Shown: positions 1 to 64,000 of the stretch, one piece after another | How positions within the stretch are numbered: position 1 is the first letter of the stretch | Layout of the letters: each line of letters starts with the position of its first letter | Source: Actinacidiphila glaucinigra | Lineage (GTDB): Bacteria > Actinomycetota > Actinomycetes > Streptomycetales > Streptomycetaceae | Length of the DNA stretch: 64,000 nucleotides | Assembly (NCBI RefSeq): GCF_900188405.1 | Contig: NZ_FZOF01000005.1 | Coordinates: 248,001-312,000, forward strand | Direction of reading: 5' to 3' | Program-made: the position numbers and the translations under genes | Notes under the pieces: model-generated | The model's database searches: none | What the model saw: the letters and a program-made list of their open reading frames with translations, nothing else | What the model was told of the DNA's origin: nothing

Positions 1-777
1 GCCTCCGTGCGCGCCCTGGAGCAGGAGCTCGGGACGCCCCTGTTCGTGCGCAGTACCCGCAGCGTGGAGCTGACCGCGGCGGGCCGGGCCCTGCTGGACG
101 AGGCCTGCCGGACGCTGGCGAGCGTACGGGCCGCCAAGGAGGCGGTGGCGGCGGTGCAGGGCCTGATGCGCGGTGTGCTCACCATCGGCACCGAGCAGTG
201 CCTGGCCGGGGTCGACGTGCCCGCGCTGCTGGCCCGCTTCCGCGCCCGGCACCCGGGCGTCGAGGTCCGGTTGCGGCAGGCCGGGTCGGCGGCCCTGGTG
301 CAGGACATCACCAGCGGCCGGCTGGACGTGGCGTTCACCGCCCTGAGCGGGGAGGCGCCCGAGGGGGTGCGGCTGCGGCCGATCACCCGGGCCCCGATGG
401 TCCTGCTGTGCCATCCCGGGCACCGGCTGGCCGGGGCGCAGAGGGCCGGCTGGGCCGATCTCGGCGGCGAGGAGTTCGTGGACTTCCACCCCGACTGGGG
501 CGCCCGCGGGCTCACCGACCGGGCCTTCGCGGCCAACCGGGTGGAGCGCCGAGTCGCCCTGGAGGTCAACGACGTGCACAGCCTGATCGACCTGGTCCAC
601 CACGGCCTCGGGATCGCCGTCGTTCCGCAGCCCATCGCCCGCAAGGAGCACGCCGCGGGGCTGCGCACCGTGGAGCTGGCGGGGGCCGAGGACCACATCT
701 GGGAGGTGTCGGCCGCCCTGCCCCAGGAGGACCGGGTCTCCCCCGCCGCCCGCAAGCTGCTGTCCTACCTGCCGTGA
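1..777 (+). CDS. LysR-family transcriptional regulator, 5' end missing
   Basis: The reading frame is open from base 1, so the gene begins outside the window. The first visible residues (ALEQELGTPLFVR) match the end of a LysR winged-helix DNA-binding domain, where an LE..LG..LF.R pattern is usual. The next 200 or so residues form the type 2 periplasmic-binding-like effector domain, with GxLxIG opening it and a DLVHHGLGIAVVP segment near the end. The protein presumably binds DNA as a tetramer and responds to a small molecule. Its usual divergent target lies upstream and cannot be seen. The following gene is codirectional but 130 bases away. Confidence 0.93.
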   Translation, partial: ASVRALEQELGTPLFVRSTRSVELTAAGRALLDEACRTLASVRAAKEAVAAVQGLMRGVLTIGTEQCLAGVDVPALLARFRARHPGVEVRLRQAGSAALVQDITSGRLDVAFTALSGEAPEGVRLRPITRAPMVLLCHPGHRLAGAQRAGWADLGGEEFVDFHPDWGARGLTDRAFAANRVERRVALEVNDVHSLIDLVHHGLGIAVVPQPIARKEHAAGLRTVELAGAEDHIWEVSAALPQEDRVSPAARKLLSYLP

Positions 778-907
778 CGTCGCCTTTCCCGCCCCCACCG
801 GCGGCCCCGCCGCGGACCTGCGGGCGCCCGCACCCGCGCGCACACTGGTCCCGGGGGCGCGGCGCCGCCCGCCCGTCCCGTACCACCGCGCCGTCCCCCG
901 GAGGGGC

Positions 908-3421
908 ATGAACACCTCGGCCCACGACCCGTACGTCCGGGTGCGCGGCGCCCGCGAGCACAACCTGCGGAACGTCGACGTGGACGTCCCCCGGGACGCG
1001 CTGGCGGTGTTCACGGGGGTCTCCGGCTCGGGCAAGTCCTCGCTCGCGTTCGGCACGATCTACGCCGAGGCGCAGCGCAGGTACTTCGAGTCCGTCGCCC
1101 CGTACGCCCGCCGGCTCATCCACCAGGTGGGCGCCCCGGCGGTCGACGACGTGCTGGGGCTGCCCCCGGCGGTCGCCCTGGAGCAGCGCCGCGGGGCACC
1201 GACCTCCCGCTCGTACGTGGGCACCGTGACGACCCTGTCCAACACGCTGCGGATGCTCTTCTCCCGCGCGGGCCGCTACCCGCCCGGCGCGGAGGCCGTG
1301 GACTCCGACGCCTTCTCGCCCAACACTGCCGCGGGCGCCTGCCCGGTGTGCCACGGGCTGGGCCGGGTGCACCGGGCCACCGAGGAGCTGATGGTCCCGG
1401 ACCCCTCGCTGAGCATCCGCGACGGGGCGATCGCCGCCTGGCCGGGCGCCTGGCACGGCAAGAACCTCCGGGACGTCACGCGCACCCTCGGGTACGACGT
1501 CGACCGGCCCTGGCGCGATCTGTCCCCGCAGGACCGGCAGTGGATCCTGTTCACCGACGAGCAGCCGGTGGTGACCGTCCACCCGGTCCGGGAGGCCGGG
1601 CGGATCCAGCGTCCGTACCAGGGCACCTTCCAGAGCGCGCGGCGCTACGTCATGCACACCTTCGCCGACTCCAAGAGCCCGGCGCTGCGCGCCCGCGCGG
1701 AACGGTACCTGGAAAGCTCGCTCTGCCCCGCCTGCGGCGGCAGCCGGCTGCGCCCGGAGTCGCTGGCCGTCACCTTCGCCGGGCGGACCATCGCCGAACT
1801 CAACGCGATGCAGCTCGCCCGGCTCGCCGAGGTTCTGCGCCCGGTCGCCCGGGGCGCGGTGGACGACCTCCCCGAGGGCCCGCAGCGGGGGATCGCCGCG
1901 ACGCTCTGCGCCGACCTCGTCGCCCGGATCGAGGTCGTCACCGAACTCGGTCTGGGCTACCTCAGCCTGGACCGCACGACGCCGACGCTCTCCCCCGGGG
2001 AGCTGCAACGCCTGCGCCTGGCGACCCAATTGCGCTCCGGCCTGTTCGGTGTCGTGTACGTGCTGGACGAACCCTCGGCCGGGCTGCACCCGGCGGACAG
2101 CGAGGCGCTGCTGACGGTCCTGGTGCGGCTGCGGGAGGCGGGGAACTCGGTGTTCGTCGTCGAGCACGACATGGACGTGGCGCGCCGCGCGGACTGGATC
2201 GTCGACGTCGGGCCGCTCGCGGGCGAGCGCGGCGGCCGGGTGCTGTACAGCGGCCCGGTGGACGGGCTGGAGGCGGTCGCCGAGTCCGCCACCCGCCGTT
2301 TCCTGTTCGCCTCGGGACCCGATCCGGCCGCCGGCCGCACCGCACGGCAGCCGTCGTCGTGGCTGGGCCTGCGGGGCATCACCCGGCACAATCTGCGGGG
2401 TGTGGACGTCGAGCTGCCCCTCGGGGTGTTCACGGCGATCACGGGGGTGTCGGGTTCGGGCAAGTCCACGCTGGTGGGCGTGCTCGCGGGGGTGCTGGCC
2501 GAACATCTGGGGCCGGCCGGCACCGCGGACGGGGCGGCCGATCCCGCGGACACGGACGAGGGCGACGACGGCGCAGCGTGGGACGGCGACGGCGCCGGGC
2601 CGGCGTTCGGGGTCCTGGCCGAGGGGCTGCAGGTGGTGGACCGACTGGTGCGGGTGGACCAGAAGCCCATCGGCCGCACACCGCGCTCCAACCTGGCCAC
2701 CTATACCGGCCTGTTCGACGCGGTGCGCAAGCTCTTCGCGGCCACCGACGACGCCCGGCGGCACGGCTACAAGGCCGGGCGGTTCTCCTTCAACGTCGCG
2801 GGCGGCCGCTGCGAGACCTGCCAGGGCGAGGGGTTCGTCGCCGTCGAGCTGCTGTTCCTGCCCGGCACGTACGCACCGTGCCCGACCTGCCACGGGGACC
2901 GCTACAACGAGGAGACGCTGGCCGTCCGTCACCGGGGGCGGAACATCGCGGAGGTGCTCGGCATGACCGTGGACGCGGCGGCCGGCTTCTTCACGGACGT
3001 CCCCCCGGTCGCCCGGAGCCTGCGCACCCTGCAGGAGGTGGGGCTGGGCTATCTGCGGCTGGGGCAGCCCGCCACCGAGCTGTCGGGCGGCGAGGCGCAG
3101 CGCATCAAGCTCGCCTCGGAACTGCAACGCGGCCGCCGCGGGCACACCGTGTACCTGCTGGACGAGCCCACCACGGGGCTGCACCCCGCCGATGTGGAGC
3201 TGCTGATGCGGCAGTTGCACGGGCTGGTCGACGCGGGCCACTCGGTCTTCGTGGTCGAGCACGAGATGGGCGTCGTGGCGGGCGCCGACTGGGTGGTCGA
3301 CCTGGGCCCCGGCGGCGGGGACGCGGGCGGCCGGGTCGTCGCCACCGGACGGCCCGCGCAGGTGGCCGGGGCGGACGGGAGCCGTACGGCGCCCTACCTG
3401 GCACGCCGGCTGACAGGCTGA
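908..3421 (+). CDS. UvrA-like ABC ATPase (UvrA2 / drug-resistance class)
   Basis: The 837-residue protein has two ABC ATPase halves. Walker A motifs are GVSGSGKSS (about residues 37-45) and GVSGSGKST (about 515). Signature motifs are LSPGELQ in the first half, a variant of LSGGE, and LSGGEAQ in the second. Zinc-module cysteine pairs are visible as CPVC, CPAC and CETC/CPTC. It is about 100 residues shorter than canonical UvrA: the UvrB-binding insertion after the first conserved block is replaced by a short linker leading to CPVC. That is the UvrA2/DrrC class, linked in actinomycetes to DNA-intercalating drug tolerance rather than core excision repair. A GGAGG lies 3 bases before the ATG. The role in resistance is inference. 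Confidence 0.92.
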   Translation: MNTSAHDPYVRVRGAREHNLRNVDVDVPRDALAVFTGVSGSGKSSLAFGTIYAEAQRRYFESVAPYARRLIHQVGAPAVDDVLGLPPAVALEQRRGAPTSRSYVGTVTTLSNTLRMLFSRAGRYPPGAEAVDSDAFSPNTAAGACPVCHGLGRVHRATEELMVPDPSLSIRDGAIAAWPGAWHGKNLRDVTRTLGYDVDRPWRDLSPQDRQWILFTDEQPVVTVHPVREAGRIQRPYQGTFQSARRYVMHTFADSKSPALRARAERYLESSLCPACGGSRLRPESLAVTFAGRTIAELNAMQLARLAEVLRPVARGAVDDLPEGPQRGIAATLCADLVARIEVVTELGLGYLSLDRTTPTLSPGELQRLRLATQLRSGLFGVVYVLDEPSAGLHPADSEALLTVLVRLREAGNSVFVVEHDMDVARRADWIVDVGPLAGERGGRVLYSGPVDGLEAVAESATRRFLFASGPDPAAGRTARQPSSWLGLRGITRHNLRGVDVELPLGVFTAITGVSGSGKSTLVGVLAGVLAEHLGPAGTADGAADPADTDEGDDGAAWDGDGAGPAFGVLAEGLQVVDRLVRVDQKPIGRTPRSNLATYTGLFDAVRKLFAATDDARRHGYKAGRFSFNVAGGRCETCQGEGFVAVELLFLPGTYAPCPTCHGDRYNEETLAVRHRGRNIAEVLGMTVDAAAGFFTDVPPVARSLRTLQEVGLGYLRLGQPATELSGGEAQRIKLASELQRGRRGHTVYLLDEPTTGLHPADVELLMRQLHGLVDAGHSVFVVEHEMGVVAGADWVVDLGPGGGDAGGRVVATGRPAQVAGADGSRTAPYLARRLTG

Positions 3422-3448
3422 CCGCTCACCGCCCGCCTGCCCCCGGGC

Positions 3449-3889
3449 TCACCCGGCCCGCCAGCCGCTCCAGCGCCGTACGCAGATCTCCACCAGCGGC
3501 CCCGCGGGCGGACGGCCGGTGTACTGGCCGTACTTGGCGGTCAGCAGGGCGACGAGGCGGGCGGCCGCGGCGGATCCGGCGGCCGGTCCGCCGGCCGGGG
3601 GGAGGACGCGGGCCGTGCCGTCGGCGCGGGCCCACCAGAGCACGTCCCAGTCCTCGTCGTAGTCGTCGGCGAGCAGGCAGACCGCCGGGTTGGCCTCGAT
3701 GTTGGCCAGGCGTTTGAGGCGCGTGGTCCGCTTGGGCTTGTGATCGACGGCCAGCGCGACCGTGTCGCCGTCCACGGCGAAGACCACGGGCACCAGGTGC
3801 GGTGTTCCGGCGGCGTCGGCGGTGGCCAGGCGGGCGACGCGTGCGGCGGCGAAGCGCTCTCGCGCCTCGCGGCTCGTCAGGACCGGCAT
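3449..3889 (-). CDS. PPOX-class (pyridoxamine-oxidase-like) F420-type oxidoreductase
   Basis: This 146-residue split-barrel flavin/F420-binding protein has the typical layout: an N-terminal VARLATADAAGTPHLVPVVF strand pair, KRTTRLKRLANIEANP for cofactor binding, and a short C-terminal strand. The size and order fit the TIGR03668-like PPOX family. The ATG at 3889 is preceded by a GGAGG. It lies 26 bases after the LLM-class gene on the same strand, so the two are probably cotranscribed and both may use F420. The substrate is unknown. It is convergent with the UvrA-like gene. Confidence 0.88.
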   Translation of the reverse strand: MPVLTSREARERFAAARVARLATADAAGTPHLVPVVFAVDGDTVALAVDHKPKRTTRLKRLANIEANPAVCLLADDYDEDWDVLWWARADGTARVLPPAGGPAAGSAAAARLVALLTAKYGQYTGRPPAGPLVEICVRRWSGWRAG

Positions 3890-3915
3890 CGGGCCTCCTT
3901 CGTCGTGGCCGCCGG

Positions 3916-4740
3916 TCAGCGGAACCGGTCGGCGAGCGCCGCCAGTCGGTCCAGGTGCTCCAGGCTCTCCCGTTCGGGCAGCGTCGGCAGGTAGAGGAGG
4001 ACCCGTTCGACCCCGAGCCGCCGGTAGCCCTCCAGGTGCTCCTCGCCGCCGCGGACCGCATACACCGTCACGGGCACGTCCCGTCCGGCGACCTCGCGCA
4101 GCCGCTCCATGCGCGGGCCGAGGTCGTCCGGTCCGTCGCTGTTGGCGATCCAGGCGTCCCCGAATTCCGCGACCCGGCGGAACCCGCCCTCGCCTCCGCC
4201 GACGTAGATCGGCGGGTGCGGCCGCTGCACCGGCTTGGGCCAGGCGAAGACCGGGCCGAAATCGACGAACCGGCCGTGGAACTCGGCCTCGTCCGAGGTC
4301 CACAGCTCGCGGATCGCCCGCAGGCGTTCGTCGGTGAGCAGACCGCGCGTGGCGGGGTCGGCGCCGTGGTTCCGCATCTCCTCGCGGTTCCAGCCGACAC
4401 CGACACCGAAGACGGCGCGGCCGTCGGAGACCAGGTCGAGGGAGGCGACCTCCTTGGCCGTGTGGATCGGGTCGCGCTGCGGGACCAGCGCGATCCCGGT
4501 GCCCAGCAGCAGGCGCCGGGTGACCGCGGCGATCACGGACAGGGCGACGAAGGGGTCCAGGGTGCGGTAGTACATCTCCGGCAGTTCGCCGCCCCCGGGG
4601 TAGGGGGTCTCCCGCCGCACCGGGATGTGGCTGTGCTCGGCGATGAACAGCGAGTCGAACGCCCGTTCCTCCAGGGCGGTTCCGAGCGGGGCGGGACGGA
4701 TGCCCTGGTCGGTGATGAAGGTGGAGATCCCGATTTTCAC
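3916..4740 (-). CDS. LLM-class F420-dependent oxidoreductase
   Basis: The 274-residue protein is a luciferase-like (beta/alpha)8 barrel. Landmarks are the N-terminal GISTFITDQG, the LLLGTGIALVPQRDPIHTAKE segment and the GVGVGWNREE motif, which together mark the TIGR03619-like F420-dependent family. The start is a GTG at 4740 with GGAG six bases upstream. It heads a two-gene unit with the PPOX protein. The family reduces or oxidises C=C or C-OH groups using F420; the actual substrate cannot be read from the sequence. The barrel appears complete. Confidence 0.9.
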   Translation of the reverse strand: MKIGISTFITDQGIRPAPLGTALEERAFDSLFIAEHSHIPVRRETPYPGGGELPEMYYRTLDPFVALSVIAAVTRRLLLGTGIALVPQRDPIHTAKEVASLDLVSDGRAVFGVGVGWNREEMRNHGADPATRGLLTDERLRAIRELWTSDEAEFHGRFVDFGPVFAWPKPVQRPHPPIYVGGGEGGFRRVAEFGDAWIANSDGPDDLGPRMERLREVAGRDVPVTVYAVRGGEEHLEGYRRLGVERVLLYLPTLPERESLEHLDRLAALADRFR

Positions 4741-4796
4741 GACGGCTCCGTGGGTTGCGGCGGCGGCGAGGGGTTGGCCCCGCTGTGCTGCCTACC

Positions 4797-4834
4797 CCGC
4801 CCGGGTGGCCGTGCGCCCTCGACCACCCGGGCGG
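4797..4834 (-). terminator. Strong hairpin after secDF
   Basis: CCGCCCGGGTGG (4797-4808) is perfectly complementary to CCACCCGGGCGG (4823-4834), giving a 12-bp GC stem with a 14-base loop. It lies just past the secDF stop and before the LLM gene on the same strand, so it probably ends the secDF transcript. There is no clear U-run, which is common for streptomycete terminators. Confidence 0.7.
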
Positions 4835-4871
4835 AGCATCGCCGCCGGACCCTGCCGGGCCCGGTGCCCGC

Positions 4872-7127
4872 TCAGCCGGCCGCCGCGCGGCGCGCGGCCA
4901 CCGGCTCCCGCCCGCGCCGGTGCAGTTCCACGGCGAGCGGCGCCGCGGTGAAGACGGAGGACCAGGTGCCCACGGCGAGCCCGATGAGCAGGGCCAGCCC
5001 GAAGTCGGCGAGCGATCCCTCCCCCAGCACGGCGAGCGCGGCCAGGATGAACGCCGCGCCCATCCCGGTGTTGACGGTACGGGGCACCGTCTGCAGGATC
5101 GCCGTGTTGGCGACCTGGGCGAAGGGGCGCTTGCGGTCGCGCCGGGCCAGCTCCCTGACCCGGTCGAAGACGACCACCGAGTCGTTGACGGAGTAGCCGA
5201 TGACGGTGAGCAGGGCCGCGACGAAGACGCCGTCGACAGGCCTGCCGAGCCAGGCGAACACCCCCACCAGGACGACGACGTCGTGCGCCATGGCGGCCAC
5301 CGCCGCCGCGCCGAACGTCCACCGGAACCGGGCGGCCAGGTACAGGAGCTGGGCGGCCAGCGCCACGACGAGGGCGATGACGGCACCGCGCCGCAACTCC
5401 CCGCCGATGCCCGGGCCGACGGACTCGTCGCGGAGCTTGTCGGCCCGCCCGCCGAGGTCGCCGATCGCCTCGGTGACGCGGTCCTCCTCCGCCTCCGTCA
5501 GCTCCGGGGTGCGCACGCTGAGACGGTCCTCGCCCGAGGTCTGCACGACCGCCCGCGGGAACCCCGCACCGGCCAGCACGTCGCGCGCCCGGTCGGCGTC
5601 CACCGGCCGGTCCGTCGCGTACTCGACGAGCCGGCCGCCGGTGAACTCCACCCCGAGGTCGGCGCCGCGCACGAGGACGCCGGAGCCCGCCAGGACGAAC
5701 ACCGCCGCCGACACCGCGAGCCAGCGCCTCGGACGACGCATCAGGTCCGAGTCGCGGCGGGTGATCCGTTCCCGTACGGCGCCGATGCCCGCGATGCCGG
5801 ACAGCTGCGGCCGCCGCCGGACGGAGGGCCGGGCGACGGCCAGGTCGGCGAGGACCCGGGTGATCACCAGGGCGCTGAGCATCGACGCCAGGACACCGAT
5901 GCCGAGGGTGACGCCGAAACCGCGCACGGGCCCGGAGCCCAGGAAGAACAGCAGCGCGGCGGCGATGAGGGTGGTGACATTGGTGTCGGCGACGGCGCTG
6001 AAGGCATTGCGGAAACCGGCGGTCAGCGCGGACCCCAGGCTCGTGCGGCGCCGTGCCGCGTACTCCTCCCGGGCCCGTTCGAAGACGAGCACATTGGCGT
6101 CGACGGCCATGCCGATCGCCAGGACGAAGCCCGCGAGTCCCGGCAGGGTGAGGGTGGCGCCGAGGGCGGCCAGCGCGGCGTAGGAGACCAGGCCGTAGCA
6201 GGCGAGCGCGACGACGGCCAGGGCGCCGACGAGCCGGTAGACGCCGATGACGAACAGCGAGGTCAGCGCGGTGCCGATCCCGGCGGCCCAGACGGCGGCC
6301 GTGACGGCCGCGGCGCCGAGGGTGGGGCCGACCGTGCGCTGCTCGACGGTCTCCACGGGGACCGGGAGGGCGCCCCCGCTGATCAGCAGCGCCAGTTCGC
6401 GGGCCTCGCCGTCGTCGAAGGTGCCCGTGATCCGCGTCGACCCGCCGGTGATGCCGGTGCCGCAGGCCACCGACGGGTCGACCTGCGGGGAGGAGATCAC
6501 CTTGTCGTCCAGGACGATGGCGACGCGGCGGGCGGGGTCGCCCGCCGGGCGGCAGGCCGCCTCCCCGGTCAGGCGCGCCCACTTGTCCCGGCCCTCCCCC
6601 TTGAAGTCGACGTCGACGGTCCAGCCCGCACCGGTGTCCTGGTCGAAGCGGGCGTGCGCGCCCTTGACGTCCCCGCCGGTCAGCGAGGCGGCGCGGAGCC
6701 GCAGCGACTGGCCGGACTCGTCGGCGAGTACGCGGTCCGCGGGTTCCCCGGACTGCGGTGCGGAGGCGTCCCCGGCCGTGCCGAGCACGGCGTGGAAGGT
6801 GAGCTGGGCGGTGCGGCCGAGGACGGCGGCGGCCTGCGCCGGCTCCTCGACGCCGGGCAGTTCCACGATGATCCGGTGGTCACCGGACTGTGCGATGGCG
6901 GGTTCCGCGACGCCGAGGGCGTCGACGCGGCCGCGCAGCACCTCGACGGTGCGGGCGGTGGCCTCCGCGTCGGCGGGCGCCGAGGGTGTCGAGCGGGTCT
7001 CCAGGACGATCTGGGTGCCGCCGCGCAGGTCCAGCCCGAGGCGGACCGGCACGGTGGCGGCGACGTAGAGGGACAGGGCGACGGCAACGAGGGCGAGCAA
7101 CGCCCGCACGCGCGTGGCGCGTGTCAC
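4872..7127 (-). CDS. secDF: SecDF fusion protein-export membrane protein
   Basis: The 751-residue protein joins SecD and SecF in one chain. The SecD half starts with one membrane helix, LDLRGGTQIVLE, a large extracytoplasmic P1 region, and a five-helix bundle containing GMAVDANVLVFER. The SecF half starts near residue 450 with GVEFTGGRLVEY and has its own bundle with GYSVNDSVVVFDR. The two Asp-bearing helix-4 motifs are intact; they are needed for proton-driven pulling of exported proteins. The start chosen is GTG 7127, with GGAGG five bases upstream; the frame stays open further 5' but that extension looks non-coding. Streptomycetes usually also carry separate secD and secF, so this may be a second copy. 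Confidence 0.93.
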   Translation of the reverse strand: MTRATRVRALLALVAVALSLYVAATVPVRLGLDLRGGTQIVLETRSTPSAPADAEATARTVEVLRGRVDALGVAEPAIAQSGDHRIIVELPGVEEPAQAAAVLGRTAQLTFHAVLGTAGDASAPQSGEPADRVLADESGQSLRLRAASLTGGDVKGAHARFDQDTGAGWTVDVDFKGEGRDKWARLTGEAACRPAGDPARRVAIVLDDKVISSPQVDPSVACGTGITGGSTRITGTFDDGEARELALLISGGALPVPVETVEQRTVGPTLGAAAVTAAVWAAGIGTALTSLFVIGVYRLVGALAVVALACYGLVSYAALAALGATLTLPGLAGFVLAIGMAVDANVLVFERAREEYAARRRTSLGSALTAGFRNAFSAVADTNVTTLIAAALLFFLGSGPVRGFGVTLGIGVLASMLSALVITRVLADLAVARPSVRRRPQLSGIAGIGAVRERITRRDSDLMRRPRRWLAVSAAVFVLAGSGVLVRGADLGVEFTGGRLVEYATDRPVDADRARDVLAGAGFPRAVVQTSGEDRLSVRTPELTEAEEDRVTEAIGDLGGRADKLRDESVGPGIGGELRRGAVIALVVALAAQLLYLAARFRWTFGAAAVAAMAHDVVVLVGVFAWLGRPVDGVFVAALLTVIGYSVNDSVVVFDRVRELARRDRKRPFAQVANTAILQTVPRTVNTGMGAAFILAALAVLGEGSLADFGLALLIGLAVGTWSSVFTAAPLAVELHRRGREPVAARRAAAG

Positions 7128-7191
7128 GGGGGCCTCCAGCAGGCATGGCGCAGCCGCGCGGGGCGGCGTGCGAGGGTGAAGTGATGAGCTG

Positions 7192-7620
7192 TCAGATGCC
7201 GGTGGAGGAGGGTGGGGCGCGTCCGCGGCGGAGCGAGGCGTGCGCGCTCGCGGTGGCGGTGCCGGCGGCGGCCGGTCGCGGCGTGACGTACCGCGGGCAG
7301 GGGAGGGCGGTCCGGGCGGAGGAGGCCGCGCCGTCGAGGGGCGGCGAGTGCCGCTCACCCGGGGCGTCGCGCCACGTCCGGGCGGGTGCGGTGCAGTCGG
7401 CGTACGGCCGGGCGGCGGGCGGCCCGGCGGCGTGCGGCCCGGAGTCGAGGTCACCGGCGGCGGCCCGGTGCGGCGGGGCGTCCCCGGGTCCCGTCGCGGC
7501 GGCGGCCGGGACGAGGAGCCCGAGGAGGGCGAACAGGGTGGCGGCCAGCGTCCCGGCGACCGCCCTCGCCGACCGGCGGGAGCCGCGCGGGCGGGCCGCG
7601 GGGGCACGGCGCCGTGCCAT
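7192..7620 (-). CDS. Small secreted protein of unknown function
   Basis: This encodes 142 residues, with a strong GAGGAGGTG Shine-Dalgarno four bases before the ATG. The N-terminus is a classic signal peptide: an Arg-rich n-region (MARRRAPAARPRGSRR), a hydrophobic core (VAGTLAATLFALLGLLVPAAAA) and a probable cut after AAA. The mature part is Pro/Ala/Arg-rich with two Cys (DCTAPART, LPCPRY) that could pair outside the cell. I do not recognise a domain. It sits 64 bases before secDF and 52 bases after the response regulator, all on one strand. Confidence 0.62.
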   Translation of the reverse strand: MARRRAPAARPRGSRRSARAVAGTLAATLFALLGLLVPAAAATGPGDAPPHRAAAGDLDSGPHAAGPPAARPYADCTAPARTWRDAPGERHSPPLDGAASSARTALPCPRYVTPRPAAAGTATASAHASLRRGRAPPSSTGI

Positions 7621-7672
7621 GCGGCACCTCCTCGTCGGTCGTCAGGGATGGGGCGGGGTCCGGGCGCCGGGC

Positions 7673-8338
7673 TCACGCCTCGATGAGGCCGGCCCTTATC
7701 GCGTAGCGGGTGAGCTGCAGCCGGTCGTGCAGGCCGAGTTTGCCCAGCAGGTTCGCGCGGTGCCGGTGCACGGTCTTCACGCTGATGACCAGCGTCTCGG
7801 CGATCTCCTTGGAGGAGTGCCCCTCGGCGACGAGCTTGAGCACCTCCTCCTCCCGCGCCGTCAGCACGTGCTCCGGGGTCTCCTCGCCGTGGCGGGCGCG
7901 GTCGAGGTAGTCGCGGATCAGGGCGGTGACCGCGCCCGGGTAGAGGAAGGGCTCGTCGCGCATGGCGGCCCGGCAGGCGGCGACCAGGTCGCGGTCGGCG
8001 ACCGACTTCAGCACGTAGCCGCAGGCACCCGCCTTGAGCGCCTGGAAGAAGTACTGCTCGTTGTCGTGCATCGTCAGCATCAGGACGCGCAGCCCGGGTT
8101 TCAGCGCGGCCAGGTCGCGGGTCGCCTGCAATCCCGTCAGGCGGGGCATCGACACGTCCAGGATGGCCAGGTCGACGTCCTGGGCGCGGGCCAGCGCGAT
8201 GGCCTCCGCGCCGTCGCCGGCCTCGGCGACGACCTCCAGGTCCGGTTCGCGGTCGAGGATCAGCCGCACCCCGCGGCGCACCAGGGCATGGTCGTCGGCG
8301 AGGAGGATGCGGATCGGGGTCGGTCCGGTCGGGGTCAT
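7673..8338 (-). CDS. NarL/LuxR-type response regulator
   Basis: The 221-residue protein has a receiver domain (residues 10-125) with acidic pocket D15/D16, phospho-acceptor D61 in LAILDVSMP, and the conserved K110 in CGYVLK. A LuxR-type HTH follows (about 155-220), including LTAREEEVLKLVAEG and SKEIAETLVISVKTVHRHRANL. It should be a DNA-binding regulator activated by phosphorylation. Its ATG overlaps the stop of the upstream histidine kinase gene (ATGA), so the pair is translationally coupled. The target promoter is unknown. Confidence 0.95.
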   Translation of the reverse strand: MTPTGPTPIRILLADDHALVRRGVRLILDREPDLEVVAEAGDGAEAIALARAQDVDLAILDVSMPRLTGLQATRDLAALKPGLRVLMLTMHDNEQYFFQALKAGACGYVLKSVADRDLVAACRAAMRDEPFLYPGAVTALIRDYLDRARHGEETPEHVLTAREEEVLKLVAEGHSSKEIAETLVISVKTVHRHRANLLGKLGLHDRLQLTRYAIRAGLIEA

Positions 8339-9291
8339 GAGCGTTCCCTCGGGGCGGGCACGGTCAGCCGGACCTGGGTGCCGGCCCGTGGTGTGGAGGT
8401 GATGTCGAGCGCGGCGCCGAGGAGCAGGGCCCGTTCGCGCATGCCGCGGATGCCGGCGCCCTCGTGGACGATGCCGGTGCCGCGTCCGTCGTCGCTGACG
8501 CCGAGCACGACGCGGTCGCCGCTGTGGCGCAGGCTGACCTCGACGCGTTCGGCCTCGGCGTGGCGGGCGACGTTCGTCAGGCTCTCCTGGGCGACGCGGT
8601 ACAGCACGAGTTCCGTCTCGTGGTCGAGGGAGGGCAGGTCGGTGTCGAAACGGCGCCGCACCCCCAGCCCGGTGTGCGTGGCGAAGTCACCGGTGAGCGA
8701 GGTCAGCGCGCTGACCAGGCCGAGGTCGTCCAGCACCGCGGGACGCAGCCGGCGGGCGAGCCTGCGGACCTCGTCCAGGCTCTCCCGGGTGATCTCCTGC
8801 GCCTGCTGCAGTTCACCGCGGAGCGGCTCGGGCGCCTGGTCGGCGGCCCGGGTCAGTTCGAGCAGCACGGCGGTCATGCTCTGCCCGACCTCGTCGTGGA
8901 GCTCCTGGGAGACGCGGCGGCGCTCGGCCTCCTGCGCGAACAGGACGCGGGCGCTGCTGGTGGCCCGTTCCGCCTCCAGCCGGTCCAGCATGGCGTTGAA
9001 GGTGCGGATCAGCTCGGGCACACCGCCGTGGCCGCGCCTCGCCGGCAACCGCTGCCCGGGACGCAGCAGGTCGACGGTGGTCATCAGCCGGGTCAGCCGG
9101 TCCAGCGGGGCCAGGCCGACCCGCAGCAGCACGGCGTTGGCGACCAGCATCACGGCGAGGCCGCCGACCAGGATCACCGCCTCGGCCAGCACCACGGGTA
9201 CGGAGACGGTCACCGGGGCCCACAACAGCAGTGCCGTGGCCGTACCGAGCACCACGGCGTTCAGCCCGAAGATCCGCCAGAACAGGGACAC
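8335..9291 (-). CDS. Membrane sensor histidine kinase (NarX/DesK-type)
   Basis: About 318 residues are read from GTG 9291; AAGGAGG lies about 10 bases upstream. An alternative GTG at 9333 is possible. Two membrane helices (LFWRIFGLNAVVLGTATALL and a second through VILVGGLAVMLVANAVLL) flank a very short external loop. A HAMP-like linker follows, then HisKA_3 with the phospho-acceptor His in RRRVSQELHDEVGQS. The HATPase domain has the N-box ESLTNVARHA and G-boxes SDDGRG and GIRGMRERA. Little sensor sits outside the membrane, so the signal is probably sensed within the membrane or internally. It overlaps the response-regulator start by four bases. Confidence 0.92.
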   Translation of the reverse strand: MSLFWRIFGLNAVVLGTATALLLWAPVTVSVPVVLAEAVILVGGLAVMLVANAVLLRVGLAPLDRLTRLMTTVDLLRPGQRLPARRGHGGVPELIRTFNAMLDRLEAERATSSARVLFAQEAERRRVSQELHDEVGQSMTAVLLELTRAADQAPEPLRGELQQAQEITRESLDEVRRLARRLRPAVLDDLGLVSALTSLTGDFATHTGLGVRRRFDTDLPSLDHETELVLYRVAQESLTNVARHAEAERVEVSLRHSGDRVVLGVSDDGRGTGIVHEGAGIRGMRERALLLGAALDITSTPRAGTQVRLTVPAPRERS

Positions 9292-9642
9292 CTGACGTCG
9301 GCCTCCTTCTCCCGCTCTTCCCTCGTCGCTCACGCGCGCACACCTGGCGCCCGCCTCCGCGGGTTCCGGCAGGCGGGCGCGGCCGCCGTCGTGGCGGCCT
9401 CCCTCCAGCCTGCCGCGCCGGGGTGCCCTGGTCGATGGGGTGCGACCCCCATCTCCGGGGTGGTCATGGGGTCGCCGGCCGGCCCGCGGATGGGGTCCGG
9501 TACCCACAGGAGATGGGTGTCACGGCCGATGGGCAGAAGCCGCCCGTTCGGCGACGGTGGGAGGTGACCCCCCGCGTGGTCCCGGCCGGCGCCTCCCTCG
9601 GCGCCGGCCGCCCGCGCATCCCCTCCCCGGAAGGAGCACGCC
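9292..9642. promoter_or_regulatory. Divergent intergenic region between kinase and DksA-like genes
   Basis: These 351 bases separate two divergent operons and must hold both promoters. No convincing sigma70 hexamers are visible. The stretch has several copies of ATGGGG/CCCCAT. One pair forms an inverted repeat, GATGGGG (9434-9440) with CCCCATC (9447-9453), a plausible site for the adjacent response regulator. I see no convincing small gene here. Confidence 0.4.
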
Positions 9643-9993
9643 GTGTCCCCCGACACCGCCCGGCCCGGACCCCGGCCCGAACCCCGGCCCGAGACCCCGA
9701 CCGGCCGCATGGCCGCGCACGAGGTCCGTCAGCGACTCGAGCACGAGCGCGACACCCGGCTGACCCAGCTCCGTGCCGTCGCCGAGGCCGGCTGGGCGGC
9801 GGACGACCACGTCATGGTCGTGCAGAAGGAGGCCATCCAGCGGGTGCTGGGGGAGATCGAGGCCGCGTTCGCGCGCCTCCAGGACGGCAGTTACGGGGTG
9901 TGCCCCGACTGCGCCGGGCCCATACCGGCCGAGCGCCTGGAGATCCTCCCGTACGCGCGCTGCTGCGTGGCCTGCGGGCGCCGTGCCGCGTGA
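9643..9993 (+). CDS. DksA/TraR-type zinc-finger protein, first copy
   Basis: The 116-residue protein has a Pro/Arg-rich N-terminus, a helical coiled-coil-like middle (about 25-80), and a C-terminal four-cysteine zinc finger: C87-P-D-C90 and C108-V-A-C111, with GxxxxCxxC spacing as in DksA/TraR. Such proteins insert a coiled coil into the RNA polymerase secondary channel. The usual acidic DxxDxA tip is not evident; the tip region reads AGWAADDHVM. The start is GTG with AAGGAG seven bases upstream. It is the first gene of a tight three-gene unit with a paralogue and an actin-like protein. Confidence 0.85.
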   Translation: MSPDTARPGPRPEPRPETPTGRMAAHEVRQRLEHERDTRLTQLRAVAEAGWAADDHVMVVQKEAIQRVLGEIEAAFARLQDGSYGVCPDCAGPIPAERLEILPYARCCVACGRRAA

Positions 9994-10020
9994 TCCGAGG
10001 ACCGGCCGGAGAGAGGTGAC

Positions 10021-10395
10021 GTGGTGAACCACCGGACCGCGGACGACCGCGCCATGCAACTGTCCGCCGAGGACCTCGCCGCACTGCGCGCGAGCCTCCA
10101 CGAGCAACGCCTCTTCCGCCGGGAGCAGTTGCGGCAGATCGGTGCGCCCGTGCCGGCCCCCGCGCACCGGCCGCCCGACGGGCGGGCGGCGGCCCGGGAG
10201 GAGGTCCGCGCCGCGCTCGCCGCTTCCGCCCGGATGGTGCTCGCCGACGTCGAGGCGGCCCTGGAACGCATGCGGGAGGGACGGTACGGGATCTGCCCGC
10301 TGTGCCGCGGGCCGATCCCGCTGACCCATCTGGTGGTCGTCCCCCAGGCCCGCTACTGCGGCCGCTGCCGGCAGGCGAGGGGGGCCGCGGGATGA
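10021..10395 (+). CDS. DksA/TraR-type zinc-finger protein, second copy
   Basis: The 124-residue paralogue of the preceding gene has a helical middle and a C-terminal zinc finger, C92-P-L-C95 and C113-G-R-C116. The helical part is split by a Pro-rich stretch (APVPAPAHRPPDGR) that the first copy lacks, so the two probably differ in partner or register. The start is GTG 10021 (or the adjacent GTG 10024) after GAGAGGTGAC. The stop overlaps the ATG of the MreB-like gene (ATGA), so these are translationally coupled. Confidence 0.84.
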   Translation: MVNHRTADDRAMQLSAEDLAALRASLHEQRLFRREQLRQIGAPVPAPAHRPPDGRAAAREEVRAALAASARMVLADVEAALERMREGRYGICPLCRGPIPLTHLVVVPQARYCGRCRQARGAAG

Positions 10396-11192
10396 GCACG
10401 CCGTGGCCGCCGGAGCGCCGGTGGACGGGTCTCGCCGTCGACCTCGGCAGTGCCCGCACACGGGTCTGGGCGCTCGGCGGGGGCATGGTGCTCGACGTCC
10501 CCACGGTGACGTTCCCCGACGCCGGCCCGGACCGGGGCCCGCGCACCCTCCACCCCTTCCGCCGCCACGCCGTCGACGTGGCGGGCACCGCCCGGATGCT
10601 CGACCGGCTGCTCCGCCACGGGCCGCCCCGGCTCGGCCGTCCGCTGGTGGTGCTGACAACGCCCGTGCTGGACGGTGTGCCCTGCCGGGCGGCGGCCCGG
10701 GCCGCCGTGGAGGTCCTGCGGCCGCGCGCCGTGCTGACCGTGCCGACGGCGCGTGCGGTGGCGCTGGCGGCCCGCGAGGACCTGTCCCGCCCGCTGCTCG
10801 TGGTGGACGCCGGTGCCCGGTTCACGGAGACGGTCCTGCTCGTCGACGGCGTGGTGACCGACGCACAACGCGTCGCGCTCGGCGCCTGCGGCCTCGACGA
10901 CGACCCCGCCTCCGCACGCCTCGTCGACGCGGTCGCGGCCATGGTGGCGACCGTCGTGGACGGGGACCGGACGACGGCCGAGCCGCCCGCCGCGGCGCGC
11001 GGCGTCCTCCTGGCCGGCGGCGGCGCGGTGCGCCCCGGGTTCGTCCGCCGTCTCGCGCGCCTGCTCGACGTACCCGTCAAGGTCGTACCGGCGCCGGACA
11101 CCGCGGCGGTGCGCGGAGCCGCCGAACTGCTCGGATCCGCCCGCCGCCACCCGTCGTCCACCGGCGACGTGCCCGCACCGGTGCCGGAGTAG
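10392..11192 (+). CDS. Short MreB-like actin-fold ATPase
   Basis: These 266 residues contain recognisable actin-fold nucleotide motifs: phosphate-1 LAVDLGSARTRVW (about 14-26), phosphate-2 LLVVDAGARFTET (about 135-147), and the adenosine motif LLAGGGAVRPG (about 206-216). MreB is normally about 345 residues, so roughly 80 are missing, chiefly from the outer subdomains. A C-terminal Pro/Ser tail replaces the end. It could bind ATP and form short polymers, or act as a non-polymerising ATPase. The start ATG overlaps the previous stop. The pairing with two RNA-polymerase-type zinc fingers is unexplained. Confidence 0.75.
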   Translation: MSTPWPPERRWTGLAVDLGSARTRVWALGGGMVLDVPTVTFPDAGPDRGPRTLHPFRRHAVDVAGTARMLDRLLRHGPPRLGRPLVVLTTPVLDGVPCRAAARAAVEVLRPRAVLTVPTARAVALAAREDLSRPLLVVDAGARFTETVLLVDGVVTDAQRVALGACGLDDDPASARLVDAVAAMVATVVDGDRTTAEPPAAARGVLLAGGGAVRPGFVRRLARLLDVPVKVVPAPDTAAVRGAAELLGSARRHPSSTGDVPAPVPE

Positions 11193-11270
11193 CGGCCGTC
11201 GCCCTCCACCGGGTTGCGGGTCCGGATGCGGGGTGGTGGCCTGAAGGTGTGTCGTGCCGGGGAGGCAGGG

Positions 11271-12113
11271 ATGGCGGCAGCGTCGATGCGTACGGTCCGG
11301 CTGTCCTCGCGGGACGTCCCCGCGCTCGGCCAGGGCACCTGGTACCTCGGTGAGGACCCGGGGCGCCGCCGCGAGGAGGTCGCCGCGCTGCGGCTCGGTC
11401 TGGACCTGGGCATGTCGATCGTCGACACCGCGGAGATGTACGGCGACGGCGCGTCGGAGGAACTGGTCGGGGAGGCCATCGCGGGACGTCGTGCCGAGGT
11501 GTTCCTCGTGAGCAAGGTGCTCCCGGACCACGCCGACCGCCGTGGCGTCGCCGCGGCCTGCGAGGCGAGTCTGCGACGGCTCCGCACGGACATCCTGGAC
11601 CTGTACCTGCTGCACTGGCGGGGGCGGCATCCGCTGCAGGAGACCCTCGCCGGGTTCACCGAGCTGATGGCCGCCGGCAAGATCCGCACCTGGGGGGTCA
11701 GCAACCTGGACGCCGGGGAGATGGCCGAACTGGCCGCCGTTCCGGGCGGGTCGGCGGTGGCGGTGGACCAGGTGCTCTACAACCTCACCCGGCGCGGCAT
11801 CGAGTGGGACCTGCTCCCGTGGTGCCGGCGCAACCGGGCCGGCGTGATGGCGTACTCCCCCGTCGAGCAGGGCCGGTTGCTGCGTTCGGCACCGCTGCGG
11901 GCCGTGGCGGACGGCCTCGGCGCCACGCCCGCCCAGGTGGCACTGGCGTGGGTGCTGGAGCAGGGCGTGGCGGCGATCCCCCGCTCGGGGCGGCCCGAGC
12001 ACGTGCGGGAGAACCGCGCCGCGGTGGACCTACGGCTTCCCCCGGACGCGCTGGCGGCGCTGGACGCGGCCTTCCCGCCGCCCCGCGGGCCCGTCCCGCT
12101 GGAGGTCCTCTGA
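11271..12113 (+). CDS. Aldo/keto reductase
   Basis: The 280-residue (beta/alpha)8 NADPH-dependent reductase has a complete catalytic tetrad: D52, Y57, K82 and H115, in [17 protein letters not shown] and YLLHW. The C-terminal cofactor segment includes [16 protein letters not shown]. The start chosen is ATG 11271, with GGAGG six bases upstream; an in-frame GTG 57 bases earlier lacks a good site. It reduces aldehydes or ketones; the substrate is not predictable. It is separated by about 80 bases from the MreB-like unit and is convergent with the TetR gene. Confidence 0.92.
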
Positions 12114-12129
12114 GCGGCGCCGCGCCGGG

Positions 12130-12771
12130 TCAGCGGGGCGGCGGTGCGGGTGCGGGTGCTGGTGCCGGTGCCGGTGCCGGTGCGACGAGGAGCCGTTCGA
12201 TGCCCAGGTCGAGGGCGACCTCCAGGTGGGTGAGCGAGCCCGTCGACATCAGGATCGAGACACCGCCCTGGATGCCCGCGAGCAGGGCGGCCGCGGCACG
12301 GTCGGCGTCCAGTTCCGGGGGGATCTCCCGCTTCTCCTGCATGGCCCGGATGCCGCTGGTGATCTGGGCCTGCCAGGACCCGAGGAGTTCCCTGGTGACG
12401 GCCTGCGCCCCGGGCGTCGCGGGGCTCAGCTGCGAGACGAGCGTGCCGAGCGGGCACTGCTGCCCCTGCCGCCGGTAGCGGTCGACGACCGCGTCCCGCC
12501 AGTCGTACCAGGCCTGCCGCGAGGTGAGCGCGCCGAGGTGCGGCTGCTGGTCGGACAGCACCCGGCCGGCCTCGTGCCGGGCGACGGCGAGCAGCAGTTC
12601 CTCCTTGCCGCCGGGGAAGTAGTGGAAGAGCTGGCTCTTGCTGGTGGCCGTACGGGCGCGGATGTCGTCCAGGGTGGTCTCGGTCGCGCCGCGCTCGCGG
12701 ATCTGCTCCGCGGCCCCCTCGACGATGCGTTGCCGGGTGGCGGCGCCCTTGGCCGTGAGTCGTGGTGCCAT
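12130..12771 (-). CDS. TetR-family repressor with (Ala-Pro)7 tail
   Basis: The 213-residue protein has an N-terminal TetR HTH (about 10-57; RIVEGAAEQIRERG...TTLDDIRARTATSKSQLFHYF) and a C-terminal helical ligand domain of the TetR_C type. The start chosen is ATG 12771, with a weak GAGGG upstream. The C-terminus ends in seven Ala-Pro pairs plus PPR, encoded by a perfect-register hexamer repeat; this tail is not part of the normal fold. The gene is divergent from an SDR gene. A palindrome in the shared promoter is its probable operator, so SDR plus TetR is a classic repressor-target pair. Confidence 0.92.
   Translation of the reverse strand: MAPRLTAKGAATRQRIVEGAAEQIRERGATETTLDDIRARTATSKSQLFHYFPGGKEELLLAVARHEAGRVLSDQQPHLGALTSRQAWYDWRDAVVDRYRRQGQQCPLGTLVSQLSPATPGAQAVTRELLGSWQAQITSGIRAMQEKREIPPELDADRAAAALLAGIQGGVSILMSTGSLTHLEVALDLGIERLLVAPAPAPAPAPAPAPPPR
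12143..12184 (+). repeat. Seven-copy GGTGCN hexamer tandem repeat
   Basis: Seven consecutive hexamers of GGTGC(G/C/T) occupy 42 bases inside the 3' end of the TetR gene. On the minus strand each hexamer encodes Ala-Pro, giving (AP)7. Such a repeat is prone to copy-number slippage in steps of two residues without breaking the frame. Confidence 0.9.
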
Positions 12772-12791
12772 GCCCTCATCGTGCCACTTTC

Positions 12792-12807
12792 TGGACTTGC
12801 AGGTCCA
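12792..12807. promoter_or_regulatory. Probable TetR operator
   Basis: TGGACTTGCAGGTCCA is a 16-bp inverted repeat with perfect 5-bp arms (TGGAC/GTCCA) and one mismatched pair in the centre. It lies 21 bases upstream of the tetR start and 57 upstream of the divergent SDR, so one bound dimer could block both. Inferred from symmetry and position only. Confidence 0.65.
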
Positions 12808-12863
12808 TTTTTTGGGTGGCACCTTGGCCGTTCCCAGCCGGTTCACGGAGAAAGGCGCGGCAC

Positions 12864-13619
12864 ATGACCCAGCGACTCACCGGGCGGACGGCCCTGGTCA
12901 CCGGTTCCACCACGGGCCTCGGCGCCGCCATCGCGGCGGCCCTGGCCGCCGAGGGCGCGTTCGTCGTCGTCAGCGGACGCGACGAGGCCCGCGGTGCCGA
13001 CGTGGTGGCACGCATCGAGAAGGACGGCGGCTCGGCGGCGTTCGTCGGCGCCGACCTGTCGGGCGGTGCCGACGCCGTCGGCCGCCTCGCCACCGGCGCG
13101 CTCGCGGCGGCGGGCGGACGGATCGACGTCCTCGTCAACAACGCGGCACTCCTGCTCACGCCGACGCCGACCGCCGAGGTCCCGCAGGAGACCGTCGACC
13201 AGGCGCTGGCGGTGAGCGTGCGGTCGGTGTTCCTCCTCACCGGCCTGCTGGCCCCGCCCATGGCCGAGCGCGGACACGGCGCCGTGGTCAACCTGGGGTC
13301 CATCAACGGCATGCGGGGCATGGCGCATTCGGCGCTCTACAGCATGACCAAGGCGGCCGTGCACTCGCTGACGACTTCGTGGGCCGCGGAGTACGGTCCG
13401 CACGGGGTCCGGGTCAACACCGTGGCTCCCGGTCCCACCCTGACGGAGAAGGTCGCGGCGAGGGAGGAGCAGCTGACGCCGATCATCTCCCGCATGCCCG
13501 CGCGCCGCGCCGGCACCCCGGCGGAGGTGGCCTCGGCCGTCGTGTTCCTGGCGAGCGACGAGGCCTCGCAGATCCACGGCGCCACGCTCACCGTCGACGG
13601 CGGGTACACCGCGGTGTAG
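12864..13619 (+). CDS. Short-chain dehydrogenase/reductase
   Basis: The 251-residue classical SDR has cofactor motif TGSTTGLG (13-20), NNA at about 92-94, and catalytic S146, Y159 and K163 (GSINGM, YSMTK). It ends with a normal C-terminus, VDGGYTAV. The ATG at 12864 follows GGAGAAAGG. It is divergent from the TetR gene and probably derepressed when TetR binds its ligand, which may be the SDR substrate or product. Basic residues after the beta2 strand (SGRDEAR) suggest NADP preference; the substrate is unknown. Confidence 0.94.
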   Translation: MTQRLTGRTALVTGSTTGLGAAIAAALAAEGAFVVVSGRDEARGADVVARIEKDGGSAAFVGADLSGGADAVGRLATGALAAAGGRIDVLVNNAALLLTPTPTAEVPQETVDQALAVSVRSVFLLTGLLAPPMAERGHGAVVNLGSINGMRGMAHSALYSMTKAAVHSLTTSWAAEYGPHGVRVNTVAPGPTLTEKVAAREEQLTPIISRMPARRAGTPAEVASAVVFLASDEASQIHGATLTVDGGYTAV

Positions 13620-13669
13620 CGACCGGCCGCCGACGTGTGGCCGCGTCGGCCCGTTGCCACAATGAGGGC

Positions 13670-14461
13670 ATGACCAGCGCCGGTCGCTACGGCGAGCGCT
13701 TCTTCAGCCCGGAGGACGCCGGTGAGGGCGACCGCGTCGACCTCGCCGCCGCCACGTTCGACGACACCACGCTCGCCCGCCTGCGGCAGCTCGGGGCGGG
13801 CCCCGGATGGCGCTGCCTGGACGTAGGCGCCGGCACGGGCACCGTGGCGCGCAGGCTGCTGCGCGAGGCCGGCGTCTCCGAGGTGCTCGCCGTCGACCGG
13901 GACGTGCGCTTCCTTGCGGCATACCCGACGCCGGGCCTCACGGTGCGGCAGGCGGACGTCACCGCGGACGACTTCCCGCCGGGACGGTTCGACCTCGTCC
14001 ACGCGCGGTTCGTGCTGATGCACCTGCCGTCGCCGGAGCGCATGATCGCCACGCTCGGCCGCCTGCTCGCCCCCGGCGGCGTCCTGGTGGTCGGCGACGC
14101 CGTGGACCTCACCACCGCCGACGCCCCCGACACGCCGTACACACTGGTCATGCGGGCGATGTGGCGGGGGCTGCGCGACTCGATCGGCACCGACGTCTCC
14201 CGGGTGCCCCGCTACCCCGAGATGCTCAGGGCGGCGGGGCTCCGGTCGGTGGCGGCCGAGATCCACGTGCCGCCTCTCGTACCGGGCAGTGCGATCAGCC
14301 GGTTCTGGGCGCAGACGTTGGACCGGACACGATCGACCATGATCGCCACGGGCCTCGTCGACGACGCCCTCGTCGACGAGGCGGTGCGTCACCTGGACTC
14401 CCCGGAGTGCGCCGACCTGCCCCCCGGCATGCTCACGGCCTGGGGCCGGTCGCCGCTCTAG
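13670..14461 (+). CDS. SAM-dependent class I methyltransferase
   Basis: The 263-residue Rossmann-fold methyltransferase has the SAM-binding motif LDVGAGTGTVA (residues 50-60), an acidic residue ending beta2 (AVDRD), motif II/III segments ADVTADDFPPGRFDLVHARFVLMHL, and LLAPGGVLVVGD. The N-terminus (RYGERFFSPEDAGEGDRVDL) resembles the UbiE/methyltransf_25 type found in natural-product clusters. It starts 50 bases after the SDR and may share its transcript. The substrate is unknown. Confidence 0.9.
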   Translation: MTSAGRYGERFFSPEDAGEGDRVDLAAATFDDTTLARLRQLGAGPGWRCLDVGAGTGTVARRLLREAGVSEVLAVDRDVRFLAAYPTPGLTVRQADVTADDFPPGRFDLVHARFVLMHLPSPERMIATLGRLLAPGGVLVVGDAVDLTTADAPDTPYTLVMRAMWRGLRDSIGTDVSRVPRYPEMLRAAGLRSVAAEIHVPPLVPGSAISRFWAQTLDRTRSTMIATGLVDDALVDEAVRHLDSPECADLPPGMLTAWGRSPL

Positions 14462-14656
14462 GCAGTGCCGGCGCGATGCTCGGAGCCCGCGCCGTACCGT
14501 TCGAAGACCCCGGCCGACGGACCGGGGCCGCACACGGGGACATCACCCGTACGGCCCAGCGCGACATGCGCCCGCGCGGTCCCGCGACCAGGCTGGACGG
14601 TGGTGCAGTCGGAGGGCTCCGCTTCTCCCTGCAGGAGTCCTCATCGCCATGAGTCG

Positions 14657-14686
14657 GGCCCCCACCGCAATGACGCGGCGGGGGCC
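14657..14686. terminator. Bidirectional terminator hairpin
   Basis: GGCCCCCACCGC (14657-14668) pairs with GCGGCGGGGGCC (14675-14686) with one mismatch and a six-base loop. It lies between two convergent genes, just before the 3' end of the GNAT gene, and can serve both strands. The 195 bases before it (14462-14656) show no convincing gene. Confidence 0.75.
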
Positions 14687-14696
14687 TGAGGCGTCT

Positions 14697-15587
14697 TCAG
14701 GAGTTCTCCGCCGCAAGCGCGGCCCTCAGCCGGCGCACCTCGGCGAGCAGCCGGGGCACGTCCTGGCGGGCGGAGGCGATGAAGTCGAGGTCGGCGTCGA
14801 GCTGTTCGTCCGGGCCGGCGACCTCGCGCCCGGCGGTGACCCTGGTGAGGTGCAACTCCTCGTCGCCCGCACCACCGGCCGCCCCGACCTGGAGGAAACT
14901 CGCCCCGCCGATCCCCGCCCGGGTCTCCAGCAGTGGCGTCCAGGGGCCGGGCGACGCGCTCGCGGCGCGCTCCTCGATGCCGTCCAGTTCCGCTTCGGTC
15001 GGCGACCCGTCCGCGACCACGCTCCGGTTCTCCGCCGGCGCAACCGCCAAGTCGCCGGGCACCAGGGAGAACACGACGAGGTCGACCTGGCCGGTGTGCA
15101 CGAAACCCGCGTCGCGCAGGACGCCTTCGCGGCGCAGGCCGGCCTTCGCGGCGACGCGCTGGGACGCGGTGTTGCCCGTCGCCGCGCGCAGTTCCAGGCG
15201 CCGGAAGCCCTGTTCGGCCAGCAGCCATGTCGCCAGCGCCCGGGTCGCCTCCGCGGCGATGCCGCGTCCTCTCGCCCAGGGCGAGACCCAGTAACCCACC
15301 TCGCTCGTCCGCACCCGCCAGTCGGTGCGCTTCAGGCCGACGGTGCCCACCAGACGCCCGCCGTCCCGCTCGGCGACGGCGAAGTGGATGCCGTCGCCCG
15401 ACGCGCGCAGGGCGTGGGAGCCCGTCGTGCACCAGGCCATCGCCTCTTCGGGCGTGTAGGGCCGGGGCAGGGGCAGCCACCGCTGGGTGAGGGGGTCCAC
15501 GCAGCTCGCCCAGGTGTCGTGGGCGTCGTCCGGGGTGAACGGGCGCAGGACGAACCGCTCGGTGCGCAGGACCGTGTCGGGGAACAC
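14697..15587 (-). CDS. GNAT acetyltransferase with extra C-terminal domain
   Basis: About 296 residues are read from GTG 15587 (VFPDTVLRTERFVLRPF), the usual RimJ/RimL start; the frame is open further upstream. Residues 1-175 are a GNAT fold with acetyl-CoA loop VSPWARGRGIAAEA and a NTASQRVAAKAG helix. The remaining 110 or so residues (from about SPTEAELDGIEERA) are not part of GNAT: they contain SPGPW, a Gly/Ala stretch and LDADLDFIASARQDVPRLLAEV, a pattern seen in small actinobacterial proteins. The fusion suggests an acetyltransferase tied to a recognition domain. No clear Shine-Dalgarno site is seen. Confidence 0.82.
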   Translation of the reverse strand: MFPDTVLRTERFVLRPFTPDDAHDTWASCVDPLTQRWLPLPRPYTPEEAMAWCTTGSHALRASGDGIHFAVAERDGGRLVGTVGLKRTDWRVRTSEVGYWVSPWARGRGIAAEATRALATWLLAEQGFRRLELRAATGNTASQRVAAKAGLRREGVLRDAGFVHTGQVDLVVFSLVPGDLAVAPAENRSVVADGSPTEAELDGIEERAASASPGPWTPLLETRAGIGGASFLQVGAAGGAGDEELHLTRVTAGREVAGPDEQLDADLDFIASARQDVPRLLAEVRRLRAALAAENS

Positions 15588-16023
15588 ATCCGTTTCCGTC
15601 GCTCGCTCCGTCCGCCGCGGGCCGGGGGGTTGGGCAGACGGTAGCAGCAGGCCTGCACGGCACACCGACGGTCTCACGGGTCGTTACACAGCGTCGCCGC
15701 GCACTCGATCCGCGGTGACGGCGGAGCCTCTCGACATTTCAGACTTATCGCCACACTTGCCACATACAACTCCCCAACCGAAAGCAGCCCCTTGACACTC
15801 CGCCCCCTGGGGTTCATGGTTCCCACATCGCTCGTTTAAACCGGTTCAAACGCGAGATGACATCATCCTTTCGCGTTGGTTGCCCCGGTATGCGAGTGCC
15901 AGAACGTGCTGCCTCCGGCGCCAAAGGTGCCGCCGGACGGCGTGCCCCGCGGGGCACGCCGGTCGACGGAACCTGCGGCTGCGGATGTGGCCCCCCTTCC
16001 GCCGCCGTACACGGAGAGTCCGC
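15588..16023 (+). promoter_or_regulatory. Divergent promoter region upstream of lacI
   Basis: This 436-base gap lies between the GNAT gene and the sugar operon. It holds TTGACA at 15792-15797 followed after 17 bases by CATGGT (15815-15820), a plausible sigma70 promoter toward lacI. The LacI-type palindrome follows at 15833-15852. Downstream is a roughly 170-base leader with an open frame continuous with lacI, but GGAGAG before ATG 16024 marks the start. I see no other gene. Confidence 0.6.
15833..15852. promoter_or_regulatory. LacI-type operator
   Basis: CGTTTAAACCGGTTCAAACG is a 20-bp palindrome with a single mismatched pair, centred on CCGG as is typical of LacI-family sites (central CpG flanked by A/T). 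It lies 12 bases after the putative -10 box of the operon promoter, in the right place for repression. The AT content stands out from the GC-rich surroundings. Confidence 0.8.
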
Positions 16024-17046
16024 ATGGCCCGACGCCCCACGATCGCCGATGTCGCCCAACTGGCGGGTGTGTCCCGGGCGACGGTCTCCTTCGTTCTCAA
16101 CGACCGCCCCGGCGTGGCCGCCGCGACCCAGGAACGGGTGCGCGCCGCGGCCGGGCAGCTGGGCTGGACGCCGAGCCGCAGCGCCCGCGCACTGTCGACC
16201 GGACGGGCCAGGGCCGTCGGCCTGGTCCTGACCCGCGAGCCCGACCTGATCGGCACCGACCCCTTCTTCCCCGCCTTCATGGCGGGCATCGAGTCGGTCA
16301 TATCCGAGTCGGGCGACGGCCTCATGCTGCACGTGACGAGCCCCCGCAACGAGATGGACACCTACCGCCGCCTGGTGGACGACCAGCGCGTCGACGGGGT
16401 GTTCCTCACCGACCTGCGGGTGGGCGACCCGCGCCCGGAGCTGCTGCGGGAACTCGGCCTGCCCGCCGTGGCCGTCGGCGCCGACGACGGCGTCGAGGGC
16501 ATCGCCACGGTCAACCTGGACGACCGTCCCGTGGTCGCGGGCGCCGTCCACCACCTCGTCGGACTCGGCCACCGCCACATCGCCTATGTCGCGGGCCCCG
16601 CGGAGTACCTGCACGCCCAGCGGCGGCTCGGCGCCTGGCGGGACGCGCTCGCGGAGGCGGGCCTGCCCCAGGGCCCGGTGCTGCCGGGCGGCTTCACCGC
16701 CGAGGGCGGCGCGCTCGCCACGCAGGCGCTGATCACACGGGGCGACCGGCCCACCGCCATCGTGTACGCCAACGACCTCTCCGCGACCGCGGGCATGGCC
16801 GTGGCGCAGGAAGCCGGCCTGCGGATGCCCGACGACCTGTCGGTGGTCGGCTTCGACGACGTACCGCTGGCCTCCTGGACCCGACCCTCGCTGACCACCT
16901 GCCGCGCCGACGCCGCCAGCTGGGGCCGGGCCGCCACCCGCGCCCTCATCGAGACCATCGAGCACGGCACCACCCCGCACGTGGAACTGGACCCGGCCGC
17001 GCTCATGGTGCGCGACTCCACGGGACCGGCGCCCGCCCGCCCCTGA
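16024..17046 (+). CDS. LacI-family transcriptional regulator
   Basis: The 340-residue repressor has the N-terminal LacI HTH (TIADVAQLAGVSRATVSFVLN, residues 6-26), a hinge helix (RSARALSTGRARAVGLVL), and a periplasmic-binding-like sugar domain ending VVGFDDVPLASWTRPSLTTCR. The start ATG 16024 follows CGGAGAG. It is the first gene of the sugar uptake operon, and its promoter carries the palindrome described separately. It probably represses itself and the whole operon until a sugar binds. The inducer is unknown. Confidence 0.95.
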   Translation: MARRPTIADVAQLAGVSRATVSFVLNDRPGVAAATQERVRAAAGQLGWTPSRSARALSTGRARAVGLVLTREPDLIGTDPFFPAFMAGIESVISESGDGLMLHVTSPRNEMDTYRRLVDDQRVDGVFLTDLRVGDPRPELLRELGLPAVAVGADDGVEGIATVNLDDRPVVAGAVHHLVGLGHRHIAYVAGPAEYLHAQRRLGAWRDALAEAGLPQGPVLPGGFTAEGGALATQALITRGDRPTAIVYANDLSATAGMAVAQEAGLRMPDDLSVVGFDDVPLASWTRPSLTTCRADAASWGRAATRALIETIEHGTTPHVELDPAALMVRDSTGPAPARP

Positions 17047-17174
17047 CCACCACACCCGCCGAAGCGCGCCCGTCGCGCCCACGACGTTCTCCGCTCCCCG
17101 GAGGGCCGTCACCGAGGCAGGACGACGCCCCGGAACGGCCGCTTCCCACCCCTTGAGAACACGGAGCCACCGCA

Positions 17175-18446
17175 ATGAAGAAAACCGTCCTGACCGTCCT
17201 CTCCGCCGTCGCCTTGACCGTGCCGCTCGCAGCGTGCGGCAGCGGCGGGTCGGACTCCGCCGCGGGCGGCGACGCCCACGGCCCGATCACGGTCTGGTAC
17301 TCCAACAACGCCCAGGAGGTCGCCTGGGGCAAGAGCATGGTCGCGTCCTGGAACGCCGCCCACCCCGACGAGAAGGTGAAGGCGCAGGAGATACCCGCGG
17401 GCAAGAGCTCCGAGGAGGTCATCGGCGCGGCCATCACGGCCGGCAACGCCCCGTGCCTGATCCTCAACACCGCTCCCGCGGCCGTGCCCGGCTTCCAGAA
17501 GCAGGGCGGCCTGGTGGCCCTGGACGACTTCCCGGGTGGGAAGAAGTACCTCGAGGAGCGGACCGGCGAACGGCTCTCCCAGTACGCGTCGCCCGACGGC
17601 AAGCACTACCAGATGCCCTGGAAGAGCAACCCCGTCATGATCTTCTACAACAAGGACCTGTTCAAGAAGGCCGGGCTCGACGCCGAGCACCCCAAGCTCT
17701 CCACCTACCAGGACTTCCTGACCACCTCGCGCGCCCTGGTCGAGGGCGGGGTGCACGCCGCCATCTGGCCGGCTCCCACCTCGGAGTTCTACCAGTCCTG
17801 GTTCGACTTCTACCCGCTCTTCGCCGCCCAGACCGGCAAGCAGCTCGTCGAGGACGGCAAGGCCCAGTTCGCCTCGCCCGACGGGATCAAGGCCGCCGAG
17901 TTCTGGAAGACGATGTACGCGGACCGCCTGGCCCCCAACGAGCAGTACAACGGTGACGCCTTCGCCGACGGCAAGTCCGCCATGGCGATCGTCGGCCCGT
18001 GGGCCGTCTCGGTCTACGGCGACAAGGTCAAGTGGGGCGCCGTGCCGGTGCCCACCGCGACCGGCGCGGAGGCCAAGGGCACCTTCAGCGACGAGAAGTC
18101 CATCGGCATGTTCACCGCGTGCAAGAACAAGGGCACGGCCTGGGACGTGCTGAAGTTCGCCACCAGCAAGGAGCAGGACGGCAAGCTGCTGGAGGCCACC
18201 GGCCAGATGCCGATGCGGCAGGGCCTCGCGGCCGCGTACCCCGACTACTTCGCCTCACACCCGGACTACAAGACCTTCGCGGAGCAGGCCGACCGCACCG
18301 TCGAAGCCCCGAACGTGCCGAACTCCGTCGAGATCTGGCAGACGTTCCGCGACGCCTACACCAAGTCCGTGATCTTCGGGAAGGGCGACGTCGAGAGCGC
18401 CTTCCGCGAGGCCGCGGGCAAGGTCGACGGCCTGGCGAAGCAGTGA
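17175..18446 (+). CDS. Sugar ABC transporter substrate-binding lipoprotein
   Basis: The 423-residue extracellular solute-binding protein (family 1) has a lipoprotein signal peptide with lipobox LAAC, so C21 would be lipidated after cleavage. The mature protein has the typical ITVWYSNNAQE start, an IFYNKDLFKKAGL hinge segment and a GPWAVSVYG region. It binds the imported oligosaccharide outside the cell and hands it to the two permeases encoded next. No ATPase gene is present, as is usual in Streptomyces where MsiK serves many such systems. Confidence 0.95.
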   Translation: MKKTVLTVLSAVALTVPLAACGSGGSDSAAGGDAHGPITVWYSNNAQEVAWGKSMVASWNAAHPDEKVKAQEIPAGKSSEEVIGAAITAGNAPCLILNTAPAAVPGFQKQGGLVALDDFPGGKKYLEERTGERLSQYASPDGKHYQMPWKSNPVMIFYNKDLFKKAGLDAEHPKLSTYQDFLTTSRALVEGGVHAAIWPAPTSEFYQSWFDFYPLFAAQTGKQLVEDGKAQFASPDGIKAAEFWKTMYADRLAPNEQYNGDAFADGKSAMAIVGPWAVSVYGDKVKWGAVPVPTATGAEAKGTFSDEKSIGMFTACKNKGTAWDVLKFATSKEQDGKLLEATGQMPMRQGLAAAYPDYFASHPDYKTFAEQADRTVEAPNVPNSVEIWQTFRDAYTKSVIFGKGDVESAFREAAGKVDGLAKQ

Positions 18447-18455
18447 GTCACGGCC

Positions 18456-19418
18456 ATGTCCTCCACGCACCATGACGTCCTCCGCCCCGGGTCCGCCCGG
18501 GGCGGGGCCCGCCCCCGGACCGACCGCGGGCAACGGCCGCGCAGGTCGCGGTTCGCCGGCCGGCAGCCCATCGGCCTGGCCTTCGTCTCCCCGTACCTCC
18601 TGTACCTGGCCGCGATCTTCCTGTACCCGCTCGGCTTCGCGGTATGGATCTCCTTCCACGACTACTTCTTCGCCGCGCCGGGCGCCCAGGTGGACCGCCC
18701 CTTCGTGGGGTTCGCCAACTACACCTCCGTCCTCACGGATCCGGACGTGTGGCGTTCCTTCGGCAACATCGCGGTCTTCCTGGTCATCAATGTGCCGCTG
18801 ACGGTGGCGGCGTCCCTCGTGCTCGCCACCGCCCTCAACTCCAAGCTGCGGGCGCGCACGTTCTTCCGCACGGCCTACTACGTCCCGTACATCACCGCCA
18901 GTGTCGCGGTCGTCGGCGTGTGGCTGTTCCTGTTCAACTCCAACGGCCTGGTCAACAAGGCGCTCGGGCCGCTCGCACCGGACCCGTCGTGGCTGGTCAA
19001 CTCGCATCTGGCGATGCCGACCATCGCGCTGTTCGTCGCCTGGAAGCAGCTCGGCTTCTTCATCGTGCTCTACCTGTCGGCGCTGCAGAACGTGCCCGGC
19101 GAGCTGTACGAGTCCGCCGCGCTCGACGGCGCGGGCAAGGCGCGGATGTTCTGGTCGATCACCGTTCCGGCGGTGCGCACCGCCACCCTGCTCGTGCTGG
19201 TCCTGGCGACGGTGACCGGGGCGAACCTGTTCACCGAGCCCTATCTGCTGACCAGCGGCGGCGGCCCCGACGGGGCGACCACCTCACCGGTGCTGCTGAT
19301 GTACCAGCGCGGTCTGCAGCAGGGCCACCCGGACGAGGCGGCGGCGATCGGCGTGATCCTCGTCGTGCTGATCACCGGCATCTCCCTCGTCTACCGCCGA
19401 TGGCTGGAGAGGGACTGA
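18456..19418 (+). CDS. Sugar ABC transporter permease (MalF type)
   Basis: The 320-residue membrane protein has six predicted helices and the EAA loop ESAALDGAGKARMFWSITVP, which docks onto the ATPase. The first 40 residues form an Arg/Pro-rich cytoplasmic tail (RPRTDRGQRPRRSRFAGRQ), as in MalF-type subunits. It starts 9 bases after the binding-protein stop and ends 1 base before the next permease. It forms a heterodimeric channel with the next gene product. Confidence 0.95.
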   Translation: MSSTHHDVLRPGSARGGARPRTDRGQRPRRSRFAGRQPIGLAFVSPYLLYLAAIFLYPLGFAVWISFHDYFFAAPGAQVDRPFVGFANYTSVLTDPDVWRSFGNIAVFLVINVPLTVAASLVLATALNSKLRARTFFRTAYYVPYITASVAVVGVWLFLFNSNGLVNKALGPLAPDPSWLVNSHLAMPTIALFVAWKQLGFFIVLYLSALQNVPGELYESAALDGAGKARMFWSITVPAVRTATLLVLVLATVTGANLFTEPYLLTSGGGPDGATTSPVLLMYQRGLQQGHPDEAAAIGVILVVLITGISLVYRRWLERD

Positions 19419-19419
19419 C

Positions 19420-20313
19420 ATGACCGACGTCCACGCTCCCGCAAACAACCGCCGCCCGGCAGGGCACAGTCCGCACACGCACTCCCGCGCCCGCCGGATC
19501 CTGTCGCGACTGGCGCTGCTCGCCGGCGCCTTCGCCTTCCTCTTCCCCTTCTACTACATGCTCGTCGGCTCGCTGCAGCGCGAGCCCGACAGCAGCCCCG
19601 CCGGGGCGTTCCCGCGACCGGGGAACCTCTCCCTGCACAACTACGCGGAGATCAACTCGGCGATCTCGCTGGGCCGTTCCCTGATCAACTCCGGGATCTT
19701 CACCGGCGGCGTGATCGTCTGCACCACCGTCTTCGGTCTGCTGGCGGGATACGCCCTGGCTCGGCTCCACTTCCGGGGCAAGGGGTCCACCTTCGCGCTG
19801 GTCCTGCTGGTGCAGGTCGTCCCGTTCCAGCTGCTGATGATCCCGCTGTACGTGCTGATCGTCCGCGACTACGGACTGGCCGACTCCTACATCGGGATCA
19901 TCCTGCCGTTCGCCATCAACACCAGCGCGGTCTTCATCTTCCGGCAGTTCTTCCTGCAGCTGCCGCAGGCGATGTTCGAGGCCGCGCGCATCGACGGCGC
20001 GGGCGAGCTGCAGATCCTGTTCCGGATCGCGATCCCGCTGTGCAAGCCGGCGCTCGCCTCCGTGGTGCTGCTGAGCTTCACCGGGCCGTGGAACGAGTTC
20101 CTGTGGCCGTTCCTGGTCACCAAGGAGCAGGACATGCAGCCCCTGGCCGTCTCGCTGGCCAACTACATCAGCACCGTCTCCTCCGCCGCCGCCAACCCGT
20201 TCGGCGCCATCCTCGCCGGCGCCTGCGTGCTGGCCGCGCCCGCGGTGGCCCTGTACCTCGTCTTCCAGAGCCGCTTCACCTCCACCGACCTCGATTCCGC
20301 CACGAAGGGCTGA
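19420..20313 (+). CDS. Sugar ABC transporter permease (MalG type)
   Basis: The 297-residue, six-helix permease has the EAA motif EAARIDGAGELQILFRIAIPLCKP near residue 190. It starts one base after the previous stop. It completes the import channel with the MalF-type subunit. The N-terminal 30 residues are hydrophilic and basic, with an internal start-transfer helix LALLAGAFAFLFPFYYML. Confidence 0.95.
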   Translation: MTDVHAPANNRRPAGHSPHTHSRARRILSRLALLAGAFAFLFPFYYMLVGSLQREPDSSPAGAFPRPGNLSLHNYAEINSAISLGRSLINSGIFTGGVIVCTTVFGLLAGYALARLHFRGKGSTFALVLLVQVVPFQLLMIPLYVLIVRDYGLADSYIGIILPFAINTSAVFIFRQFFLQLPQAMFEAARIDGAGELQILFRIAIPLCKPALASVVLLSFTGPWNEFLWPFLVTKEQDMQPLAVSLANYISTVSSAAANPFGAILAGACVLAAPAVALYLVFQSRFTSTDLDSATKG

Positions 20314-20320
20314 ACTCGCT

Positions 20321-21409
20321 GTGAACGACCGCACCACCGGCTCCACCGGCTCCACCACCGTGCCCTACCGCCTGACCCGCATCGGCGTCGTGATGTCCCC
20401 GCTGGCAGGCGAGGCGAACGAGGCCGAGGGCGTGCTCAACCCCGCGTCCGGCCGCACCCCGGACGGCACCCTGCACCTGCTGCCCCGTCTCGTCGCGGAG
20501 GGCAACGTCTCCCGCGTGGGCCTCGCCGAGGTCGTGCTCGAGGACGGCGTGCCCACCGGCGTCGAGCGCCGCGGCGTCGTCCTCGCCCCCGACGCCGGCT
20601 GGGAGCGCGGCAAGAACAACGCCGGCGTGGAGGACCCGCGCACGACGTGGATCGAGGCGCTCGGGCTGCACGTCATGTCGTACGTCGCCTACGGCCCGCT
20701 CGGCCCCAAGCCCGCGCTGGCCGTCTCGAAGGACCTGGTCACCTGGGAGCGCCTGGGCCCGATCCAGTTCGCCTACCAGGCCGACCTCGACACCGACCTC
20801 AACCTCTTCCCGAACAAGGACGTGGTGCACTTCCCCGAGCCCGTCCCGGGCCCGGACGGCACGCCCTGCTTCGCGATGCTGCACCGCCCGATGTGGGACC
20901 TGGGCTGGTTCCGCCCCGGCGAGGGCGTGCACCTGCCGGCCGGCGTGACCGACGAGCGCCCCGGCATCTGGATCTCCTACGTCCCCGTCGCCGAGGTCGA
21001 GAAGGACCTGAGCGCCCTGGCCCGGCCCCGCGACCACCGCCTGGTGGCGCTGTCCGAGCACCCCTGGGAGGAGCTCAAGATCGGCGCGGGCCCGGCCCCG
21101 ATCCGCGTCGAGGAGGGCTGGCTGCTCATCCACCACGGCGTGTCCGGCACGATCGACGACCCCTTCGCCCAGCAGCAGAAGGTCAGCTACGCGGCGGGCG
21201 CGATGATCCTCGACCCGCAGGACCCGTCCCGGATCCTGGCCCGCACCGACGAGCCGCTGATGGAGCCGGAGACGGAGGAGGAGCGTTCGGGCACCGTGCC
21301 CAACGTCGTCTTCCCGACCGCGATCGAGGAGATCGACGGCGTCCGCTACGTGTTCTACGGCATGGCCGACGCGCACATCGGCGTGGCCCGCCTGGACCGT
21401 GCCGAGTGA
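20321..21409 (+). CDS. GH130-family glycoside phosphorylase/hydrolase
   Basis: The 362-residue five-bladed beta-propeller is of the GH130 type. Its hallmark is KNNAGVEDPRTTW (about 98-110), with D105 the expected acid/base and conserved arginines nearby. Other landmarks are NPASG near residue 40, FPNKDVVHFPEP and IHHGVS. Known GH130 enzymes act on beta-mannosides, mainly by phosphorolysis. The start is GTG 20321 with only a weak Shine-Dalgarno site. The stop overlaps the next gene start (GTGA). It is cytoplasmic, since no signal peptide is seen, so it acts on imported sugar. Confidence 0.88.
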   Translation: MNDRTTGSTGSTTVPYRLTRIGVVMSPLAGEANEAEGVLNPASGRTPDGTLHLLPRLVAEGNVSRVGLAEVVLEDGVPTGVERRGVVLAPDAGWERGKNNAGVEDPRTTWIEALGLHVMSYVAYGPLGPKPALAVSKDLVTWERLGPIQFAYQADLDTDLNLFPNKDVVHFPEPVPGPDGTPCFAMLHRPMWDLGWFRPGEGVHLPAGVTDERPGIWISYVPVAEVEKDLSALARPRDHRLVALSEHPWEELKIGAGPAPIRVEEGWLLIHHGVSGTIDDPFAQQQKVSYAAGAMILDPQDPSRILARTDEPLMEPETEEERSGTVPNVVFPTAIEEIDGVRYVFYGMADAHIGVARLDRAE

Positions 21410-22602
21410 CTCCGCTCGGTCTGGGCCTGGCCGGCTGCGGTGCGTTCGGCGCCTATCTGCTGGACGCCGTGGCCGACCTCCCCGGCGTACGCGTCGTCGC
21501 GTGCGCCGACCCCGACGGTGACCGTGCCGCCGCCCTCGCGCGGCGGCACGGCGCCGCCGTCGCCGGCGACGCCGCTTCGCTGGCCGGCTTCCCCGGTGTG
21601 GACGTCGTGGCGATCGCCACTCCCCCGGCCACCCACGCGGAACTCGCCGTCGGCGCGCTGCGCGCGGGCCGGCACGTCTTCTGCGAGAAGCCGCTGGCCG
21701 TGACGCTGGAGGACGCCCTGCGGGTGGAGGCGGAGGCCGAGCGCTCCACCGGGGTCCTCGTCGTCGACCACGTCCTGCGCTACAACCCCGTCCTGCGGAT
21801 GCTGCAGCGCCTCCGCGAGGAAGGGCTGCTGGACCCGCTGGTGCGCTTCGCCTTCGAGAACGACGCCGCCGACGAGGACCTGGGCCCCGGCCACTGGTTC
21901 TGGGACCCCGCCCACAGCGGCGGCATCCACGTCGAGCACGGCGTGCACTTCTTCGACGCGGCCCGCGCCCTCATGGGCAGCGAGCCCGTCGAGGTGCACG
22001 GCACGGCCGTCCGCCGCGACGGCGGCCCCGTCGACATCGTCGTCGCCACCGCCACCCACCCGGGCGGCGCCGTCGCGACCCACACCCACTCCTTCACCCA
22101 CGCCCACCGCGCCGAACGGCAGTTGATGCGCCTGGACTACGGCTTCGCCGAGGCCCGGGTCACCGGCTGGATCCCGGCCCACGCGACGGTCACGGCCTGG
22201 ACGGACGAGCGGGGCGCCCGCCGCTGGGAGGAACTGCCCGCGCGCGCCGCCGGTCTGCTGGCCGTGCCCGGGCTGCGACCGCACGGCGGGGAGCGGGTCA
22301 CCGTCACGGTGGAACGTGACGCGGGACCGGCGGCGCCCGCCCGCGGCCGCGGTGTCGAGCGCAGCGTCCCGCACCGGGTGACCTGCGTGGTCGACCTGGG
22401 CGGCGAGGCGCGCAAGCAGCACGTGTACGCGGAGAGCGTACGTGCCGCCTTCACCGACCTGCTGCGCTGCGCGACCGAGGGCGGCACCCCGGTGGCCGAC
22501 GCGCGGTCCGGTCGGACCGCGGTCGCGGTGGCCGAGACCGCCACCCGCTCCGCGCGGAGCGGCCGTACCCTCCCGGTCCCCTCGGACCGATCCGGAGCAT
22601 GA
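21406..22602 (+). CDS. Gfo/Idh/MocA-family sugar oxidoreductase
   Basis: About 398 residues are read from GTG 21406, which overlaps the GH130 stop by four bases. The Rossmann motif GLAGCGAFGAYLLD is at the N-terminus, the family EKP motif is HVFCEKPLAVT (about 84-94), and the C-terminal catalytic segment is GGIHVEHGVHFFD. It should oxidise or reduce a sugar hydroxyl with NAD(P). Some relatives make 3-keto sugars that allow glycoside cleavage by elimination. The gene's position between two glycosidases makes such a role plausible but unproven. Confidence 0.88.
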   Translation: MTPLGLGLAGCGAFGAYLLDAVADLPGVRVVACADPDGDRAAALARRHGAAVAGDAASLAGFPGVDVVAIATPPATHAELAVGALRAGRHVFCEKPLAVTLEDALRVEAEAERSTGVLVVDHVLRYNPVLRMLQRLREEGLLDPLVRFAFENDAADEDLGPGHWFWDPAHSGGIHVEHGVHFFDAARALMGSEPVEVHGTAVRRDGGPVDIVVATATHPGGAVATHTHSFTHAHRAERQLMRLDYGFAEARVTGWIPAHATVTAWTDERGARRWEELPARAAGLLAVPGLRPHGGERVTVTVERDAGPAAPARGRGVERSVPHRVTCVVDLGGEARKQHVYAESVRAAFTDLLRCATEGGTPVADARSGRTAVAVAETATRSARSGRTLPVPSDRSGA

Positions 22603-24266
22603 GGAGCATCGTGAGCAGCACCACCGGTCCCGAGCCGGCGGCGCCCTGGTGGCGGGACGCCGTCTGCTACGAGATCCACCCGCGCGCGTTCGCCGACGGT
22701 GACGGGGACGGCGTCGGCGACCTCGCCGGCGCCGCCGCCCGCCTGGACCACGTGGCCCGGCTCGGGGCCGACGCGGTGTGGCTCACCCCGTTCTACCCGT
22801 CCCCGCTGGCCGACGGCGGCTACGACATCGCCGACCACACCGCCGTCGCCCCCGACCTCGGCACCGAAGCGGACTTCGACGCCCTGGTCGCGCGCGCCCA
22901 TGGGCTGGGGCTGAAGGTCCTGATCGACCTCGTCCCCAACCACACCTCCGACACGCACCCCTGGTTCCGGGAGGCCCTCGCGGCCGGCCCGGGGAGCGCG
23001 GCCAGGGACCGCTACCTCTTCCGCCCCGGCCGCGGCGTGGACGGTGAACTCCCCCCGAACGACTGGCAGTCGGCTTTCGGGGGCCCGGCGTGGACCCGGG
23101 TCCCGGCGCCGGACGGCGGCCCGGGCGAGTGGTATCTGCACCTGCACGCACCCGAGCAGCCGGACCTCGACTGGCGGCACCCGGAGGTCGTCGCGGACTT
23201 CGAGCGGATCCTCCGGCACTGGCTGGACCGCGGGGTCGACGGCTTCCGCATCGACGTGGCGCACACCCTCTTCAAGGCCCCCGGCCTCCCCGACGCCGGG
23301 CCCGGGCAGCACCAGGACATCCTGCGCAACCACCTGATGCCGTACCACGACCAGGAGGAACTGCACCCGCTGTTCCGCACCTGGCGCCGGCTCCTGGACA
23401 CCCACCCGGCCCCGCCCGGCGCGGTCCCTCCGGAGCAGCGGGTGATGGTGGCCGAGGCCGCCGTCTTCGAACCGGCCCGGCTGGCCCGGTACGTCAGCCC
23501 GGGCGAGATGCAGCAGGCCTTCAACTTCGCCTTCCTGGAGTCCTCTTGGGACGGGGCGGAGATGCGCGCGGTCATCGAGCGGTCCGCCGCGTCGATGCGG
23601 GCCGTCGGGGCACCGGTCACCTGGGTCCTCTCCAGTCACGACGCGGTCCGCCCGGTCACCCGGTACGGCGGCGGGCCGCGCGGGCGGCGCCGCGCCCGGG
23701 CCGCCGCGCTGCTCATGCTCGCGCTGCCCGGTGCCGCCTACGTCTACCAGGGCGAGGAACTGGGCCTGCCGCAGGCCCACATACCGGACGACCGGCTGCG
23801 CGACCCGCTCTGGGAGCGTTCCGGCCACCTCGAACGCGGCCGCGACGGCTGCCGGGTGCCGCTGCCCTGGGAGGGCGCGTCGGCACCGTACGGGTTCAGC
23901 ACCGCCGCCCCGGACGCCTGCTGGTTCCCGCAGCCGGGCGACTGGGCGGACCTCACCGTACGGGCCCAGGAGGACGACCCCGCCTCGATGCTCGCCCTGT
24001 ACCGCGCCGCGCTGCGCCTGCGGCGCGCCGCGCCGGTCCCGGCCGACGCGGTGGCGGCCCCGGAGGGGCCGGCGGACGGTTCCTGGTTCGCCTTCGACCG
24101 CGCACCGGGTCTGCGGTGCCTGACCAACTTCGGTCCCGAACCGCTGCCCCTCGCGGACGGCGACGAGGTGCTGCTGGCCAGCACCCCGCTCGACGGCCGC
24201 ACGGTGCCCGCGGACACCACCGTCTGGCTCCGCAGTGCCGGGGGCACGACCGCGATCGCGTCCTAG
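22599..24266 (+). CDS. GH13 alpha-glucosidase / alpha-amylase-family enzyme
   Basis: The 555-residue intracellular GH13 barrel has region I DLVPNH (110-115), nucleophile D219 in GFRIDVAH, acid/base E286 in MVAEAAVF, and transition-state D348 in LSSHDAV. The overall form resembles oligo-1,6-glucosidase or alpha-glucosidase, ending with a small beta domain. ATG 22599 overlaps the previous stop (ATGA), but GTG 22611, with GAGGAG four bases upstream, is an equally good start. It is the last gene of the LacI operon and would release glucose from alpha-linked oligosaccharides. Confidence 0.92.
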   Translation: MRSIVSSTTGPEPAAPWWRDAVCYEIHPRAFADGDGDGVGDLAGAAARLDHVARLGADAVWLTPFYPSPLADGGYDIADHTAVAPDLGTEADFDALVARAHGLGLKVLIDLVPNHTSDTHPWFREALAAGPGSAARDRYLFRPGRGVDGELPPNDWQSAFGGPAWTRVPAPDGGPGEWYLHLHAPEQPDLDWRHPEVVADFERILRHWLDRGVDGFRIDVAHTLFKAPGLPDAGPGQHQDILRNHLMPYHDQEELHPLFRTWRRLLDTHPAPPGAVPPEQRVMVAEAAVFEPARLARYVSPGEMQQAFNFAFLESSWDGAEMRAVIERSAASMRAVGAPVTWVLSSHDAVRPVTRYGGGPRGRRRARAAALLMLALPGAAYVYQGEELGLPQAHIPDDRLRDPLWERSGHLERGRDGCRVPLPWEGASAPYGFSTAAPDACWFPQPGDWADLTVRAQEDDPASMLALYRAALRLRRAAPVPADAVAAPEGPADGSWFAFDRAPGLRCLTNFGPEPLPLADGDEVLLASTPLDGRTVPADTTVWLRSAGGTTAIAS

Positions 24267-24315
24267 AGCGGCGGTGCCAGGGCTCCGTCCGCCCCTCGGC
24301 GAACGGCCGTCGGCA

Positions 24316-24333
24316 CGACAGTCCGGACTGTCG
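24316..24333. other. Perfect 18-bp palindrome between convergent genes
   Basis: CGACAGTCCGGACTGTCG is fully self-complementary with no loop. It lies 50 bases after the GH13 stop and 140 bases before the convergent LysR 3' end. A GC hairpin of CGGCCCCGG and CCGGGGCCG follows at 24400-24418 and is the more likely terminator. The function of the palindrome is unknown. Confidence 0.55.
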
Positions 24334-24474
24334 GAGCAGCGAGGGTTCCCGGCGGCCGCGGGGCGGCCGATGGTGTCGAGGGAGAGGGCGTGGCCCTTCG
24401 GCCCCGGCCCGGGGCCGGGCTCGCGGGGGCAGGGCGGGCGTCCGCCCCGCCGCCGGCGGCCGCGAGCACCGCCC

Positions 24475-25392
24475 TCACTGCATCCGGGGAAGCGATTCCA
24501 GCGGCTTGAGGTCGGCGTGCTGTGCGGTGGCGACCAGTGCCTGCACCATCACGGACTCGGGATCCCGGCGGAAGGCGACCAGCCCTATCTCGGCGGCCCG
24601 GGCGGACTCCACCATCGGGACGGCCCGCACCCCTGGCGGCACTCCCAGGGCATGGATCCAGGCCAGGGGGGCGATCGCGGCCCACCGTCCGGGCACGACG
24701 TGCGCGATCAGCGAGGCGAACGAGTCGGTCTCCACCCTCGCCACCGGTTCGGCCCCGGCCGCGGCGAAGAGGGCGTCCATGGTGCGCCGTCCCCGCATGG
24801 TCGGGGTGAGCAGGCACAGCGGCAGGGCCGCCGCCTCCGCCCAGGACACCGTGGCGCCGCCGACCGGGGCCCACGAGGCGTCGGTGAGCAGCGCGTACTT
24901 CTCCCGGTACAGCGGCACGGTACGAAAGGCGGCGCGCACCTCGTCGTCCAGGTAGGTGACGGCGGCGTCCAGGGTGAAGTCCCTGAGCATGGTGAGGATG
25001 TCGCTCGACGTCAGGTCGTTGACGATGTGCGCGGTGAGCAGCGGGTGCCGCGTGCACAGCGGGTCGACCAGGCGCGGCACGGCGGTGGCGGCGCTGGGCA
25101 CGACGCCGATGCGGACACGGCCGCTCAGGCCGGTGCGCATGGCGGCGACCTCGCCCTCCATGGCGTCCCGGTCGGCCAGGATCTGCCGCGCCCACACCAC
25201 GACGCGCTCGCCCTCGGCGGTCAGGCCGTCGAACCGCCGGCCCCGCTGGATCAGCGGGACCCCCATCTCCTCCTCCAGCTTGCGGATGCCCTCGGACAAC
25301 GAGGGCTGGGACACCCCGCAGCTCTGCGCGGCACGGGCGAAGTGCCCCTCCTGCGCCAGGGCCACCAGGTATTCGAGCTGCCGGAAGAGCAC
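24475..25392 (-). CDS. LysR-family regulator of the adjacent formate dehydrogenase locus
   Basis: The 305-residue LysR protein has an HTH in the first 60 residues (YLVALAQEGHFARAAQSCGVSQPSLSEGIRKLEEE) and an effector domain including GRVRIGVVPSA and VPGRWAAIAPLAW. The GTG start at 25392 has GAGAGGTG upstream. It is codirectional with fdhD and the molybdoenzyme gene but separated by 230 bases including a hairpin, so it probably has its own promoter. Location suggests it regulates the formate dehydrogenase-like genes. Confidence 0.93.
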   Translation of the reverse strand: MLFRQLEYLVALAQEGHFARAAQSCGVSQPSLSEGIRKLEEEMGVPLIQRGRRFDGLTAEGERVVVWARQILADRDAMEGEVAAMRTGLSGRVRIGVVPSAATAVPRLVDPLCTRHPLLTAHIVNDLTSSDILTMLRDFTLDAAVTYLDDEVRAAFRTVPLYREKYALLTDASWAPVGGATVSWAEAAALPLCLLTPTMRGRRTMDALFAAAGAEPVARVETDSFASLIAHVVPGRWAAIAPLAWIHALGVPPGVRAVPMVESARAAEIGLVAFRRDPESVMVQALVATAQHADLKPLESLPRMQ

Positions 25393-25582
25393 GGCTGAGC
25401 ACCTCTCAGGATTCCGCCGGCCTGGATACGCGTCGGAGTCGTCGCCGGTTCCGAGCTGTATACCAAGTCGCTCCCGGCGGGCCGACGGCGCCCGCCTCCG
25501 CGAGATGCCCGGAGCGCTCCTCTTCCCAGTGAACCGGTGAGTGCCGTGCGGGGCGAGTCGTGGATGCGGCCCGCGCGCGGAA

Positions 25583-25615
25583 CGGTGGGCGCACTCGGGA
25601 GGAGCGCGCCCACCG
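25583..25615 (-). terminator. Hairpin after fdhD
   Basis: CGGTGGGCGC (25583-25592) pairs perfectly with GCGCCCACCG (25606-25615), giving a 10-bp stem with a 13-base loop. It sits directly after the fdhD stop on the minus strand and before lysR, so it likely ends the fdh transcript. Confidence 0.68.
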
Positions 25616-25622
25616 CCTCGCG

Positions 25623-26462
25623 TCAGGCGACGGGCGCGCCCGCGCGCAACCGCTCGGCGCCGGTGTACACGTTCGCCGAGCGGCCGCGCAGGAAGCCCAC
25701 CAGGGTCATCCCCGTCTCGTCGGCCAGGTCCACGGCGAGGGAGGACGGCGCGGACACCGCGGCCAGCACCGGGATGCCCGCCATGGCCGCCTTCTGCACG
25801 AGTTCGAAGGACGCCCGCCCGCTGACCATGAGCACGGTGCCCCGCAGCGGCAGCAGCCCCTCCTGCAGCGCGTGGCCGACCACCTTGTCGACGGCGTTGT
25901 GGCGGCCCACGTCCTCACGCAGGCACAGCATCTCGCCGTCCGTCGTGAACAGCCCGGCCGCGTGCAGCCCGCCCGTGCTGTCGAAGACCCGCTGCGCCGC
26001 CCGCAGCCGGTCGGGGAGGGTGAAGAGCACCTCGGAGTCGATCTCCGTGTCGTCGCCCGCCACACTCCAGTGCTGCGTGGTCCGCACCGCGTCCAGGCTC
26101 GCCTTGCCGCACAGGCCGCAGGAGGAGGTGGTGTAGAAGTTGCGCTCCAGGGAGACGTCGGGGAGCCGCACACCGGGCGCCAGGACGACGTCGACGATGT
26201 TGTAGGTGTTGCCGTCGTCAGCCGTGGCGCCGGCGCAGTAGCGGATGCCCAGCACCTCGTCCGGTCCGTGGACGACCCCTTCGCTGACGAGGAAGCCCAC
26301 CGCGAGGTCGAAGTCGCTGCCCGGGGTGCGCATGGTGATCGTCAGCGCGCGGCCGCCGACGCGGATCTCCATCGGCTCCTCGGCGGCCAGCGTGTCCGAG
26401 CGGTGCCCGGGCACCCCGTCCCTGATCCGCAGCACCCGCCGCCGCGCGGTCACCCGGCCCAT
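25623..26462 (-). CDS. fdhD: FdhD sulfurtransferase for formate dehydrogenase
   Basis: The 279-residue FdhD/NarQ-family protein has the essential CGLC pair at C115/C118 in TTSSCGLCGKASLD, and a C-terminal LFTTDGEMLCLREDVGRHNAVDKVVG segment. FdhD passes sulfur from a cysteine desulfurase to the molybdenum cofactor of formate dehydrogenases. Its ATG at 26462 lies inside the end of the upstream molybdoenzyme gene (13-base overlap), consistent with a dedicated maturation partner. Confidence 0.95.
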   Translation of the reverse strand: MGRVTARRRVLRIRDGVPGHRSDTLAAEEPMEIRVGGRALTITMRTPGSDFDLAVGFLVSEGVVHGPDEVLGIRYCAGATADDGNTYNIVDVVLAPGVRLPDVSLERNFYTTSSCGLCGKASLDAVRTTQHWSVAGDDTEIDSEVLFTLPDRLRAAQRVFDSTGGLHAAGLFTTDGEMLCLREDVGRHNAVDKVVGHALQEGLLPLRGTVLMVSGRASFELVQKAAMAGIPVLAAVSAPSSLAVDLADETGMTLVGFLRGRSANVYTGAERLRAGAPVA

Positions 26463-28744
26463 GCCGCCGCCTCCAGTCGTACGACGACGGCCTTGGACGT
26501 GGGGCAGTTGCTGACGTCCGCGACGCTGTCCAGCGGGACCAGGACGTTGGTCTCCGGGTAGTAGGCGGCGGCCGACCCCCGCGAGGTGGGGTAGGGGACC
26601 AGGCGGAAGGACTCGGCCCGGCGCTCGCTGCCGTCGGTCCAGATGCTCACCAGGTCCACCATCTGCATCTCGGTGAGCCCCAGGTCCTCGATGTCCTCGG
26701 GGTTGACCATGACGACCCGGCGGCCGCCCCGGATGCCGCGGTAGCGGTCGTCCATGGCGTACGGGACGGTGTTCCACTGGTCGTGCGACCGCAGCGACTG
26801 CAGGATGAGGTGGCCCTTGGGGGCCAGCGGCATCTCGAAGTCGTTGCGGGTGAAGACGGCCTTGCCGCTGGGCGTCCGGAAGGTCATCGCGTTCACCGGG
26901 TTCGGCAGCTGGAATCCGCCCGGTTCGGCGACGCGCCGGTTGAAGTCCTCGAACCCCGGCACGACCCGGGAAATCCGGTCCCGGACGGTGCCGTAGTCGG
27001 CCTCGAACTCCTCCCAGCCGATCTCCGGGGTCCCGCCGAGGGTGGCCCGGGCCAGCCGGCTGATGATCGCCACCTCGCTCAGCAGGTCGGGGGAGGCGGG
27101 CGCCAGCTTGCCGCGGGAGGCGTGCACCATGCTCATGGAGTCCTCGACGGTGACGAACTGCTCGCCGCCCGCCTGCATGTCCCGGTCGCTGCGGCCCAGG
27201 GTGGGCAGGATCAGCGCGGTGTCGCCGCACACGGTGTGCGAGCGGTTGAGCTTGGTGGAGATGTGCGCCGTCAGCCGGCAGCGGCGCATGGCCTGCTCGG
27301 TGACATCGCTGTCGGGCGTGGCCCGGATGAAGTTCCCCGCGACCCCGAGGAAGAACTTCGCCTCGCCGTCGCGCATGGCGCGGATGGCGTTGACGGAGTC
27401 GTGGCCGTGCTTGGCGGGGGGCGTGAAGCCGAACTCCCGGCCCAGGGAGTCGAGGAAGCTCTGCGGCATCTTCTCCCAGATGCCCATGGTGCGGTCGCCC
27501 TGGACGTTGCTGTGGCCGCGCACCGGGCACGCCCCGGCGCCCGGCCTGCCCAGGTTGCCGCGCAGCATCAGGAAGTTGACGATCTCGCGGATGGTCGGCA
27601 CACCGTGCTTCTGCTGCGTGACGCCCATGGCCCAGCAGACGATGACGCTCTTGGCGGCCAGGACGCGCTCGTGGACCTGCTCTATCTCCTCGCGCGTCAG
27701 GCCGGTGGCCGTCAGCACGTCGTCCCACGACGTCTTGCGCGCCTGCTCGGCGAACTCCTGGAAGCCCGTGCTGTGCTCGCGGATGAAGTCGTGGTCCAGG
27801 ACCGTGCCGGGAGCGGCGTCCTCGGCCTCCAGGAGCAGCAGGTTCAGCGCCTGGAAGAGGGCGAGGTCGCCGCCCGCGCGGATGTGCAGGAACTGGTCGG
27901 CGATGACCGTGCCGCGCCCGACGACGCCGCGCGCCTTCTGCGGGTTCTTGAAGCGCATCAGCCCGGCCTCGGGCAGGGTGTTGACGGCGACGACGCTTCC
28001 GCCGTTCCGCTTGGTCTCCTCCAGTGCGGACAGCATGCGCGGGTGGTTGGTGCCGGGGTTCTGGCCGACGACGAAGATCAGGTCGGCCTCGTGGATGTCG
28101 TCCAGGCTGACGGTGCCCTTGCCGACGCCGAGCGTCTCCGTCATCGCGGAGCCGCTGGACTCGTGGCACATGTTGCTGCAGTCCGGCAGGTTGTTGGTGC
28201 CGTAGGCGCGGGCGAAGAGCTGGAGGAGGAAGGCGGCCTCGTTGCCGACCCGTCCGGAGGTGTAGAACAGGGCCTCGTCCGGGGAGTCCAGGGCGCGCAG
28301 TTCGTCTGCCATCAGGGCGATGGCGTCGTCCCAGGAGATGGGCTCGTAGTGCTCCGCGCCCGGCCGCTTGACCATCGGCTCGGTCAGTCTGCCCTGCTGG
28401 TTGAGCCAGTAGTCGGACTTGCGGCCCAATTCGTCGACGGTGTGCCGCTCGAAGAACTCGCGCCGTACGCGGTGCGACGTCGCCTCGTCGTTGATGTGCT
28501 TGGCGCCGTTCTCGCAGTACTCGTTCATGTGCCGCTTGCCCGGCGCCGCCTCCGGCCAGGCGCAGCCGGGGCAGTCGACGCCCTTGGCCTGGTTGACGTT
28601 CAGCAGGGTCAGCATGGTCCGGCGGGGCGAGGTCTGGCTCAGCGAGTACTGCAGTGCGTGCGCGACCGCGGGGAGACCGGCCGCCCAGGTCTTGGGCGAG
28701 GTGATCTCCAGGTGCTCGTCCGTTGGGTCCTCCAGAGCGCTCAT
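26450..28744 (-). CDS. FdhF/YdeP-type molybdopterin oxidoreductase
   Basis: The 764-residue molybdopterin enzyme carries C58-P-G-C61 near the N-terminus, resembling a reduced iron-sulfur site, and NMCHESSG with C193 as the expected molybdenum ligand. Other landmarks are VGQNPGTNHPRM, CPVRGHSNVQGDRTMG and a C-terminal molydop-binding domain (GGRRVVMVNPEDIEDLG). The form matches the single-subunit FdhF/YdeP group (TIGR01701-like) rather than multi-subunit formate dehydrogenase. The family is annotated as formate dehydrogenase alpha, but physiological activity is often untested. Confidence 0.92.
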   Translation of the reverse strand: MSALEDPTDEHLEITSPKTWAAGLPAVAHALQYSLSQTSPRRTMLTLLNVNQAKGVDCPGCAWPEAAPGKRHMNEYCENGAKHINDEATSHRVRREFFERHTVDELGRKSDYWLNQQGRLTEPMVKRPGAEHYEPISWDDAIALMADELRALDSPDEALFYTSGRVGNEAAFLLQLFARAYGTNNLPDCSNMCHESSGSAMTETLGVGKGTVSLDDIHEADLIFVVGQNPGTNHPRMLSALEETKRNGGSVVAVNTLPEAGLMRFKNPQKARGVVGRGTVIADQFLHIRAGGDLALFQALNLLLLEAEDAAPGTVLDHDFIREHSTGFQEFAEQARKTSWDDVLTATGLTREEIEQVHERVLAAKSVIVCWAMGVTQQKHGVPTIREIVNFLMLRGNLGRPGAGACPVRGHSNVQGDRTMGIWEKMPQSFLDSLGREFGFTPPAKHGHDSVNAIRAMRDGEAKFFLGVAGNFIRATPDSDVTEQAMRRCRLTAHISTKLNRSHTVCGDTALILPTLGRSDRDMQAGGEQFVTVEDSMSMVHASRGKLAPASPDLLSEVAIISRLARATLGGTPEIGWEEFEADYGTVRDRISRVVPGFEDFNRRVAEPGGFQLPNPVNAMTFRTPSGKAVFTRNDFEMPLAPKGHLILQSLRSHDQWNTVPYAMDDRYRGIRGGRRVVMVNPEDIEDLGLTEMQMVDLVSIWTDGSERRAESFRLVPYPTSRGSAAAYYPETNVLVPLDSVADVSNCPTSKAVVVRLEAAAWAG

Positions 28745-29065
28745 GCCTGCCCTGCCTTCCCGGCTTCCGACTCCGCGGAAACCGCCGCGAATACCGATTC
28801 GCAGAAAAGCTAAGCCCGCTTCACCGGCCCGTCAAAGAGGCCGTTCCTGTTGCTTGATAGGCGGCGCCGATGAAGGAACCCGAACGTGAACTCCCTGCTC
28901 GGGGCGGCACTTTTCACATCCGTGGGAAGGCGGCGAAAGACGCGCGCAAAAGACAAATGGCCCCACCATCCGGAAATTTCCCGAGGCCGTTCGTTCCACC
29001 GTCCAAGAGAATTCGGCACCGTCACCGCGCCGTTCACGCCGCACACGACCACAGCCCTCGGGCAT
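28745..29065. other. AT-richer intergenic region upstream of fdh genes
   Basis: This 321-base gap contains the fdh promoter noted separately. The rest has short open frames on both strands, but their codon third positions are mixed and they lack Shine-Dalgarno sites, so I regard it as non-coding. It also covers the 3' side of the signalling gene at 29066. Confidence 0.5.
28807..28835 (-). promoter_or_regulatory. Sigma70-type promoter for the fdh genes
   Basis: On the minus strand TTGACG (28835-28830) is followed by a 17-base spacer and TAGCTT (28812-28807). That is close to the streptomycete housekeeping consensus and lies about 60 bases upstream of the molybdoenzyme start at 28744. Confidence 0.72.
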
Positions 29066-31450
29066 CTAGACGGCGATCGTCTGCTCGGTCCAGATGGTCT
29101 TGCCGCGCTCCCGGTAGCGGGTGCCCCAGCGCTCCGCGAACTGGGAGACCAGCAGCAGGCCGCGGCCGCCCTCGTCGGTGGTGCGGGCGTGCCGCAGGAA
29201 GGGGGCGGCGCTGCTGGTGTCGGAGACCTCGCAGGTCAGCGCTCGGTCGCGGATGAGCCGCAGCTGGATCGGCGGTGCCGCGTACCGGATGGCGTTGGTG
29301 ACCAGCTCGCTGACGATCAGTTCGGTGGCGAAGCACTCCTCCTGCAGGGCCCACGCGGAGAGCTGGCGCGTCGCCAGCGTACGGGCGGTGGCCACCGCGG
29401 CCGGGTCGCATGGCAGGTCCCACGTCACGACGCGGTCGGAGCCGAGGGGACGGGGGCAGGCCACCAGCACGGAGGCGTCGCGGTCCGGGTCCGCGGGGAC
29501 CAGGGCCTCGGTGAGCAGCAGGCTCATGTCCTGCAGGGAGTCGCAGGGCGTGGCCAGCAGCCGTTCGAACTCCGCCTGCCCCGTCCCCTCCGGCCGGCTC
29601 TGCAGCAGCCCGGGGGTGCGGAGCACCAGCATGCACCCCTCGGGCAGTTCCAGGGTGGTCATCCCGAACGACGGCCCGGGGCGTCCGAGGGGCTCGCCCT
29701 CGGGGGCCTGCGGGGTCCGCACGGTGTGGTCGGGGTGGACGACGCTCGGCGGCGGGTGGCCGGCCGAGGCCATGGTGCTCAGCCGGGTCACGGGGTCGTA
29801 GACGAGGTAGAGGCAGGTGGCGCCCACCGGGGAACCGGAGCCCGCGCCCGCGTGCTCGTCGGCGAGGTTGCGCACCAGGTCGTCCAGACGGGCGAGGACC
29901 TCGTCCGGCGCCTGGTCAAGGTTGGCCAGGGTGTGCACGGCCGCCCGCAGCCGGCCCATGGTCGCCGCGGTGCGCATGCCGCGGCCGGGGGTGCTGCCGC
30001 TGACGAGGGCGACCCGCGCGCCGGGCAGCGGGATGACCTCCGTCCAGTCGCCGCCGGCACCGGAACGCACCAGGTGGTGGGCCCACTCCACGGCGCTGGG
30101 AGCGGGCAGCCGCTGGGGAAGCATGCCGCGCTGCAGTGCGAGGACGGCGTTGCGCTCGCGCACGTAGCGATGGGCGTTGTCCAGCGCCATGGCGCCACGA
30201 CCGGCGAGGTCGACGGCGAGCGAGAGGTCGTCGTCGCCGAAGGGCCCGAGGTCCGGGTCCCACCGGTGGAAGGTGACGAGGCCCAGCACGCAGTCGCGGA
30301 CCAGCAGCGGCACCACCATCAGGGAGTGCACCCGCTCCTCCAGCACCCTGCCGCCCCGCACGGGGTCGTCCCGGATCCACGCGCCGTCCTCGGCGAGCCG
30401 GGGAACCAGGCACGGCTCGTGGTCGGCGAGCACCCGCAGGGCGGGCGCGCGTGCCAGGTGGGTGCCGACCGCGCCCGTCGTGTAGGGGCCGGTCCGGCCG
30501 CAGCGGGCCGAGGTCGCGGCGCGCCGCAGCCCGGTGTCGTCCTCGACGGAGCCCGCCGCCATGTCGTCGCCGCCGAGGAGGGGGGCCAGCAGGTCCACGC
30601 TCACGCAGTCGGCCAGCCCGGGTACGGCCACCTCGGCCAGTTCCTGCGCCGTACGGACCGGGTCCAGCGTGGTGCCGATCCGCCGGCCGGCCTCGGCCAT
30701 CAGGGCCAGGCGCTGTTCGGCGAGGTGGCGCTCGGTGACGTCGACCAAGGCGTCGGCCACGCCGAGGATGCGGCCGTCCTCCGCCTCGAGCCGGAAGGCG
30801 GACGCCGAGTAGACGTGTTCCCGGGCGGGGTCGCCGGGCGGACGGCCGCGCTTCTCGAAGGAGATCGCGGCCTCGCCGGTCCTGAGCACCCGGCCCATCA
30901 CCTGCTCGGCGAGCTCCGCGCTGAAGTCGGGCCACACCTCGGTCGGCCGCCGCCCCAGGGCGAGCCGCGACCGATGGTCGTGCATACCCTCCGCCGCCGC
31001 GTTGAAGCGCATCAGCCTGAGCTGCGGGTCCAGCACGAAAAGGCCGATGGGTGAGCGCGTGAACAGGGCCTCCAGGAGGGCGCCTTCGATGTCGGGGGTG
31101 AGTCCCGCCGCCCCGGCGAGCAGGTCGACGGTCAGGCGCGGGCCCGTCCCGTCGTCGCGTACGGTCCGCAGGACCGGCCGGCAGGCCACCGTGGTGCCGT
31201 CGCGGTGCCGCAGGAGGACGCACCCGGACCCCGTGCCGCTGTCGTCGGCGGGACCGGTGCCGGGATCCGGGGCCAGCAGCTCCGTCACCGGCCGGCCGAG
31301 CACGTCGCCCGAACGGTGGCCGAGGAGCCGCTCCGCCCCCGGGCTCCACACGACGACCGCGCCGTGGGCGTCGATCACCAACCGCGCCGCGCTGCGTCCG
31401 GCCGGCCCCTCGCCCTCTTCGCCGTGTCCTCGCGATGCCCCAGTGCCCAT
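29066..31450 (-). CDS. PAS/GAF signalling protein with PP2C-like and HATPase domains
   Basis: About 794 residues from ATG 31450 (GTG 31513 is an alternative). Domain order: PAS-like (25-115), PAS (128-245), GAF (255-430), SpoIIE/RsbU-like PP2C (440-665), and an RsbW-like HATPase (680-794) with intact N-box ELVTNA and G-box DEGGRG. Family members switch sigma-factor partner proteins through phosphorylation. In this copy the phosphatase metal sites look broken: the usual GDxxGHG reads SGSTPGRG (484-491), YTDGL reads RTPGL (611-615), and DD before the last strand reads DA (658-659). It may therefore sense and kinase only, or bind without dephosphorylating. No membrane helices are seen. Confidence 0.88.
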   Translation of the reverse strand: MGTGASRGHGEEGEGPAGRSAARLVIDAHGAVVVWSPGAERLLGHRSGDVLGRPVTELLAPDPGTGPADDSGTGSGCVLLRHRDGTTVACRPVLRTVRDDGTGPRLTVDLLAGAAGLTPDIEGALLEALFTRSPIGLFVLDPQLRLMRFNAAAEGMHDHRSRLALGRRPTEVWPDFSAELAEQVMGRVLRTGEAAISFEKRGRPPGDPAREHVYSASAFRLEAEDGRILGVADALVDVTERHLAEQRLALMAEAGRRIGTTLDPVRTAQELAEVAVPGLADCVSVDLLAPLLGGDDMAAGSVEDDTGLRRAATSARCGRTGPYTTGAVGTHLARAPALRVLADHEPCLVPRLAEDGAWIRDDPVRGGRVLEERVHSLMVVPLLVRDCVLGLVTFHRWDPDLGPFGDDDLSLAVDLAGRGAMALDNAHRYVRERNAVLALQRGMLPQRLPAPSAVEWAHHLVRSGAGGDWTEVIPLPGARVALVSGSTPGRGMRTAATMGRLRAAVHTLANLDQAPDEVLARLDDLVRNLADEHAGAGSGSPVGATCLYLVYDPVTRLSTMASAGHPPPSVVHPDHTVRTPQAPEGEPLGRPGPSFGMTTLELPEGCMLVLRTPGLLQSRPEGTGQAEFERLLATPCDSLQDMSLLLTEALVPADPDRDASVLVACPRPLGSDRVVTWDLPCDPAAVATARTLATRQLSAWALQEECFATELIVSELVTNAIRYAAPPIQLRLIRDRALTCEVSDTSSAAPFLRHARTTDEGGRGLLLVSQFAERWGTRYRERGKTIWTEQTIAV

Positions 31451-31524
31451 GACCGTCCCATCACGTTCCGGTCCTCCGGTTCCCAGTGTTGCGCAGGCGC
31501 GCGAGGTCACCACTCGGGGCCGCC

Positions 31525-32490
31525 TCAGCCGTGCAGGAAGGACCTCACCTCGGCGAGGGACGGGACTTCGGCGGGAGTGAAGCGCCGGATCTCGCCCCGG
31601 AACGAGCGCACGTCCAGCCGGCTCGCGGGGTCCGCACCCGGCAGCGCCGCCACGAGGGCCTCGAGATCGGCCGTGCCGAACACCTTGAACGTCCGCGTCC
31701 CCCGGTAGTGGGAGGGCCGGACGTCGAAACGGAGGTCGACGACCGGCTGCGGCGCCCGGGCCCAGTCGGCGTAGGGCAGCGAGCCGTGCCCGTGGATCCG
31801 CGCGTCGACCAGGACCTCGGGATCCGCGTCGCCGATCTCGCAGTCGAAGACCGGGAAGGCCGCGGCGACGCGGTCGGCGACGGCGGGGTACGCGACGCAG
31901 CCCTGCCCGAGCGCCGGTGCGCAGAACAGCGCGTGGGTGAACGCCCCGACCGGCTCCGGCAGCGGCACCTTGTGGTGCGAGCTCCCGTCGAAGGCCAGGT
32001 CACGACGGGTGGACACGAAGCCCAGGAAGGCGGACACCGCCGCCGCGTCGCTCCGGTCGGCCCGTACGGCGAAGCGGACGGCGCCGCGTCCGTCGTCGCG
32101 CAGGACCACGTACTCGTGGAATCCCACCGGCCGGCCGGGGGCCGTCACATGGCGGTACACCTCGTCGAAGCCCTCGACCGGCAGGTACTCCGCGGCCGGG
32201 GCCTGCGGCCGGGGGCCCGCCCGGAGCACGTCGAGGACCTTCGCCTCCGGGTCGGGTCCGGCCTCGTCGTGCGGCGGGTCGACCTCCGTGAAGCCCTTGC
32301 GCAGCCACTCGCCGGCCTTGCGCGCGGCATGGCGCCGGGCGTGCTCCTCGTCGTTCAGCGTCGAGGTGCTCCCTTTGCCCCTCCCGCCGACGGGGCCCCA
32401 GCGCAGGAAGCAGCGGATCCCCTCCTGGCGGATCTCCCGGTACTCGGGCCTCCCCGCTCCCGGGGACTCGAACCGCCGCCACCCCGTCAT
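31525..32490 (-). CDS. WGR-domain protein of unknown function
   Basis: About 321 residues from ATG 32490, with GGAGGG three bases upstream. Residues 1-75 are a WGR domain: WRRFESPG...YREIRQEGIRCFLRWGPVGGRGKGST, then ARRHAARKAGEWLRKGFTEV. WGR modules bind nucleic acid ends in PARP-type proteins and occur alone in bacteria. The remaining 240 residues (including HEYVVLRDDGRGAVRFAVR and FDCEIGDADPEVLVDARIHGHG) match no family I know. It is cytoplasmic, with no signal or membrane segment. Confidence 0.75.
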   Translation of the reverse strand: MTGWRRFESPGAGRPEYREIRQEGIRCFLRWGPVGGRGKGSTSTLNDEEHARRHAARKAGEWLRKGFTEVDPPHDEAGPDPEAKVLDVLRAGPRPQAPAAEYLPVEGFDEVYRHVTAPGRPVGFHEYVVLRDDGRGAVRFAVRADRSDAAAVSAFLGFVSTRRDLAFDGSSHHKVPLPEPVGAFTHALFCAPALGQGCVAYPAVADRVAAAFPVFDCEIGDADPEVLVDARIHGHGSLPYADWARAPQPVVDLRFDVRPSHYRGTRTFKVFGTADLEALVAALPGADPASRLDVRSFRGEIRRFTPAEVPSLAEVRSFLHG

Positions 32491-32548
32491 CGGCCCTCCG
32501 GCGTCCGCGGCGCCGCCGTGCGCTCCGCGCCGCCTCACGGCCGCCATG

Positions 32549-33097
32549 CTAGAGGACCGCGTCGGGCGCGCCCGCGGCTATCCGGTACAGCACGTTGGGG
32601 CGCAGCGGCCCCGCGGGGGCAGTGGGGTCGTCGAAGTCGCCCGCGAGGTCGCGGGTCATGCCGATACGGCCCATGACGGCCTGGGAACGGAGGTTCCCGG
32701 CGGTGGTCACCGCGAGGATCTCGGGGAGCCCGAGGGTGCCGAAGCCGAAGGCCAGGACGGCCCGGGCGGCCTCGGTGGCGTAGCCCTTGCCCCAGGCCCC
32801 ACGGGCCAGGCGCCAGCCGATCTCCACCCCCGTGAAGGGCAGCCCGTCGTCCACCCGGTCCAGGCCCGCGAAGCCGGCGAACTCCCCGCTCGCCCGGACC
32901 TCGACCGCCCACCAGCCGTAACCGCGCTCGTCGAACTCGGCCAGGAACCGGGCCACCGAGGCGTCGCTCTGCTCGCGGGTCAGCGGCTCCCCCAGGTGCT
33001 CGCGCACCTCGGGGTCGGCGTTCATCGCCGCCCATGGCGCGAGGTCGCGGTCGTGCCAGCGGCGGAGGAGCAGACGTTCGGTGCGCAGTTCGGTCAC
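32549..33097 (-). CDS. GNAT acetyltransferase (RimJ/RimL type)
   Basis: The 182-residue protein starts with VTELRTERLLLRRW, a standard opening for this family, and has VEIGWRLARGAWGKGYATEAARAVLAFGF with the acetyl-CoA loop (GAWGKGYA). It ends with a short beta strand (LYRIAAG). The GTG at 33097 was chosen because it matches the family start; no good Shine-Dalgarno site is seen. It follows the WGR gene region on the same strand. Substrate unknown. Confidence 0.9.
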   Translation of the reverse strand: MTELRTERLLLRRWHDRDLAPWAAMNADPEVREHLGEPLTREQSDASVARFLAEFDERGYGWWAVEVRASGEFAGFAGLDRVDDGLPFTGVEIGWRLARGAWGKGYATEAARAVLAFGFGTLGLPEILAVTTAGNLRSQAVMGRIGMTRDLAGDFDDPTAPAGPLRPNVLYRIAAGAPDAVL

Positions 33098-33145
33098 GCC
33101 GCCAAGCCAACGGGAGCCACGTCCCGCGGGCAAGCTGTTTTTCCA

Positions 33146-33181
33146 GCTGAGTTGCATTTCAGAACTCAGCCGACCTAGATT
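33146..33181 (+). promoter_or_regulatory. SDR promoter with overlapping inverted repeat
   Basis: TTGCAT (33152-33157), an 18-base spacer and TAGATT (33176-33181) form a good sigma70 promoter toward the SDR. A perfect inverted repeat GCTGAGTT (33146-33153) and AACTCAGC (33163-33170) spans the -35 box and spacer, so a bound repressor would block polymerase. The HxlR-type protein two genes downstream is the obvious candidate. Confidence 0.72.
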
Positions 33182-33218
33182 GGAGACACAAACCCAGCCC
33201 AACGGAATGAGCGCCCCC

Positions 33219-33938
33219 ATGGACATCAAGAACTCCGTCGCCGTCGTGACCGGAGCCGGCCGCGGCCTCGGCCGCCACCTGGCCACCCAGCTGCTCGACC
33301 GGGGCGCCGCCAAGGTCTACGCGGGCGTCCGCAACCCAGAGGCCCTCGATCTGCCGGACGTCGAGCCGCTCCGGCTGGACATCACCGACCCCGAGTCGAT
33401 CGCCATGGCGGCCAGGACAGCCTCCGACGCCACCCTCGTGATCAACAACGCGGGCGTCAGCACCCATGTGGGACTCACCGACGGGAACATGGCCGACATC
33501 CGCCTGGAGATGGAGACCCACTTCTTCGGCACCCTGGGCGTCACGCGGGCCTTCGCGCCCCTGATCGCGGCGAACGGCGGCGGCGCGGTCCTCAACGTCC
33601 TGTCGATCCTTTCCTGGGTCCACCGCCCGGGATACGGCGGCTACAGCTCGGCCAAGGCCGCGGAGTGGGCGATGACCAACGTCGTCCGGCAGGAGCTCGC
33701 CGCGTCCGGCGTCGACGTCACCGCGCTCCACGTCGGCTACATGGACACCGAGATGGCCGACTACGTCGCCCCGGCCGACAAGGTGGACCCGGCCTGGGTG
33801 GCGGGCCTGGCCCTGGACGGCATCGAGGAGCGGGCGCTGGAGGTCGTCGCCGACGACCGCAGCCGCGCCGTGCGGGCCGCGCTGTCCGGCGGGCTCGAAC
33901 TGCTCTACCCCGGCCTGCCCGCCCCGCAGGCCCTCTGA
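33219..33938 (+). CDS. Short-chain dehydrogenase/reductase
   Basis: The 239-residue SDR reads from ATG 33219 (MDIKNSVAVVTGAGRGLG); an in-frame ATG 12 bases earlier is also possible. It has cofactor motif TGAGRGLG (11-18), NNAG at 76-79, the catalytic Ser near 129-132, Y142 and K146 in GYSSAKAAEW. It lacks the long C-terminal variable region of some SDRs. It is paired with the HxlR-type regulator and carries an operator-like repeat in its promoter. The substrate is unknown. Confidence 0.93.
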   Translation: MDIKNSVAVVTGAGRGLGRHLATQLLDRGAAKVYAGVRNPEALDLPDVEPLRLDITDPESIAMAARTASDATLVINNAGVSTHVGLTDGNMADIRLEMETHFFGTLGVTRAFAPLIAANGGGAVLNVLSILSWVHRPGYGGYSSAKAAEWAMTNVVRQELAASGVDVTALHVGYMDTEMADYVAPADKVDPAWVAGLALDGIEERALEVVADDRSRAVRAALSGGLELLYPGLPAPQAL

Positions 33939-34010
33939 CCGGGGGCGGACGCGGCTCACCCGCCGGCCGGTGCCACGAGGAGCGCTGACTTGGGAATATC
34001 AATCCAGAGG

Positions 34011-34016
34011 TAGACT
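34011..34016 (+). promoter_or_regulatory. -10 box of a probable leaderless hxlR-type gene
   Basis: TAGACT ends six bases before ATG 34023, so transcription would begin at or next to the start codon. No Shine-Dalgarno site precedes the ATG. The -35 side is weak (TTGGGA at 33990-33995 with a short 15-base spacer). Confidence 0.55.
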
Positions 34017-34022
34017 GAGTCC

Positions 34023-34493
34023 ATGTCCAGCGCCAAGGCAACCGGCAGGGAAGAGACCGTCTGCTCGATCGCCCGGACCCTCGAGGTCGTCGGCGACAAG
34101 TGGACGCTCCTCATCCTGCGCGAGGCGGCGCTGCGGAGGGTGACACGCTTCGCGGACTTCCGCCGGGAACTCGGCATCGCCCCCGACCTGCTGACCGGCC
34201 GCCTGGGCTCGCTCGTGGACGAGGGAATCATGGAGAAGCGGCCGTACCGGGAGCCGGGCAGCCGCACCCGGTACAGCTACCACCTGACCCCGGCGGGCGA
34301 GGAACTGCGACTGATCCTCGCGGCGCTCCAGCAGTGGGGCGACGTGCACCGGACCCCCGCGCGGGGCCCTGCGCACCTCCGCCGCTCGGCGGCCGGGGGC
34401 CGCCCGGTCAGCGTCGCCTTCGTCGACGACGCGGGCACCGTGCTCCCGGTGACGGACGTGGAGTTCGCCCCTTCGCAGGGCCTCGCGCGCTGA
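34023..34493 (+). CDS. HxlR-type winged-helix regulator
   Basis: The 156-residue protein has the HxlR signature: VCSIARTLEVVGDKWTLLILREA, then RFADFRRELGIAPDLLTGRLGSLVDEGIMEKRPY and SYHLTPAGEEL. The C-terminal 50 residues form an extension with VSVAFVDDAGTVLPVTDVE, perhaps a small ligand or dimer module. It appears leaderless, with a TAGACT six bases before the ATG. It follows the SDR gene by 84 bases and likely regulates it through the inverted repeat at 33146-33170. Confidence 0.92.
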   Translation: MSSAKATGREETVCSIARTLEVVGDKWTLLILREAALRRVTRFADFRRELGIAPDLLTGRLGSLVDEGIMEKRPYREPGSRTRYSYHLTPAGEELRLILAALQQWGDVHRTPARGPAHLRRSAAGGRPVSVAFVDDAGTVLPVTDVEFAPSQGLAR

Positions 34494-34521
34494 CCTCGGC
34501 CCTCCGTACGCGGCGGGTGGT

Positions 34522-34932
34522 TCACTGCGGCCCGGGAGCGATCCGGGCGAGCGCGTCCGCGCGGATCCGGCTCATGGGGTTGCTGCTCACCCGGTAGCGC
34601 CCGTTGGGCACATGGGCGGACCGTACGATCCGCACGGTGACCGGGCCCGCCCATTCGTAACCGCACCGGTCGGCGTGCCGCAGCAGGGAATCCGTCAGCG
34701 CCTCCCCCACGCGGGCCCGGTGCGGAACCAGTTCCCGGTGCGGGGTGTCGGCGAGTTCGACCGTGTACACGTTCGGCACCACCACACGGGTCGGACTGCA
34801 CACCACCGCCCGTCCGTCACACTCGCGGCGCAGGGCGTCCAGCAGTTCCACCGGCCCCCGACGGCGCACCCTCGCCACCAGCGCCCGTTCCCAGTGCTCG
34901 ATCAGCCGTTCCCATCGCGTCAGCGTTCCCAT
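34522..34932 (-). CDS. Stand-alone DUF3662 (FhaA N-terminal) protein
   Basis: The 136-residue protein matches the DUF3662 fold: RWERLIEHWERAL...ELLDALRRECDGRAVVCSPTRVVVPNVYTVELADT, then HADRCGYEWAGPVTVRIVR. In actinobacteria this domain usually precedes an FHA domain in FhaA, beside Ser/Thr kinase and PASTA genes. Here the FHA domain is absent and the gene ends soon after, so it is a single-domain form. A Ser/Thr kinase gene lies about 1.4 kb away. The Shine-Dalgarno site is weak. Confidence 0.82.
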   Translation of the reverse strand: MGTLTRWERLIEHWERALVARVRRRGPVELLDALRRECDGRAVVCSPTRVVVPNVYTVELADTPHRELVPHRARVGEALTDSLLRHADRCGYEWAGPVTVRIVRSAHVPNGRYRVSSNPMSRIRADALARIAPGPQ

Positions 34933-35168
34933 GACGATGCGCCTGCCCGGGGCACCGGCCCTGATGCCGGTGCGGCCACCCCATCAGCCGTACCGGGTCG
35001 ATTCCCGGCCACCGGACCCGGCGCCCCCGTGGTTCCCGGACCCATCGGCCGATCAGGGCAGCGTCACCCGCGTGCCGTGCGCTCTGGAGTGGCGAGGTGT
35101 CACATCCGTCCATAGCGTCTGTTTCCGGCTGATGCTGATCACATATCACGGGAAGCAGGTGCACACAC

Positions 35169-36335
35169 ATGAAGCTCTGTCGGTCCCGCAGGGCCGTCGT
35201 CGCGGCGGCCGCCACGGCGACCATCGTGGGGGGCGCGGTCGCGTGCGGCGGCGAGTCGCAGCCCACGGCCTCGCAGTCCGCGGCCTCGCAGGCAGCGGAC
35301 GCGCAGAAGAAGATCTCCGTCCGCGCGGGGGAATCCATCCAGTCGGCGGTGGACCGTGCCGAGCCCGGCCAGGTCATCGACATCGCGGCCGGCACGTACC
35401 ACGAGAGCGTCCAGATCAGCACGCCGCGGCTGACGCTGCGCGGAGCGGGCACGGGCACCGTCATCTCCCCGAGCGCGAAGGGCGACGAGAACGCCTGCGC
35501 CAAGGCGGGCGAGGGCATCTGCGTCAGCGGTACGGCGCAGAAGAAGCCCTCCGACGTGACGCTGGAGTCGCTGACGGTCGCCGGGTTCAAGAAGGCCGGC
35601 ATCCACGCGACGGGGGCCGACGGACTGCAGGTCGTCCGTGTCACGGCGCGGGACAACAAGGTGCAGGGCATCCTCGTGGAGAAGTCGGTCCGCACCGTCT
35701 TCCGTGACAACACCGCCCGCAACAACGCCGATTCGGGCATCTTCCTCGCCAACTCCATGGACACCGAGGGCGGTGCCCTCGACACCAAGGGCGCCGTCAT
35801 CGAGGGCAACAAGCTGTCGGAGAACCGGATCGGCGTCGGTCTGCGCCGTGTCCGGGGCGTCAAGGTCGAGAACAACCAGATCACCGGCAACTGCGGCGGC
35901 GTCTTCGTCGTCGGCGACGAGGGCGTCCCGCGGGGCGGCGCGCTGACCGTCACCCACAACACGGTGACCGGGAACAACAAGTACTGCGCGGCCAGCGCCC
36001 GCCTGCCGTTCATCCAGGGCACGGGCATCCTGCTCACGGGCGTCGAGAAGACCGTCGTGACCAACAACGACGTGCGCGACAACAGCGGCAAGTCCCCCAT
36101 GTCCGGGGGCATCGTGCTGTTCGGCAGCGTCGTGGGGACGTCCAACTCCGAGAACACCATCCGCGACAACGTCGCCCGCGGCAACAAGCCGGCCGACCTC
36201 GCCAACCGCGATCTCAAGGGCAAGGGCAACACGTTCGTCAACAACACGATGGAGACCACCGAGCCCAAGCAGCTGCCCAACAGCTCACCCAGCGACGCGC
36301 CGAGCACCGCACCCAGCGTCGCCCCCAGCAGCTGA
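35169..36335 (+). CDS. Secreted right-handed beta-helix lipoprotein
   Basis: The 388-residue protein has a lipoprotein signal (basic RSRRA, hydrophobic core, lipobox AVAC with C26), a Ser/Ala/Gln linker, and then repeated parallel beta-helix rungs such as VIEGNKLSENRIGVGLRRVRGVKVENNQITGN, the NosD/pectate-lyase-like pattern of N-ladder turns. The end is a low-complexity Ser/Pro/Ala tail. No pectate lyase catalytic triad is obvious, so it may bind rather than cleave sugars. It is convergent with the kinase gene, only four bases apart. Confidence 0.85.
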   Translation: MKLCRSRRAVVAAAATATIVGGAVACGGESQPTASQSAASQAADAQKKISVRAGESIQSAVDRAEPGQVIDIAAGTYHESVQISTPRLTLRGAGTGTVISPSAKGDENACAKAGEGICVSGTAQKKPSDVTLESLTVAGFKKAGIHATGADGLQVVRVTARDNKVQGILVEKSVRTVFRDNTARNNADSGIFLANSMDTEGGALDTKGAVIEGNKLSENRIGVGLRRVRGVKVENNQITGNCGGVFVVGDEGVPRGGALTVTHNTVTGNNKYCAASARLPFIQGTGILLTGVEKTVVTNNDVRDNSGKSPMSGGIVLFGSVVGTSNSENTIRDNVARGNKPADLANRDLKGKGNTFVNNTMETTEPKQLPNSSPSDAPSTAPSVAPSS

Positions 36336-36339
36336 CGTC

Positions 36340-37374
36340 TCAGAGACCCGACAGACGACGGAAGACCGCCCGGGCCCACATCGGCGGGTCCGGCGGCGGT
36401 CCCGGCGGCGCGGGGACCGCCGCCGCCCGGGGCGTCACCCGGGTGACCTGGTCGTCGGGGGAGATCCCCCGCGCGGCCGTCTCTTCAGGCCCCGCCGCGG
36501 CCGCCCGCAGGGCGCCCACGAACTCCAGGCAGGATTCGAAACGGTCCTCGGGGACCTTCGCGAGCGCCTTGGCCATGGCGTCGTCCATGCCCGGAGGGAT
36601 GTCCGGCCGCCGCTCGGTCAGGGGTGGCGGCTGGTCGTACTGGTGCGCCCACAGCAGGGCCATGTCCTCCTCGCGCTCGAAGGGCAGGCCCCCGGTCAGG
36701 CTCTCGTAGACGACGCAGGCCAGGCTGTACAGATCACAGCGGCCGTCCACCGGGCGCCCCGATATCTGCTCCGGTGCCACGTAGTCCAGCGTGCCGACGA
36801 ACTCGCCGACGGTGGTGAATCCGGTCAGCGACAGCGATTTCTTCGTCAGCCCGAAATCCGTGAGATAGACGTGCTCGGGGTGGTCGCTGTCGGTGCCCTT
36901 GGCGACGAGCACGTTCCCCGGTTTCACGTCGCGGTGCACCAGGTCGTGCTCGTGCGCCGCGTCCAGCGCCGAGGCCACCTGCGCGGCGATGCGCAGGGCG
37001 GTGGGGACGGGCAGCGGACCGTCCCGGTCGAACAGCGCCCGCAGGTCGAGGCCCGACACGTAACGCATCGCGATGTAGAGCACACCGTCGGTCTCCCCGG
37101 CCTCGAAGATCGGCACGATGTGGGGATGGTCGATGGCGGCGGCCACCCGCGACTCGTGCGTGAAACGTCGGCGGAAGGTGTCGTTGCGGGCCAGCTCGGG
37201 GGCGAGCAGCTTCAGCGCCACCATGCGGTCGAGCCGCAGGTCCCGGGCGCAGTACACGACGGCCATTCCGCCGCGGCCGATCTCCCGCTCCACGCGGTAC
37301 CCGGCGATCTGGGCACCGATGAGCCCGGAGGACCGCCCGGCGTACACGCTCACGTCATGCGGAATCGAATTCAT
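36340..37374 (-). CDS. Cytosolic PknB-type Ser/Thr protein kinase
   Basis: The 344-residue kinase is complete: glycine loop IGRGGMAVVY (32-41), K55 in VALKLL, HRDVKPGN with D149, DFG at 173-175, and activation segment TTVGEFVGTLDYVAPEQ. The C-terminal tail is short and Pro/Arg-rich, with no transmembrane helix or PASTA repeats, so it is soluble. It lies near the stand-alone DUF3662 gene, a protein type that often works with such kinases. The substrate is unknown. Confidence 0.95.
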   Translation of the reverse strand: MNSIPHDVSVYAGRSSGLIGAQIAGYRVEREIGRGGMAVVYCARDLRLDRMVALKLLAPELARNDTFRRRFTHESRVAAAIDHPHIVPIFEAGETDGVLYIAMRYVSGLDLRALFDRDGPLPVPTALRIAAQVASALDAAHEHDLVHRDVKPGNVLVAKGTDSDHPEHVYLTDFGLTKKSLSLTGFTTVGEFVGTLDYVAPEQISGRPVDGRCDLYSLACVVYESLTGGLPFEREEDMALLWAHQYDQPPPLTERRPDIPPGMDDAMAKALAKVPEDRFESCLEFVGALRAAAAGPEETAARGISPDDQVTRVTPRAAAVPAPPGPPPDPPMWARAVFRRLSGL

Positions 37375-37751
37375 CGCGTACCACCGCCACGCGGCCGGAC
37401 ACCGGAGAACCTTCCCCGCCCCCTTCCTGAAGTGTATCGACCGGGCCCGGGCAATTCGCGGCCACGCGTCTCCCCGGCGACCTGAGGTACAGTTCCCGGG
37501 TCCTGTCGTCTCCGATAGAGGTGGACGTTGCTCATCTGAGGTCCGCGACCATCGCGCGCACGGCCCCGCCGTACGCCGGTCACCCCGCAGCCGGTCTTCC
37601 CGGCGCCCGTGACCCCGCGCGCTTGCGACCTCGGTGCACGAGCCGTCCCCGTCCCCCGGAGGACCGCACCCTTCCCCGTCCTGGCACGGTCGCCGCGTGG
37701 TGCTCGCACACGAAGCCCGCCATCCCTGCGCCTGCGACTGCGAGGACCATC
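37375..37751 (+). promoter_or_regulatory. Long leader region before the ABC-F gene
   Basis: This 377-base region lies between the divergent kinase and ABC-F genes. An open frame from GTG 37521 runs straight into the ABC-F frame, but its codons are not GC3-rich (GTT, GCT, CAT, CTT, TTG), so it is likely an untranslated leader. ABC-F resistance genes are often controlled by attenuation in such leaders. I see no convincing hairpin or leader peptide, and only weak promoter-like boxes (GATAGA near 37514). Confidence 0.45.
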
Positions 37752-39413
37752 ATGTCCACCCCCACCACGACCGGCCCGTCCCTGGGCTGCTCCGACCTGT
37801 CCTTCCGGTGGCCGGACGGCACACCCGTGGTCGACGGGCTCTCCCTGGCCGTCGGCCGCGGCCGCACCGGACTGGTCGGCGCCAACGGCACCGGAAAGTC
37901 CACCCTGTTGAAGCTGCTGGCCGGCCGGCTGCGTCCCACCCGGGGGTCGGTGACCGTCGGCGGCAGCCTCGCCTACCTGCCCCAGGACGTCACCCTCGAC
38001 ACCGGTCTCCGCGTCGACCAGGCCCTCGGCATCGCGGAGCGGCGCGCCGCCCTGCGGGCCATCGAGGCGGGGGACGTCGGCGAGGAGCACTTCGAGACCG
38101 TCGGCGACGACTGGGACGTCGAGGAACGCGCCCTGGCGACCCTGGGTTCCCTGGGACTCGGCGGCGTCGAACTGGACCGCACCGTCGGACGGATGTCCGG
38201 CGGCGAGACCGTGCTGCTGCGCCTGGCCGCACTGCTGCTGCGCCGCCCCGACGTCCTCCTCCTCGACGAACCCACCAACAACCTCGACCTCTTCGCACGC
38301 CGCCGGCTCCACGAGACCGTCGGTTCCTGGCGTTCCGGCGTCCTGGTCGTGGTCAGCCACGACCGCGAGCTGCTGGAGCGCGTGGACCGCGTCGCCGAAC
38401 TGCGCGCGGGCTCCGTCACCTGGTACGGCGGAGGGTGGTCGGACTACGAGGAGGCCGTGGCCGCCCAGCAGGAGACGGCCGGACGCGTGCTCCGCGCCGC
38501 CGAGGCCGACGTGCGCCGCCAGCGGCGCGAACTGGACGAGGCACGGATCGCGGCCGACCGCCGCCGTCGGCACAGCCGGAAGATGGACGCCCAGCGGCGC
38601 GCCCCGCGCATCGTCGCCGGTGAGCGCAAGCGCTCCGCGCAGGAGTCCGCCGACCGGCTCCGCGGGGTGCAGGAGGACCGGCTCGCCCAGGCGCACGAAC
38701 GCCGTGAGGCGGCCGCGGACGCGATCCGCGACGACGCGGAGATCCGGGTCGACCTGCCGCACACCGCGGTCCCGGCCGGCCGCACCGTGCTGACCCTGCG
38801 GGGACTGCGGCCGCGCTTCGGTTCGTTGCGGTCGGGCGACCTCCGGCTCCGCGGGCCGGAACGCGTGGCGCTGGTCGGCCGCAACGGGGCCGGCAAGACG
38901 ACGCTGCTGCGCACGCTCACCGGGGAACTCGCCCCGCTGTCCGGGGAGGCGAGGACGCACGTGCCGCTGCGGTTCCTGCCGCAGCGCCTCGACGTCCTGG
39001 ACGAGGAGCTGAGCGTGGCCGCCAACGTCGCCCGCGGTGCCCCCGGGGCCTCCGAGAACGAGATCCGGGCGCAGCTCGCGCGGTTCCTGTTCCGGGGGGC
39101 CCGTGCCGAACAGCCCGCGGGCACCCTCTCCGGCGGGGAGCGCTTCCGCGCCGCCCTGGCGGCCGCGATGCTCGCCGCGCCGGCCCCGCAGTTGCTGATC
39201 CTGGACGAGCCCACCAACAACCTCGACATGGACGGCGTCCGTCAGCTGACGAGCGCCCTCGCGTCCTTCCGGGGCGCACTCGTCGTCGCCGGCCACGACC
39301 TGCCGTTCCTGGAGTCGGTCGGGATCACGCGCTGGCTGCTCGTGGGCGAGGAACTCCACGAGACCACCGCCGGGCAGGTGCGCGGCCTGTTGGAGGACGC
39401 CGGGCAGCGCTGA
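37752..39413 (+). CDS. ABC-F family ATP-binding protein
   Basis: The 553-residue protein has two ABC domains and no membrane part. Walker A motifs are GANGTGKST (43-51) and GRNGAGKTT in the second half; signatures are MSGGETVLL and LSGGERFR; Walker B/D motifs are LLLDEPTNNLD and LILDEPTNNLD. The linker is long, Arg-rich and coiled (DEARIAADRRRRHSRKMDAQRR), the part that reaches into the ribosomal exit/peptidyl site in antibiotic-resistance ABC-F proteins. GAGGACC precedes ATG 37752. Whether it gives resistance is not shown. Confidence 0.93.
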   Translation: MSTPTTTGPSLGCSDLSFRWPDGTPVVDGLSLAVGRGRTGLVGANGTGKSTLLKLLAGRLRPTRGSVTVGGSLAYLPQDVTLDTGLRVDQALGIAERRAALRAIEAGDVGEEHFETVGDDWDVEERALATLGSLGLGGVELDRTVGRMSGGETVLLRLAALLLRRPDVLLLDEPTNNLDLFARRRLHETVGSWRSGVLVVVSHDRELLERVDRVAELRAGSVTWYGGGWSDYEEAVAAQQETAGRVLRAAEADVRRQRRELDEARIAADRRRRHSRKMDAQRRAPRIVAGERKRSAQESADRLRGVQEDRLAQAHERREAAADAIRDDAEIRVDLPHTAVPAGRTVLTLRGLRPRFGSLRSGDLRLRGPERVALVGRNGAGKTTLLRTLTGELAPLSGEARTHVPLRFLPQRLDVLDEELSVAANVARGAPGASENEIRAQLARFLFRGARAEQPAGTLSGGERFRAALAAAMLAAPAPQLLILDEPTNNLDMDGVRQLTSALASFRGALVVAGHDLPFLESVGITRWLLVGEELHETTAGQVRGLLEDAGQR

Positions 39414-39414
39414 C

Positions 39415-39450
39415 CGCGGGACCGCCCCGCTCGTGCGGGGCGGTCCCGCG
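39415..39450. terminator. 16-bp perfect terminator hairpin
   Basis: GCGGGACCGCCCCGC (39416-39430) and GCGGGGCGGTCCCGC (39435-39449) pair perfectly around TCGT, and the flanking C39415 and G39450 add a pair. It sits between the convergent ABC-F and amidase genes and can stop both transcripts. Confidence 0.88.
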
Positions 39451-39461
39451 CGCCGACGCCG

Positions 39462-40925
39462 TCAGCGCACCTCGTCCGCCGCCCTCGGCGCCGGCACCGC
39501 GAGCGAACGGCTGCGCAGCAGGGTGGGGTTGACGGCGGACGGCGGCCTGCGCAGCCGGGTCGCCTGCTCGTAGTCGTACGCGTAGCCGAGGAGCAGCGGC
39601 TCGCTCCACGCCCGTCCGAGGAAGGTGATGTTGAACGGCCTGCGATTGGCCGCCAGGTAGCCCGCGGGGACGGTGACCGAGGGGTAGCCCGCCTTGGCGC
39701 CGATGGAGGAGCTGCCGCTGTTCACGAACAGCAGGGCGGTGACGTCGTGTTCGGCCATGAGGGCGTCGATGCGGTCCTTGCTCTCCTCCAGGTCCCGGGC
39801 GCGGGCGGCCTCGTACTCGACGGTGTCCGCGCTGTCCGGCCCGAGGTCCCTGGCCTGCGCGGCGAGGGCGAGCGTCTGCCCGAACTTCAGGGCGAGGCCC
39901 GCGTGGGCCTCGTTGTGGGCGATCACGTCGGCGAGGGTGCGCACCGGCGCCCCCTCGGGCAGCCGCGCGAGGTAGGCGTTGAGGTCGCGCTTGAACTCGT
40001 GGCTCAGCACCGGGGAGGCGACGTCGTACCGGCGGCGCGCCTCGATACGGACGTCGACGAGTTCGGCGCCGCGTCGCGCCAGTGCGTCCAGGGCCGCGTC
40101 CCACAGGGCCCGTTCGTCCGTGCCGTCCTCGGGTGCCTGCTCCGCGACGACGCCGATGCGCGCGCCGCGCAGGGCGTCGGGTGACAGGTCGGCGGTGAAG
40201 TCGTGGCCTTCGAGGGGGTTGCCGGCGGTGGCCGGGTCCTCGGGATCGGTGCCGGTGACGACGGTGAGCAGGGCGGCGGCGTCCGCGACGGTCCGCGTCA
40301 TCGGGCCCGCGGTGTCCTGGCTGGAGGCGATGGGCACGATGCCCGTACGGCTGACCAGGCCCAGGGTGGGCTTCACCCCGACCCCCGACGTGGCCGACGC
40401 CGGGCTGAGGATGGAGCCGTCGGTCTCGGTGCCGATGGTGACGGCGGCCAGTCCGGCCGCGGCGGCGACCCCCGAACCGGCACTGGAGCCGCTCGGCGTC
40501 TCGCTCAGGTCGTACGGGTTGAGCACCTGGCCGGCCAGCGAGCTGTAACCGCTGGGCATGCCGACGGTGAGGTAGTTGGCGAACTCGGTGAGGTTCGCCT
40601 TGCCGAGGATCACCGCCCCCGCCTCGCGCAGTCCGGTCACCAGTGGCGCGTCCTGCGCGGGATGGGAGCCGGCGAGCACCACCGAGCAGGCGGTGGTCGG
40701 CATGCCGAGGACGTCGATGTTGTCCTTCACGAGCACCGGTATGCCGAGCAGCGGCCCGCCGGGGTCGCCGCCGGCCCTGCGCGCGTCGGCCGCCGCGGCC
40801 TCCTCCAGGGCGGCGGGATTGACGCAGCGCACCGCGTTCAGGGCCGGTCCGCCGACGTCCAGGTCCTCGATGCGCCGCAGGTAGGCGCGGGTGAGGGAGA
40901 CGCTCGTGACGCGGCCCGAGGCCAT
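39462..40925 (-). CDS. Amidase-signature enzyme with uncertain N-terminus
   Basis: The amidase-signature hydrolase has K67 in VKDNID, cis-Ser region PSGSSAGSG (144-152) and nucleophile S171 in GSILSPA. ATG 40925 is the first in-frame ATG/GTG, giving 487 residues from MASGRVTSVSLTRAYLRRI. The frame stays open upstream with GC3-rich codons reading EEFPADLEVATVAELSAL directly before that Met, the usual first helix of the family. So the true start lies upstream and is non-canonical, or an upstream frameshift has separated it. A gene start in another frame (ATG near 41131) lies just upstream. Confidence 0.85.
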   Translation of the reverse strand: MASGRVTSVSLTRAYLRRIEDLDVGGPALNAVRCVNPAALEEAAAADARRAGGDPGGPLLGIPVLVKDNIDVLGMPTTACSVVLAGSHPAQDAPLVTGLREAGAVILGKANLTEFANYLTVGMPSGYSSLAGQVLNPYDLSETPSGSSAGSGVAAAAGLAAVTIGTETDGSILSPASATSGVGVKPTLGLVSRTGIVPIASSQDTAGPMTRTVADAAALLTVVTGTDPEDPATAGNPLEGHDFTADLSPDALRGARIGVVAEQAPEDGTDERALWDAALDALARRGAELVDVRIEARRRYDVASPVLSHEFKRDLNAYLARLPEGAPVRTLADVIAHNEAHAGLALKFGQTLALAAQARDLGPDSADTVEYEAARARDLEESKDRIDALMAEHDVTALLFVNSGSSSIGAKAGYPSVTVPAGYLAANRRPFNITFLGRAWSEPLLLGYAYDYEQATRLRRPPSAVNPTLLRSRSLAVPAPRAADEVR

Positions 40926-41145
40926 CAGGGCGGACAGCTCCGCGACCGTCGCGACCTCCAGGTCGGCGGGGAACTCCTCGTGCCGCGCCGCGTCGGCGGA
41001 GTCGGTCCGGCCGCCTGGCGCAGCCGGTTCGGTGCCGGTGTTGACGTTGATGTCGCCCTCCAGGGTGAACGGTGCGCTGACGCGACCGGGGTCCGTACGC
41101 CCCGCTCGGCCGTCCCGCGGGGCGTCACCATCATCCTCGCCGTCC

Positions 41146-42363
41146 TCACAGGAAGCGGCGGATGGGCGCGGTCGCCACCTCCTGGGCCCGCTCCAGTGCC
41201 GGCCGGCCGCGCCAGCGCGTGCCGTCGACGGGCTCGCTGCGCAGCAGGTCCTCGTCGAAGTGGGCGTCGAGGACCGAGGTGAAGGACTCGTCGAGCACCG
41301 CCAGCATGACCTCCTCGTCGTGGTCGAGGGAGCGGCGGTTGAAGTTGGTGGAGCCGATCAGGGTGGCCACGCCGTCCATGGTGATGACCTTGGCGTGCAT
41401 CATCGTCGGCTGGTAGTGCCAGACCCGCACGCCGCAGTCGAGGAGCCGCTGGTAGTAGCGCTGCCCGGCGAGCTGGCAGACGCGCTTGTCGGTGTGCGGG
41501 CCGGGCAGCAGGATCTCGACGTCCACCCCGCGCGCCGCCGCGTGGCAGAGCAGGCCGACGAAGTACGGGTCGGGCGCGAAGTACGCGGTCGCGAGCCGGA
41601 TGCGCTGCTCCGCGGAGGCGATCACCACGCGGAGCAGGGTGCGCATGTCCTGCCAGCCGACGCTCGCCGAGCCGCGTACGACCTGGACGATCGCGCCTCC
41701 GCTCTGCTCGTGCTCGCCGAAGCGGTCGCGTTCGTCGAAGAGCCCGTTGCGCCGGCACTCGGCCCAGTTCTGGGCGAAGGCCGCGGCCAGCCCGTCCACG
41801 GCGGGGCCGGTGACCCGGACGTGGGTGTCCCGCCATTCCCCGGGGTGCCGGGCGTCGCCGCACCACTCCTCGGCGATGCCGACGCCGCCGGTGAAGGCCA
41901 CCTCGGCGTCGACCACCAGGACCTTGCGGTGGCAGCGGTGGTTCTGCTTGAACGGCGAGAGCCGCACCGGCTTGCGGAACCAGGCGACGTCCACGCCGGC
42001 CCGGTCCAGCCCGTCGAGCAGTTCCTGCTCGATCAGCCGCCCCCCGAAGCCGTCCAGCAGCAACCGCACCCGCACCCCCTCCGCCGCCTTGGCGGCCAGC
42101 GCGTGCGCGAAGTCGCGCGCGATCTGACCGCGCCAGTAGACGAAGGTGGTCATGTCGACGGTGTGCTTCGCCGCGCGGATCGCGTCCAGCATCGCGGGGA
42201 AGATCTCGTCCCCGTTCCTCAGTGCCTGCAGGCAGTTGCCCTCGGTCGCGGCGATGCCGATCAGCCGTTCCAGGCGGCGGCGCAGCTCCTGCTTGCGGTC
42301 GGCGGCGGAGCGCTCCGGCCGGTCCCCGTCCGCGCGGTCGGTCTCCTCCAGCGAAGCGCCCAT
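41146..42363 (-). CDS. Phospholipase D-family cardiolipin-synthase-like enzyme
   Basis: The 405-residue protein has two HKD motifs: H145-K147-D152 in CHRKVLVVD and H323-K325-D330 in MMHAKVITMD, each followed by the family GG/GSxN element. There is no transmembrane N-terminus, unlike E. coli ClsA, so it resembles soluble ClsB/C-type or PLD-like proteins. It probably joins phosphatidylglycerol into cardiolipin or cleaves phosphodiesters. Its stop lies 220 bases upstream of the first amidase ATG, and the open extension of the amidase frame begins close to it. Confidence 0.93.
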   Translation of the reverse strand: MGASLEETDRADGDRPERSAADRKQELRRRLERLIGIAATEGNCLQALRNGDEIFPAMLDAIRAAKHTVDMTTFVYWRGQIARDFAHALAAKAAEGVRVRLLLDGFGGRLIEQELLDGLDRAGVDVAWFRKPVRLSPFKQNHRCHRKVLVVDAEVAFTGGVGIAEEWCGDARHPGEWRDTHVRVTGPAVDGLAAAFAQNWAECRRNGLFDERDRFGEHEQSGGAIVQVVRGSASVGWQDMRTLLRVVIASAEQRIRLATAYFAPDPYFVGLLCHAAARGVDVEILLPGPHTDKRVCQLAGQRYYQRLLDCGVRVWHYQPTMMHAKVITMDGVATLIGSTNFNRRSLDHDEEVMLAVLDESFTSVLDAHFDEDLLRSEPVDGTRWRGRPALERAQEVATAPIRRFL

Positions 42364-42468
42364 GCCGTCGTGCCCCCCGGTTCCGGTGCCGCCGCGGCCC
42401 GTCCGGCCGCGGCGTCGCGTGGCGTACTCCAGCCGTATGCCCGGCCGGAGGCCGCTTATCCGGAGTGA

Positions 42469-42996
42469 CTACGGGTTCTCGTGGGGCTCGGGGGACTCCC
42501 TCCTGCTCCGCAGCACCTTGGCGCGGCCGGCGAGCGGCACCGTCGCCGCGAGGACACCGGCCGCGAGCGCCGCCGCGCCCCAGGCGGGGGCCGGCTGCCA
42601 GGTCAGGCCGAGGACGTGGTCCAGCGACCACTCCCCCGGCCCGGTGAAGCCGAGGCACGCGGCGACCGCGCCGTAGAGGAACGGCACCTCGCAGCCGCCC
42701 TTCAGCGCCCAGAAGCCGCCCGGCGCCGTCGAGGCGGCGGCCACCGTCATCGTGCCGACGACGACCGCGCAGCCGCCCGGCGTCAGCAGTCCGGCCGCGA
42801 CCGACGCCGCTCCGGTCAGCTCGGCCACCCCGGCGACCAGCGCCATCCGCGGCCCGGGGACGACGCCGTACCCCTCGAAGACGGCGCCGGTGCGGGCCAG
42901 GCCCGCCCCGCCGAACCAGCCGCGCAGCTTCTGCGTTGCGTGGCCGAAGAGCAGTGCGGCGAGCAGCAGTCGGAGCAGCAGCAGCCCCAGGTTCAT
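42469..42996 (-). CDS. DoxX-family membrane protein
   Basis: The 175-residue, four-helix membrane protein has the DoxX pattern: LLLRLLLAALLFGHATQKLRGWFGG at the start, then VAGVAELTGAASVAAGLLTP. The C-terminal 15 residues are basic and cytoplasmic. GAAGGAG lies about 10 bases before the ATG. DoxX proteins act in thiosulfate or quinol-linked redox stress. It is codirectional with the PLD gene (105-base gap) but has no obvious functional link. Confidence 0.9.
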   Translation of the reverse strand: MNLGLLLLRLLLAALLFGHATQKLRGWFGGAGLARTGAVFEGYGVVPGPRMALVAGVAELTGAASVAAGLLTPGGCAVVVGTMTVAAASTAPGGFWALKGGCEVPFLYGAVAACLGFTGPGEWSLDHVLGLTWQPAPAWGAAALAAGVLAATVPLAGRAKVLRSRRESPEPHENP

Positions 42997-43050
42997 CTCT
43001 CGGTTCTCCTTCGTGTCACCCGTGTCACCCGCGTCACCCGTGCCCCCGGG

Positions 43051-44499
43051 TCACTGGCCGTGCGTCGAGGCGCTGCGGTAGTCGGTGTAGGTGTAGGGGT
43101 TGTCGAGCACCTTCGTCTCGGGGACGTCGGGGTTCATCCCCTTGCGCCACTCCTCCTCGCCCATGGCGGACCGCAGATGGTCCACGGTCTGCTCAACCTC
43201 GCGCCGCACCGCGGCCAGGTCGACGCCGAGCAGGCGGTGCTCGTGCTTGACGACCCGTCCGTTGACGAGCACGGTGTGCACGTCGCCGCGCTGCGCCTGG
43301 AAGGCCACCTGGCCGTACGGGTTGAGCAGCGGGAAGGAGACCGGCGAGTGGTCGTTCTTCAGCAGGACGATGTCGGCCTTCTTGCCGGCCTCCAGGCTGC
43401 CCAGATCCCGCTCGCGGCCGAGGGCCCTGGCTCCGCCGAGGGTGGCCCACTCCACCACCTGGTCGGCGCGCAGCGCGCAGTGGGTGACGGTCTCGCCCTG
43501 GGCGTGCGCCTCCAGGTGCGCGCGGGCACGGTCGGCGCCGAGGGTGGTGCGCATGGCGGAGAACAGGTCGCCGCTCCACCACACGCTGGTGTCCATCGAC
43601 AGGGAGACGGGGATGTCGTGCGAGCGGATGGCCCAGGTCGTCGGGTAGCCCTGGCCGGCGCTCTGCTCGCTCTCGGTCGACACGGAGACCGAGCCGCCGG
43701 TGGCCGCGATGCGGTGGTAGGAGTCGGCGCTGAGCGTCGAGGCGTGGACGTACACCGTCTGCGGGGTCATGAAGCCGTTCTCGTACATCAGGCGGATGCC
43801 GTCGTCGTTGGTGGCACCCCACACCCCGGCGTGGGTGGTGACGGCGACGCCCAGTTCGCGGGCCACCTCGAAGGCGGGCTTCTCGGGGAAGGCGGGGTCG
43901 CCCGTGACGTCGAAGGCGAGCTGGAAGCCGAGCATGTCGTCGCCGTCGACGCGGCGGCCGACGAAGTCGCGGAACTCCGGCGCGGCGGTCCATTCCGCGG
44001 GCGCCTGCTGGATGTTGCCGTAGGCCAGGACGAAGCGGCCGGGCACGGACCGCAGGGCGTCCACGGCGGCGTCGGCGTGGTCCACGGTCTGCAGGCCGTG
44101 AGACCAGTCGACGACGGTCGTGACGCCCGCGTCGAGGGCCTCCACGGCGGCGAGCCGGTTGCCGGCGTGCACGTCCTCGGGGCGGAACTTCCTGCCGTGC
44201 TCCAGGTAGTACCAGACGAAGTACTGCGTGAGGGTCCAGTCGGCGCCGTAACCGCGCATCGCGGTCTGCCACATGTGCCGGTGTGTGTCGATCATGCCCG
44301 GCATGACGACGCCGCCCGTGGCGTCGATCTCCACCGTCCCGTCGGGCACGGCCAGTCGCGGACCGACCGCCGCGATCCGGTCGTCGACGACGAGCACATC
44401 GGTGTCCGCGAGGACCTCGCGCTCACGGTTGACGGGCAGCACGGTCCCACCGCGCAGAACAGTGGGCCGCCCCGGGCTGAATGCCTCGACCTTATCCAT
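43051..44499 (-). CDS. Amidohydrolase (TrzN/AtzA/cytosine-deaminase-like)
   Basis: About 482 residues from ATG 44499; GGGAG is six bases upstream, making it a better start than the adjacent ATG 44502. It has the amidohydrolase metal site DTHRHMW, a beta-sandwich N-terminus (VLRGGTVLPVNREREVL), VTTHAGVWG, STESEQSAGQG, and a C-terminal return strand VHTVLVNGRVVKH. This group hydrolyses ring-bound amino or chloro groups, or deaminates. It is divergent from the ring-cleavage operon, suggesting it makes a substrate for it. Confidence 0.9.
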   Translation of the reverse strand: MDKVEAFSPGRPTVLRGGTVLPVNREREVLADTDVLVVDDRIAAVGPRLAVPDGTVEIDATGGVVMPGMIDTHRHMWQTAMRGYGADWTLTQYFVWYYLEHGRKFRPEDVHAGNRLAAVEALDAGVTTVVDWSHGLQTVDHADAAVDALRSVPGRFVLAYGNIQQAPAEWTAAPEFRDFVGRRVDGDDMLGFQLAFDVTGDPAFPEKPAFEVARELGVAVTTHAGVWGATNDDGIRLMYENGFMTPQTVYVHASTLSADSYHRIAATGGSVSVSTESEQSAGQGYPTTWAIRSHDIPVSLSMDTSVWWSGDLFSAMRTTLGADRARAHLEAHAQGETVTHCALRADQVVEWATLGGARALGRERDLGSLEAGKKADIVLLKNDHSPVSFPLLNPYGQVAFQAQRGDVHTVLVNGRVVKHEHRLLGVDLAAVRREVEQTVDHLRSAMGEEEWRKGMNPDVPETKVLDNPYTYTDYRSASTHGQ

Positions 44500-44612
44500 C
44501 ATGAACTCCCTTGGCCGCTTGACGGACACGAGTACGCTATTCGGCCATCGGACCGAGCGCTAGCCTCAAGACGCGGTTCGGGAGTCACACGTCCCCGAAG
44601 AGGCGCGGCCCC

Positions 44613-44629
44613 TGTCGCAAAACGAGACA
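44613..44629. promoter_or_regulatory. Imperfect inverted repeat near the amidohydrolase promoter
   Basis: TGTCGCAAAACGAGACA has 4-bp outer arms (TGTC/GACA) plus a matched C/G pair. It lies about 115 bases upstream of the amidohydrolase start and could be a second regulator site, weaker than the CGGAC-N4-GTCCG palindrome nearby. Inferred. Confidence 0.35.
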
Positions 44630-44678
44630 CCGCAGTAACGACAGGCCTCTGACCGGCCATGGCCTTGGCGATCACCCT

Positions 44679-44706
44679 TGACGGCCCCGGCTTTCCGCAA
44701 CAGAAT
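44679..44706 (+). promoter_or_regulatory. Promoter of the ring-cleavage operon
   Basis: TTGACG (44679-44684), a 16-base spacer and CAGAAT (44701-44706) make a reasonable sigma70 promoter. The predicted start of transcription near 44713 is covered by the CGGAC-N4-GTCCG operator. Confidence 0.6.
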
Positions 44707-44713
44707 CACGGGT

Positions 44714-44729
44714 ACGGACGGCTGTCCGT
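44714..44729. promoter_or_regulatory. IclR operator, copy 1 (operon side)
   Basis: ACGGACGGCTGTCCGT is a perfect 6-bp inverted repeat around a 4-base spacer. Its core CGGAC-N4-GTCCG is identical in form to the palindrome in the iclR promoter. It overlaps the predicted transcription start, the position expected for repression. Confidence 0.75.
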
Positions 44730-44757
44730 CCTGCGGTCAGATGAAAGGTGACACTGG

Positions 44758-45948
44758 ATGTCAGAGAGCACCGCGCCTGCACGACCGGGCCCGGCGGGCC
44801 CGCTGTCCGGGCTGCTGGTGGCCGACTTCTCCCGGATCCTCGCCGGCCCCTACGCCACGATGCTGCTGGCGGACCTCGGCGCGGACGTCGTCAAGGTCGA
44901 GGGTCCGCAGGGGGACGACACCCGCAGCTGGACGCCCCCGGTACGCGACGAGGTGTCCACCTACTACCTCGGCATCAACCGCGGGAAGCGTTCGATCTCG
45001 CTCGACCTGCGCGGCGAGGCCGACCGGGAGGCGGCGCGCGAACTCGCGCGCCGGGCGGACGTCGTCATCGAGAACTTCCGGCCCGGCGGCCTCGTCAAGT
45101 ACGGCCTGGACTACGCGTCGGTGCGCACCGGCAACCCGGCCGTCGTCTACGCGTCCATCAGCGGCTTCGGCTCCGGCGCCGGGCGCGACGTGCCCGGCTA
45201 CGACCTGATGGTGCAGGCCGTCTCCGGGCTGATGAGCCTCACCGGGGAGACGGGCGGCCCTCCGTACCGGGCCGGGATCTCGGTCTTCGACGTCATGGCG
45301 GGCAACCACGCCGCCATCGGCATCCTCGCCGCCCTGCGGCACCGCGACGCCTCGGGCGAGGGCCAGCACGTCGAGGTCAACCTGCTGTCGTCGGCGCTGA
45401 CCGGACTGGTCAACCACAGCTCGGCCTACGTGGCCGGGGGCGAGGTCCCGTACCGGATGGGCAACGCGCACCCGAGCGTCTTCCCGTACGAACCCCTCCC
45501 CACGGCCGACAACGACCTGATCGTGGCCGCCGCCAACGACGGGCAGTTCCGCAAGTTGTGCGAGGTCCTCGGCATCCCCGGGGTCCCCGACGACCCGCGG
45601 TTCGCGCGCAACGCCGACCGCACCGCGAACCGGGAGGAGCTGCGGCCGCTGCTCGTGGAGCAGCTGGTCAAGCGCGGCGCGAACGAATGGTTCGAGCTGC
45701 TGGTCGCGGCGGGCGTGCCGAGCGGGCCGATCAACACCATCGACGGCGGCTTCGCCATGGCCGAGCGGTTCGGGCTCGACCCGGTCGTCACCGTCGGCGA
45801 AGGAGAGCGCGCGGTGCCCACGACCCGCCACCCGGTCACCTTCTCGGCCACTCCCGCCGTGTACCGGCTGCCGCCGCCCGAGCTCGACGAGCACGGCGCC
45901 GAACTGCGGGCATGGCTCGCCCGGGACCCGGAGGACACCCGTGACTGA
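44758..45948 (+). CDS. CaiB/BaiF-family (type III) CoA-transferase
   Basis: The 396-residue protein shows the family landmarks: LVADFSRILAGPYATMLLADLGADVVKVE at the N-terminus, NRGKRSISLDLR, and VIENFRPGGLVKYGLDY. The expected catalytic Asp lies in DVPGYDLMVQA. Such enzymes move CoA between carboxylic acids without ATP. GAAAGGTG is seven bases before the ATG. It is first in a three-gene unit with a citryl-CoA-lyase-like enzyme and a dioxygenase, suggesting that it activates a ring-cleavage product. Confidence 0.94.
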   Translation: MSESTAPARPGPAGPLSGLLVADFSRILAGPYATMLLADLGADVVKVEGPQGDDTRSWTPPVRDEVSTYYLGINRGKRSISLDLRGEADREAARELARRADVVIENFRPGGLVKYGLDYASVRTGNPAVVYASISGFGSGAGRDVPGYDLMVQAVSGLMSLTGETGGPPYRAGISVFDVMAGNHAAIGILAALRHRDASGEGQHVEVNLLSSALTGLVNHSSAYVAGGEVPYRMGNAHPSVFPYEPLPTADNDLIVAAANDGQFRKLCEVLGIPGVPDDPRFARNADRTANREELRPLLVEQLVKRGANEWFELLVAAGVPSGPINTIDGGFAMAERFGLDPVVTVGEGERAVPTTRHPVTFSATPAVYRLPPPELDEHGAELRAWLARDPEDTRD

Positions 45949-46771
45949 CCCGTCCGCGCCCGGCGGCTACCCCACCGCGCTGGGCGCCTCGGACCGCACC
46001 AGCATCACCCTGCTCGGCCAGGACCTCGCCCAGGACATCATGGGCACGGTCGGCTTCGGCGAACTCGCCTTCTGGCTGGCGACGCAGCGCCGCCCGAGCC
46101 GCGGCGAGACCCGGGTCTTCGAGGCCGTTCTCGCTGCCCTGGCCGACCACGGCTTCACACCCACGGCCATCGTCACCCGGCTGACCTATCTGTCCGCGCC
46201 GGACTCCGTCCAGGGCGCGCTCGCCGCGGGCCTGCTCGGCGGCGGCTCGCGCTTCCTCGGCGTCACCGAGGACACCGGGACGTTCCTGCACGAGGCGCTG
46301 GCCGCGCACGGCGAACCGCCCCGCGACGACACCGGCTGGGACGAGCTGGCGCTCCGTCTGGTCCGCGAGCAGCGGGCGGCCGGCCGGTTCGTCCCGGGCC
46401 TCGGCCACCACGTGCACAAGGACGGTGACCCGCGCACGCCCCGGCTGATGGACATCGCCGCCGAGGAGGGCCTGTTCGGCCCGCACCTGTCGCTGTTCGC
46501 GGCCATCGGCCGGGTACACCCCCAGGTCCTCGGCAGGACCCTGCCGCTCAACGGCGCGGGCGTCTGCGGGGCCGCACTCGCCGACCTCGGACTGCCGCTC
46601 CCGCTGCTGCGCGGATTCGCCCTGCTCGCACGCACCGCCGGGCTCATCGGCCAACTCGCCGAGGAGATGCGCGATCCGGTCGCGAACGACATCTTCCTCT
46701 CCGTCGACCTGAACAACCGGCCCGTCCCGCCCCGGCCGGACACCGAATCCGCAGGGAACACCAAGGAGTGA
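45941..46771 (+). CDS. Citryl-CoA-lyase-like protein (citrate synthase fold)
   Basis: The 276-residue protein resembles the citrate-synthase-fold citryl-CoA lyase domain: TRLTYLSAPDSVQGALAAGLLGGGSRFLG, then PGLGHHVHKDGDPRTPRL with the key His, and NGAGVCGAALADLGLP. It is about half the length of citrate synthase, as expected for the lyase subfamily. Such enzymes cleave hydroxyacyl-CoA into acetyl-CoA and a keto acid. GTG 45941 overlaps the CoA-transferase end by eight bases. The exact substrate is inference. Confidence 0.86.
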   Translation: MTDPSAPGGYPTALGASDRTSITLLGQDLAQDIMGTVGFGELAFWLATQRRPSRGETRVFEAVLAALADHGFTPTAIVTRLTYLSAPDSVQGALAAGLLGGGSRFLGVTEDTGTFLHEALAAHGEPPRDDTGWDELALRLVREQRAAGRFVPGLGHHVHKDGDPRTPRLMDIAAEEGLFGPHLSLFAAIGRVHPQVLGRTLPLNGAGVCGAALADLGLPLPLLRGFALLARTAGLIGQLAEEMRDPVANDIFLSVDLNNRPVPPRPDTESAGNTKE

Positions 46772-46773
46772 CC

Positions 46774-47631
46774 ATGTTCGTCAACGAGGACAACCTCACC
46801 GAGCTGGCGGCCCAGCGCTGGGCGACCTCCCACGACCCGCGCCAGGCGCAGCTGATGTCCGCCCTGGTCCGCCATCTCCACGCGTTCGCCCGCGAGGTGG
46901 AACTCGGCGAGGACGAATGGATGGCCGCGATCCAGTGGCTGACCGAGGCGGGCCGGATCAGCGACGCCAAGCGCCAGGAACTCATCCTCGCCTCTGACGT
47001 GTTCGGGCTCAGCACCCTCGTGGTGCAGCTGAACAACAGGTTCGCGCCCCAGGCCACCCCCGCCACCGTCCTCGGCCCGTTCCACATCGACGGATCGCCC
47101 GCCGCCCCGTACGGCTTCGACATGTCCGACGGCATCCCCGGGACACCGCTGTTCGTCACCGGCAAGGTCACCGACCTGGAGGGCAAGCCCGTCCCCGGGG
47201 CCGTCCTCGACGTGTGGCAGGCGGACGCCGACGGCGCCTACGAGGCGCAGCTCCCCGAGATCGACGAAGCCCGGCTGCGCGCCAAGTACCAGGCCCGGGA
47301 GGACGGCACCTACTGCGTCCGCACCATCGCCCCCCGCGGATACGCGATCCCCATGGACGGACCGGTCGGCGACCTGATCAGCACCACCGACATCAGTCAC
47401 TTCCGCCCCGCGCACGTCCACTTCCTGATCAACGAGCCCGGGTACGAGAAGCTGATCACCCATCTGTTCCAGGAGGGCAGCGAGTACCTGGACAGCGACG
47501 TCGTCTTCGGCACGAAGGAAGCGCTGGTGGTGCGGTTCCACGAGCGGCCGGCGGGACCCGCCCCCGACGGCACGACGCTCGACGTCCCGTATCTGCGGGC
47601 CGAGTTCGACTTCGTCCTGCAGTCCGGCTGA
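46774..47631 (+). CDS. Intradiol ring-cleavage dioxygenase (catechol/hydroxyquinol type)
   Basis: The 285-residue iron(III) dioxygenase has an N-terminal dimer domain (about 1-90) and a catalytic barrel. Metal ligands are a Tyr in GSPAAPYGFDM, a Tyr in APRGYAIP, and two His in RPAHVHFLI. The form is that of hydroxyquinol or catechol 1,2-dioxygenases. ATG 46774 has AAGGAG five bases upstream; the overlapping GTG 46768 is less likely. It cleaves the ring between adjacent hydroxyls, giving muconate- or maleylacetate-type products. No muconate cycloisomerase or maleylacetate reductase gene is nearby. Confidence 0.93.
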   Translation: MFVNEDNLTELAAQRWATSHDPRQAQLMSALVRHLHAFAREVELGEDEWMAAIQWLTEAGRISDAKRQELILASDVFGLSTLVVQLNNRFAPQATPATVLGPFHIDGSPAAPYGFDMSDGIPGTPLFVTGKVTDLEGKPVPGAVLDVWQADADGAYEAQLPEIDEARLRAKYQAREDGTYCVRTIAPRGYAIPMDGPVGDLISTTDISHFRPAHVHFLINEPGYEKLITHLFQEGSEYLDSDVVFGTKEALVVRFHERPAGPAPDGTTLDVPYLRAEFDFVLQSG

Positions 47632-47695
47632 TCAACCGGTTCACACCGGCCCGCACCGGACCGCACCAACCGCCGGATGCCGGATGCCGGACGCG

Positions 47696-48538
47696 TCAGC
47701 CCGTGGCGGTACCACCGCCGGGGGCCGGCGCGGCGGCCGGCCGGACCTCGCTGTGCGGGCGGCTCTGCCACAGCGCCCAGTCCGCCGAGACGTCCCCGGC
47801 CGCGCGCAGCAGCAGCGGGAGGTAGGTGCCGGTGAGCACGTCCACCCCGGTCTCGGCGGCGTGCACGGTGACGTTCATCGCCGCGCGTACCGCCCCGTCG
47901 CCGTCGCGCACGGGCACGGCGACCGACCGTACGCCGGGCGCGAGTTCCTCGTCGGCCAGCGCCCAGCCGCGAGCCCGGACCGTGCGCAGTTCCGCGGCGA
48001 ACTCCTCGGGCGTCGGGCGCGGGAAGGCGGGAAGCCCGGAGCGGCTGGGCTCGGCCAGGACGGCCTCCAGTTCCTCCGGGCCCAGGGCGGCGAGCAGCAC
48101 CTTGCCCTGGGAGGTCTGCGGGGCGGGGAACCGGGTACCGATGTCCACCCGCAGCGCGATGATCTTCGGTACGGAGACCCGGGCCACGTAGACGATGTCC
48201 GAGCCGTCCAGCTGCGCCATCGAGGACGACTCCCCGGTCTGCGTGACCAGCGCCTCCATGTGGGGGCGGGCCACGTCCCACAGGCCGAGCGAGCCCACGT
48301 AGGACATGCCCAGCCGCAGCACGCGCGGGGTGAGGGTGAACGCGCCCTGGTCGGTGCGGACGTAGCCGAGTTCCTCGAGCGTCAGCAGCAGACGACGCGC
48401 GGTCGGCCGCGCCAGCCCCGTGGCGGCGGCGATCTCGCTGAGCGTCAGCCGGCGGTGCCGGGCGTCGAAGCAGCCCAGCACGTCCAGCCCGCGGGCCAGT
48501 GCCTCCACGAAGTCCGGACCGCTTCCGCGCCCTGCCAT
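47696..48538 (-). CDS. IclR-family transcriptional regulator
   Basis: The 280-residue protein has an N-terminal winged HTH (RGLDVLGCFDARHRRLTLSEIAAATGLARPTARRLLLTLEELGYV) and a GAF-like IclR effector domain containing SQGKVLLAALGPEEL. The C-terminus is Pro/Ala-rich. It is convergent with the ring-cleavage operon, and its promoter contains the same palindrome as the operon promoter. It probably represses both and is relieved by an aromatic or ring-cleavage product. Confidence 0.95.
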   Translation of the reverse strand: MAGRGSGPDFVEALARGLDVLGCFDARHRRLTLSEIAAATGLARPTARRLLLTLEELGYVRTDQGAFTLTPRVLRLGMSYVGSLGLWDVARPHMEALVTQTGESSSMAQLDGSDIVYVARVSVPKIIALRVDIGTRFPAPQTSQGKVLLAALGPEELEAVLAEPSRSGLPAFPRPTPEEFAAELRTVRARGWALADEELAPGVRSVAVPVRDGDGAVRAAMNVTVHAAETGVDVLTGTYLPLLLRAAGDVSADWALWQSRPHSEVRPAAAPAPGGGTATG

Positions 48539-49068
48539 CCGATGCCTCCCGCGTCCACGTCGGCGATGCCCGCTCCACCGGTGACCGCAGGGCGGACCGC
48601 CCGCAGACGGCGTCGCGCCTGCGTCCGTTCCCCTTCGCCGGCCCCGACCGCACGGGCATCCTCTCGGTGGCCATTATACGGACGATCGTCCGCGGCTGTC
48701 GGGCCCGAGAGAACCCGGTCGCACCCCAGCCCCACGCGCCACCACCGGCATTCCACGGACGGAGCCGTCCGACCGGTAGTTTCCTGTGCCATTCATCAGA
48801 ATCGACAATGCGGTGAGGCATCCGGAGCCTCCCCCCACCGCGACCCCATGGACCGGCTCCCACCTGCGGTTCGACCCGTCACAGAGCGCCACTTTACCGA
48901 TGGATGAATTCTCGTTGACCCGGCCATACGTCGCCGATTGCCCGCCGATGGAAGAACTCGCCCTTCCCTTTGTGACGTGCAACTCCTTTTCCTTTTCGCC
49001 GCCTCCTCCGACCTAGCATCGGGAAATGCAGGACGGACATTCCGGTACATCAGTGAAGAGGTGACACC
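48539..49068. other. 530-base intergenic region with two divergent promoters
   Basis: It contains the iclR promoter (separate entry) and, on the plus strand, TAGCAT at 49014-49019, a likely -10 box for the FNT gene with only a weak T-rich -35 region. A relatively AT-rich stretch (48780-49020) includes TTGACC at 48915 and TGTGACGTGCAA near 48971 without clear partners. I see no convincing gene here. Confidence 0.5.
48673..48702 (-). promoter_or_regulatory. iclR promoter with operator in the spacer (copy 2)
   Basis: On the minus strand CCGACA (48702-48697), an 18-base spacer and a perfect TATAAT (48678-48673) form a strong promoter. The perfect 14-bp palindrome CGGACGATCGTCCG (48679-48692) fills most of the spacer next to the -10 box. 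It shares CGGAC-N4-GTCCG with the operon site at 44714-44729, so iclR is probably autoregulated. Confidence 0.78.
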
Positions 49069-49920
49069 ATGCCGATCCCCGTGTCCCAGGCCCTCGACGA
49101 GCAGGGGCGGACCGCCGCCGACAAGGCCGCCGGCCTCCTCAGCCCGGGCCGCTATCTGGTCAGCTCCCTGCTGGCCGGCGCGTTCATCGGGATCGCGGCC
49201 GTGCTGCTGCTCACGGTCACCGGACCGCTGGCGGCCGCGGGGTCGCCGTTCACGAAGCTCGTCCAGGGCCTGCTGTTCGCCGTGGGGCTCATCCTGGTGG
49301 TCTTCGCCGGCGCCGAACTCGCCACCGGCAACATGATGACGAGCGTCCAGGGCTTCCTCGTCCGCAGCATCAGCGGTGCCAACGCGGCGGCCCTGATCGT
49401 CGGTTCGTTCGTGGGCAACCTCATCGGGTCCGTCCTCTTCGCCCTGGTGGTGCACGGCAGCGGGGTCATCGGCGCCGGTGCCGCTCCCGGGCACACCGCG
49501 CCGGCCCTCGCGCTGCTCACCACCCTGCTCAAGACGAAGGCCGCGGAGTCCGGCTCGGCGCTGTTCTTCCGCGGTGTGCTCTGCAACTTCCTGGTCTGCC
49601 TGGGCGTGTGGATGGCCGCCCGGACCAAGTCGGACGGCGCCAAGATCACAGTGATCTTCTGGGCCCTGCTGGCGTTCGTCGGCTCCGGCTTCGAGCACGT
49701 CGTGGCGAACATGACGTACTACTCGCTGGGGATGTTCGAGCACGTGCCGGACGCGACGGCCGCGGGCTTCGCGCGCAACCTGCTGTTCGTGGGCCTCGGC
49801 AACCTCGTCGGCGGCGGCCTGCTGGTCGGCGCCGCGTACGCGTTCCTGGGCCGCGGCAGGCCGGGGAGGCCCGCCGGCGGGCCCGCCCCCGTCGAGGCTC
49901 CGGAGTCGGTCCCGGTCTGA
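49069..49920 (+). CDS. Formate/nitrite transporter (FNT) family channel
   Basis: The 283-residue protein has six membrane helices and the FNT pattern: LAGAFIGIAAVLLL, FAGAELATGNMM, FFRGVLCNFLVCLGVWMA, and GSGFEHVVANMTYY with the central His. These pentameric channels pass formate, nitrite or similar small anions. GTGACACC precedes the ATG. It lies about 23 kb from the formate-dehydrogenase-like genes, so a link to them is speculative. The C-terminal tail is Pro/Gly-rich. Confidence 0.93.
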   Translation: MPIPVSQALDEQGRTAADKAAGLLSPGRYLVSSLLAGAFIGIAAVLLLTVTGPLAAAGSPFTKLVQGLLFAVGLILVVFAGAELATGNMMTSVQGFLVRSISGANAAALIVGSFVGNLIGSVLFALVVHGSGVIGAGAAPGHTAPALALLTTLLKTKAAESGSALFFRGVLCNFLVCLGVWMAARTKSDGAKITVIFWALLAFVGSGFEHVVANMTYYSLGMFEHVPDATAAGFARNLLFVGLGNLVGGGLLVGAAYAFLGRGRPGRPAGGPAPVEAPESVPV

Positions 49921-49932
49921 ACGACGCGGGCC

Positions 49933-49968
49933 GGTCCGGCGGCGGGCCCGGGGGGCCACCGCCGGACC
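49933..49968. terminator. Bidirectional terminator between FNT and pirin genes
   Basis: GGTCCGGCGG (49933-49942) pairs perfectly with CCGCCGGACC (49959-49968) around a 16-base loop. It lies in the 55-base gap between two convergent genes. Confidence 0.75.
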
Positions 49969-49975
49969 GCGCCGG

Positions 49976-50902
49976 TCAGTGCGTGTTCCCCCGCGACTTC
50001 AGGGGCACGCGCGGCAGCTCCGGGGCGGGCAGCGCGTCACCGCCGTAGCCCTCGACCTCACCGAACCGGGTGCCCGTCATCCAGTCGGAGCGGGCCTGTT
50101 CGATGTCCTCCTGCGTACGGCCGATGAAGTTCCACCACATGATGATCCGCTCCTCGAAGGGCGGACCCCCGAGCAGCACCGCCCGGGCGGGGGCGTCGGC
50201 GTGGTTGGTCAGGGTCAGGGTGTCGCCGCCGGGGGCCAGGTAGCCGAGATCGGCCGGGCTCAGCCGTGTGCCGGCCATCTCGACGTCGCCGCTGTCGACG
50301 AGCAGGCCGTGCTCGTGGGCCGGGTCGACGGCCAGGGTGACGGTCGCACCGGGATCGAGGGCGAGTTCGGCACCGAGCAGCGGGGTGAAGGTCGCCACCG
50401 GCGAGGTGGCGCCGGCCAGGGACCCCAGGAACACCCGCGCCACGCCCCCGCCGAGCGCCACGGGCTCCGGTACGTAGTGCTGGAAGGCGGGGGCGGTGTC
50501 GCGGTCCCGCTCGGGGAGCACGACCCACAGCTGGACCCCGTGCAGGACCGTGGTGCGCTCGGTGGAGACCTCGGAGTGGCTGATGCCGTGCCCGCCGGTC
50601 ATGAGGTTGAGCTCGCCGGGCCGCACGTAGGCGTGCGTCCCGAGGCTGTCGCGGTGCTCGATCTCGCCGCTGAAGAGCCAGCTCACGGTCTGGAGCCCGG
50701 TGTGGGGGTGGGGCGCGACGTCCATGCCCCCGGTGTCGGAGACGTCGTCCGGACCGTAGTGGTCGGCGAAGCACCAGGCGCCGATCAGCGAGCGGTTCCG
50801 CTGCGGCAGGGTGCGCCGCACCGTCATCGCACGGGGACCGCCGAGCGGGACGTCGCGGGCGGACAGGATCTCCACGGCGGTCTCTGCCTGGGACTCGCTC
50901 AT
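49976..50902 (-). CDS. Pirin-family cupin protein
   Basis: The 308-residue protein has two cupin barrels. The N-terminal metal site is seen in MDVAPHPHTGLQTVSWLFSGEIEHRDSLG with HxH and a distant His in GHGISHSE. The C-terminal pirin domain ends in GPPFEERIIMWWNFIGRTQEDIEQARSDW, a strongly conserved segment. The start is ATG 50902. Pirins include quercetin 2,3-dioxygenase-like enzymes and redox-responsive regulators; the function here is unknown. Confidence 0.94.
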   Translation of the reverse strand: MSESQAETAVEILSARDVPLGGPRAMTVRRTLPQRNRSLIGAWCFADHYGPDDVSDTGGMDVAPHPHTGLQTVSWLFSGEIEHRDSLGTHAYVRPGELNLMTGGHGISHSEVSTERTTVLHGVQLWVVLPERDRDTAPAFQHYVPEPVALGGGVARVFLGSLAGATSPVATFTPLLGAELALDPGATVTLAVDPAHEHGLLVDSGDVEMAGTRLSPADLGYLAPGGDTLTLTNHADAPARAVLLGGPPFEERIIMWWNFIGRTQEDIEQARSDWMTGTRFGEVEGYGGDALPAPELPRVPLKSRGNTH

Positions 50903-51027
50903 GTCGCGCTTCTCACACAACGACTGCTTCGAATTTCAACAATCATGGTGGTGATGATACGGCGATGCCCGCCACGGACGACGGCGCATCCCACGGCGGC
51001 CGGAGACGGCCCTGCGAAGGAGTGCTG

Positions 51028-51516
51028 GTGAGCGACACCACGGCGGTTCGGCCGAGCAGGCGGATCTTCATCGACAAGCAGAGTCCGCGGGCCTACAAGG
51101 CGATGGTGGCCGCCGCCGAGACCGTACGTGCCGTGGCCGCCGAGGCCGGGCTCGAACGGGACCTGGTGGAGCTGGTGAACATACGCGTGTCGCAGCTCAA
51201 CGGCTGCGCCTTCTGTCTCGACCGGCACACCAGGGCCGCCCTCAACGCGGGCGAGACGCCGCAGCGGCTGACCGTGCTGCCGGCCTGGCGCGACACCGAA
51301 CTGTTCAGCGCGCGCGAGCGTGCCGCGCTCGCGGTGGCCGAGGTGACCACGGACCCCACCGACGCCACCGCCCAGGAGCAGGCCTACCAGGCCGCGCGCG
51401 AGGTGTTCGGCGACGACGAGCTCTCCGCCCTCATCTGGGTGGCGATCACCATCAACTCCTTCAACCGGGTCTCCATCCTGAGCAAGCACCCGGTCCGCCC
51501 CGGCCCGAAGCAGTGA
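51028..51516 (+). CDS. AhpD-like / carboxymuconolactone-decarboxylase-family protein
   Basis: The 162-residue protein carries the peroxidase-like motif C60-A-F-C63 with H67 in NGCAFCLDRH, preceded by a conserved Glu in the VELVNIR helix. It belongs to the alkylhydroperoxidase AhpD core family. GTG 51028 has AAGGAG five bases upstream. It is divergent from pirin; AhpD-like proteins often reduce peroxides. It has no visible link to the carboxymuconolactone pathway despite the domain name. Confidence 0.92.
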   Translation: MSDTTAVRPSRRIFIDKQSPRAYKAMVAAAETVRAVAAEAGLERDLVELVNIRVSQLNGCAFCLDRHTRAALNAGETPQRLTVLPAWRDTELFSARERAALAVAEVTTDPTDATAQEQAYQAAREVFGDDELSALIWVAITINSFNRVSILSKHPVRPGPKQ

Positions 51517-51532
51517 GGCACGGCCGTACGCC

Positions 51533-51573
51533 AAGGGGCGCGACCCGCCGTCGGTCGGCGGGGCCGCGCCCTT
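51533..51573. terminator. Hairpin after the AhpD-like gene
   Basis: AAGGGGCGCGACCCGCCG pairs imperfectly with CGGCGGGGCCGCGCCCTT around a short loop, forming a long GC stem. It lies between the AhpD-like gene and the reductase remnant, which run toward each other. Confidence 0.6.
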
Positions 51574-51588
51574 GCCGGTCCTGCGGGG

Positions 51589-51884
51589 TCAGCCGATCGG
51601 GTCCCGCTGGACACCCGGGCCGCTCTGCACCCGCTCGATGTACTCCGGGGCGAGGCGGCTGACCTCGTCGAGCGCGGCGAGGTCGTCCTCGGTGAGCGTG
51701 AGCTCGGCCGCGGCGAGGTTGTTCCGCAGCTGGTCCATGCGGGTCGCACCGACCAGCACGCTGCTGACCCCGGGCTGCCGCATCACCCAGGCGAGGGCCA
51801 CCTGGGCGACCGTCGCGGCGTGCCGCGCGGCGATCTCGTCGAGGCGTTCGACGACGTCGTAGCCGCGCGCCTCGTCGACCGTGG
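51589..51884 (-). pseudogene. Aldo/keto reductase remnant (C-terminal third only)
   Basis: The minus-strand frame from about 51884 to the stop at 51589 encodes [47 protein letters not shown] and the normal C-terminus of an aldo/keto reductase. The catalytic N-terminal two-thirds (Asp, Tyr, Lys, His) are absent. An open frame continues upstream to 51951, but that part is antisense to another coding-like stretch. Full-length relatives are about 330 residues. I infer a deletion that removed the 5' part. Confidence 0.75.
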
Positions 51885-51973
51885 CGATCGGCGACCCGGC
51901 CCGGGACGAGGCGGTGGCCCGCGACCTCGCCGAGTCGCAGTGGTACGGCACCCTCCGGCGGCCGCAGGCCTGA
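51884..51973 (+). pseudogene. 3' remnant of an unidentified gene
   Basis: The plus-strand frame ending at TGA 51971-51973 reads DPARDEAVARDLAESQWY then GTLRRPQA, with GC3 codons. It looks like the C-terminus of a real protein, but no start or upstream domain is visible because the sequence turns into the aldo/keto reductase remnant read on the other strand. I do not recognise the parent. The two remnants are head to head. Confidence 0.4.
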
Positions 51974-52009
51974 GCCGTCCCGTACGGCGGAACGCACCCC
52001 CGCCAAGAT

Positions 52010-52038
52010 TTGACTCGGTCAATTCTCGCCTTTACGTT
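52010..52038 (+). promoter_or_regulatory. DUF2180 promoter with Fur-type operator
   Basis: TTGACT (52010-52015), a 17-base spacer and TACGTT (52033-52038) form a good promoter. The 13-bp palindrome TTGACTCGGTCAA (52010-52022) overlaps the -35 box. The same TTGAC-N3-GTCAA recurs before the fur gene. Confidence 0.72.
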
Positions 52039-52096
52039 CGAGGTGCGGGGCGACGAGAGCCGCGCCCCTCCCCCACCCTCCCCGGAGCGAACTCGC

Positions 52097-52306
52097 GTGA
52101 AGTGCTACGACTGCGTCCAGGAAGCGCGCCACGACAGCGAAGGCATCGGCGTCTGCACCCGCTGCGGCCTGTTCACCTGCGCGGACCACTCCCGCGTCGT
52201 CCGCCTCCCCGTCCACCAGCCCAAGGGCCTCGGGCGGGCCACCAGCCGCCTGCCCGCACGCCGGGTCGTCTGCGCCACGTGCCACACGGCCGAGACCACC
52301 GACTGA
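52097..52306 (+). CDS. DUF2180 small cysteine-rich protein
   Basis: The 69-residue protein starts MKCYDCVQEARHDSEGIGVCTRCG and ends with VVCATCHTAE; four Cys pairs or His ligands (CYDC, CTRC, CADH, CATCH) suggest one or two zinc sites. The DUF2180 family is annotated only by its fold. GTG 52097 follows GGAG by ten bases. It shares an operator type with the downstream fur gene, so it is probably in the same oxidative- or metal-stress regulon. Confidence 0.85.
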   Translation: MKCYDCVQEARHDSEGIGVCTRCGLFTCADHSRVVRLPVHQPKGLGRATSRLPARRVVCATCHTAETTD

Positions 52307-52335
52307 GCACGGGCACCTCGGCGCGGCGCGTCGAC

Positions 52336-52353
52336 TAGAATTGACCTTGTCAA
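52336..52353 (+). promoter_or_regulatory. fur promoter -10 and Fur-type operator
   Basis: TAGAAT (52336-52341) is a good -10 box. The palindrome TTGACCTTGTCAA (52341-52353) begins at its last base and covers the expected start of transcription. It has the same TTGAC-N3-GTCAA form as the site at 52010-52022, implying autoregulation. The -35 box is not clear. Confidence 0.7.
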
Positions 52354-52441
52354 ATCTCGCGCGTACCGCCGGGCGGCGGGCGACGCGACCGCCTGCGGGC
52401 CGACACCCGCACGGCGCCCCGGAAGGAGCGTGACGCCGGCC

Positions 52442-52879
52442 ATGGAGCAGTCAGCGGGCGACCTGCTCAAGAGCAAGGGGCTGCGCAGCACGGCACAGCG
52501 CCGCGCCATCCTCACCGCCCTCCGCGGCCATCCCCACTCCACCGCCTCGGAACTCGAGGCGCGGATCGGCGTCGGCTCCCCGGGCACGGGAGGACTGTCC
52601 AAACAGGGCCTCTACAACGTGCTCGACGACCTCACCAGGGCACGGCTGATCCGTTGCATCGAGCCCGCCGGATCCGCCGCGCGCTACGAACTGCGCGTCG
52701 GCGACAACCACCACCACCTTGTGTGCCGCAGGTGCGGGCACATCGAGGACGTCGACTGCACGGTCGGCACGCCCCCCTGCCTGGACCCCGTGGAGGACAA
52801 GGGCTTTGTCGTCGACGAGGCCGAGATCACCTGGTGGGGCCTGTGCCCCGCGTGCCGTAAGGCGACCGCCGGCGCGTGA
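52442..52879 (+). CDS. Fur-family metal/peroxide-responsive repressor
   Basis: The 145-residue Fur-family regulator (FurA/CatR/PerR-like) has an N-terminal winged helix (GLRSTAQRRAILTAL...LSKQGLYNVLDDLTRARLI), the sensing His cluster DNHHHLVC (89-95), structural zinc Cys pairs C95/C98 and C135/C138, and TWWGLCPACRK at the end. ATG 52442 was chosen; GTG 52430 sits too close to AAGGAG. In streptomycetes such genes usually precede a catalase gene. Here none follows, and the next gene is convergent. Confidence 0.93.
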   Translation: MEQSAGDLLKSKGLRSTAQRRAILTALRGHPHSTASELEARIGVGSPGTGGLSKQGLYNVLDDLTRARLIRCIEPAGSAARYELRVGDNHHHLVCRRCGHIEDVDCTVGTPPCLDPVEDKGFVVDEAEITWWGLCPACRKATAGA

Positions 52880-52923
52880 GCGACCGCCCGGCACGGCACC
52901 GGGCTCCCGGGGCTGACGCCCCC

Positions 52924-53589
52924 TCATGTCCCGTGCGCATCCCGCGCCTCGGCGACATCGCCCGAGGACGGCCGGAGCACGGCAGCGCGCAACAGAAGTT
53001 TCCTCAGCCGCGCGGGGGTGGTGAAGAGGTGGCCGCGCATGCCGGCCGCCCGCGCCGCGCGGATGTTCTCCGGGCGGTCGTCCACGAAGAGGATGCGGGC
53101 GGGTTCCTCCCGCAGCGCGTCCCGGCACCAGCGGTAGGCGGCGGGGTCGGGTTTGACGAGGCCGGTGCGGCAGGAGAGGGCGCGCACCTGGAAGTGCCGC
53201 AGCCAGGCGTGGCGGGCCTCGTAGTGGGCGGCCAGTTCTTCGGGGATGTTGGAGAGCAGCCCGATGCGGCACCCCTGGGAGGCGAGTTCCTCGACGAGGG
53301 CGACCATCGGGGGGTCGACGGCGCTCCAGCTGTCGACGTCGGCGGCGATGAGCGCCTGCGTGCGCCGGCCGTCGAAGCGGGTCCCGAGCGCGGCCGCCAC
53401 GCCGCCCCAGTAGGCGGGACCGGTCAGCTCACCGCGGTCGTAGGGAGGGCGGAGCCCCCAGTAGGCGTCCCAGAAGCGGGCGGCGGGCACCCCCGCCGCG
53501 AGGGCCGGCCGCGCCAGCCTTTCCCTGCCCTCCGCGGACTGCGGGCACGCGATGACGCCGAACAGGTCGAAGAGTACGGTGCCGGGCAC
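52924..53589 (-). CDS. HAD-superfamily hydrolase
   Basis: The 221-residue HAD protein has nucleophile D8 in VLFDLFGVIA, where the second Asp of DxD is replaced, as in dehalogenase/phosphonatase-like subgroups. Ser in LLSNIPEE (motif II), Lys in GLVKPDPAAY (motif III) and acidic LFVDDRPENI (motif IV) are all present. GTG 53589 lies four bases after the deoR-family stop, so the two form an operon. It is likely a small-molecule phosphatase or dehalogenase. It is convergent with fur. Confidence 0.93.
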   Translation of the reverse strand: MPGTVLFDLFGVIACPQSAEGRERLARPALAAGVPAARFWDAYWGLRPPYDRGELTGPAYWGGVAAALGTRFDGRRTQALIAADVDSWSAVDPPMVALVEELASQGCRIGLLSNIPEELAAHYEARHAWLRHFQVRALSCRTGLVKPDPAAYRWCRDALREEPARILFVDDRPENIRAARAAGMRGHLFTTPARLRKLLLRAAVLRPSSGDVAEARDAHGT

Positions 53590-53593
53590 GGGG

Positions 53594-54352
53594 TCACACC
53601 TGCCGCACCGTGACGCCCGCCGCGGACAGCGCGCCGACCGCGTCCTGCGGCGCGGACCCGTCCGTGACCACCGCGTGCAGCGCGGTGGCGGGGGCGACGA
53701 AGGCGAGGGCGGTACGGGAGAGCTTGGCGCCCTCGGTCACGGCGATGACGCGCCGGGCGGAGGCGATCGCGGCCCGCTTCACGGCGGCGTCGTCCAGGTC
53801 GTAGGCCGTGAGGCCGTTGGCGGCGTTGAGCCCGCAGCAGCCGATCACGGCGGTGTCGAAGCGCAACGCGGCCAGTGAGGCCTCCGTCAGCGGCCCGGTG
53901 AGCGCCAGTTCGCCGGGCCGCGGCCGCCCGCCGGGGACGAGCAGGGTCAGGTGCGGGGCACCGGTCAGGGCGTTCACGGAGTGCAGGGACAGCGGCATCA
54001 CCGTCAGCCGGCGCTGTGCGAGCGCCCTGGCCACTTCCAGGCAGGTGGTACCGCTGTCCAGTACGACGGCCTCGCCGTCGGCGATCAAGCCGGCGACCTC
54101 CTCGGCGATGCGCACCTTGGTCTCCTGCCCCTCCTGGGACCTGAGCCCGAAGGGCGGTTCCTCGCCGCGCAGCAGCAGACTCCGCGCGCCGCCCCGGTAG
54201 CGCTCCAGCACGCCCTGGGCGGCCAGCGCCTCCAGGTCGCGGCGGACGGTCATCTCCGAGGCGCCCGTGAGGGCGGCCAGTTCGGCGACGCCGAGGCGTC
54301 CCGCCTCCTGTACGGCCTCGGTGATCTGCCTGAGTCGGTCGGTGCCAGCCAT
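53594..54352 (-). CDS. DeoR-family sugar regulator
   Basis: The 252-residue protein has an N-terminal DeoR HTH (VAELAALTGASEMTVRRDLEALAAQGVLERYRGGA) and a sugar-phosphate-binding C-terminal domain with VVLDSGTTCLEVARAL and TAVIGCCGL. ATG 54352 appears leaderless: TTCAAT (54364-54359) lies six bases before it, with TTGCCT 17 bases further upstream. It is divergent from the MFS gene across a palindrome. It probably represses both directions until a sugar phosphate binds. Confidence 0.93.
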   Translation of the reverse strand: MAGTDRLRQITEAVQEAGRLGVAELAALTGASEMTVRRDLEALAAQGVLERYRGGARSLLLRGEEPPFGLRSQEGQETKVRIAEEVAGLIADGEAVVLDSGTTCLEVARALAQRRLTVMPLSLHSVNALTGAPHLTLLVPGGRPRPGELALTGPLTEASLAALRFDTAVIGCCGLNAANGLTAYDLDDAAVKRAAIASARRVIAVTEGAKLSRTALAFVAPATALHAVVTDGSAPQDAVGALSAAGVTVRQV

Positions 54353-54358
54353 GACAGC

Positions 54359-54418
54359 ATTGAACATCTTCGACGTTCGAAAGGCAAGGTTTCGAAACCG
54401 ATCCCTGTTCGCTATGTT
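54359..54418. promoter_or_regulatory. Divergent leaderless promoters sharing a palindrome
   Basis: Minus strand: TTGCCT (54387-54382), 17 bases, TTCAAT (54364-54359), then six bases to the deoR ATG. Plus strand: weak -35 TTTCGA (54390-54395), 17 bases, TATGTT (54413-54418), then six bases to the MFS GTG. The perfect palindrome GGTTTCGAAACC (54388-54399) lies between the two -35 boxes, with a second TTCGAA at 54376-54381. Confidence 0.7.
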
Positions 54419-54424
54419 CGATGC

Positions 54425-55615
54425 GTGAACGGAACACCTCGGGCCGCCCGGATGGCCACCTTCGCCTACTTCGTGCTGAACGGTTTCCTGCTGGCGATGT
54501 GGATCGTGCACATCCCGGAGATCGAGCACCGCACCGGGATCGGCCACGCCACCCTCGGCTGGCTCCTGCTGCTGCTCGGCGCGGGGGCCTTCGCGGGCAT
54601 GCAGATCGTCGGCCCCCTCACCGACCGTCTCGGTGCCCGAACGGTCGTGCCGGTCAGTGCGGCGCTGTGCAGCGCCACCGTCGTCCTGCCGGGTCTGGCC
54701 GGCGACGCGTGGACCCTGGGGGCGGGCCTCCTGCTGCTGGGCATCGGCAACGGCTGTCTGGACGTGAGCATGAACGCCCACGCCGTCCAGGTCGAGCACG
54801 CCTACGGACGCCCCGTCATGTCGGCCTTCCACGCCACCTTCTCCGTCGGCGGCGTCCTGGCCGCGCTGGTGGGCGCGCGCACCCTCAGCCAGGGCTGGAG
54901 CCCGGCGTGGACGCTCGGGGCCGTGGCGGCGCTGGGGGTCGTCGCGGCGGTCGCGGCGGCACCCGCCCTGCTGCGGCCCGCGGCCCGCGCCCCGGAGGCG
55001 GCGGACGCCGGCCCGGCGGTCCGCAGGAAGACGCCGCGGCGCATCTGGGCGCTCGCCGTACTCGCGCTGATGATCATGATGTGCGAGGGAGTGGCCAACG
55101 ACTGGAGCACACTCCACCTGAGCACCGTGCTGGACGCGCCGGCCGCCACCGCCGCGCTCGCCTACGGGGCCTTCGCCACCGCCATGACGGTCGGCCGGTT
55201 CCTCGTGGACCGGTTGGCGGCGCGGGTCGGTTCCCTGGCCGTCCTGCGGGGCGGCGCCTCGGTGGCCGCCGCCGGACTGCTGACGGCGGCCCTGTCGCCC
55301 TGGGTGCCGCTGGCGGTGGCCGGCTGGGCCGTGTTCGGCGCCGGACTGTCCGGCTGCGTACCGCAGTTGTTCAGCGCCGCGGGCCACGCCGATCCCGCCG
55401 CCGCGGGCGCCAACGTCTCCCGGGTCGCCGGGCTCGGCTACCTCGGCATGCTCGCGGGCCCGGCGGTCATCGGACCGCTGACCCACCTGATGCCGCTCAA
55501 CCTCACCTTCCTGCTGCCCGTGGCATGCTGTGCCGTCGCGGCCGCGACGGCCGGCATCCTGCGCCCGCCCGCGCGCACCGCCCCGGCGGCACACCAGGAG
55601 GTTCCGACGGCATGA
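54425..55615 (+). CDS. MFS transporter (YbjJ/fucose-permease-like)
   Basis: The 396-residue membrane protein has 12 predicted helices. It carries MFS motif A-like DRLGARTVV after helix 2, GNGCLDVSMNAHAVQVE and a central Arg/Lys loop (RRKTPRRIWAL). The GTG 54425 start lacks a Shine-Dalgarno site and is probably leaderless. Gene neighbours (DeoR, HAD phosphatase, alpha/beta hydrolase) suggest uptake or export of a sugar or sugar-like compound. A similar MFS/HAD pairing occurs in E. coli ybjJ/ybjI. Confidence 0.9.
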   Translation: MNGTPRAARMATFAYFVLNGFLLAMWIVHIPEIEHRTGIGHATLGWLLLLLGAGAFAGMQIVGPLTDRLGARTVVPVSAALCSATVVLPGLAGDAWTLGAGLLLLGIGNGCLDVSMNAHAVQVEHAYGRPVMSAFHATFSVGGVLAALVGARTLSQGWSPAWTLGAVAALGVVAAVAAAPALLRPAARAPEAADAGPAVRRKTPRRIWALAVLALMIMMCEGVANDWSTLHLSTVLDAPAATAALAYGAFATAMTVGRFLVDRLAARVGSLAVLRGGASVAAAGLLTAALSPWVPLAVAGWAVFGAGLSGCVPQLFSAAGHADPAAAGANVSRVAGLGYLGMLAGPAVIGPLTHLMPLNLTFLLPVACCAVAAATAGILRPPARTAPAAHQEVPTA

Positions 55616-56373
55616 CCGGCACCGACCACACGGACACGAGCCCCGCCGCGATCGAGGCCTTCACCGTGAACTGCGACGGCGAGACCCTCGGTTGCACGGC
55701 GGCGCGTCCGGTCACGGCGGACCGGGGCCCGGCCGCCCCTCTGACGGCCGTCGTCCTGCACGGTGCGGGAACCAGCGACCGGCAGCGGCTCACCGGACTG
55801 CTCACCGACGTCGCCGAGCGGGGTCACCACGCCCTCTCCCTCGACTTCTCGGGGCACGGGGACAGCACCGGCCGGCTCGCCGAATCCAGCCTGAGACGGC
55901 GGTTCCTGCAAGCCAGGGCGGTCATCGACGGGCACGTCCCGGCCCGGCACCGGCTGGCCGTGATCGGCTTCAGCATGAGCGGGCAGACCGTCGCCGACCT
56001 CGCGCGGCACTACGGTGCCCGCGTGGCCTCCGTCGGCCTGTGCGCCCCCGCCGTGTACGCCGCCGAGGCCTGGAGCGTGCCCTTCGGGGCGGGCTTCACC
56101 GAGATCATCCGGACACCGGAGAGCTGGCGCACCTCGCCCGCCCTCGAGACCTTCCGGTCCCTGTCCTGCCGGGCGGTGCTCGCGACACCGGCCGCGGACG
56201 CGGTGATCCCGCCGGCCGTCACCGAGGCCGTCGCGACCGCGCTCGGGGGCTCCCGCGCCCGCTTCACCCGGCTCACCTACCCGGACGCGGAGCACCGGCT
56301 CGCCCTGTGGTTCACCGGCAACCCGCGGCCGCGCGGCCGCTTCGTCGACGCCGTCCTGCACGACGGGGTGTGA
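55612..56373 (+). CDS. Alpha/beta-hydrolase
   Basis: The 253-residue alpha/beta hydrolase has oxyanion segment VVLHGAGTSDRQRL, nucleophile Ser in VIGFSMSGQTVADLA, an Asp in ATPAADAVIPP, and the catalytic His in PDAEHRL. The ATG overlaps the MFS stop (ATGA), with AGGAGG about ten bases upstream, so they are coupled. It may hydrolyse an ester carried by the transported compound. No signal peptide. Confidence 0.9.
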   Translation: MTGTDHTDTSPAAIEAFTVNCDGETLGCTAARPVTADRGPAAPLTAVVLHGAGTSDRQRLTGLLTDVAERGHHALSLDFSGHGDSTGRLAESSLRRRFLQARAVIDGHVPARHRLAVIGFSMSGQTVADLARHYGARVASVGLCAPAVYAAEAWSVPFGAGFTEIIRTPESWRTSPALETFRSLSCRAVLATPAADAVIPPAVTEAVATALGGSRARFTRLTYPDAEHRLALWFTGNPRPRGRFVDAVLHDGV

Positions 56374-56386
56374 ACGTCCCGGCCGG

Positions 56387-57367
56387 TCAGCTCCGTTCGT
56401 ACGGCCGCAGCGCGGCGACCGAGCGGCGTACGGCCTCGGCGTGCCCGAACAGCCCGGGCAGGCCGCCGGTGTGCAGGAAGACGGTGCGCTCCCCGCGGCG
56501 GATGCCGCCGTCGCGTACGGCGGCGACCAGACCGGCCATCGCGCGGCCGGTGTAGGTGGGGTCAAGGGCGATGCCCTCGGTGGCCGCCGCCGTCCGCATC
56601 GCCTCCAGGACCGGTTCGTGGAGCGTCGCGTAGCCGGCGCCGACCTGGTCGGTGCGGATGCGCAGTGCCTCCGGGGCGACGGCGCGGCGGGCGACCGCCC
56701 CGGCCAGGTCCGCGACGATCGCGGCCGGCTCGGTCACGGCGCCGCAGTGGACGCCGAGCACCCGCTCCTCACCCAGCGCGGCGACGAGACCGGCCATGGT
56801 GCCGCCGGAGCCGAGGGCCACCACCACATGGGCGGCGTCGGGCAGTTGGGTGCGGAGCTCCTCGCCGCCCTCGACGTAGCCGCGGGCGCCGGTGGCGCTG
56901 GAACCGCCGAAGGGGATGAGGTGGGGCCGCGCGCCCTCGCGGCGCAGTTGTACGCAGACGTCCTCGGCGGCGCCCGCGAGCTCGGCCGGCTCCGCGTCAC
57001 CAGCCCAGACGACCCGGGCGCCGAAGAGCCCGTCGAGGACGAGGTTGCCGGTACCCGACCCGGCCTCGGGTTCCTTGCCGGGGAAGACCAGGACGGTGCC
57101 GAGTCCGAGGCGCGCCCCGGCCGCGGCGGTGAGCCGGGCGTGGTTGCTCTGCGCCGCGCCCACCGTCACCAGGGTGTCCGCTCCGGCTTCGAGTGCCTCG
57201 CCGACCGTCCACTCCAGCTTGCGGACCTTGTTGCCGCCGCCACCGAGTCCCATGAGGTCGTCACGCTTGATCCACAGGTCGTCCGCGTCCAGGCCGAGGG
57301 CGGCGGCCAGCCGGGGCATGGGTTCGACGGGGGTGGGCCAGGCGGACAGCGTGATCTTGCCGGGCAT
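56387..57367 (-). CDS. PLP-dependent ACC deaminase / D-cysteine desulfhydrase-like enzyme
   Basis: The 326-residue fold-type II PLP enzyme has K47 in GLGGGGNKVRKLEW for the internal aldimine, GAAQSNHARLTAAAGA, PFGGSSATGARGYV and a C-terminal FLHTGGLPGLFG. This is the pattern of the 1-aminocyclopropane-1-carboxylate deaminase / D-cysteine desulfhydrase group. GGAG is nine bases before the ATG. Telling deaminase from desulfhydrase needs active-site comparison. It is convergent with the hydrolase. Confidence 0.93.
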   Translation of the reverse strand: MPGKITLSAWPTPVEPMPRLAAALGLDADDLWIKRDDLMGLGGGGNKVRKLEWTVGEALEAGADTLVTVGAAQSNHARLTAAAGARLGLGTVLVFPGKEPEAGSGTGNLVLDGLFGARVVWAGDAEPAELAGAAEDVCVQLRREGARPHLIPFGGSSATGARGYVEGGEELRTQLPDAAHVVVALGSGGTMAGLVAALGEERVLGVHCGAVTEPAAIVADLAGAVARRAVAPEALRIRTDQVGAGYATLHEPVLEAMRTAAATEGIALDPTYTGRAMAGLVAAVRDGGIRRGERTVFLHTGGLPGLFGHAEAVRRSVAALRPYERS

Positions 57368-57499
57368 CGGCTGCGCTCCAGGTTCTGACGGCGACGTGAC
57401 CGGCGCTCCGGGACGCCGGTGGACTCCATTGTGGGCTTCCAGGCGGCCCCGACGGTCCGGTAGGGCGGGAGGGGGCGCGGTGGCTGCCGTCACGGGGCG

Positions 57500-57522
57500 G
57501 AGGGACACTCGAAGTGTCCCTC
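57500..57522 (+). promoter_or_regulatory. Perfect hairpin just before the SRPBCC ribosome site
   Basis: GAGGGACACT (57500-57509) and AGTGTCCCTC (57513-57522) pair perfectly around CGA. It ends two bases before TGAGGAGG, the ribosome-binding region of the next gene. It could be an operator or a 5' UTR stem that limits ribosome access. Confidence 0.65.
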
Positions 57523-57540
57523 TGAGGAGGTGGGATCGCC

Positions 57541-57933
57541 GTGAGTGAGTTCGAGCGCTCCATGAACATGACGGCCTCCGCGGACCGCGTCTTCGACCGG
57601 GCGGAGGACCTCGGCCGCATCGAGTCCTGGCTCCCCGACGAGCTGCACGTCCGCGCCGCCGAACCGCCCGCCGTCACCGTGCACGACGACGACACGGGAC
57701 GGGACGCGGCCGCGCTCTTCCGGGCCGACCGCGCGCACAGACGGCTGGAGTGGGGCACCCGCGAGGACGACCGCTACGCGGGCTGGCTGCAGGTCGACCG
57801 GACCGGCGAGCGGACCAGTGAGGTGACCATCCACCTGTCGTTCACCGACGAGAGCATCGTGCCGCCCGAGGGCGCCGTGGACCGGGCACTGGACGACAGC
57901 CTGCAGCGCCTGTCGGGCATCGTCACCGCGTGA
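57541..57933 (+). CDS. SRPBCC-family small protein
   Basis: The 130-residue helix-grip (SRPBCC/polyketide-cyclase-like) protein begins FERSMNMTASADRVFDRAEDLGRIESWLPDEL, a usual SRPBCC start, and ends with an amphipathic helix DDSLQRLSGIV. It has a strong TGAGGAGGTG upstream of GTG 57541. Such proteins bind small hydrophobic ligands. A 10-bp perfect hairpin directly before the ribosome site may regulate it. Confidence 0.85.
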   Translation: MSEFERSMNMTASADRVFDRAEDLGRIESWLPDELHVRAAEPPAVTVHDDDTGRDAAALFRADRAHRRLEWGTREDDRYAGWLQVDRTGERTSEVTIHLSFTDESIVPPEGAVDRALDDSLQRLSGIVTA

Positions 57934-58066
57934 GTCCGGCGGGGCGGCCGTGCGCCGGGGCCAACTGTCGGCGCGGACCGCTCCGCCGGTGCGAGAGGCC
58001 GGCTCCGGGCCGGCGCACGTCCCTGCGGACCCGGAAGCCCTCCCTCCGCTTCTCCCCAACCTAGGT

Positions 58067-58082
58067 CTCAGTTTGGACTGAG
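58067..58082. promoter_or_regulatory. Possible operator upstream of the MmyB-type gene
   Basis: CTCAGTTTGGACTGAG has perfect 6-bp arms around TTGG; the flanking GT and TC extend it partly. It lies about 105 bases before the MmyB-type gene. The GC hairpin GCCGGC (57998-58003) with GCCGGC (58009-58014) upstream may end the SRPBCC transcript. Confidence 0.5.
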
Positions 58083-58186
58083 TCAAATGTCGGCTGCCGC
58101 CCGGAGCGGCCTCGCGCCGCCGCCCCCGGACTTCCTGGGACTCGGGGTACCAGGCAGCGTCGCCTCCGGCGCAGCACACTGAGGAG

Positions 58187-59026
58187 ATGGCGGCGACGGA
58201 ATTCGGCAGCGCGGTGCGGCGGTGGCGTGAACGGGTGACCCCCGAGGCGGCCGGTCTTCCGGTCGGCGGGCACCGGCGCGCCCCGGGACTGCGCCGGGAG
58301 GAACTGGCCCAGCTCGCGGGGATCTCCGTCGACTACGTCACCCGGCTCGAACAGGGCCGGGCCTCCCATCCGTCGGCCCAGGTCGTGGAGGCCCTGGCCA
58401 GGGCACTGCGGCTGTCCCCTGACGAGCGCGGGCACTTGTTCCAGCTGGCGGGTCTGGCGCCCCCGGGGCCGGACACCGTCCCCGCGTACATCACCCCCAG
58501 CGTCCAGCGGCTGCTCGACCGGCTGACCGGGACCCCGGTCGCCGTCTACGACGCCTCCTGGACGCTCCTGGTGGCCAATCCCCCGTACGCGGCGCTGATG
58601 GGCGACCCCTCCGGATGGCGCGGCAACGAGCGCAACGGGGTGTGGAACCACTTCGTCGGCCGGGCCGGGCGGATCCGGCGCACCCGGGAGTACCTGGCGG
58701 GCTTCGAGTCGGCGCTCGTGGCCGACCTCCGCGCCGCCGCCGACCGCTACCCGTCCGACCAGCAGGTGCGCCGGCTCGTCGCCGACCTGCGCGCGCACAG
58801 CGACCGCTTCGCCGAACTGTGGGACGCCGGCGCGGTCGGCCGGCACGAGGCGTCCCGCAAGATCGTCGACCACCCGCGCGTGGGCCCGCTGACCCTCGAC
58901 TGCGATGTGCTGACCGTGACCGGCAGCGACCTGCGCATCATGGTCTACACCGCGGAACCGGGCAGCGAGGACGCCGACCGCCTCGCCCTGCTCACCGTCC
59001 TCGGCACCCAGGCGCTCACCGGCTGA
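58187..59026 (+). CDS. XRE/MmyB-like transcriptional regulator
   Basis: The 279-residue protein has an N-terminal XRE HTH (GLRREELAQLAGISVDYVTRLEQGRASHPSAQVVEALARAL) and a C-terminal MmyB-like ligand domain (PVAVYDASWTLLVANPPYAALMGD, then RNGVWNHFVG and a long helical end). MmyB-type regulators often control adjacent SDR or methylenomycin-like genes and bind fatty-acid ligands. GAGGAG touches the ATG, an unusually close spacing. Its 3' end overlaps the convergent kinase-like gene by 11 bases. Confidence 0.93.
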   Translation: MAATEFGSAVRRWRERVTPEAAGLPVGGHRRAPGLRREELAQLAGISVDYVTRLEQGRASHPSAQVVEALARALRLSPDERGHLFQLAGLAPPGPDTVPAYITPSVQRLLDRLTGTPVAVYDASWTLLVANPPYAALMGDPSGWRGNERNGVWNHFVGRAGRIRRTREYLAGFESALVADLRAAADRYPSDQQVRRLVADLRAHSDRFAELWDAGAVGRHEASRKIVDHPRVGPLTLDCDVLTVTGSDLRIMVYTAEPGSEDADRLALLTVLGTQALTG

Positions 59027-59594
59027 CGGCCGCCAACTGCTCGAACGCGGTCGGGAAGGGCCTGCGGGGCAGGAAGTCACGGATGCGCCGGGCGCATTCC
59101 GCCGCGGAGGCCTCGGTCGTGTCGCACTCGAGGTCGTAGCGGCCGTGGGCGTGGACGAGGCCGAACTGGCGGGCCGCCAGGCCCTCGGGACGGTCCCCGC
59201 GCTCCCGCTCGCGCCGCCGGAGTTCCGCGAGCGAGCAGTGCACCCCGACCAGGACGACGTTCCTCGGGGGGAACAGCGCGAGGCAGTCCCGCAGTCGCCA
59301 CGGCTCGCTGAGCACATGGTCGACCACGACGTTGTTGCCTCCGGCGGCCATGCCGGCGACCGCCCGGTGGAAGCCGCGCCAGGTGCGCCGCAGCACACCC
59401 GGCAGTTCCTCCGGGGTCACCTCGCGACGGGACCGCATGGCGTGGAAGGCGTCCACGGGCATGTGGAAGTAGGTCCCGTCCAGGGTGAGCAGCAGTTCCC
59501 CGGCGATGCTCGACTTCCCCGAGCTGTACGTCCCGTTGAGGAAGACGATGAGGCCGCCGGACCCGGCGTCGGTGACTGTGCCGGTTTCGGGCAA
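59016..59594 (-). CDS. P-loop phosphotransferase-like protein (CPT family)
   Basis: The 192-residue P-loop kinase-like protein has Walker A GTYSSGKSS (21-29) and a second strand with Asp in NVVVDHVLSE. The form fits chloramphenicol 3-O-phosphotransferase relatives: YFHMPVDAFHAM, then VLVGVHCSLAELRRRERERGDR and HAHGRYDLECDTT. In drug producers such genes give self-resistance, but most homologues are uncharacterised. It overlaps the end of the MmyB-type gene by 11 bases on the opposite strand, so their transcripts are antisense there. Confidence 0.85.
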   Translation of the reverse strand: MPETGTVTDAGSGGLIVFLNGTYSSGKSSIAGELLLTLDGTYFHMPVDAFHAMRSRREVTPEELPGVLRRTWRGFHRAVAGMAAGGNNVVVDHVLSEPWRLRDCLALFPPRNVVLVGVHCSLAELRRRERERGDRPEGLAARQFGLVHAHGRYDLECDTTEASAAECARRIRDFLPRRPFPTAFEQLAAVSR

Positions 59595-59642
59595 CCTGCC
59601 TCCTCCGCCGCCGGACCGCCGCGGCCGTGGTGGGCGGACAGC

Positions 59643-59789
59643 CTACGGCGTGTGTGTGCCGGGCGCGTTGGGGCTCACCGACGGCTGGGGGGTGGAGGGC
59701 GGACTTACGATCCGGTCCTCCACCGCGGACAGGACGAGCATCAGCCCGAGCAGGAGCAACGGCAGCCCGAGCACCAACGCGGCGATCAT
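59643..59789 (-). CDS. Small single-pass membrane protein (48 aa)
   Basis: ATG 59789 is preceded by GGAGG seven bases upstream. The product begins MIAALVLGLPLLLLGLMLVL, one hydrophobic helix, followed by AVEDRIVSPPSTPQPS and a Pro/Ser/Thr tail. The codons are GC3-rich. The ATG overlaps the stop of a 33-codon frame (ATGA). I do not recognise the family. Its size fits the many unannotated actinobacterial membrane microproteins. Confidence 0.7.
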   Translation of the reverse strand: MIAALVLGLPLLLLGLMLVLSAVEDRIVSPPSTPQPSVSPNAPGTHTP

Positions 59790-59887
59790 CGCGGATCCTC
59801 CGTGTACGGCAGGGGCGTTCGCCCGCAGCGGGCGACGGTGTCGGACGGATGGCGGCGGACGTGGACACGGCGGGACACGGGGGACAT
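59786..59887 (-). CDS. Small basic protein (33 aa), coupled to the next gene
   Basis: ATG 59887 has GGAGG five bases upstream. The product is MSPVSRRVHVRRHPSDTVAR then CGRTPLPYTEDPR, a basic peptide. Its stop TGA overlaps the ATG of the 48-residue membrane protein, so ribosomes could pass from one to the other. It could be a true peptide or a leader that tunes translation of the membrane protein. Confidence 0.5.
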   Translation of the reverse strand: MSPVSRRVHVRRHPSDTVARCGRTPLPYTEDPR

Positions 59888-59945
59888 GGGCACCTCCACT
59901 TCGGCGTCGAAGGCCCGCCTTCCCCGCTTCGGGCGTTGTATGGGG

Positions 59946-59986
59946 GCGCCCGGGAACCCGCGCTCTCGCGTTCCGGTCCCGGGCGC
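59946..59986 (-). terminator. Hairpin downstream of the 89-residue membrane protein gene
   Basis: GCGCCCGGGA (59946-59955) and TCCCGGGCGC (59977-59986) form a 10-bp perfect stem, with further pairing inside (GCG/CGC). It lies just after the stop at 60000 on the minus strand, between the larger and the two very small membrane/peptide genes. Confidence 0.65.
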
Positions 59987-59999
59987 GGCGCCCGTCGGG

Positions 60000-60269
60000 T
60001 CAGTAGCGGAAGGCGTCGGGGCCGTCGAGCCGCCCGAAGCGCCGCGGATGCGGGATCTGCTCAGGACGCTGGGCCCACCGGGCACGGCGGCGCCGGGCAC
60101 CCCCGTGCTCACCCCAGTAGAGGACCGCGACGACACCGGCCGCCGCGCACAGCAACGCACCGACGACGACGCTGTAGAACGTACCCGCCGAGATCGCCCC
60201 GACCACGGCGCCCAGCACGACTCCCAGCATTCCCGCACCGAAAACGAGCCTGCGAATCTTCAAATCCAT
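60000..60269 (-). CDS. Small two-helix membrane protein (89 aa)
   Basis: The 89-residue protein has two membrane helices (AGMLGVVLGAVVGAISAG and TFYSVVVGALLCAAAGVVAVLYW) and an Arg-rich cytoplasmic tail (RRRRARWAQRPEQIPHPRR). GGGAG lies nine bases before the ATG. I do not recognise a functional family. The AT-rich upstream stretch 60290-60330 probably holds its promoter. Confidence 0.72.
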   Translation of the reverse strand: MDLKIRRLVFGAGMLGVVLGAVVGAISAGTFYSVVVGALLCAAAGVVAVLYWGEHGGARRRRARWAQRPEQIPHPRRFGRLDGPDAFRY

Positions 60270-60417
60270 GAAGAATCACTCCCTTTCGGAAGAACGCATT
60301 CCCCGGTGAACGTCCGTCAATCCACGGATCGCCTTAACGAGTGACGTGCGGGGCCGGTTTGTGACGTCCCATCACGCCCTCCCCGCCGAATTCCGCCGCT
60401 GACGGGGAGCCGCGGTG

Positions 60418-61032
60418 TCAGGCGAGGGCGGACGCGGCGGTACGGTAGAGGACTTCCTCGGCCCGGTCCCACGACCAGCCGTTCTCCACCACGAGCGTGC
60501 GCCAGCCGGTCGGGCCGAACCAGAACCAGAGCAGGTCCGCGGTCTCCTCGGGCGAGTACCGGAGGGCGGGTGCGCCGACTTCCAGGAAATGCCGGGCTAC
60601 CGCGTGCAACGCCTTCCGGTAGTCGGCCGTCGCCCTTTCCCACAGCGCCTCGCCGTTCTCGTGCACGGGCAGCGCCTTGCGAATCGCCTCGTGCGCCTTG
60701 AACTGGCTCTCGTTGCCGGCCCGGGTACCGCGGGCGAGCGCCTGGAGGACACCGTCGGGCGTCCGCACGTCCAGGATGCGCGCGACGGCCTGCTCGTATC
60801 CGGATCCGACGACGGCCTTGTCGACGATCCGGTCGAGGATGTCCGACTTGCTGCCGACGCTGGCGAAGACGGTCTTCGACGCGACCCCGGCCGCCTCCGC
60901 GATGTCCGCGACGGTCACCCGCCCGTAGCCGCGTTCGGCGAAGAGCAGCTCCGCCTGCTCGAGGATCAGCGCGCGCGTCCGCGCCGCGGCCTGTTCTCGG
61001 AGCGGGGAGACGTAAGCGCGCTTGGTGGACAT
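60418..61032 (-). CDS. TetR-family repressor
   Basis: The 204-residue TetR protein has an HTH in the first 55 residues (ILEQAELLFAERGYGRVTVADIAEAAGVASKTVFASVGSK) and a helical ligand domain. It is divergent from an NTF2/SnoaL-like gene. A 17-bp inverted repeat lies in the core promoter of that gene, the likely operator. The nature of the inducer is unknown. Confidence 0.93.
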   Translation of the reverse strand: MSTKRAYVSPLREQAAARTRALILEQAELLFAERGYGRVTVADIAEAAGVASKTVFASVGSKSDILDRIVDKAVVGSGYEQAVARILDVRTPDGVLQALARGTRAGNESQFKAHEAIRKALPVHENGEALWERATADYRKALHAVARHFLEVGAPALRYSPEETADLLWFWFGPTGWRTLVVENGWSWDRAEEVLYRTAASALA

Positions 61033-61062
61033 GGCGGCATCCTATGCGATATCCGTGCCGCT

Positions 61063-61090
61063 TTGACCTATCCAATCGGTCCTCTATAAC
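61063..61090 (+). promoter_or_regulatory. SnoaL-like gene promoter with TetR operator in the spacer
   Basis: TTGACC (61063-61068), a 16-base spacer and TATAAC (61085-61090) form a strong promoter. The inverted repeat GACCTATCCAATCGGTC (61065-61081; 12 of 17 positions symmetric) starts in the -35 box and ends just before the -10, so bound TetR would exclude polymerase. Confidence 0.78.
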
Positions 61091-61163
61091 CTCAATATCG
61101 GATGCGCGGCGCGCGCATCCGGTGAGACCGGCCCGCGGGGCGGGCGGGCGAAAGGTGGGAACG

Positions 61164-61724
61164 ATGGCGATGGACGCCAAGGACCTGGCCGAGGGGCTGT
61201 TCCGGATCCTGGAGACGGGCGACGCGGCACTGGCCCGCGAGGTCGTGGGCCCCGACAGCCACAACCGTGAGGCGGCCGTCTCGCCCGCGGCCTGTTCGAT
61301 ACCCGGACCGGCGGGGACGCTCGCCTCGGGCGCGTGGCTCCGCTCGGCCTTCAGCGACCTGCGCTTCCCGGTGCTGGGCATCGCGCGCAACGACGACCAG
61401 GTCTGGATCCGGCTCCGCATGCAGGGACGGCACACCGGCGCGTTCGTGCGCTTCCGTGACGGCGTGCTCGACCAGGCGATCCCTCCCACCGGGCGCGAGG
61501 TCGACTTCGAGCAGGTGCACCTGCTCGACCTCCGCGACGGCAAGGTCGTCCGCCACGAGGCGCTGCGCGACGACGTGACGATGCTGGGCCAGCTCGGCGT
61601 CTTCCCCCCGTCGCCGGCCGTCGCCCTGAGCATGGTCGCCTGGAAGGTCTCGGGACGCGCCAAGCGGGCCGCCGACGAGGTCACGAAGCTGGCCGCCGAG
61701 GCGGCCGGGCAAGCGCGCGGCTGA
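61164..61724 (+). CDS. NTF2-like (SnoaL/ester-cyclase-type) protein
   Basis: The 186-residue protein has an N-terminal helix (AKDLAEGLFRILETGDAALAREVV), a beta-rich core with WIRLRMQGRHTGAFVRF and FEQVHLLDLRDGKVVRHEALRDDVTMLGQLG, the normal NTF2/SnoaL cone fold, and a C-terminal helical extension of about 45 residues. GAAAGGTGGGA precedes the ATG. It is the probable target of the divergent TetR. These proteins bind or cyclise small molecules; function unknown. Confidence 0.85.
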   Translation: MAMDAKDLAEGLFRILETGDAALAREVVGPDSHNREAAVSPAACSIPGPAGTLASGAWLRSAFSDLRFPVLGIARNDDQVWIRLRMQGRHTGAFVRFRDGVLDQAIPPTGREVDFEQVHLLDLRDGKVVRHEALRDDVTMLGQLGVFPPSPAVALSMVAWKVSGRAKRAADEVTKLAAEAAGQARG

Positions 61725-61736
61725 CCCCGCCGCGCC

Positions 61737-62315
61737 TCAGCGGGCGCCCGAGGCGCCCCTCGCCAGCAGGAGCAGCGCGTCGACCAGGCTCTCGGCGGAG
61801 CTGCCGGTGGCCAGGCGACGCATCTGCATGCCGAACACCAGGGCCACGACCGTCGAGGCGGCCTCCTCGGCGTCCGGCACGCCGAGGGCGGTCAGGACGG
61901 ACGCGGCGAGTCGGTCGTAGGCGGCGAAGCACTCGGCCGCGGCCTCCCGCAGGGCGGGGTCGCGGCCTGCCTGGACGTACAGCTCGAAGGGCGCGAGGTG
62001 CGTGCTGTCGAAACCGGCCCCCTCGGCGACCTGCCCGACCAGCGCGGCGGCGCCCTTGAGGTCGATGCCCTCCTGCCGGCCCCGGGCGGCCAGTTCGGTG
62101 AAGCGGCCGGTCTCCTCCTCCACGAAGTGCAGCAGGCTCTCCCGCAACAGGTCGTGCTGCGTGGCGAAGTGGTAGGTCACCGAGCCGAGGGACACCCCGG
62201 CCTCCTGGGCGATGCGCCGGTTGGTGACCGCGGCGACACCGTCCTGACCGATGATCCGCAGGACGGCGCTGATGATGTTCTGGCGGGTGCCGGCGGGGTT
62301 GGGCATGTCCGTCAT
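61737..62315 (-). CDS. TetR-family repressor of the amidase/SDR locus
   Basis: The 192-residue TetR protein has an HTH (NIISAVLRIIGQDGVAAVTNRRIAQEAGVSLGSVTYHFA) and a C-terminal ligand domain. ATG 62315 overlaps the amidase stop (ATGA), so it is the second gene of an amidase-tetR unit; ATG 62306 is an alternative. The 20-bp perfect palindrome at 63737-63756, upstream of the amidase and the divergent SDR, is its likely operator. The convergent SnoaL-like gene ends 12 bases away. Confidence 0.93.
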   Translation of the reverse strand: MTDMPNPAGTRQNIISAVLRIIGQDGVAAVTNRRIAQEAGVSLGSVTYHFATQHDLLRESLLHFVEEETGRFTELAARGRQEGIDLKGAAALVGQVAEGAGFDSTHLAPFELYVQAGRDPALREAAAECFAAYDRLAASVLTALGVPDAEEAASTVVALVFGMQMRRLATGSSAESLVDALLLLARGASGAR

Positions 62316-63718
62316 TCTGTCACCGCGGCGGGGGCGCGCTGCTCGTACCAGCGCTGATCGCTCTCCAACTGCGCGGCGAGCGAGATCAGCAGGGGCTCGC
62401 TGTGGGCCGGACCGAGGAACTGCGCGCCCACCGGCAGGCCGTCGCCGAAGCCCGCCGGGACGCTGACGCCCGGCCAGCCGAGCACGTTCCAGGGCCAGGC
62501 GTACGGGCAGGCCGCGATCACCGCCTGGTCGGTCCGCCGCCCGGACAGCTCCGTCATGGCCCCGACGGCCGGGGGCGGGGTGGCGGTGGCGGGGGTGAGC
62601 AGCACGTCGAAGCGGGAGAAGAGCTCCCCTATCCGGCGGTGCTGGCCGCCCTCCGCGCGGCGGGCCCGGCGCAGGGCTGCCCCGGCGAGCAGTCGCCCGT
62701 TCCGGGAGGCGGTCAGGGTGCGGGGGTCGAGAAGCGTACGGTCCGGGACGCGCTCGCTCCACTGGCTGATGCCCGCGAACGCGCGGGGCAGGAAGCTCAG
62801 CCCGATCAGGCCGTAACGCGGCTCGGCCTCCTCCACCTCGTGGCCCAGCCGGGCGAGGGCGTCGGCCAGGTCGCCCACCGCGCGGCGCACGGCGGGATGG
62901 AGCGGTGCACGGGCGGCGACGAACGGGGGCCGCCAGGACACCGCGATCCGCAGCCGGCCCGGTTCGCGGCCGGCCGCCTCCACGGCGGCGATGCCCGGGG
63001 GCCGGTGGATGTCGCCCGGGTGCTGCCCGGCGGCGGCGTCCAGCAGCAGCGCGGCGTCGCCCACGGTGCGGGCGAGCGGGCCGTTGACGGTCAGGCCGTG
63101 GAAGGACTCGGCGTCCGGCCAGGTGGAGACCCGGCCGCGCTGCGGCTTGATGCCGACCAGGCGCGTCCACGCCGCGGGGATGCGGACCGAGCCCGCCCCG
63201 TCCGAGCCGAGCGCCGCGGCGACCACTCCCGCGGCCACCGCGGCCGCGGCACCGCCGGAGGAGCCGCCGGGCGTGTGCCCGAGGTTCCACGGGTTGCGGG
63301 TGGCACCAAAGGCGGGGCCCTCGGTGAACGGCCACTGCCCCAGCTCGCAGGTGTTGGTCTTGCCGACGACGATCGCGCCGGCCGCGCGCAGGCGCCGTAC
63401 CGCCTCCCCGTCCCGCGCCTTGGCCGGGAACGCCCCCGCGCAGCCGAACGCGGTGGGTTCGCCCGCCAGGTCCGTGTCGTCCTTGATGGCGACGGGGACG
63501 CCGAGCAGCGGCAGCCGCTCGCCGCGCTCCAGCCGCCGGTCGGCCTCCTCGGCCTCCGCCAGGGCCGCCTCGGCGCGAACGCGGCGGAAGGCGTTGACGG
63601 TCGCCTGGGTGGCGTCGACGCGCTCGAGCGACCTGCGCACCAGTTCCGCGGCGGTGACATCGCCTTCGCGCAGCGCACGCGCCTGCGCCGCAAGCCCCTC
63701 GGTCCGGGCAGTGGACAC
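62312..63718 (-). CDS. Amidase-signature enzyme
   Basis: The 468-residue amidase has the Ser-cisSer-Lys triad: K79 in VAIKDDTD, PGGSSGGAA (150-158) and S177 in GSVRIPA. The body is complete to the C-terminal SVPAGFGDGLPVGAQFLGP. It should hydrolyse an amide; the specificity-determining C-terminal part matches no specific subfamily I know. It is the first gene of a unit with tetR and divergent from an SDR. Confidence 0.94.
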   Translation of the reverse strand: MSTARTEGLAAQARALREGDVTAAELVRRSLERVDATQATVNAFRRVRAEAALAEAEEADRRLERGERLPLLGVPVAIKDDTDLAGEPTAFGCAGAFPAKARDGEAVRRLRAAGAIVVGKTNTCELGQWPFTEGPAFGATRNPWNLGHTPGGSSGGAAAAVAAGVVAAALGSDGAGSVRIPAAWTRLVGIKPQRGRVSTWPDAESFHGLTVNGPLARTVGDAALLLDAAAGQHPGDIHRPPGIAAVEAAGREPGRLRIAVSWRPPFVAARAPLHPAVRRAVGDLADALARLGHEVEEAEPRYGLIGLSFLPRAFAGISQWSERVPDRTLLDPRTLTASRNGRLLAGAALRRARRAEGGQHRRIGELFSRFDVLLTPATATPPPAVGAMTELSGRRTDQAVIAACPYAWPWNVLGWPGVSVPAGFGDGLPVGAQFLGPAHSEPLLISLAAQLESDQRWYEQRAPAAVTE

Positions 63719-63736
63719 GGCCGCCCCCTCTCCCTA

Positions 63737-63756
63737 TTGTTCGTTCGAACGAACAA
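63737..63756. promoter_or_regulatory. Perfect 20-bp palindrome between amidase and SDR
   Basis: TTGTTCGTTCGAACGAACAA is fully self-complementary. It lies 18 bases upstream of the amidase start and 17 upstream of the SDR start, so both promoters would be covered. It is the likely operator for the TetR protein encoded after the amidase. Confidence 0.85.
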
Positions 63757-63773
63757 GACGGGAGGTTAGACGG

Positions 63774-64000
63774 ATGCGGATCGCCGGTGCAACTGTTCTG
63801 CTCACGGGTGCCACGGGTGGGCTCGGCCAGGACATGGCACGCGAACTCGCCGCCAAGGGCGCGCGGTTGACCCTCAGCGGACGCCGTCCCGACGTCCTCG
63901 AACCTCTGGCGAAGAGCCTGGACGCGAGGGCCGTACCCGCCGACCTCGCGGTCCGGTCCGATGTGGAGCGGCTGGCCGCCGAGTGCGCCGGCATCGACGT
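63774..64000 (+). CDS. Short-chain dehydrogenase, 3' end cut by window
   Basis: About 75 residues are visible: MRIAGATVLLTGATGGLGQD with the TGATGGLG cofactor motif, then ARLTLSGRRPDVLEPLAKSL. GGAGG lies nine bases before ATG 63774. The Arg pair after beta2 suggests NADP. The catalytic Tyr/Lys lie outside the window. It is divergent from the amidase/tetR unit across the palindrome. Confidence 0.9.
   Translation, partial: MRIAGATVLLTGATGGLGQDMARELAAKGARLTLSGRRPDVLEPLAKSLDARAVPADLAVRSDVERLAAECAGID

Follow-up and report, generated by a model that had tools for sequence, protein, structure and literature searches.

A conserved actinobacterial gene set with exchangeable ring-cleavage dioxygenases: a candidate CoA-dependent lower pathway for polyhydroxybenzenes

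How could an aromatic ring be degraded by an intradiol dioxygenase that is encoded beside a CoA-transferase and a citrate-synthase-like protein? This question is raised by a locus of Actinacidiphila glaucinigra (assembly GCF_900188405.1, contig NZ_FZOF01000005.1, positions 248,001-312,000 of the forward strand; these 64,000 nucleotides are the window). The four genes named in a preliminary description of this DNA were found where it had placed them (Table 1), with the forward-strand genes in an overlapping operon and the amidohydrolase gene divergent. The overlaps amount to eight bases between the CoA-transferase and lyase genes and four bases between the lyase and dioxygenase genes, and third-position G+C of 0.93-0.95 in all four genes is a coding pattern. 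The divergent gap is presumed to be the putative promoter/operator region. As had been noted, maleylacetate reductase is absent near the operon: tblastn with five reductase queries found no homologue in the window.

Table 1. Features of the locus, in window coordinates.
Feature	Coordinates	Strand	Evidence
DoxX-family membrane protein	42469..42996	-	PF07681 9.7e-11
AtzA/TrzN-type (COG0402-like) amidohydrolase	43051..44529	-	PF01979 5.5e-30
Divergent intergenic region, 228 bp	44530..44757	.	gene coordinates and sequence
Class III (CaiB/BaiF) CoA-transferase	44758..45948	+	PF02515 2.4e-116
Citrate-synthase-like lyase, annotated 'citryl-CoA lyase' (PRK06224.1-5 subfamily)	45941..46771	+	PF00285 C-terminal domain 3.4e-15
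Predicted hydroxyquinol-1,2-dioxygenase-type intradiol dioxygenase	46768..47631	+	PF04444 7e-27, PF00775 3.7e-37
IclR-type regulator, PcaR/PcaU/PobR kind	47696..48538	-	PF01614, PF09339

A search of other genomes, on whose failure the preliminary description would have given up its proposal, found the four-gene neighbourhood strongly conserved. Comparison of 116 near loci (the window counted in; lyase at least 60% identical and sufficient flank) revealed the CoA-transferase in 111. The amidohydrolase occurs in 106 of these 111 and a ring dioxygenase in exactly the same 106, which supports the earlier view of one functional unit. The five remaining loci with lyase and CoA-transferase have neither (L041, L043, L115, L131 and L139), and four of the five loci without CoA-transferase likewise lack both (L145, L193, L201 and L202); L145 carries a mere fragment of the lyase, and in L201 the lyase adjoins an AMP-dependent-ligase-like gene. 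A dioxygenase match was absent from 10 of 16 more distant lyase loci. Related sets were found on proteobacterial plasmids, and sets of Pseudomonadota occur in LigB versions (L220, L221, L222 and L233) and intradiol versions (L230 and L235), with the amidohydrolase missing from L220 and L230. In Cupriavidus, where LeuCD accompanies a member of the lyase subfamily, this suggests chemistry of the ordinary citramalyl type.

Analysis of the dioxygenases in the 106 loci revealed a LigB-type extradiol enzyme only in 73, an intradiol enzyme only in 31 and both in two. Exchange between the two types requires a minimum of 13 changes on the lyase tree, six of them forced by starred branches. Because most loci have the unrelated LigB-type enzyme in this slot, the intradiol enzyme is dispensable to the design. 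Exchange is also seen inside a second architecture, which adds an MhpA-like hydroxylase and a hydrolase with 2jbw (2,6-dihydroxypseudooxynicotine hydrolase) as best PDB match: here the slot holds LigB (L116 and L204), a window-type dioxygenase (L199) or a 38%-identical intradiol enzyme (L219). No other clue to the substrate is as strong as this swap between unrelated dioxygenases, and it points to a single shared compound; the intradiol and extradiol enzymes could, however, act on different ones.

Active-site comparison, as proposed earlier, revealed that the window dioxygenase keeps a hydroxyquinol-type pocket. Its best PDB matches are hydroxyquinol 1,2-dioxygenase (1tmx, 1.5e-75) and PnpC (3n9t, 5.6e-75). 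The iron ligands Y158, Y192, H216 and H218 occupy aligned positions that do not vary among the compared rows, and all 15 iron and pocket positions, the latter from what we take to be the substrate-pocket residues of 1tmx, match four canonical hydroxyquinol dioxygenase rows, where position 108 is F or L. Two further hydroxyquinol-type dioxygenases of this genome, 42-43% identical to the window enzyme, each adjoin a reductase that shares 51-60% identity with annotated maleylacetate reductases, and the window dioxygenase has none. The cassette LigB passes PF02900 and falls short of the cut-off for all 10 listed NCBIfam models. It shares with the LigAB/DesB enzymes a small gene after it that resembles LigA weakly (four examples with 13.0, 18.0, 18.6 and 14.2 bits; Pfam cut-off 25.3); unlike DesB, to which it is 29.7% identical over 246 columns, it has Leu at the His of 'GGLSH'. 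This Leu and the partner's sub-threshold scores make both the substrate and the very reaction of the enzyme uncertain.

The identity of the class III CoA-transferase is upheld by its Pfam match and by D178, which aligns with the conserved Asp of 4ed9, its PDB match (1.3e-92). The closest NCBIfam model, succinate-glutarate CoA-transferase (NF052585), gave 363 bits, less than half its cut-off of 750. Among the models matched, none names the proposed substrate for the CoA-transferase or the lyase. The lyase exceeds the cut-off of the 'citryl-CoA lyase' model NF004868 (265.8 bits vs 193). The catalytic residues of citrate synthase and ATP-citrate lyase are a His pair and an Asp (LNVDG). As in the citryl-CoA module of ATP-citrate lyase (6hxp and 6qcl), the two histidines are kept (H70 and H156); unlike there, the catalytic Asp position is A206 in LNGAG. 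Ala, Ser, Thr or Pro replaces this Asp in every subfamily relative aligned. The standard citryl/citramalyl-CoA retro-aldol reaction therefore cannot be assumed, and the name 'citryl-CoA lyase' is doubtful for the window protein. Acetyl-CoA and oxaloacetate are the natural ligands of the citrate synthase fold.

The amidohydrolase agrees with the AtzA/TrzN type in fold and metal ligands. Its predicted structure (mean pLDDT 77.8) best matched 4f0s (Z 40.8, rmsd 2.4, 403 aligned), with TrzN (3ls9, Z 39.0) and AtzA (4v1x, Z 38.0) also among the best matches, and the presumed metal ligands H83, H85, H233, H262 and D313 (HxH, H, H, D) are invariant residues from 25 aligned sequences. AtzA/TrzN hydrolases and deaminases usually have H-x-x-E after the beta-5 His. 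In contrast, the Glu three residues past the beta-5 metal His is absent here (T232-H233-A-G-V236, invariant in the 25 rows), so that removal of a ring substituent in the deaminase or chlorohydrolase manner is unproven. The PRK08204 (NF006056) score of 374.2 bits is slightly below the cut-off of 391, which is exceeded by the amidohydrolases of L204, L226 and L229 (467.4, 554.8 and 590.9 bits). Similar amidohydrolases stand beside a dioxygenase and maleylacetate reductase in two of three such plasmid neighbourhoods examined. Such neighbours hint that the enzyme works before the ring is opened or during that step, which would accommodate the earlier idea of substituent removal.

Overall, we consider it fairly probable (about 0.6) that the gene set is one catabolic cassette for a polyhydroxybenzene. 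A benzene ring with three or four hydroxyl groups would be opened to a 3-oxo (beta-keto) dicarboxylic acid, by the intradiol enzyme here and by a LigB-type extradiol enzyme in most relatives. The CoA-transferase would load CoA onto this acid, and the citrate-synthase-like protein would split the resulting CoA ester, in its beta-keto or hydrated beta-hydroxy form, into acetyl-CoA and a C4 dicarboxylic acid. Literature searches brought up no description of such a route. The amidohydrolase, the least certain step, may hydrolytically remove a ring substituent or open a lactone of the cleavage product. To load CoA first and then break a C-C bond so that acetyl-CoA is released, as the preliminary description had it, is still the most coherent chemistry for these genes. 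The proposed route resembles the lower half of the beta-ketoadipate pathway, in which CoA loading also precedes the split to acetyl-CoA, and the window has a PcaR/PcaU-like regulator; the CoA-transferase and the citrate-synthase-like protein would act in place of PcaIJ and the thiolase PcaF, which belong to other families. With the hydroxyquinol (resorcinol) pathway it shares the dioxygenase family and pocket, and PRK08204-type amidohydrolases occur beside dioxygenase/reductase pairs in L226 and L229. It differs in that the CoA-transferase and lyase stand where maleylacetate reductase would be expected, that step being bypassed, and in that the dioxygenase is replaceable by the LigB type.

Within this reading, a specific substrate can be put forward tentatively, as a rather unlikely proposal in its full form: 1,2,3,5-tetrahydroxybenzene or a close tetra-ol, which might come, for instance, from compounds of the phloroglucinol type or from gallate by decarboxylating hydroxylation. 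Since this compound is hydroxyquinol with one more hydroxyl group and also a gallate-like vicinal triol, intradiol and extradiol cleavage would both give 2,4-dioxoadipate. The CoA-transferase would form 2,4-dioxoadipyl-CoA, and the Asp-less enzyme may split it hydrolytically (retro-Claisen) into acetyl-CoA and oxaloacetate; the amidohydrolase would open the 4-hydroxy-2-pyrone-6-carboxylate lactone or produce the tetra-ol. If so, the ring would be degraded by a new aerobic pathway. Possible, but also on the unlikely side, is hydroxyquinol itself, with maleylacetate split by the CoA-transferase and lyase into acetyl-CoA and maleate, which maleate hydratase (LeuCD type where present) would convert to malate, the LigB relatives using a different triol and sharing only the lower half. 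The identical pocket of the window dioxygenase agrees with this, as does the operon order in Burkholderia glumae (dioxygenase, lyase, MhpA-like hydroxylase, CoA-transferase, LeuC, LeuD). A LeuC homologue, however, is absent from the window and within range in just one of the 116 near loci (L194), and the LigB-type enzyme has the same slot and partners, yet in the extradiol chemistry known to us it does not yield maleylacetate from hydroxyquinol.

Gallate or pyrogallol is an unlikely substrate. The vicinal triol would be opened to 4-oxalomesaconate or 2-hydroxymuconate and hydrated by the amidohydrolase, as is done by LigJ, another member of that superfamily, so that the tertiary alcohol would be cleaved as a true citryl-CoA-like substrate by the CoA-transferase and lyase. 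The nearest solved structure to the cassette LigB is indeed gallate dioxygenase (3wku, 6.6e-19), a PobA-like hydroxylase (215.7 bits, cut-off 351) adjoins the set in L042 and L090, and TRAP transporters, which usually serve acids, occur in L220 and L222. Against it stand the hydroxyquinol-type pocket of the intradiol enzyme, the awkward cleavage product 2,4-dioxoglutarate and the loss of the Asp expected for citryl-CoA cleavage. It is improbable that an ordinary hydroxyquinol dioxygenase merely neighbours an unrelated organic-acid route by chance and uses a maleylacetate reductase encoded elsewhere. The genome has two such reductases outside the locus, and lyase and CoA-transferase do occur without a dioxygenase (e.g. 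L041, L118 and L231); but each reductase already adjoins its own dioxygenase, and the four genes stay together in the 106 near loci and likewise in Sinorhizobium and Martelella. Degradation of an N-heterocycle, with the amidohydrolase as an oxygenase on hydroxypyridine or a similar ring, is very improbable: the precedent, likened here by its description, is the PF01979 protein KpiC from Arthrobacter sp. IN13, for which opening of 3,4-dihydroxypyridine has been reported (PMC7356986), but the set already contains a ring-opening dioxygenase, whose pocket is of the benzenetriol kind.

The isoflavone (ifc) and naringenin (fde) clusters are the remaining comparison. Like the second architecture of the cassette, the ifc cluster is described as combining an FAD hydroxylase with a hydrolase that resembles 2,6-dihydroxypseudooxynicotine hydrolase. 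In contrast, a glyoxalase-type dioxygenase and cupins are named there, and the main text mentions neither 'CoA transferase' nor 'amidohydrolase' (PMC11069340).

If the cassette reading is true, a lower polyhydroxybenzene pathway present in numerous actinobacteria, and in some rhizobia and burkholderias too, has been hidden by 'citryl-CoA lyase' and 'amidohydrolase' annotation. Repeated exchange of unrelated dioxygenases at one operon position constitutes a natural experiment, in which chemistry narrows the substrate. The Asp-less subfamily is suggested to carry out other C-C chemistry, which if true would be useful in pathway engineering and in the degradation of lignin, tannins and flavonoids; the tetra-ol proposal, if true, would give the citrate synthase fold a new reaction.

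Among the accessory genes, a quinone-oxidoreductase-like zinc dehydrogenase (its quinone-family score far under the cut-off) is present at 60 of the 116 near loci, and L221 and L233 contain NAD(P)H-dependent oxidoreductases; these would weakly fit autoxidising polyol substrates. The IclR protein scored 265.3 bits with TIGR02431 (PcaR/PcaU/PobR), a little below the cut-off of 284.75, and a homologue is present in 72 loci of an 80-locus neighbourhood set; it probably controls the gene set. Its gene is convergent with the dioxygenase gene and had been overlooked in the preliminary description. A DoxX homologue was found in seven loci of the same 80-locus set, and the DoxX gene downstream of the amidohydrolase is a possible accessory gene. 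The order dioxygenase-DoxX-amidohydrolase-CoA-transferase-lyase, in one direction, is found for example in L039, L051, L078, L081 and L098.

Comparison of gene coordinates bore out the four genes and their overlaps in the window as placed by the preliminary description, and its family calls (amidohydrolase, class III CoA-transferase, citrate-synthase-like protein and intradiol dioxygenase) agree with our family searches. The same two analyses identified an IclR regulator gene adjoining the dioxygenase, which that description had overlooked. The neighbourhood, which it had proposed to look for in other genomes, was found to be conserved, with lyase, CoA-transferase, amidohydrolase and a dioxygenase of one kind or the other in 106 of 116 near loci. 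The genome holding the window comprises 9.8 Mb in 80 contigs.

A total of 84,980 species, one genome per species, were scanned, and the best 80 of at least 480 stretches encoding a lyase relative were compared; loci were picked by lyase similarity and not by the other cassette genes. Among these best 80 of at least 480 loci, the CoA-transferase was found in 78, the amidohydrolase in 73 and IclR in 72; the intradiol dioxygenase was found in 29 and the unrelated LigB-type extradiol enzyme in 46 (two loci with both), and seven had neither. The formate/nitrite transporter and pirin genes just past the IclR gene each have a homologue in one of these 80 loci, so they probably lie outside the cassette. 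Once plasmid records and further genomes from the order and the class had been added, loci with a lyase match numbered 159; 27 of these were excluded for having less than 4.5 kb on one side. The 116 near loci, window included, have a lyase identity of at least 60% and a flank of 4.5 kb or more to either side; they contain two duplicate lyase sequences, and some organisms are counted in two genome sets (e.g. L101 and L179). A gene was scored as near when matched by tblastn (E 1e-12) within 9 kb, or 3.5 kb for the CoA-transferase. The CoA-transferase occurs in 111 of the 116 loci and the amidohydrolase in 106 of those 111; a dioxygenase occurs in exactly the same 106 loci, as LigB only (73), intradiol only (31) or both (2: L100, with both genes near the set, and L112, with a distantly related intradiol gene at the locus edge). 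The five loci lacking the amidohydrolase (L041, L043, L115, L131 and L139) have neither dioxygenase. Among the five of the 116 loci where the CoA-transferase is absent, L035 has the intradiol enzyme and the other four have no dioxygenase or amidohydrolase. Given the conservation of the gene set across loci, a chance neighbourhood is rejected. Within the order, the lyase is present in 29 of 391 genomes (E 1e-20), and within the class in 48 of 394 (E 1e-40).

By sequence, the CoA-transferase belongs with the ordinary class III enzymes and carries Asp178; it matched no named equivalog among the family models. The putative citryl-CoA lyase is a PRK06224.1-5 member that aligns without gaps to the citryl-CoA module structure 6hxp in the catalytic-Asp stretch. 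The window protein retains H70 and H156, and LNVDG is replaced by LNGAG. Analysis of the aligned relatives (26% to 86% identical, including those of Cupriavidus, Phaeobacter, Aminobacter, Sinorhizobium and Martelella) revealed Ala, Ser, Thr or Pro at the catalytic Asp position. In citrate synthase, this Asp handles the methyl group of acetyl-CoA. Given its loss, a plain citryl-CoA lyase is rejected as a reading of this protein. The predicted lyase structure is poor (mean pLDDT 65.8, pTM 0.63) and no conclusion is based on it. The subfamily also occurs without a dioxygenase or without the CoA-transferase; its chemistry may therefore be more general than the cassette. By inspection, lyases of the same subfamily adjoin an AMP-dependent acyl-CoA ligase-like gene in two loci with no dioxygenase, which points to another use of the subfamily.

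The solved structures nearest to the window dioxygenase are hydroxyquinol 1,2-dioxygenase (1tmx) and PnpC (3n9t). At 15 iron and pocket positions (1tmx numbering), the cassette rows compared equal four canonical rows apart from position 108, where the canonical rows carry F or L. Of the 43 rows counted as cassette, two (L174 and L175) are copies of canonical enzymes of this genome, and three sets of loci are duplicated; the distant 42% row L112 is omitted, and the comparison does not extend to the intradiol enzymes from L219, L230, L235 and L236. The cassette intradiol enzymes are separated on the tree (support 1.000) from a canonical group that takes in the genome's two other hydroxyquinol-type dioxygenases (42-43% identical). 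One of the two operons encoding these is headed by an FAD-monooxygenase-type gene.

The cassette LigB is a PF02900 protein of 287 amino acids with gallate dioxygenase 3wku as its best PDB match. The small gene after it is conserved and is named LigA-like here, despite a Pfam LigA match below the cut-off. In an alignment at 29.7% identity with the gallate dioxygenase DesB, leucine occupies the position of the GGLSH histidine, an invariant histidine occurs three residues earlier, and no glutamic acid aligned with those of GWEGAE. The reaction of the cassette LigB is therefore uncertain. The LigB rows share an unusual active-site region, GTGHLSLELGGPRQ and GNATHGFMD, whereas gallate dioxygenase has GTGGLSHQVHGER and GWEGAE at the same sites. 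Judged from these motifs, the cassette LigB proteins may constitute a separate class III extradiol group.

Analysis of the lyase tree (108 of 110 rows) revealed that the dioxygenase label needs at least 13 changes by parsimony, six of them forced by starred branches, on a quick tree with 46 of 105 inner branches open, several long rows and a program warning of long branches meeting. Repeated exchange of the dioxygenase is suggested by parsimony and the starred branches only. Starred sister pairs with unlike dioxygenases are L116/L236 and L199/L204. L116, L199 and L204, together with L219, possess a second architecture with an amidohydrolase 31-34% identical to that of the window, an MhpA-like FAD hydroxylase and a hydrolase that finds its top PDB match in 2jbw, 2,6-dihydroxypseudooxynicotine hydrolase. 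LigB is found in L116 and L204, the window-type dioxygenase in L199 and a different intradiol enzyme (38% identical) in L219. The hydroxylase and hydrolase suggest acyl-resorcinol or acyl-phloroglucinol substrates upstream. The hydrolase occurs in one of 396 genomes of the phylum (E 1e-50). LeuD is present in L116, with no annotated LeuC in the stretch read.

Coordinates of features in the window and in the compared loci
Feature	Locus and positions	Content
Formate/nitrite transporter and pirin genes	window 49069-50920	
Cassette LigB	L063 8821-9684; 95 more rows	
Second architecture	L199 12819-15842; also L204, L116, L219	MhpA-like hydroxylase and 2jbw-like C-C hydrolase
Own-genome hydroxyquinol-type operons, other contigs	L215 5439-9217; L216 6394-8374	dioxygenase adjoins maleylacetate reductase
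Lyases beside an acyl-CoA ligase-like gene	L201 8220-10600; L205 6795-8288	
MetE-like protein	L102 10669-11706; L220 8959-9984	
Lyase and CoA-transferase, Rhodococcus rhodochrous plasmid	L115 4135-8798	neither known dioxygenase

The general reading, to which we give a probability of about 0.6, is that the cassette would couple polyhydroxybenzene ring cleavage to CoA-dependent C-C cleavage, both reactions being proposed. The products of intradiol and extradiol cleavage normally differ; by chemical reasoning, an identical product is possible only if a hydroxyl group is present on the carbon beside the diol, i.e. with a vicinal triol. It is a tentative and rather unlikely proposal that 1,2,3,5-tetrahydroxybenzene is the substrate on which the intradiol enzyme, with its hydroxyquinol pocket, and the LigB resembling gallate dioxygenase converge. 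Cleavage of this compound would give 2,4-dioxoadipate, a beta-keto acid suiting CoA loading, and retro-Claisen cleavage of the loaded acid would give acetyl-CoA and oxaloacetate. Hydroxyquinol would instead be opened to maleylacetate, from which these steps would yield acetyl-CoA and maleate; a Burkholderia glumae plasmid encodes LeuC and LeuD with the intradiol dioxygenase, lyase, MhpA-like hydroxylase and CoA-transferase, and this LeuCD could be a maleate hydratase. With tetrahydroxybenzene or hydroxyquinol alike, the CoA-transferase and lyase would take the place of the reductase, PcaIJ and thiolase; a hydroxyquinol route using a reductase encoded elsewhere is given less weight. Likewise lowered are a gallate route through 4-oxalomesaconate, which leaves an awkward lyase product, and a pyrogallol route through 2-hydroxymuconate, which leaves the CoA-transferase without a beta-keto acid to act on.

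Among the top-ranked results in the open PMC literature, with subscription literature outside the scope, no description of the gene combination was found, nor was anything found there on hydroxyquinol together with citryl-CoA lyase. The enzyme families are each known and, as far as the open literature covered extends, the pathway is not described.

The window amidohydrolase possesses AtzA/TrzN-type metal ligands and fold, and the glutamic acid of H-x-x-E is absent from its alignment; the fold match does not reveal the substrate. KpiC, a PF01979 protein, is reported to be a ring-opening dioxygenase (PMC7356986). Maleylacetate reductase is encoded in three of five proteobacterial intradiol neighbourhoods read (L226, L228 and L229), and a PRK08204-type amidohydrolase in two of these three (L226 and L229); an amidohydrolase gene is cut off at the edge of L227. 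This kind of amidohydrolase, occurring beside maleylacetate reductase sets too, thus accompanies hydroxyquinol-type ring opening, whichever lower branch comes next.

Hyphomicrobiales plasmids encode LigB proteins 61-66% identical to the cassette LigB. Sinorhizobium sp. B11 and Martelella have the lyase, CoA-transferase, LigB, small gene, amidohydrolase and IclR all together, and on plasmids of Rhizobium johnstonii and Rhizobium sp. Q54 the stretch read encodes LigB and the small gene and none of the other cassette genes. In Aminobacter MSH1 pUSP2 the amidohydrolase is missing from the set, and a MetE-like protein is present that shares 71% identity with its counterpart in some actinobacterial loci. 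This protein (Meth_synt_2), found with some Pseudonocardia, Actinomycetospora and Aminobacter cassettes, could serve to demethylate methoxylated polyols. On the Rhodococcus rhodochrous plasmid, a VOC-family protein and an FAD oxidoreductase adjoin the lyase and CoA-transferase and could represent a third kind of ring opening.
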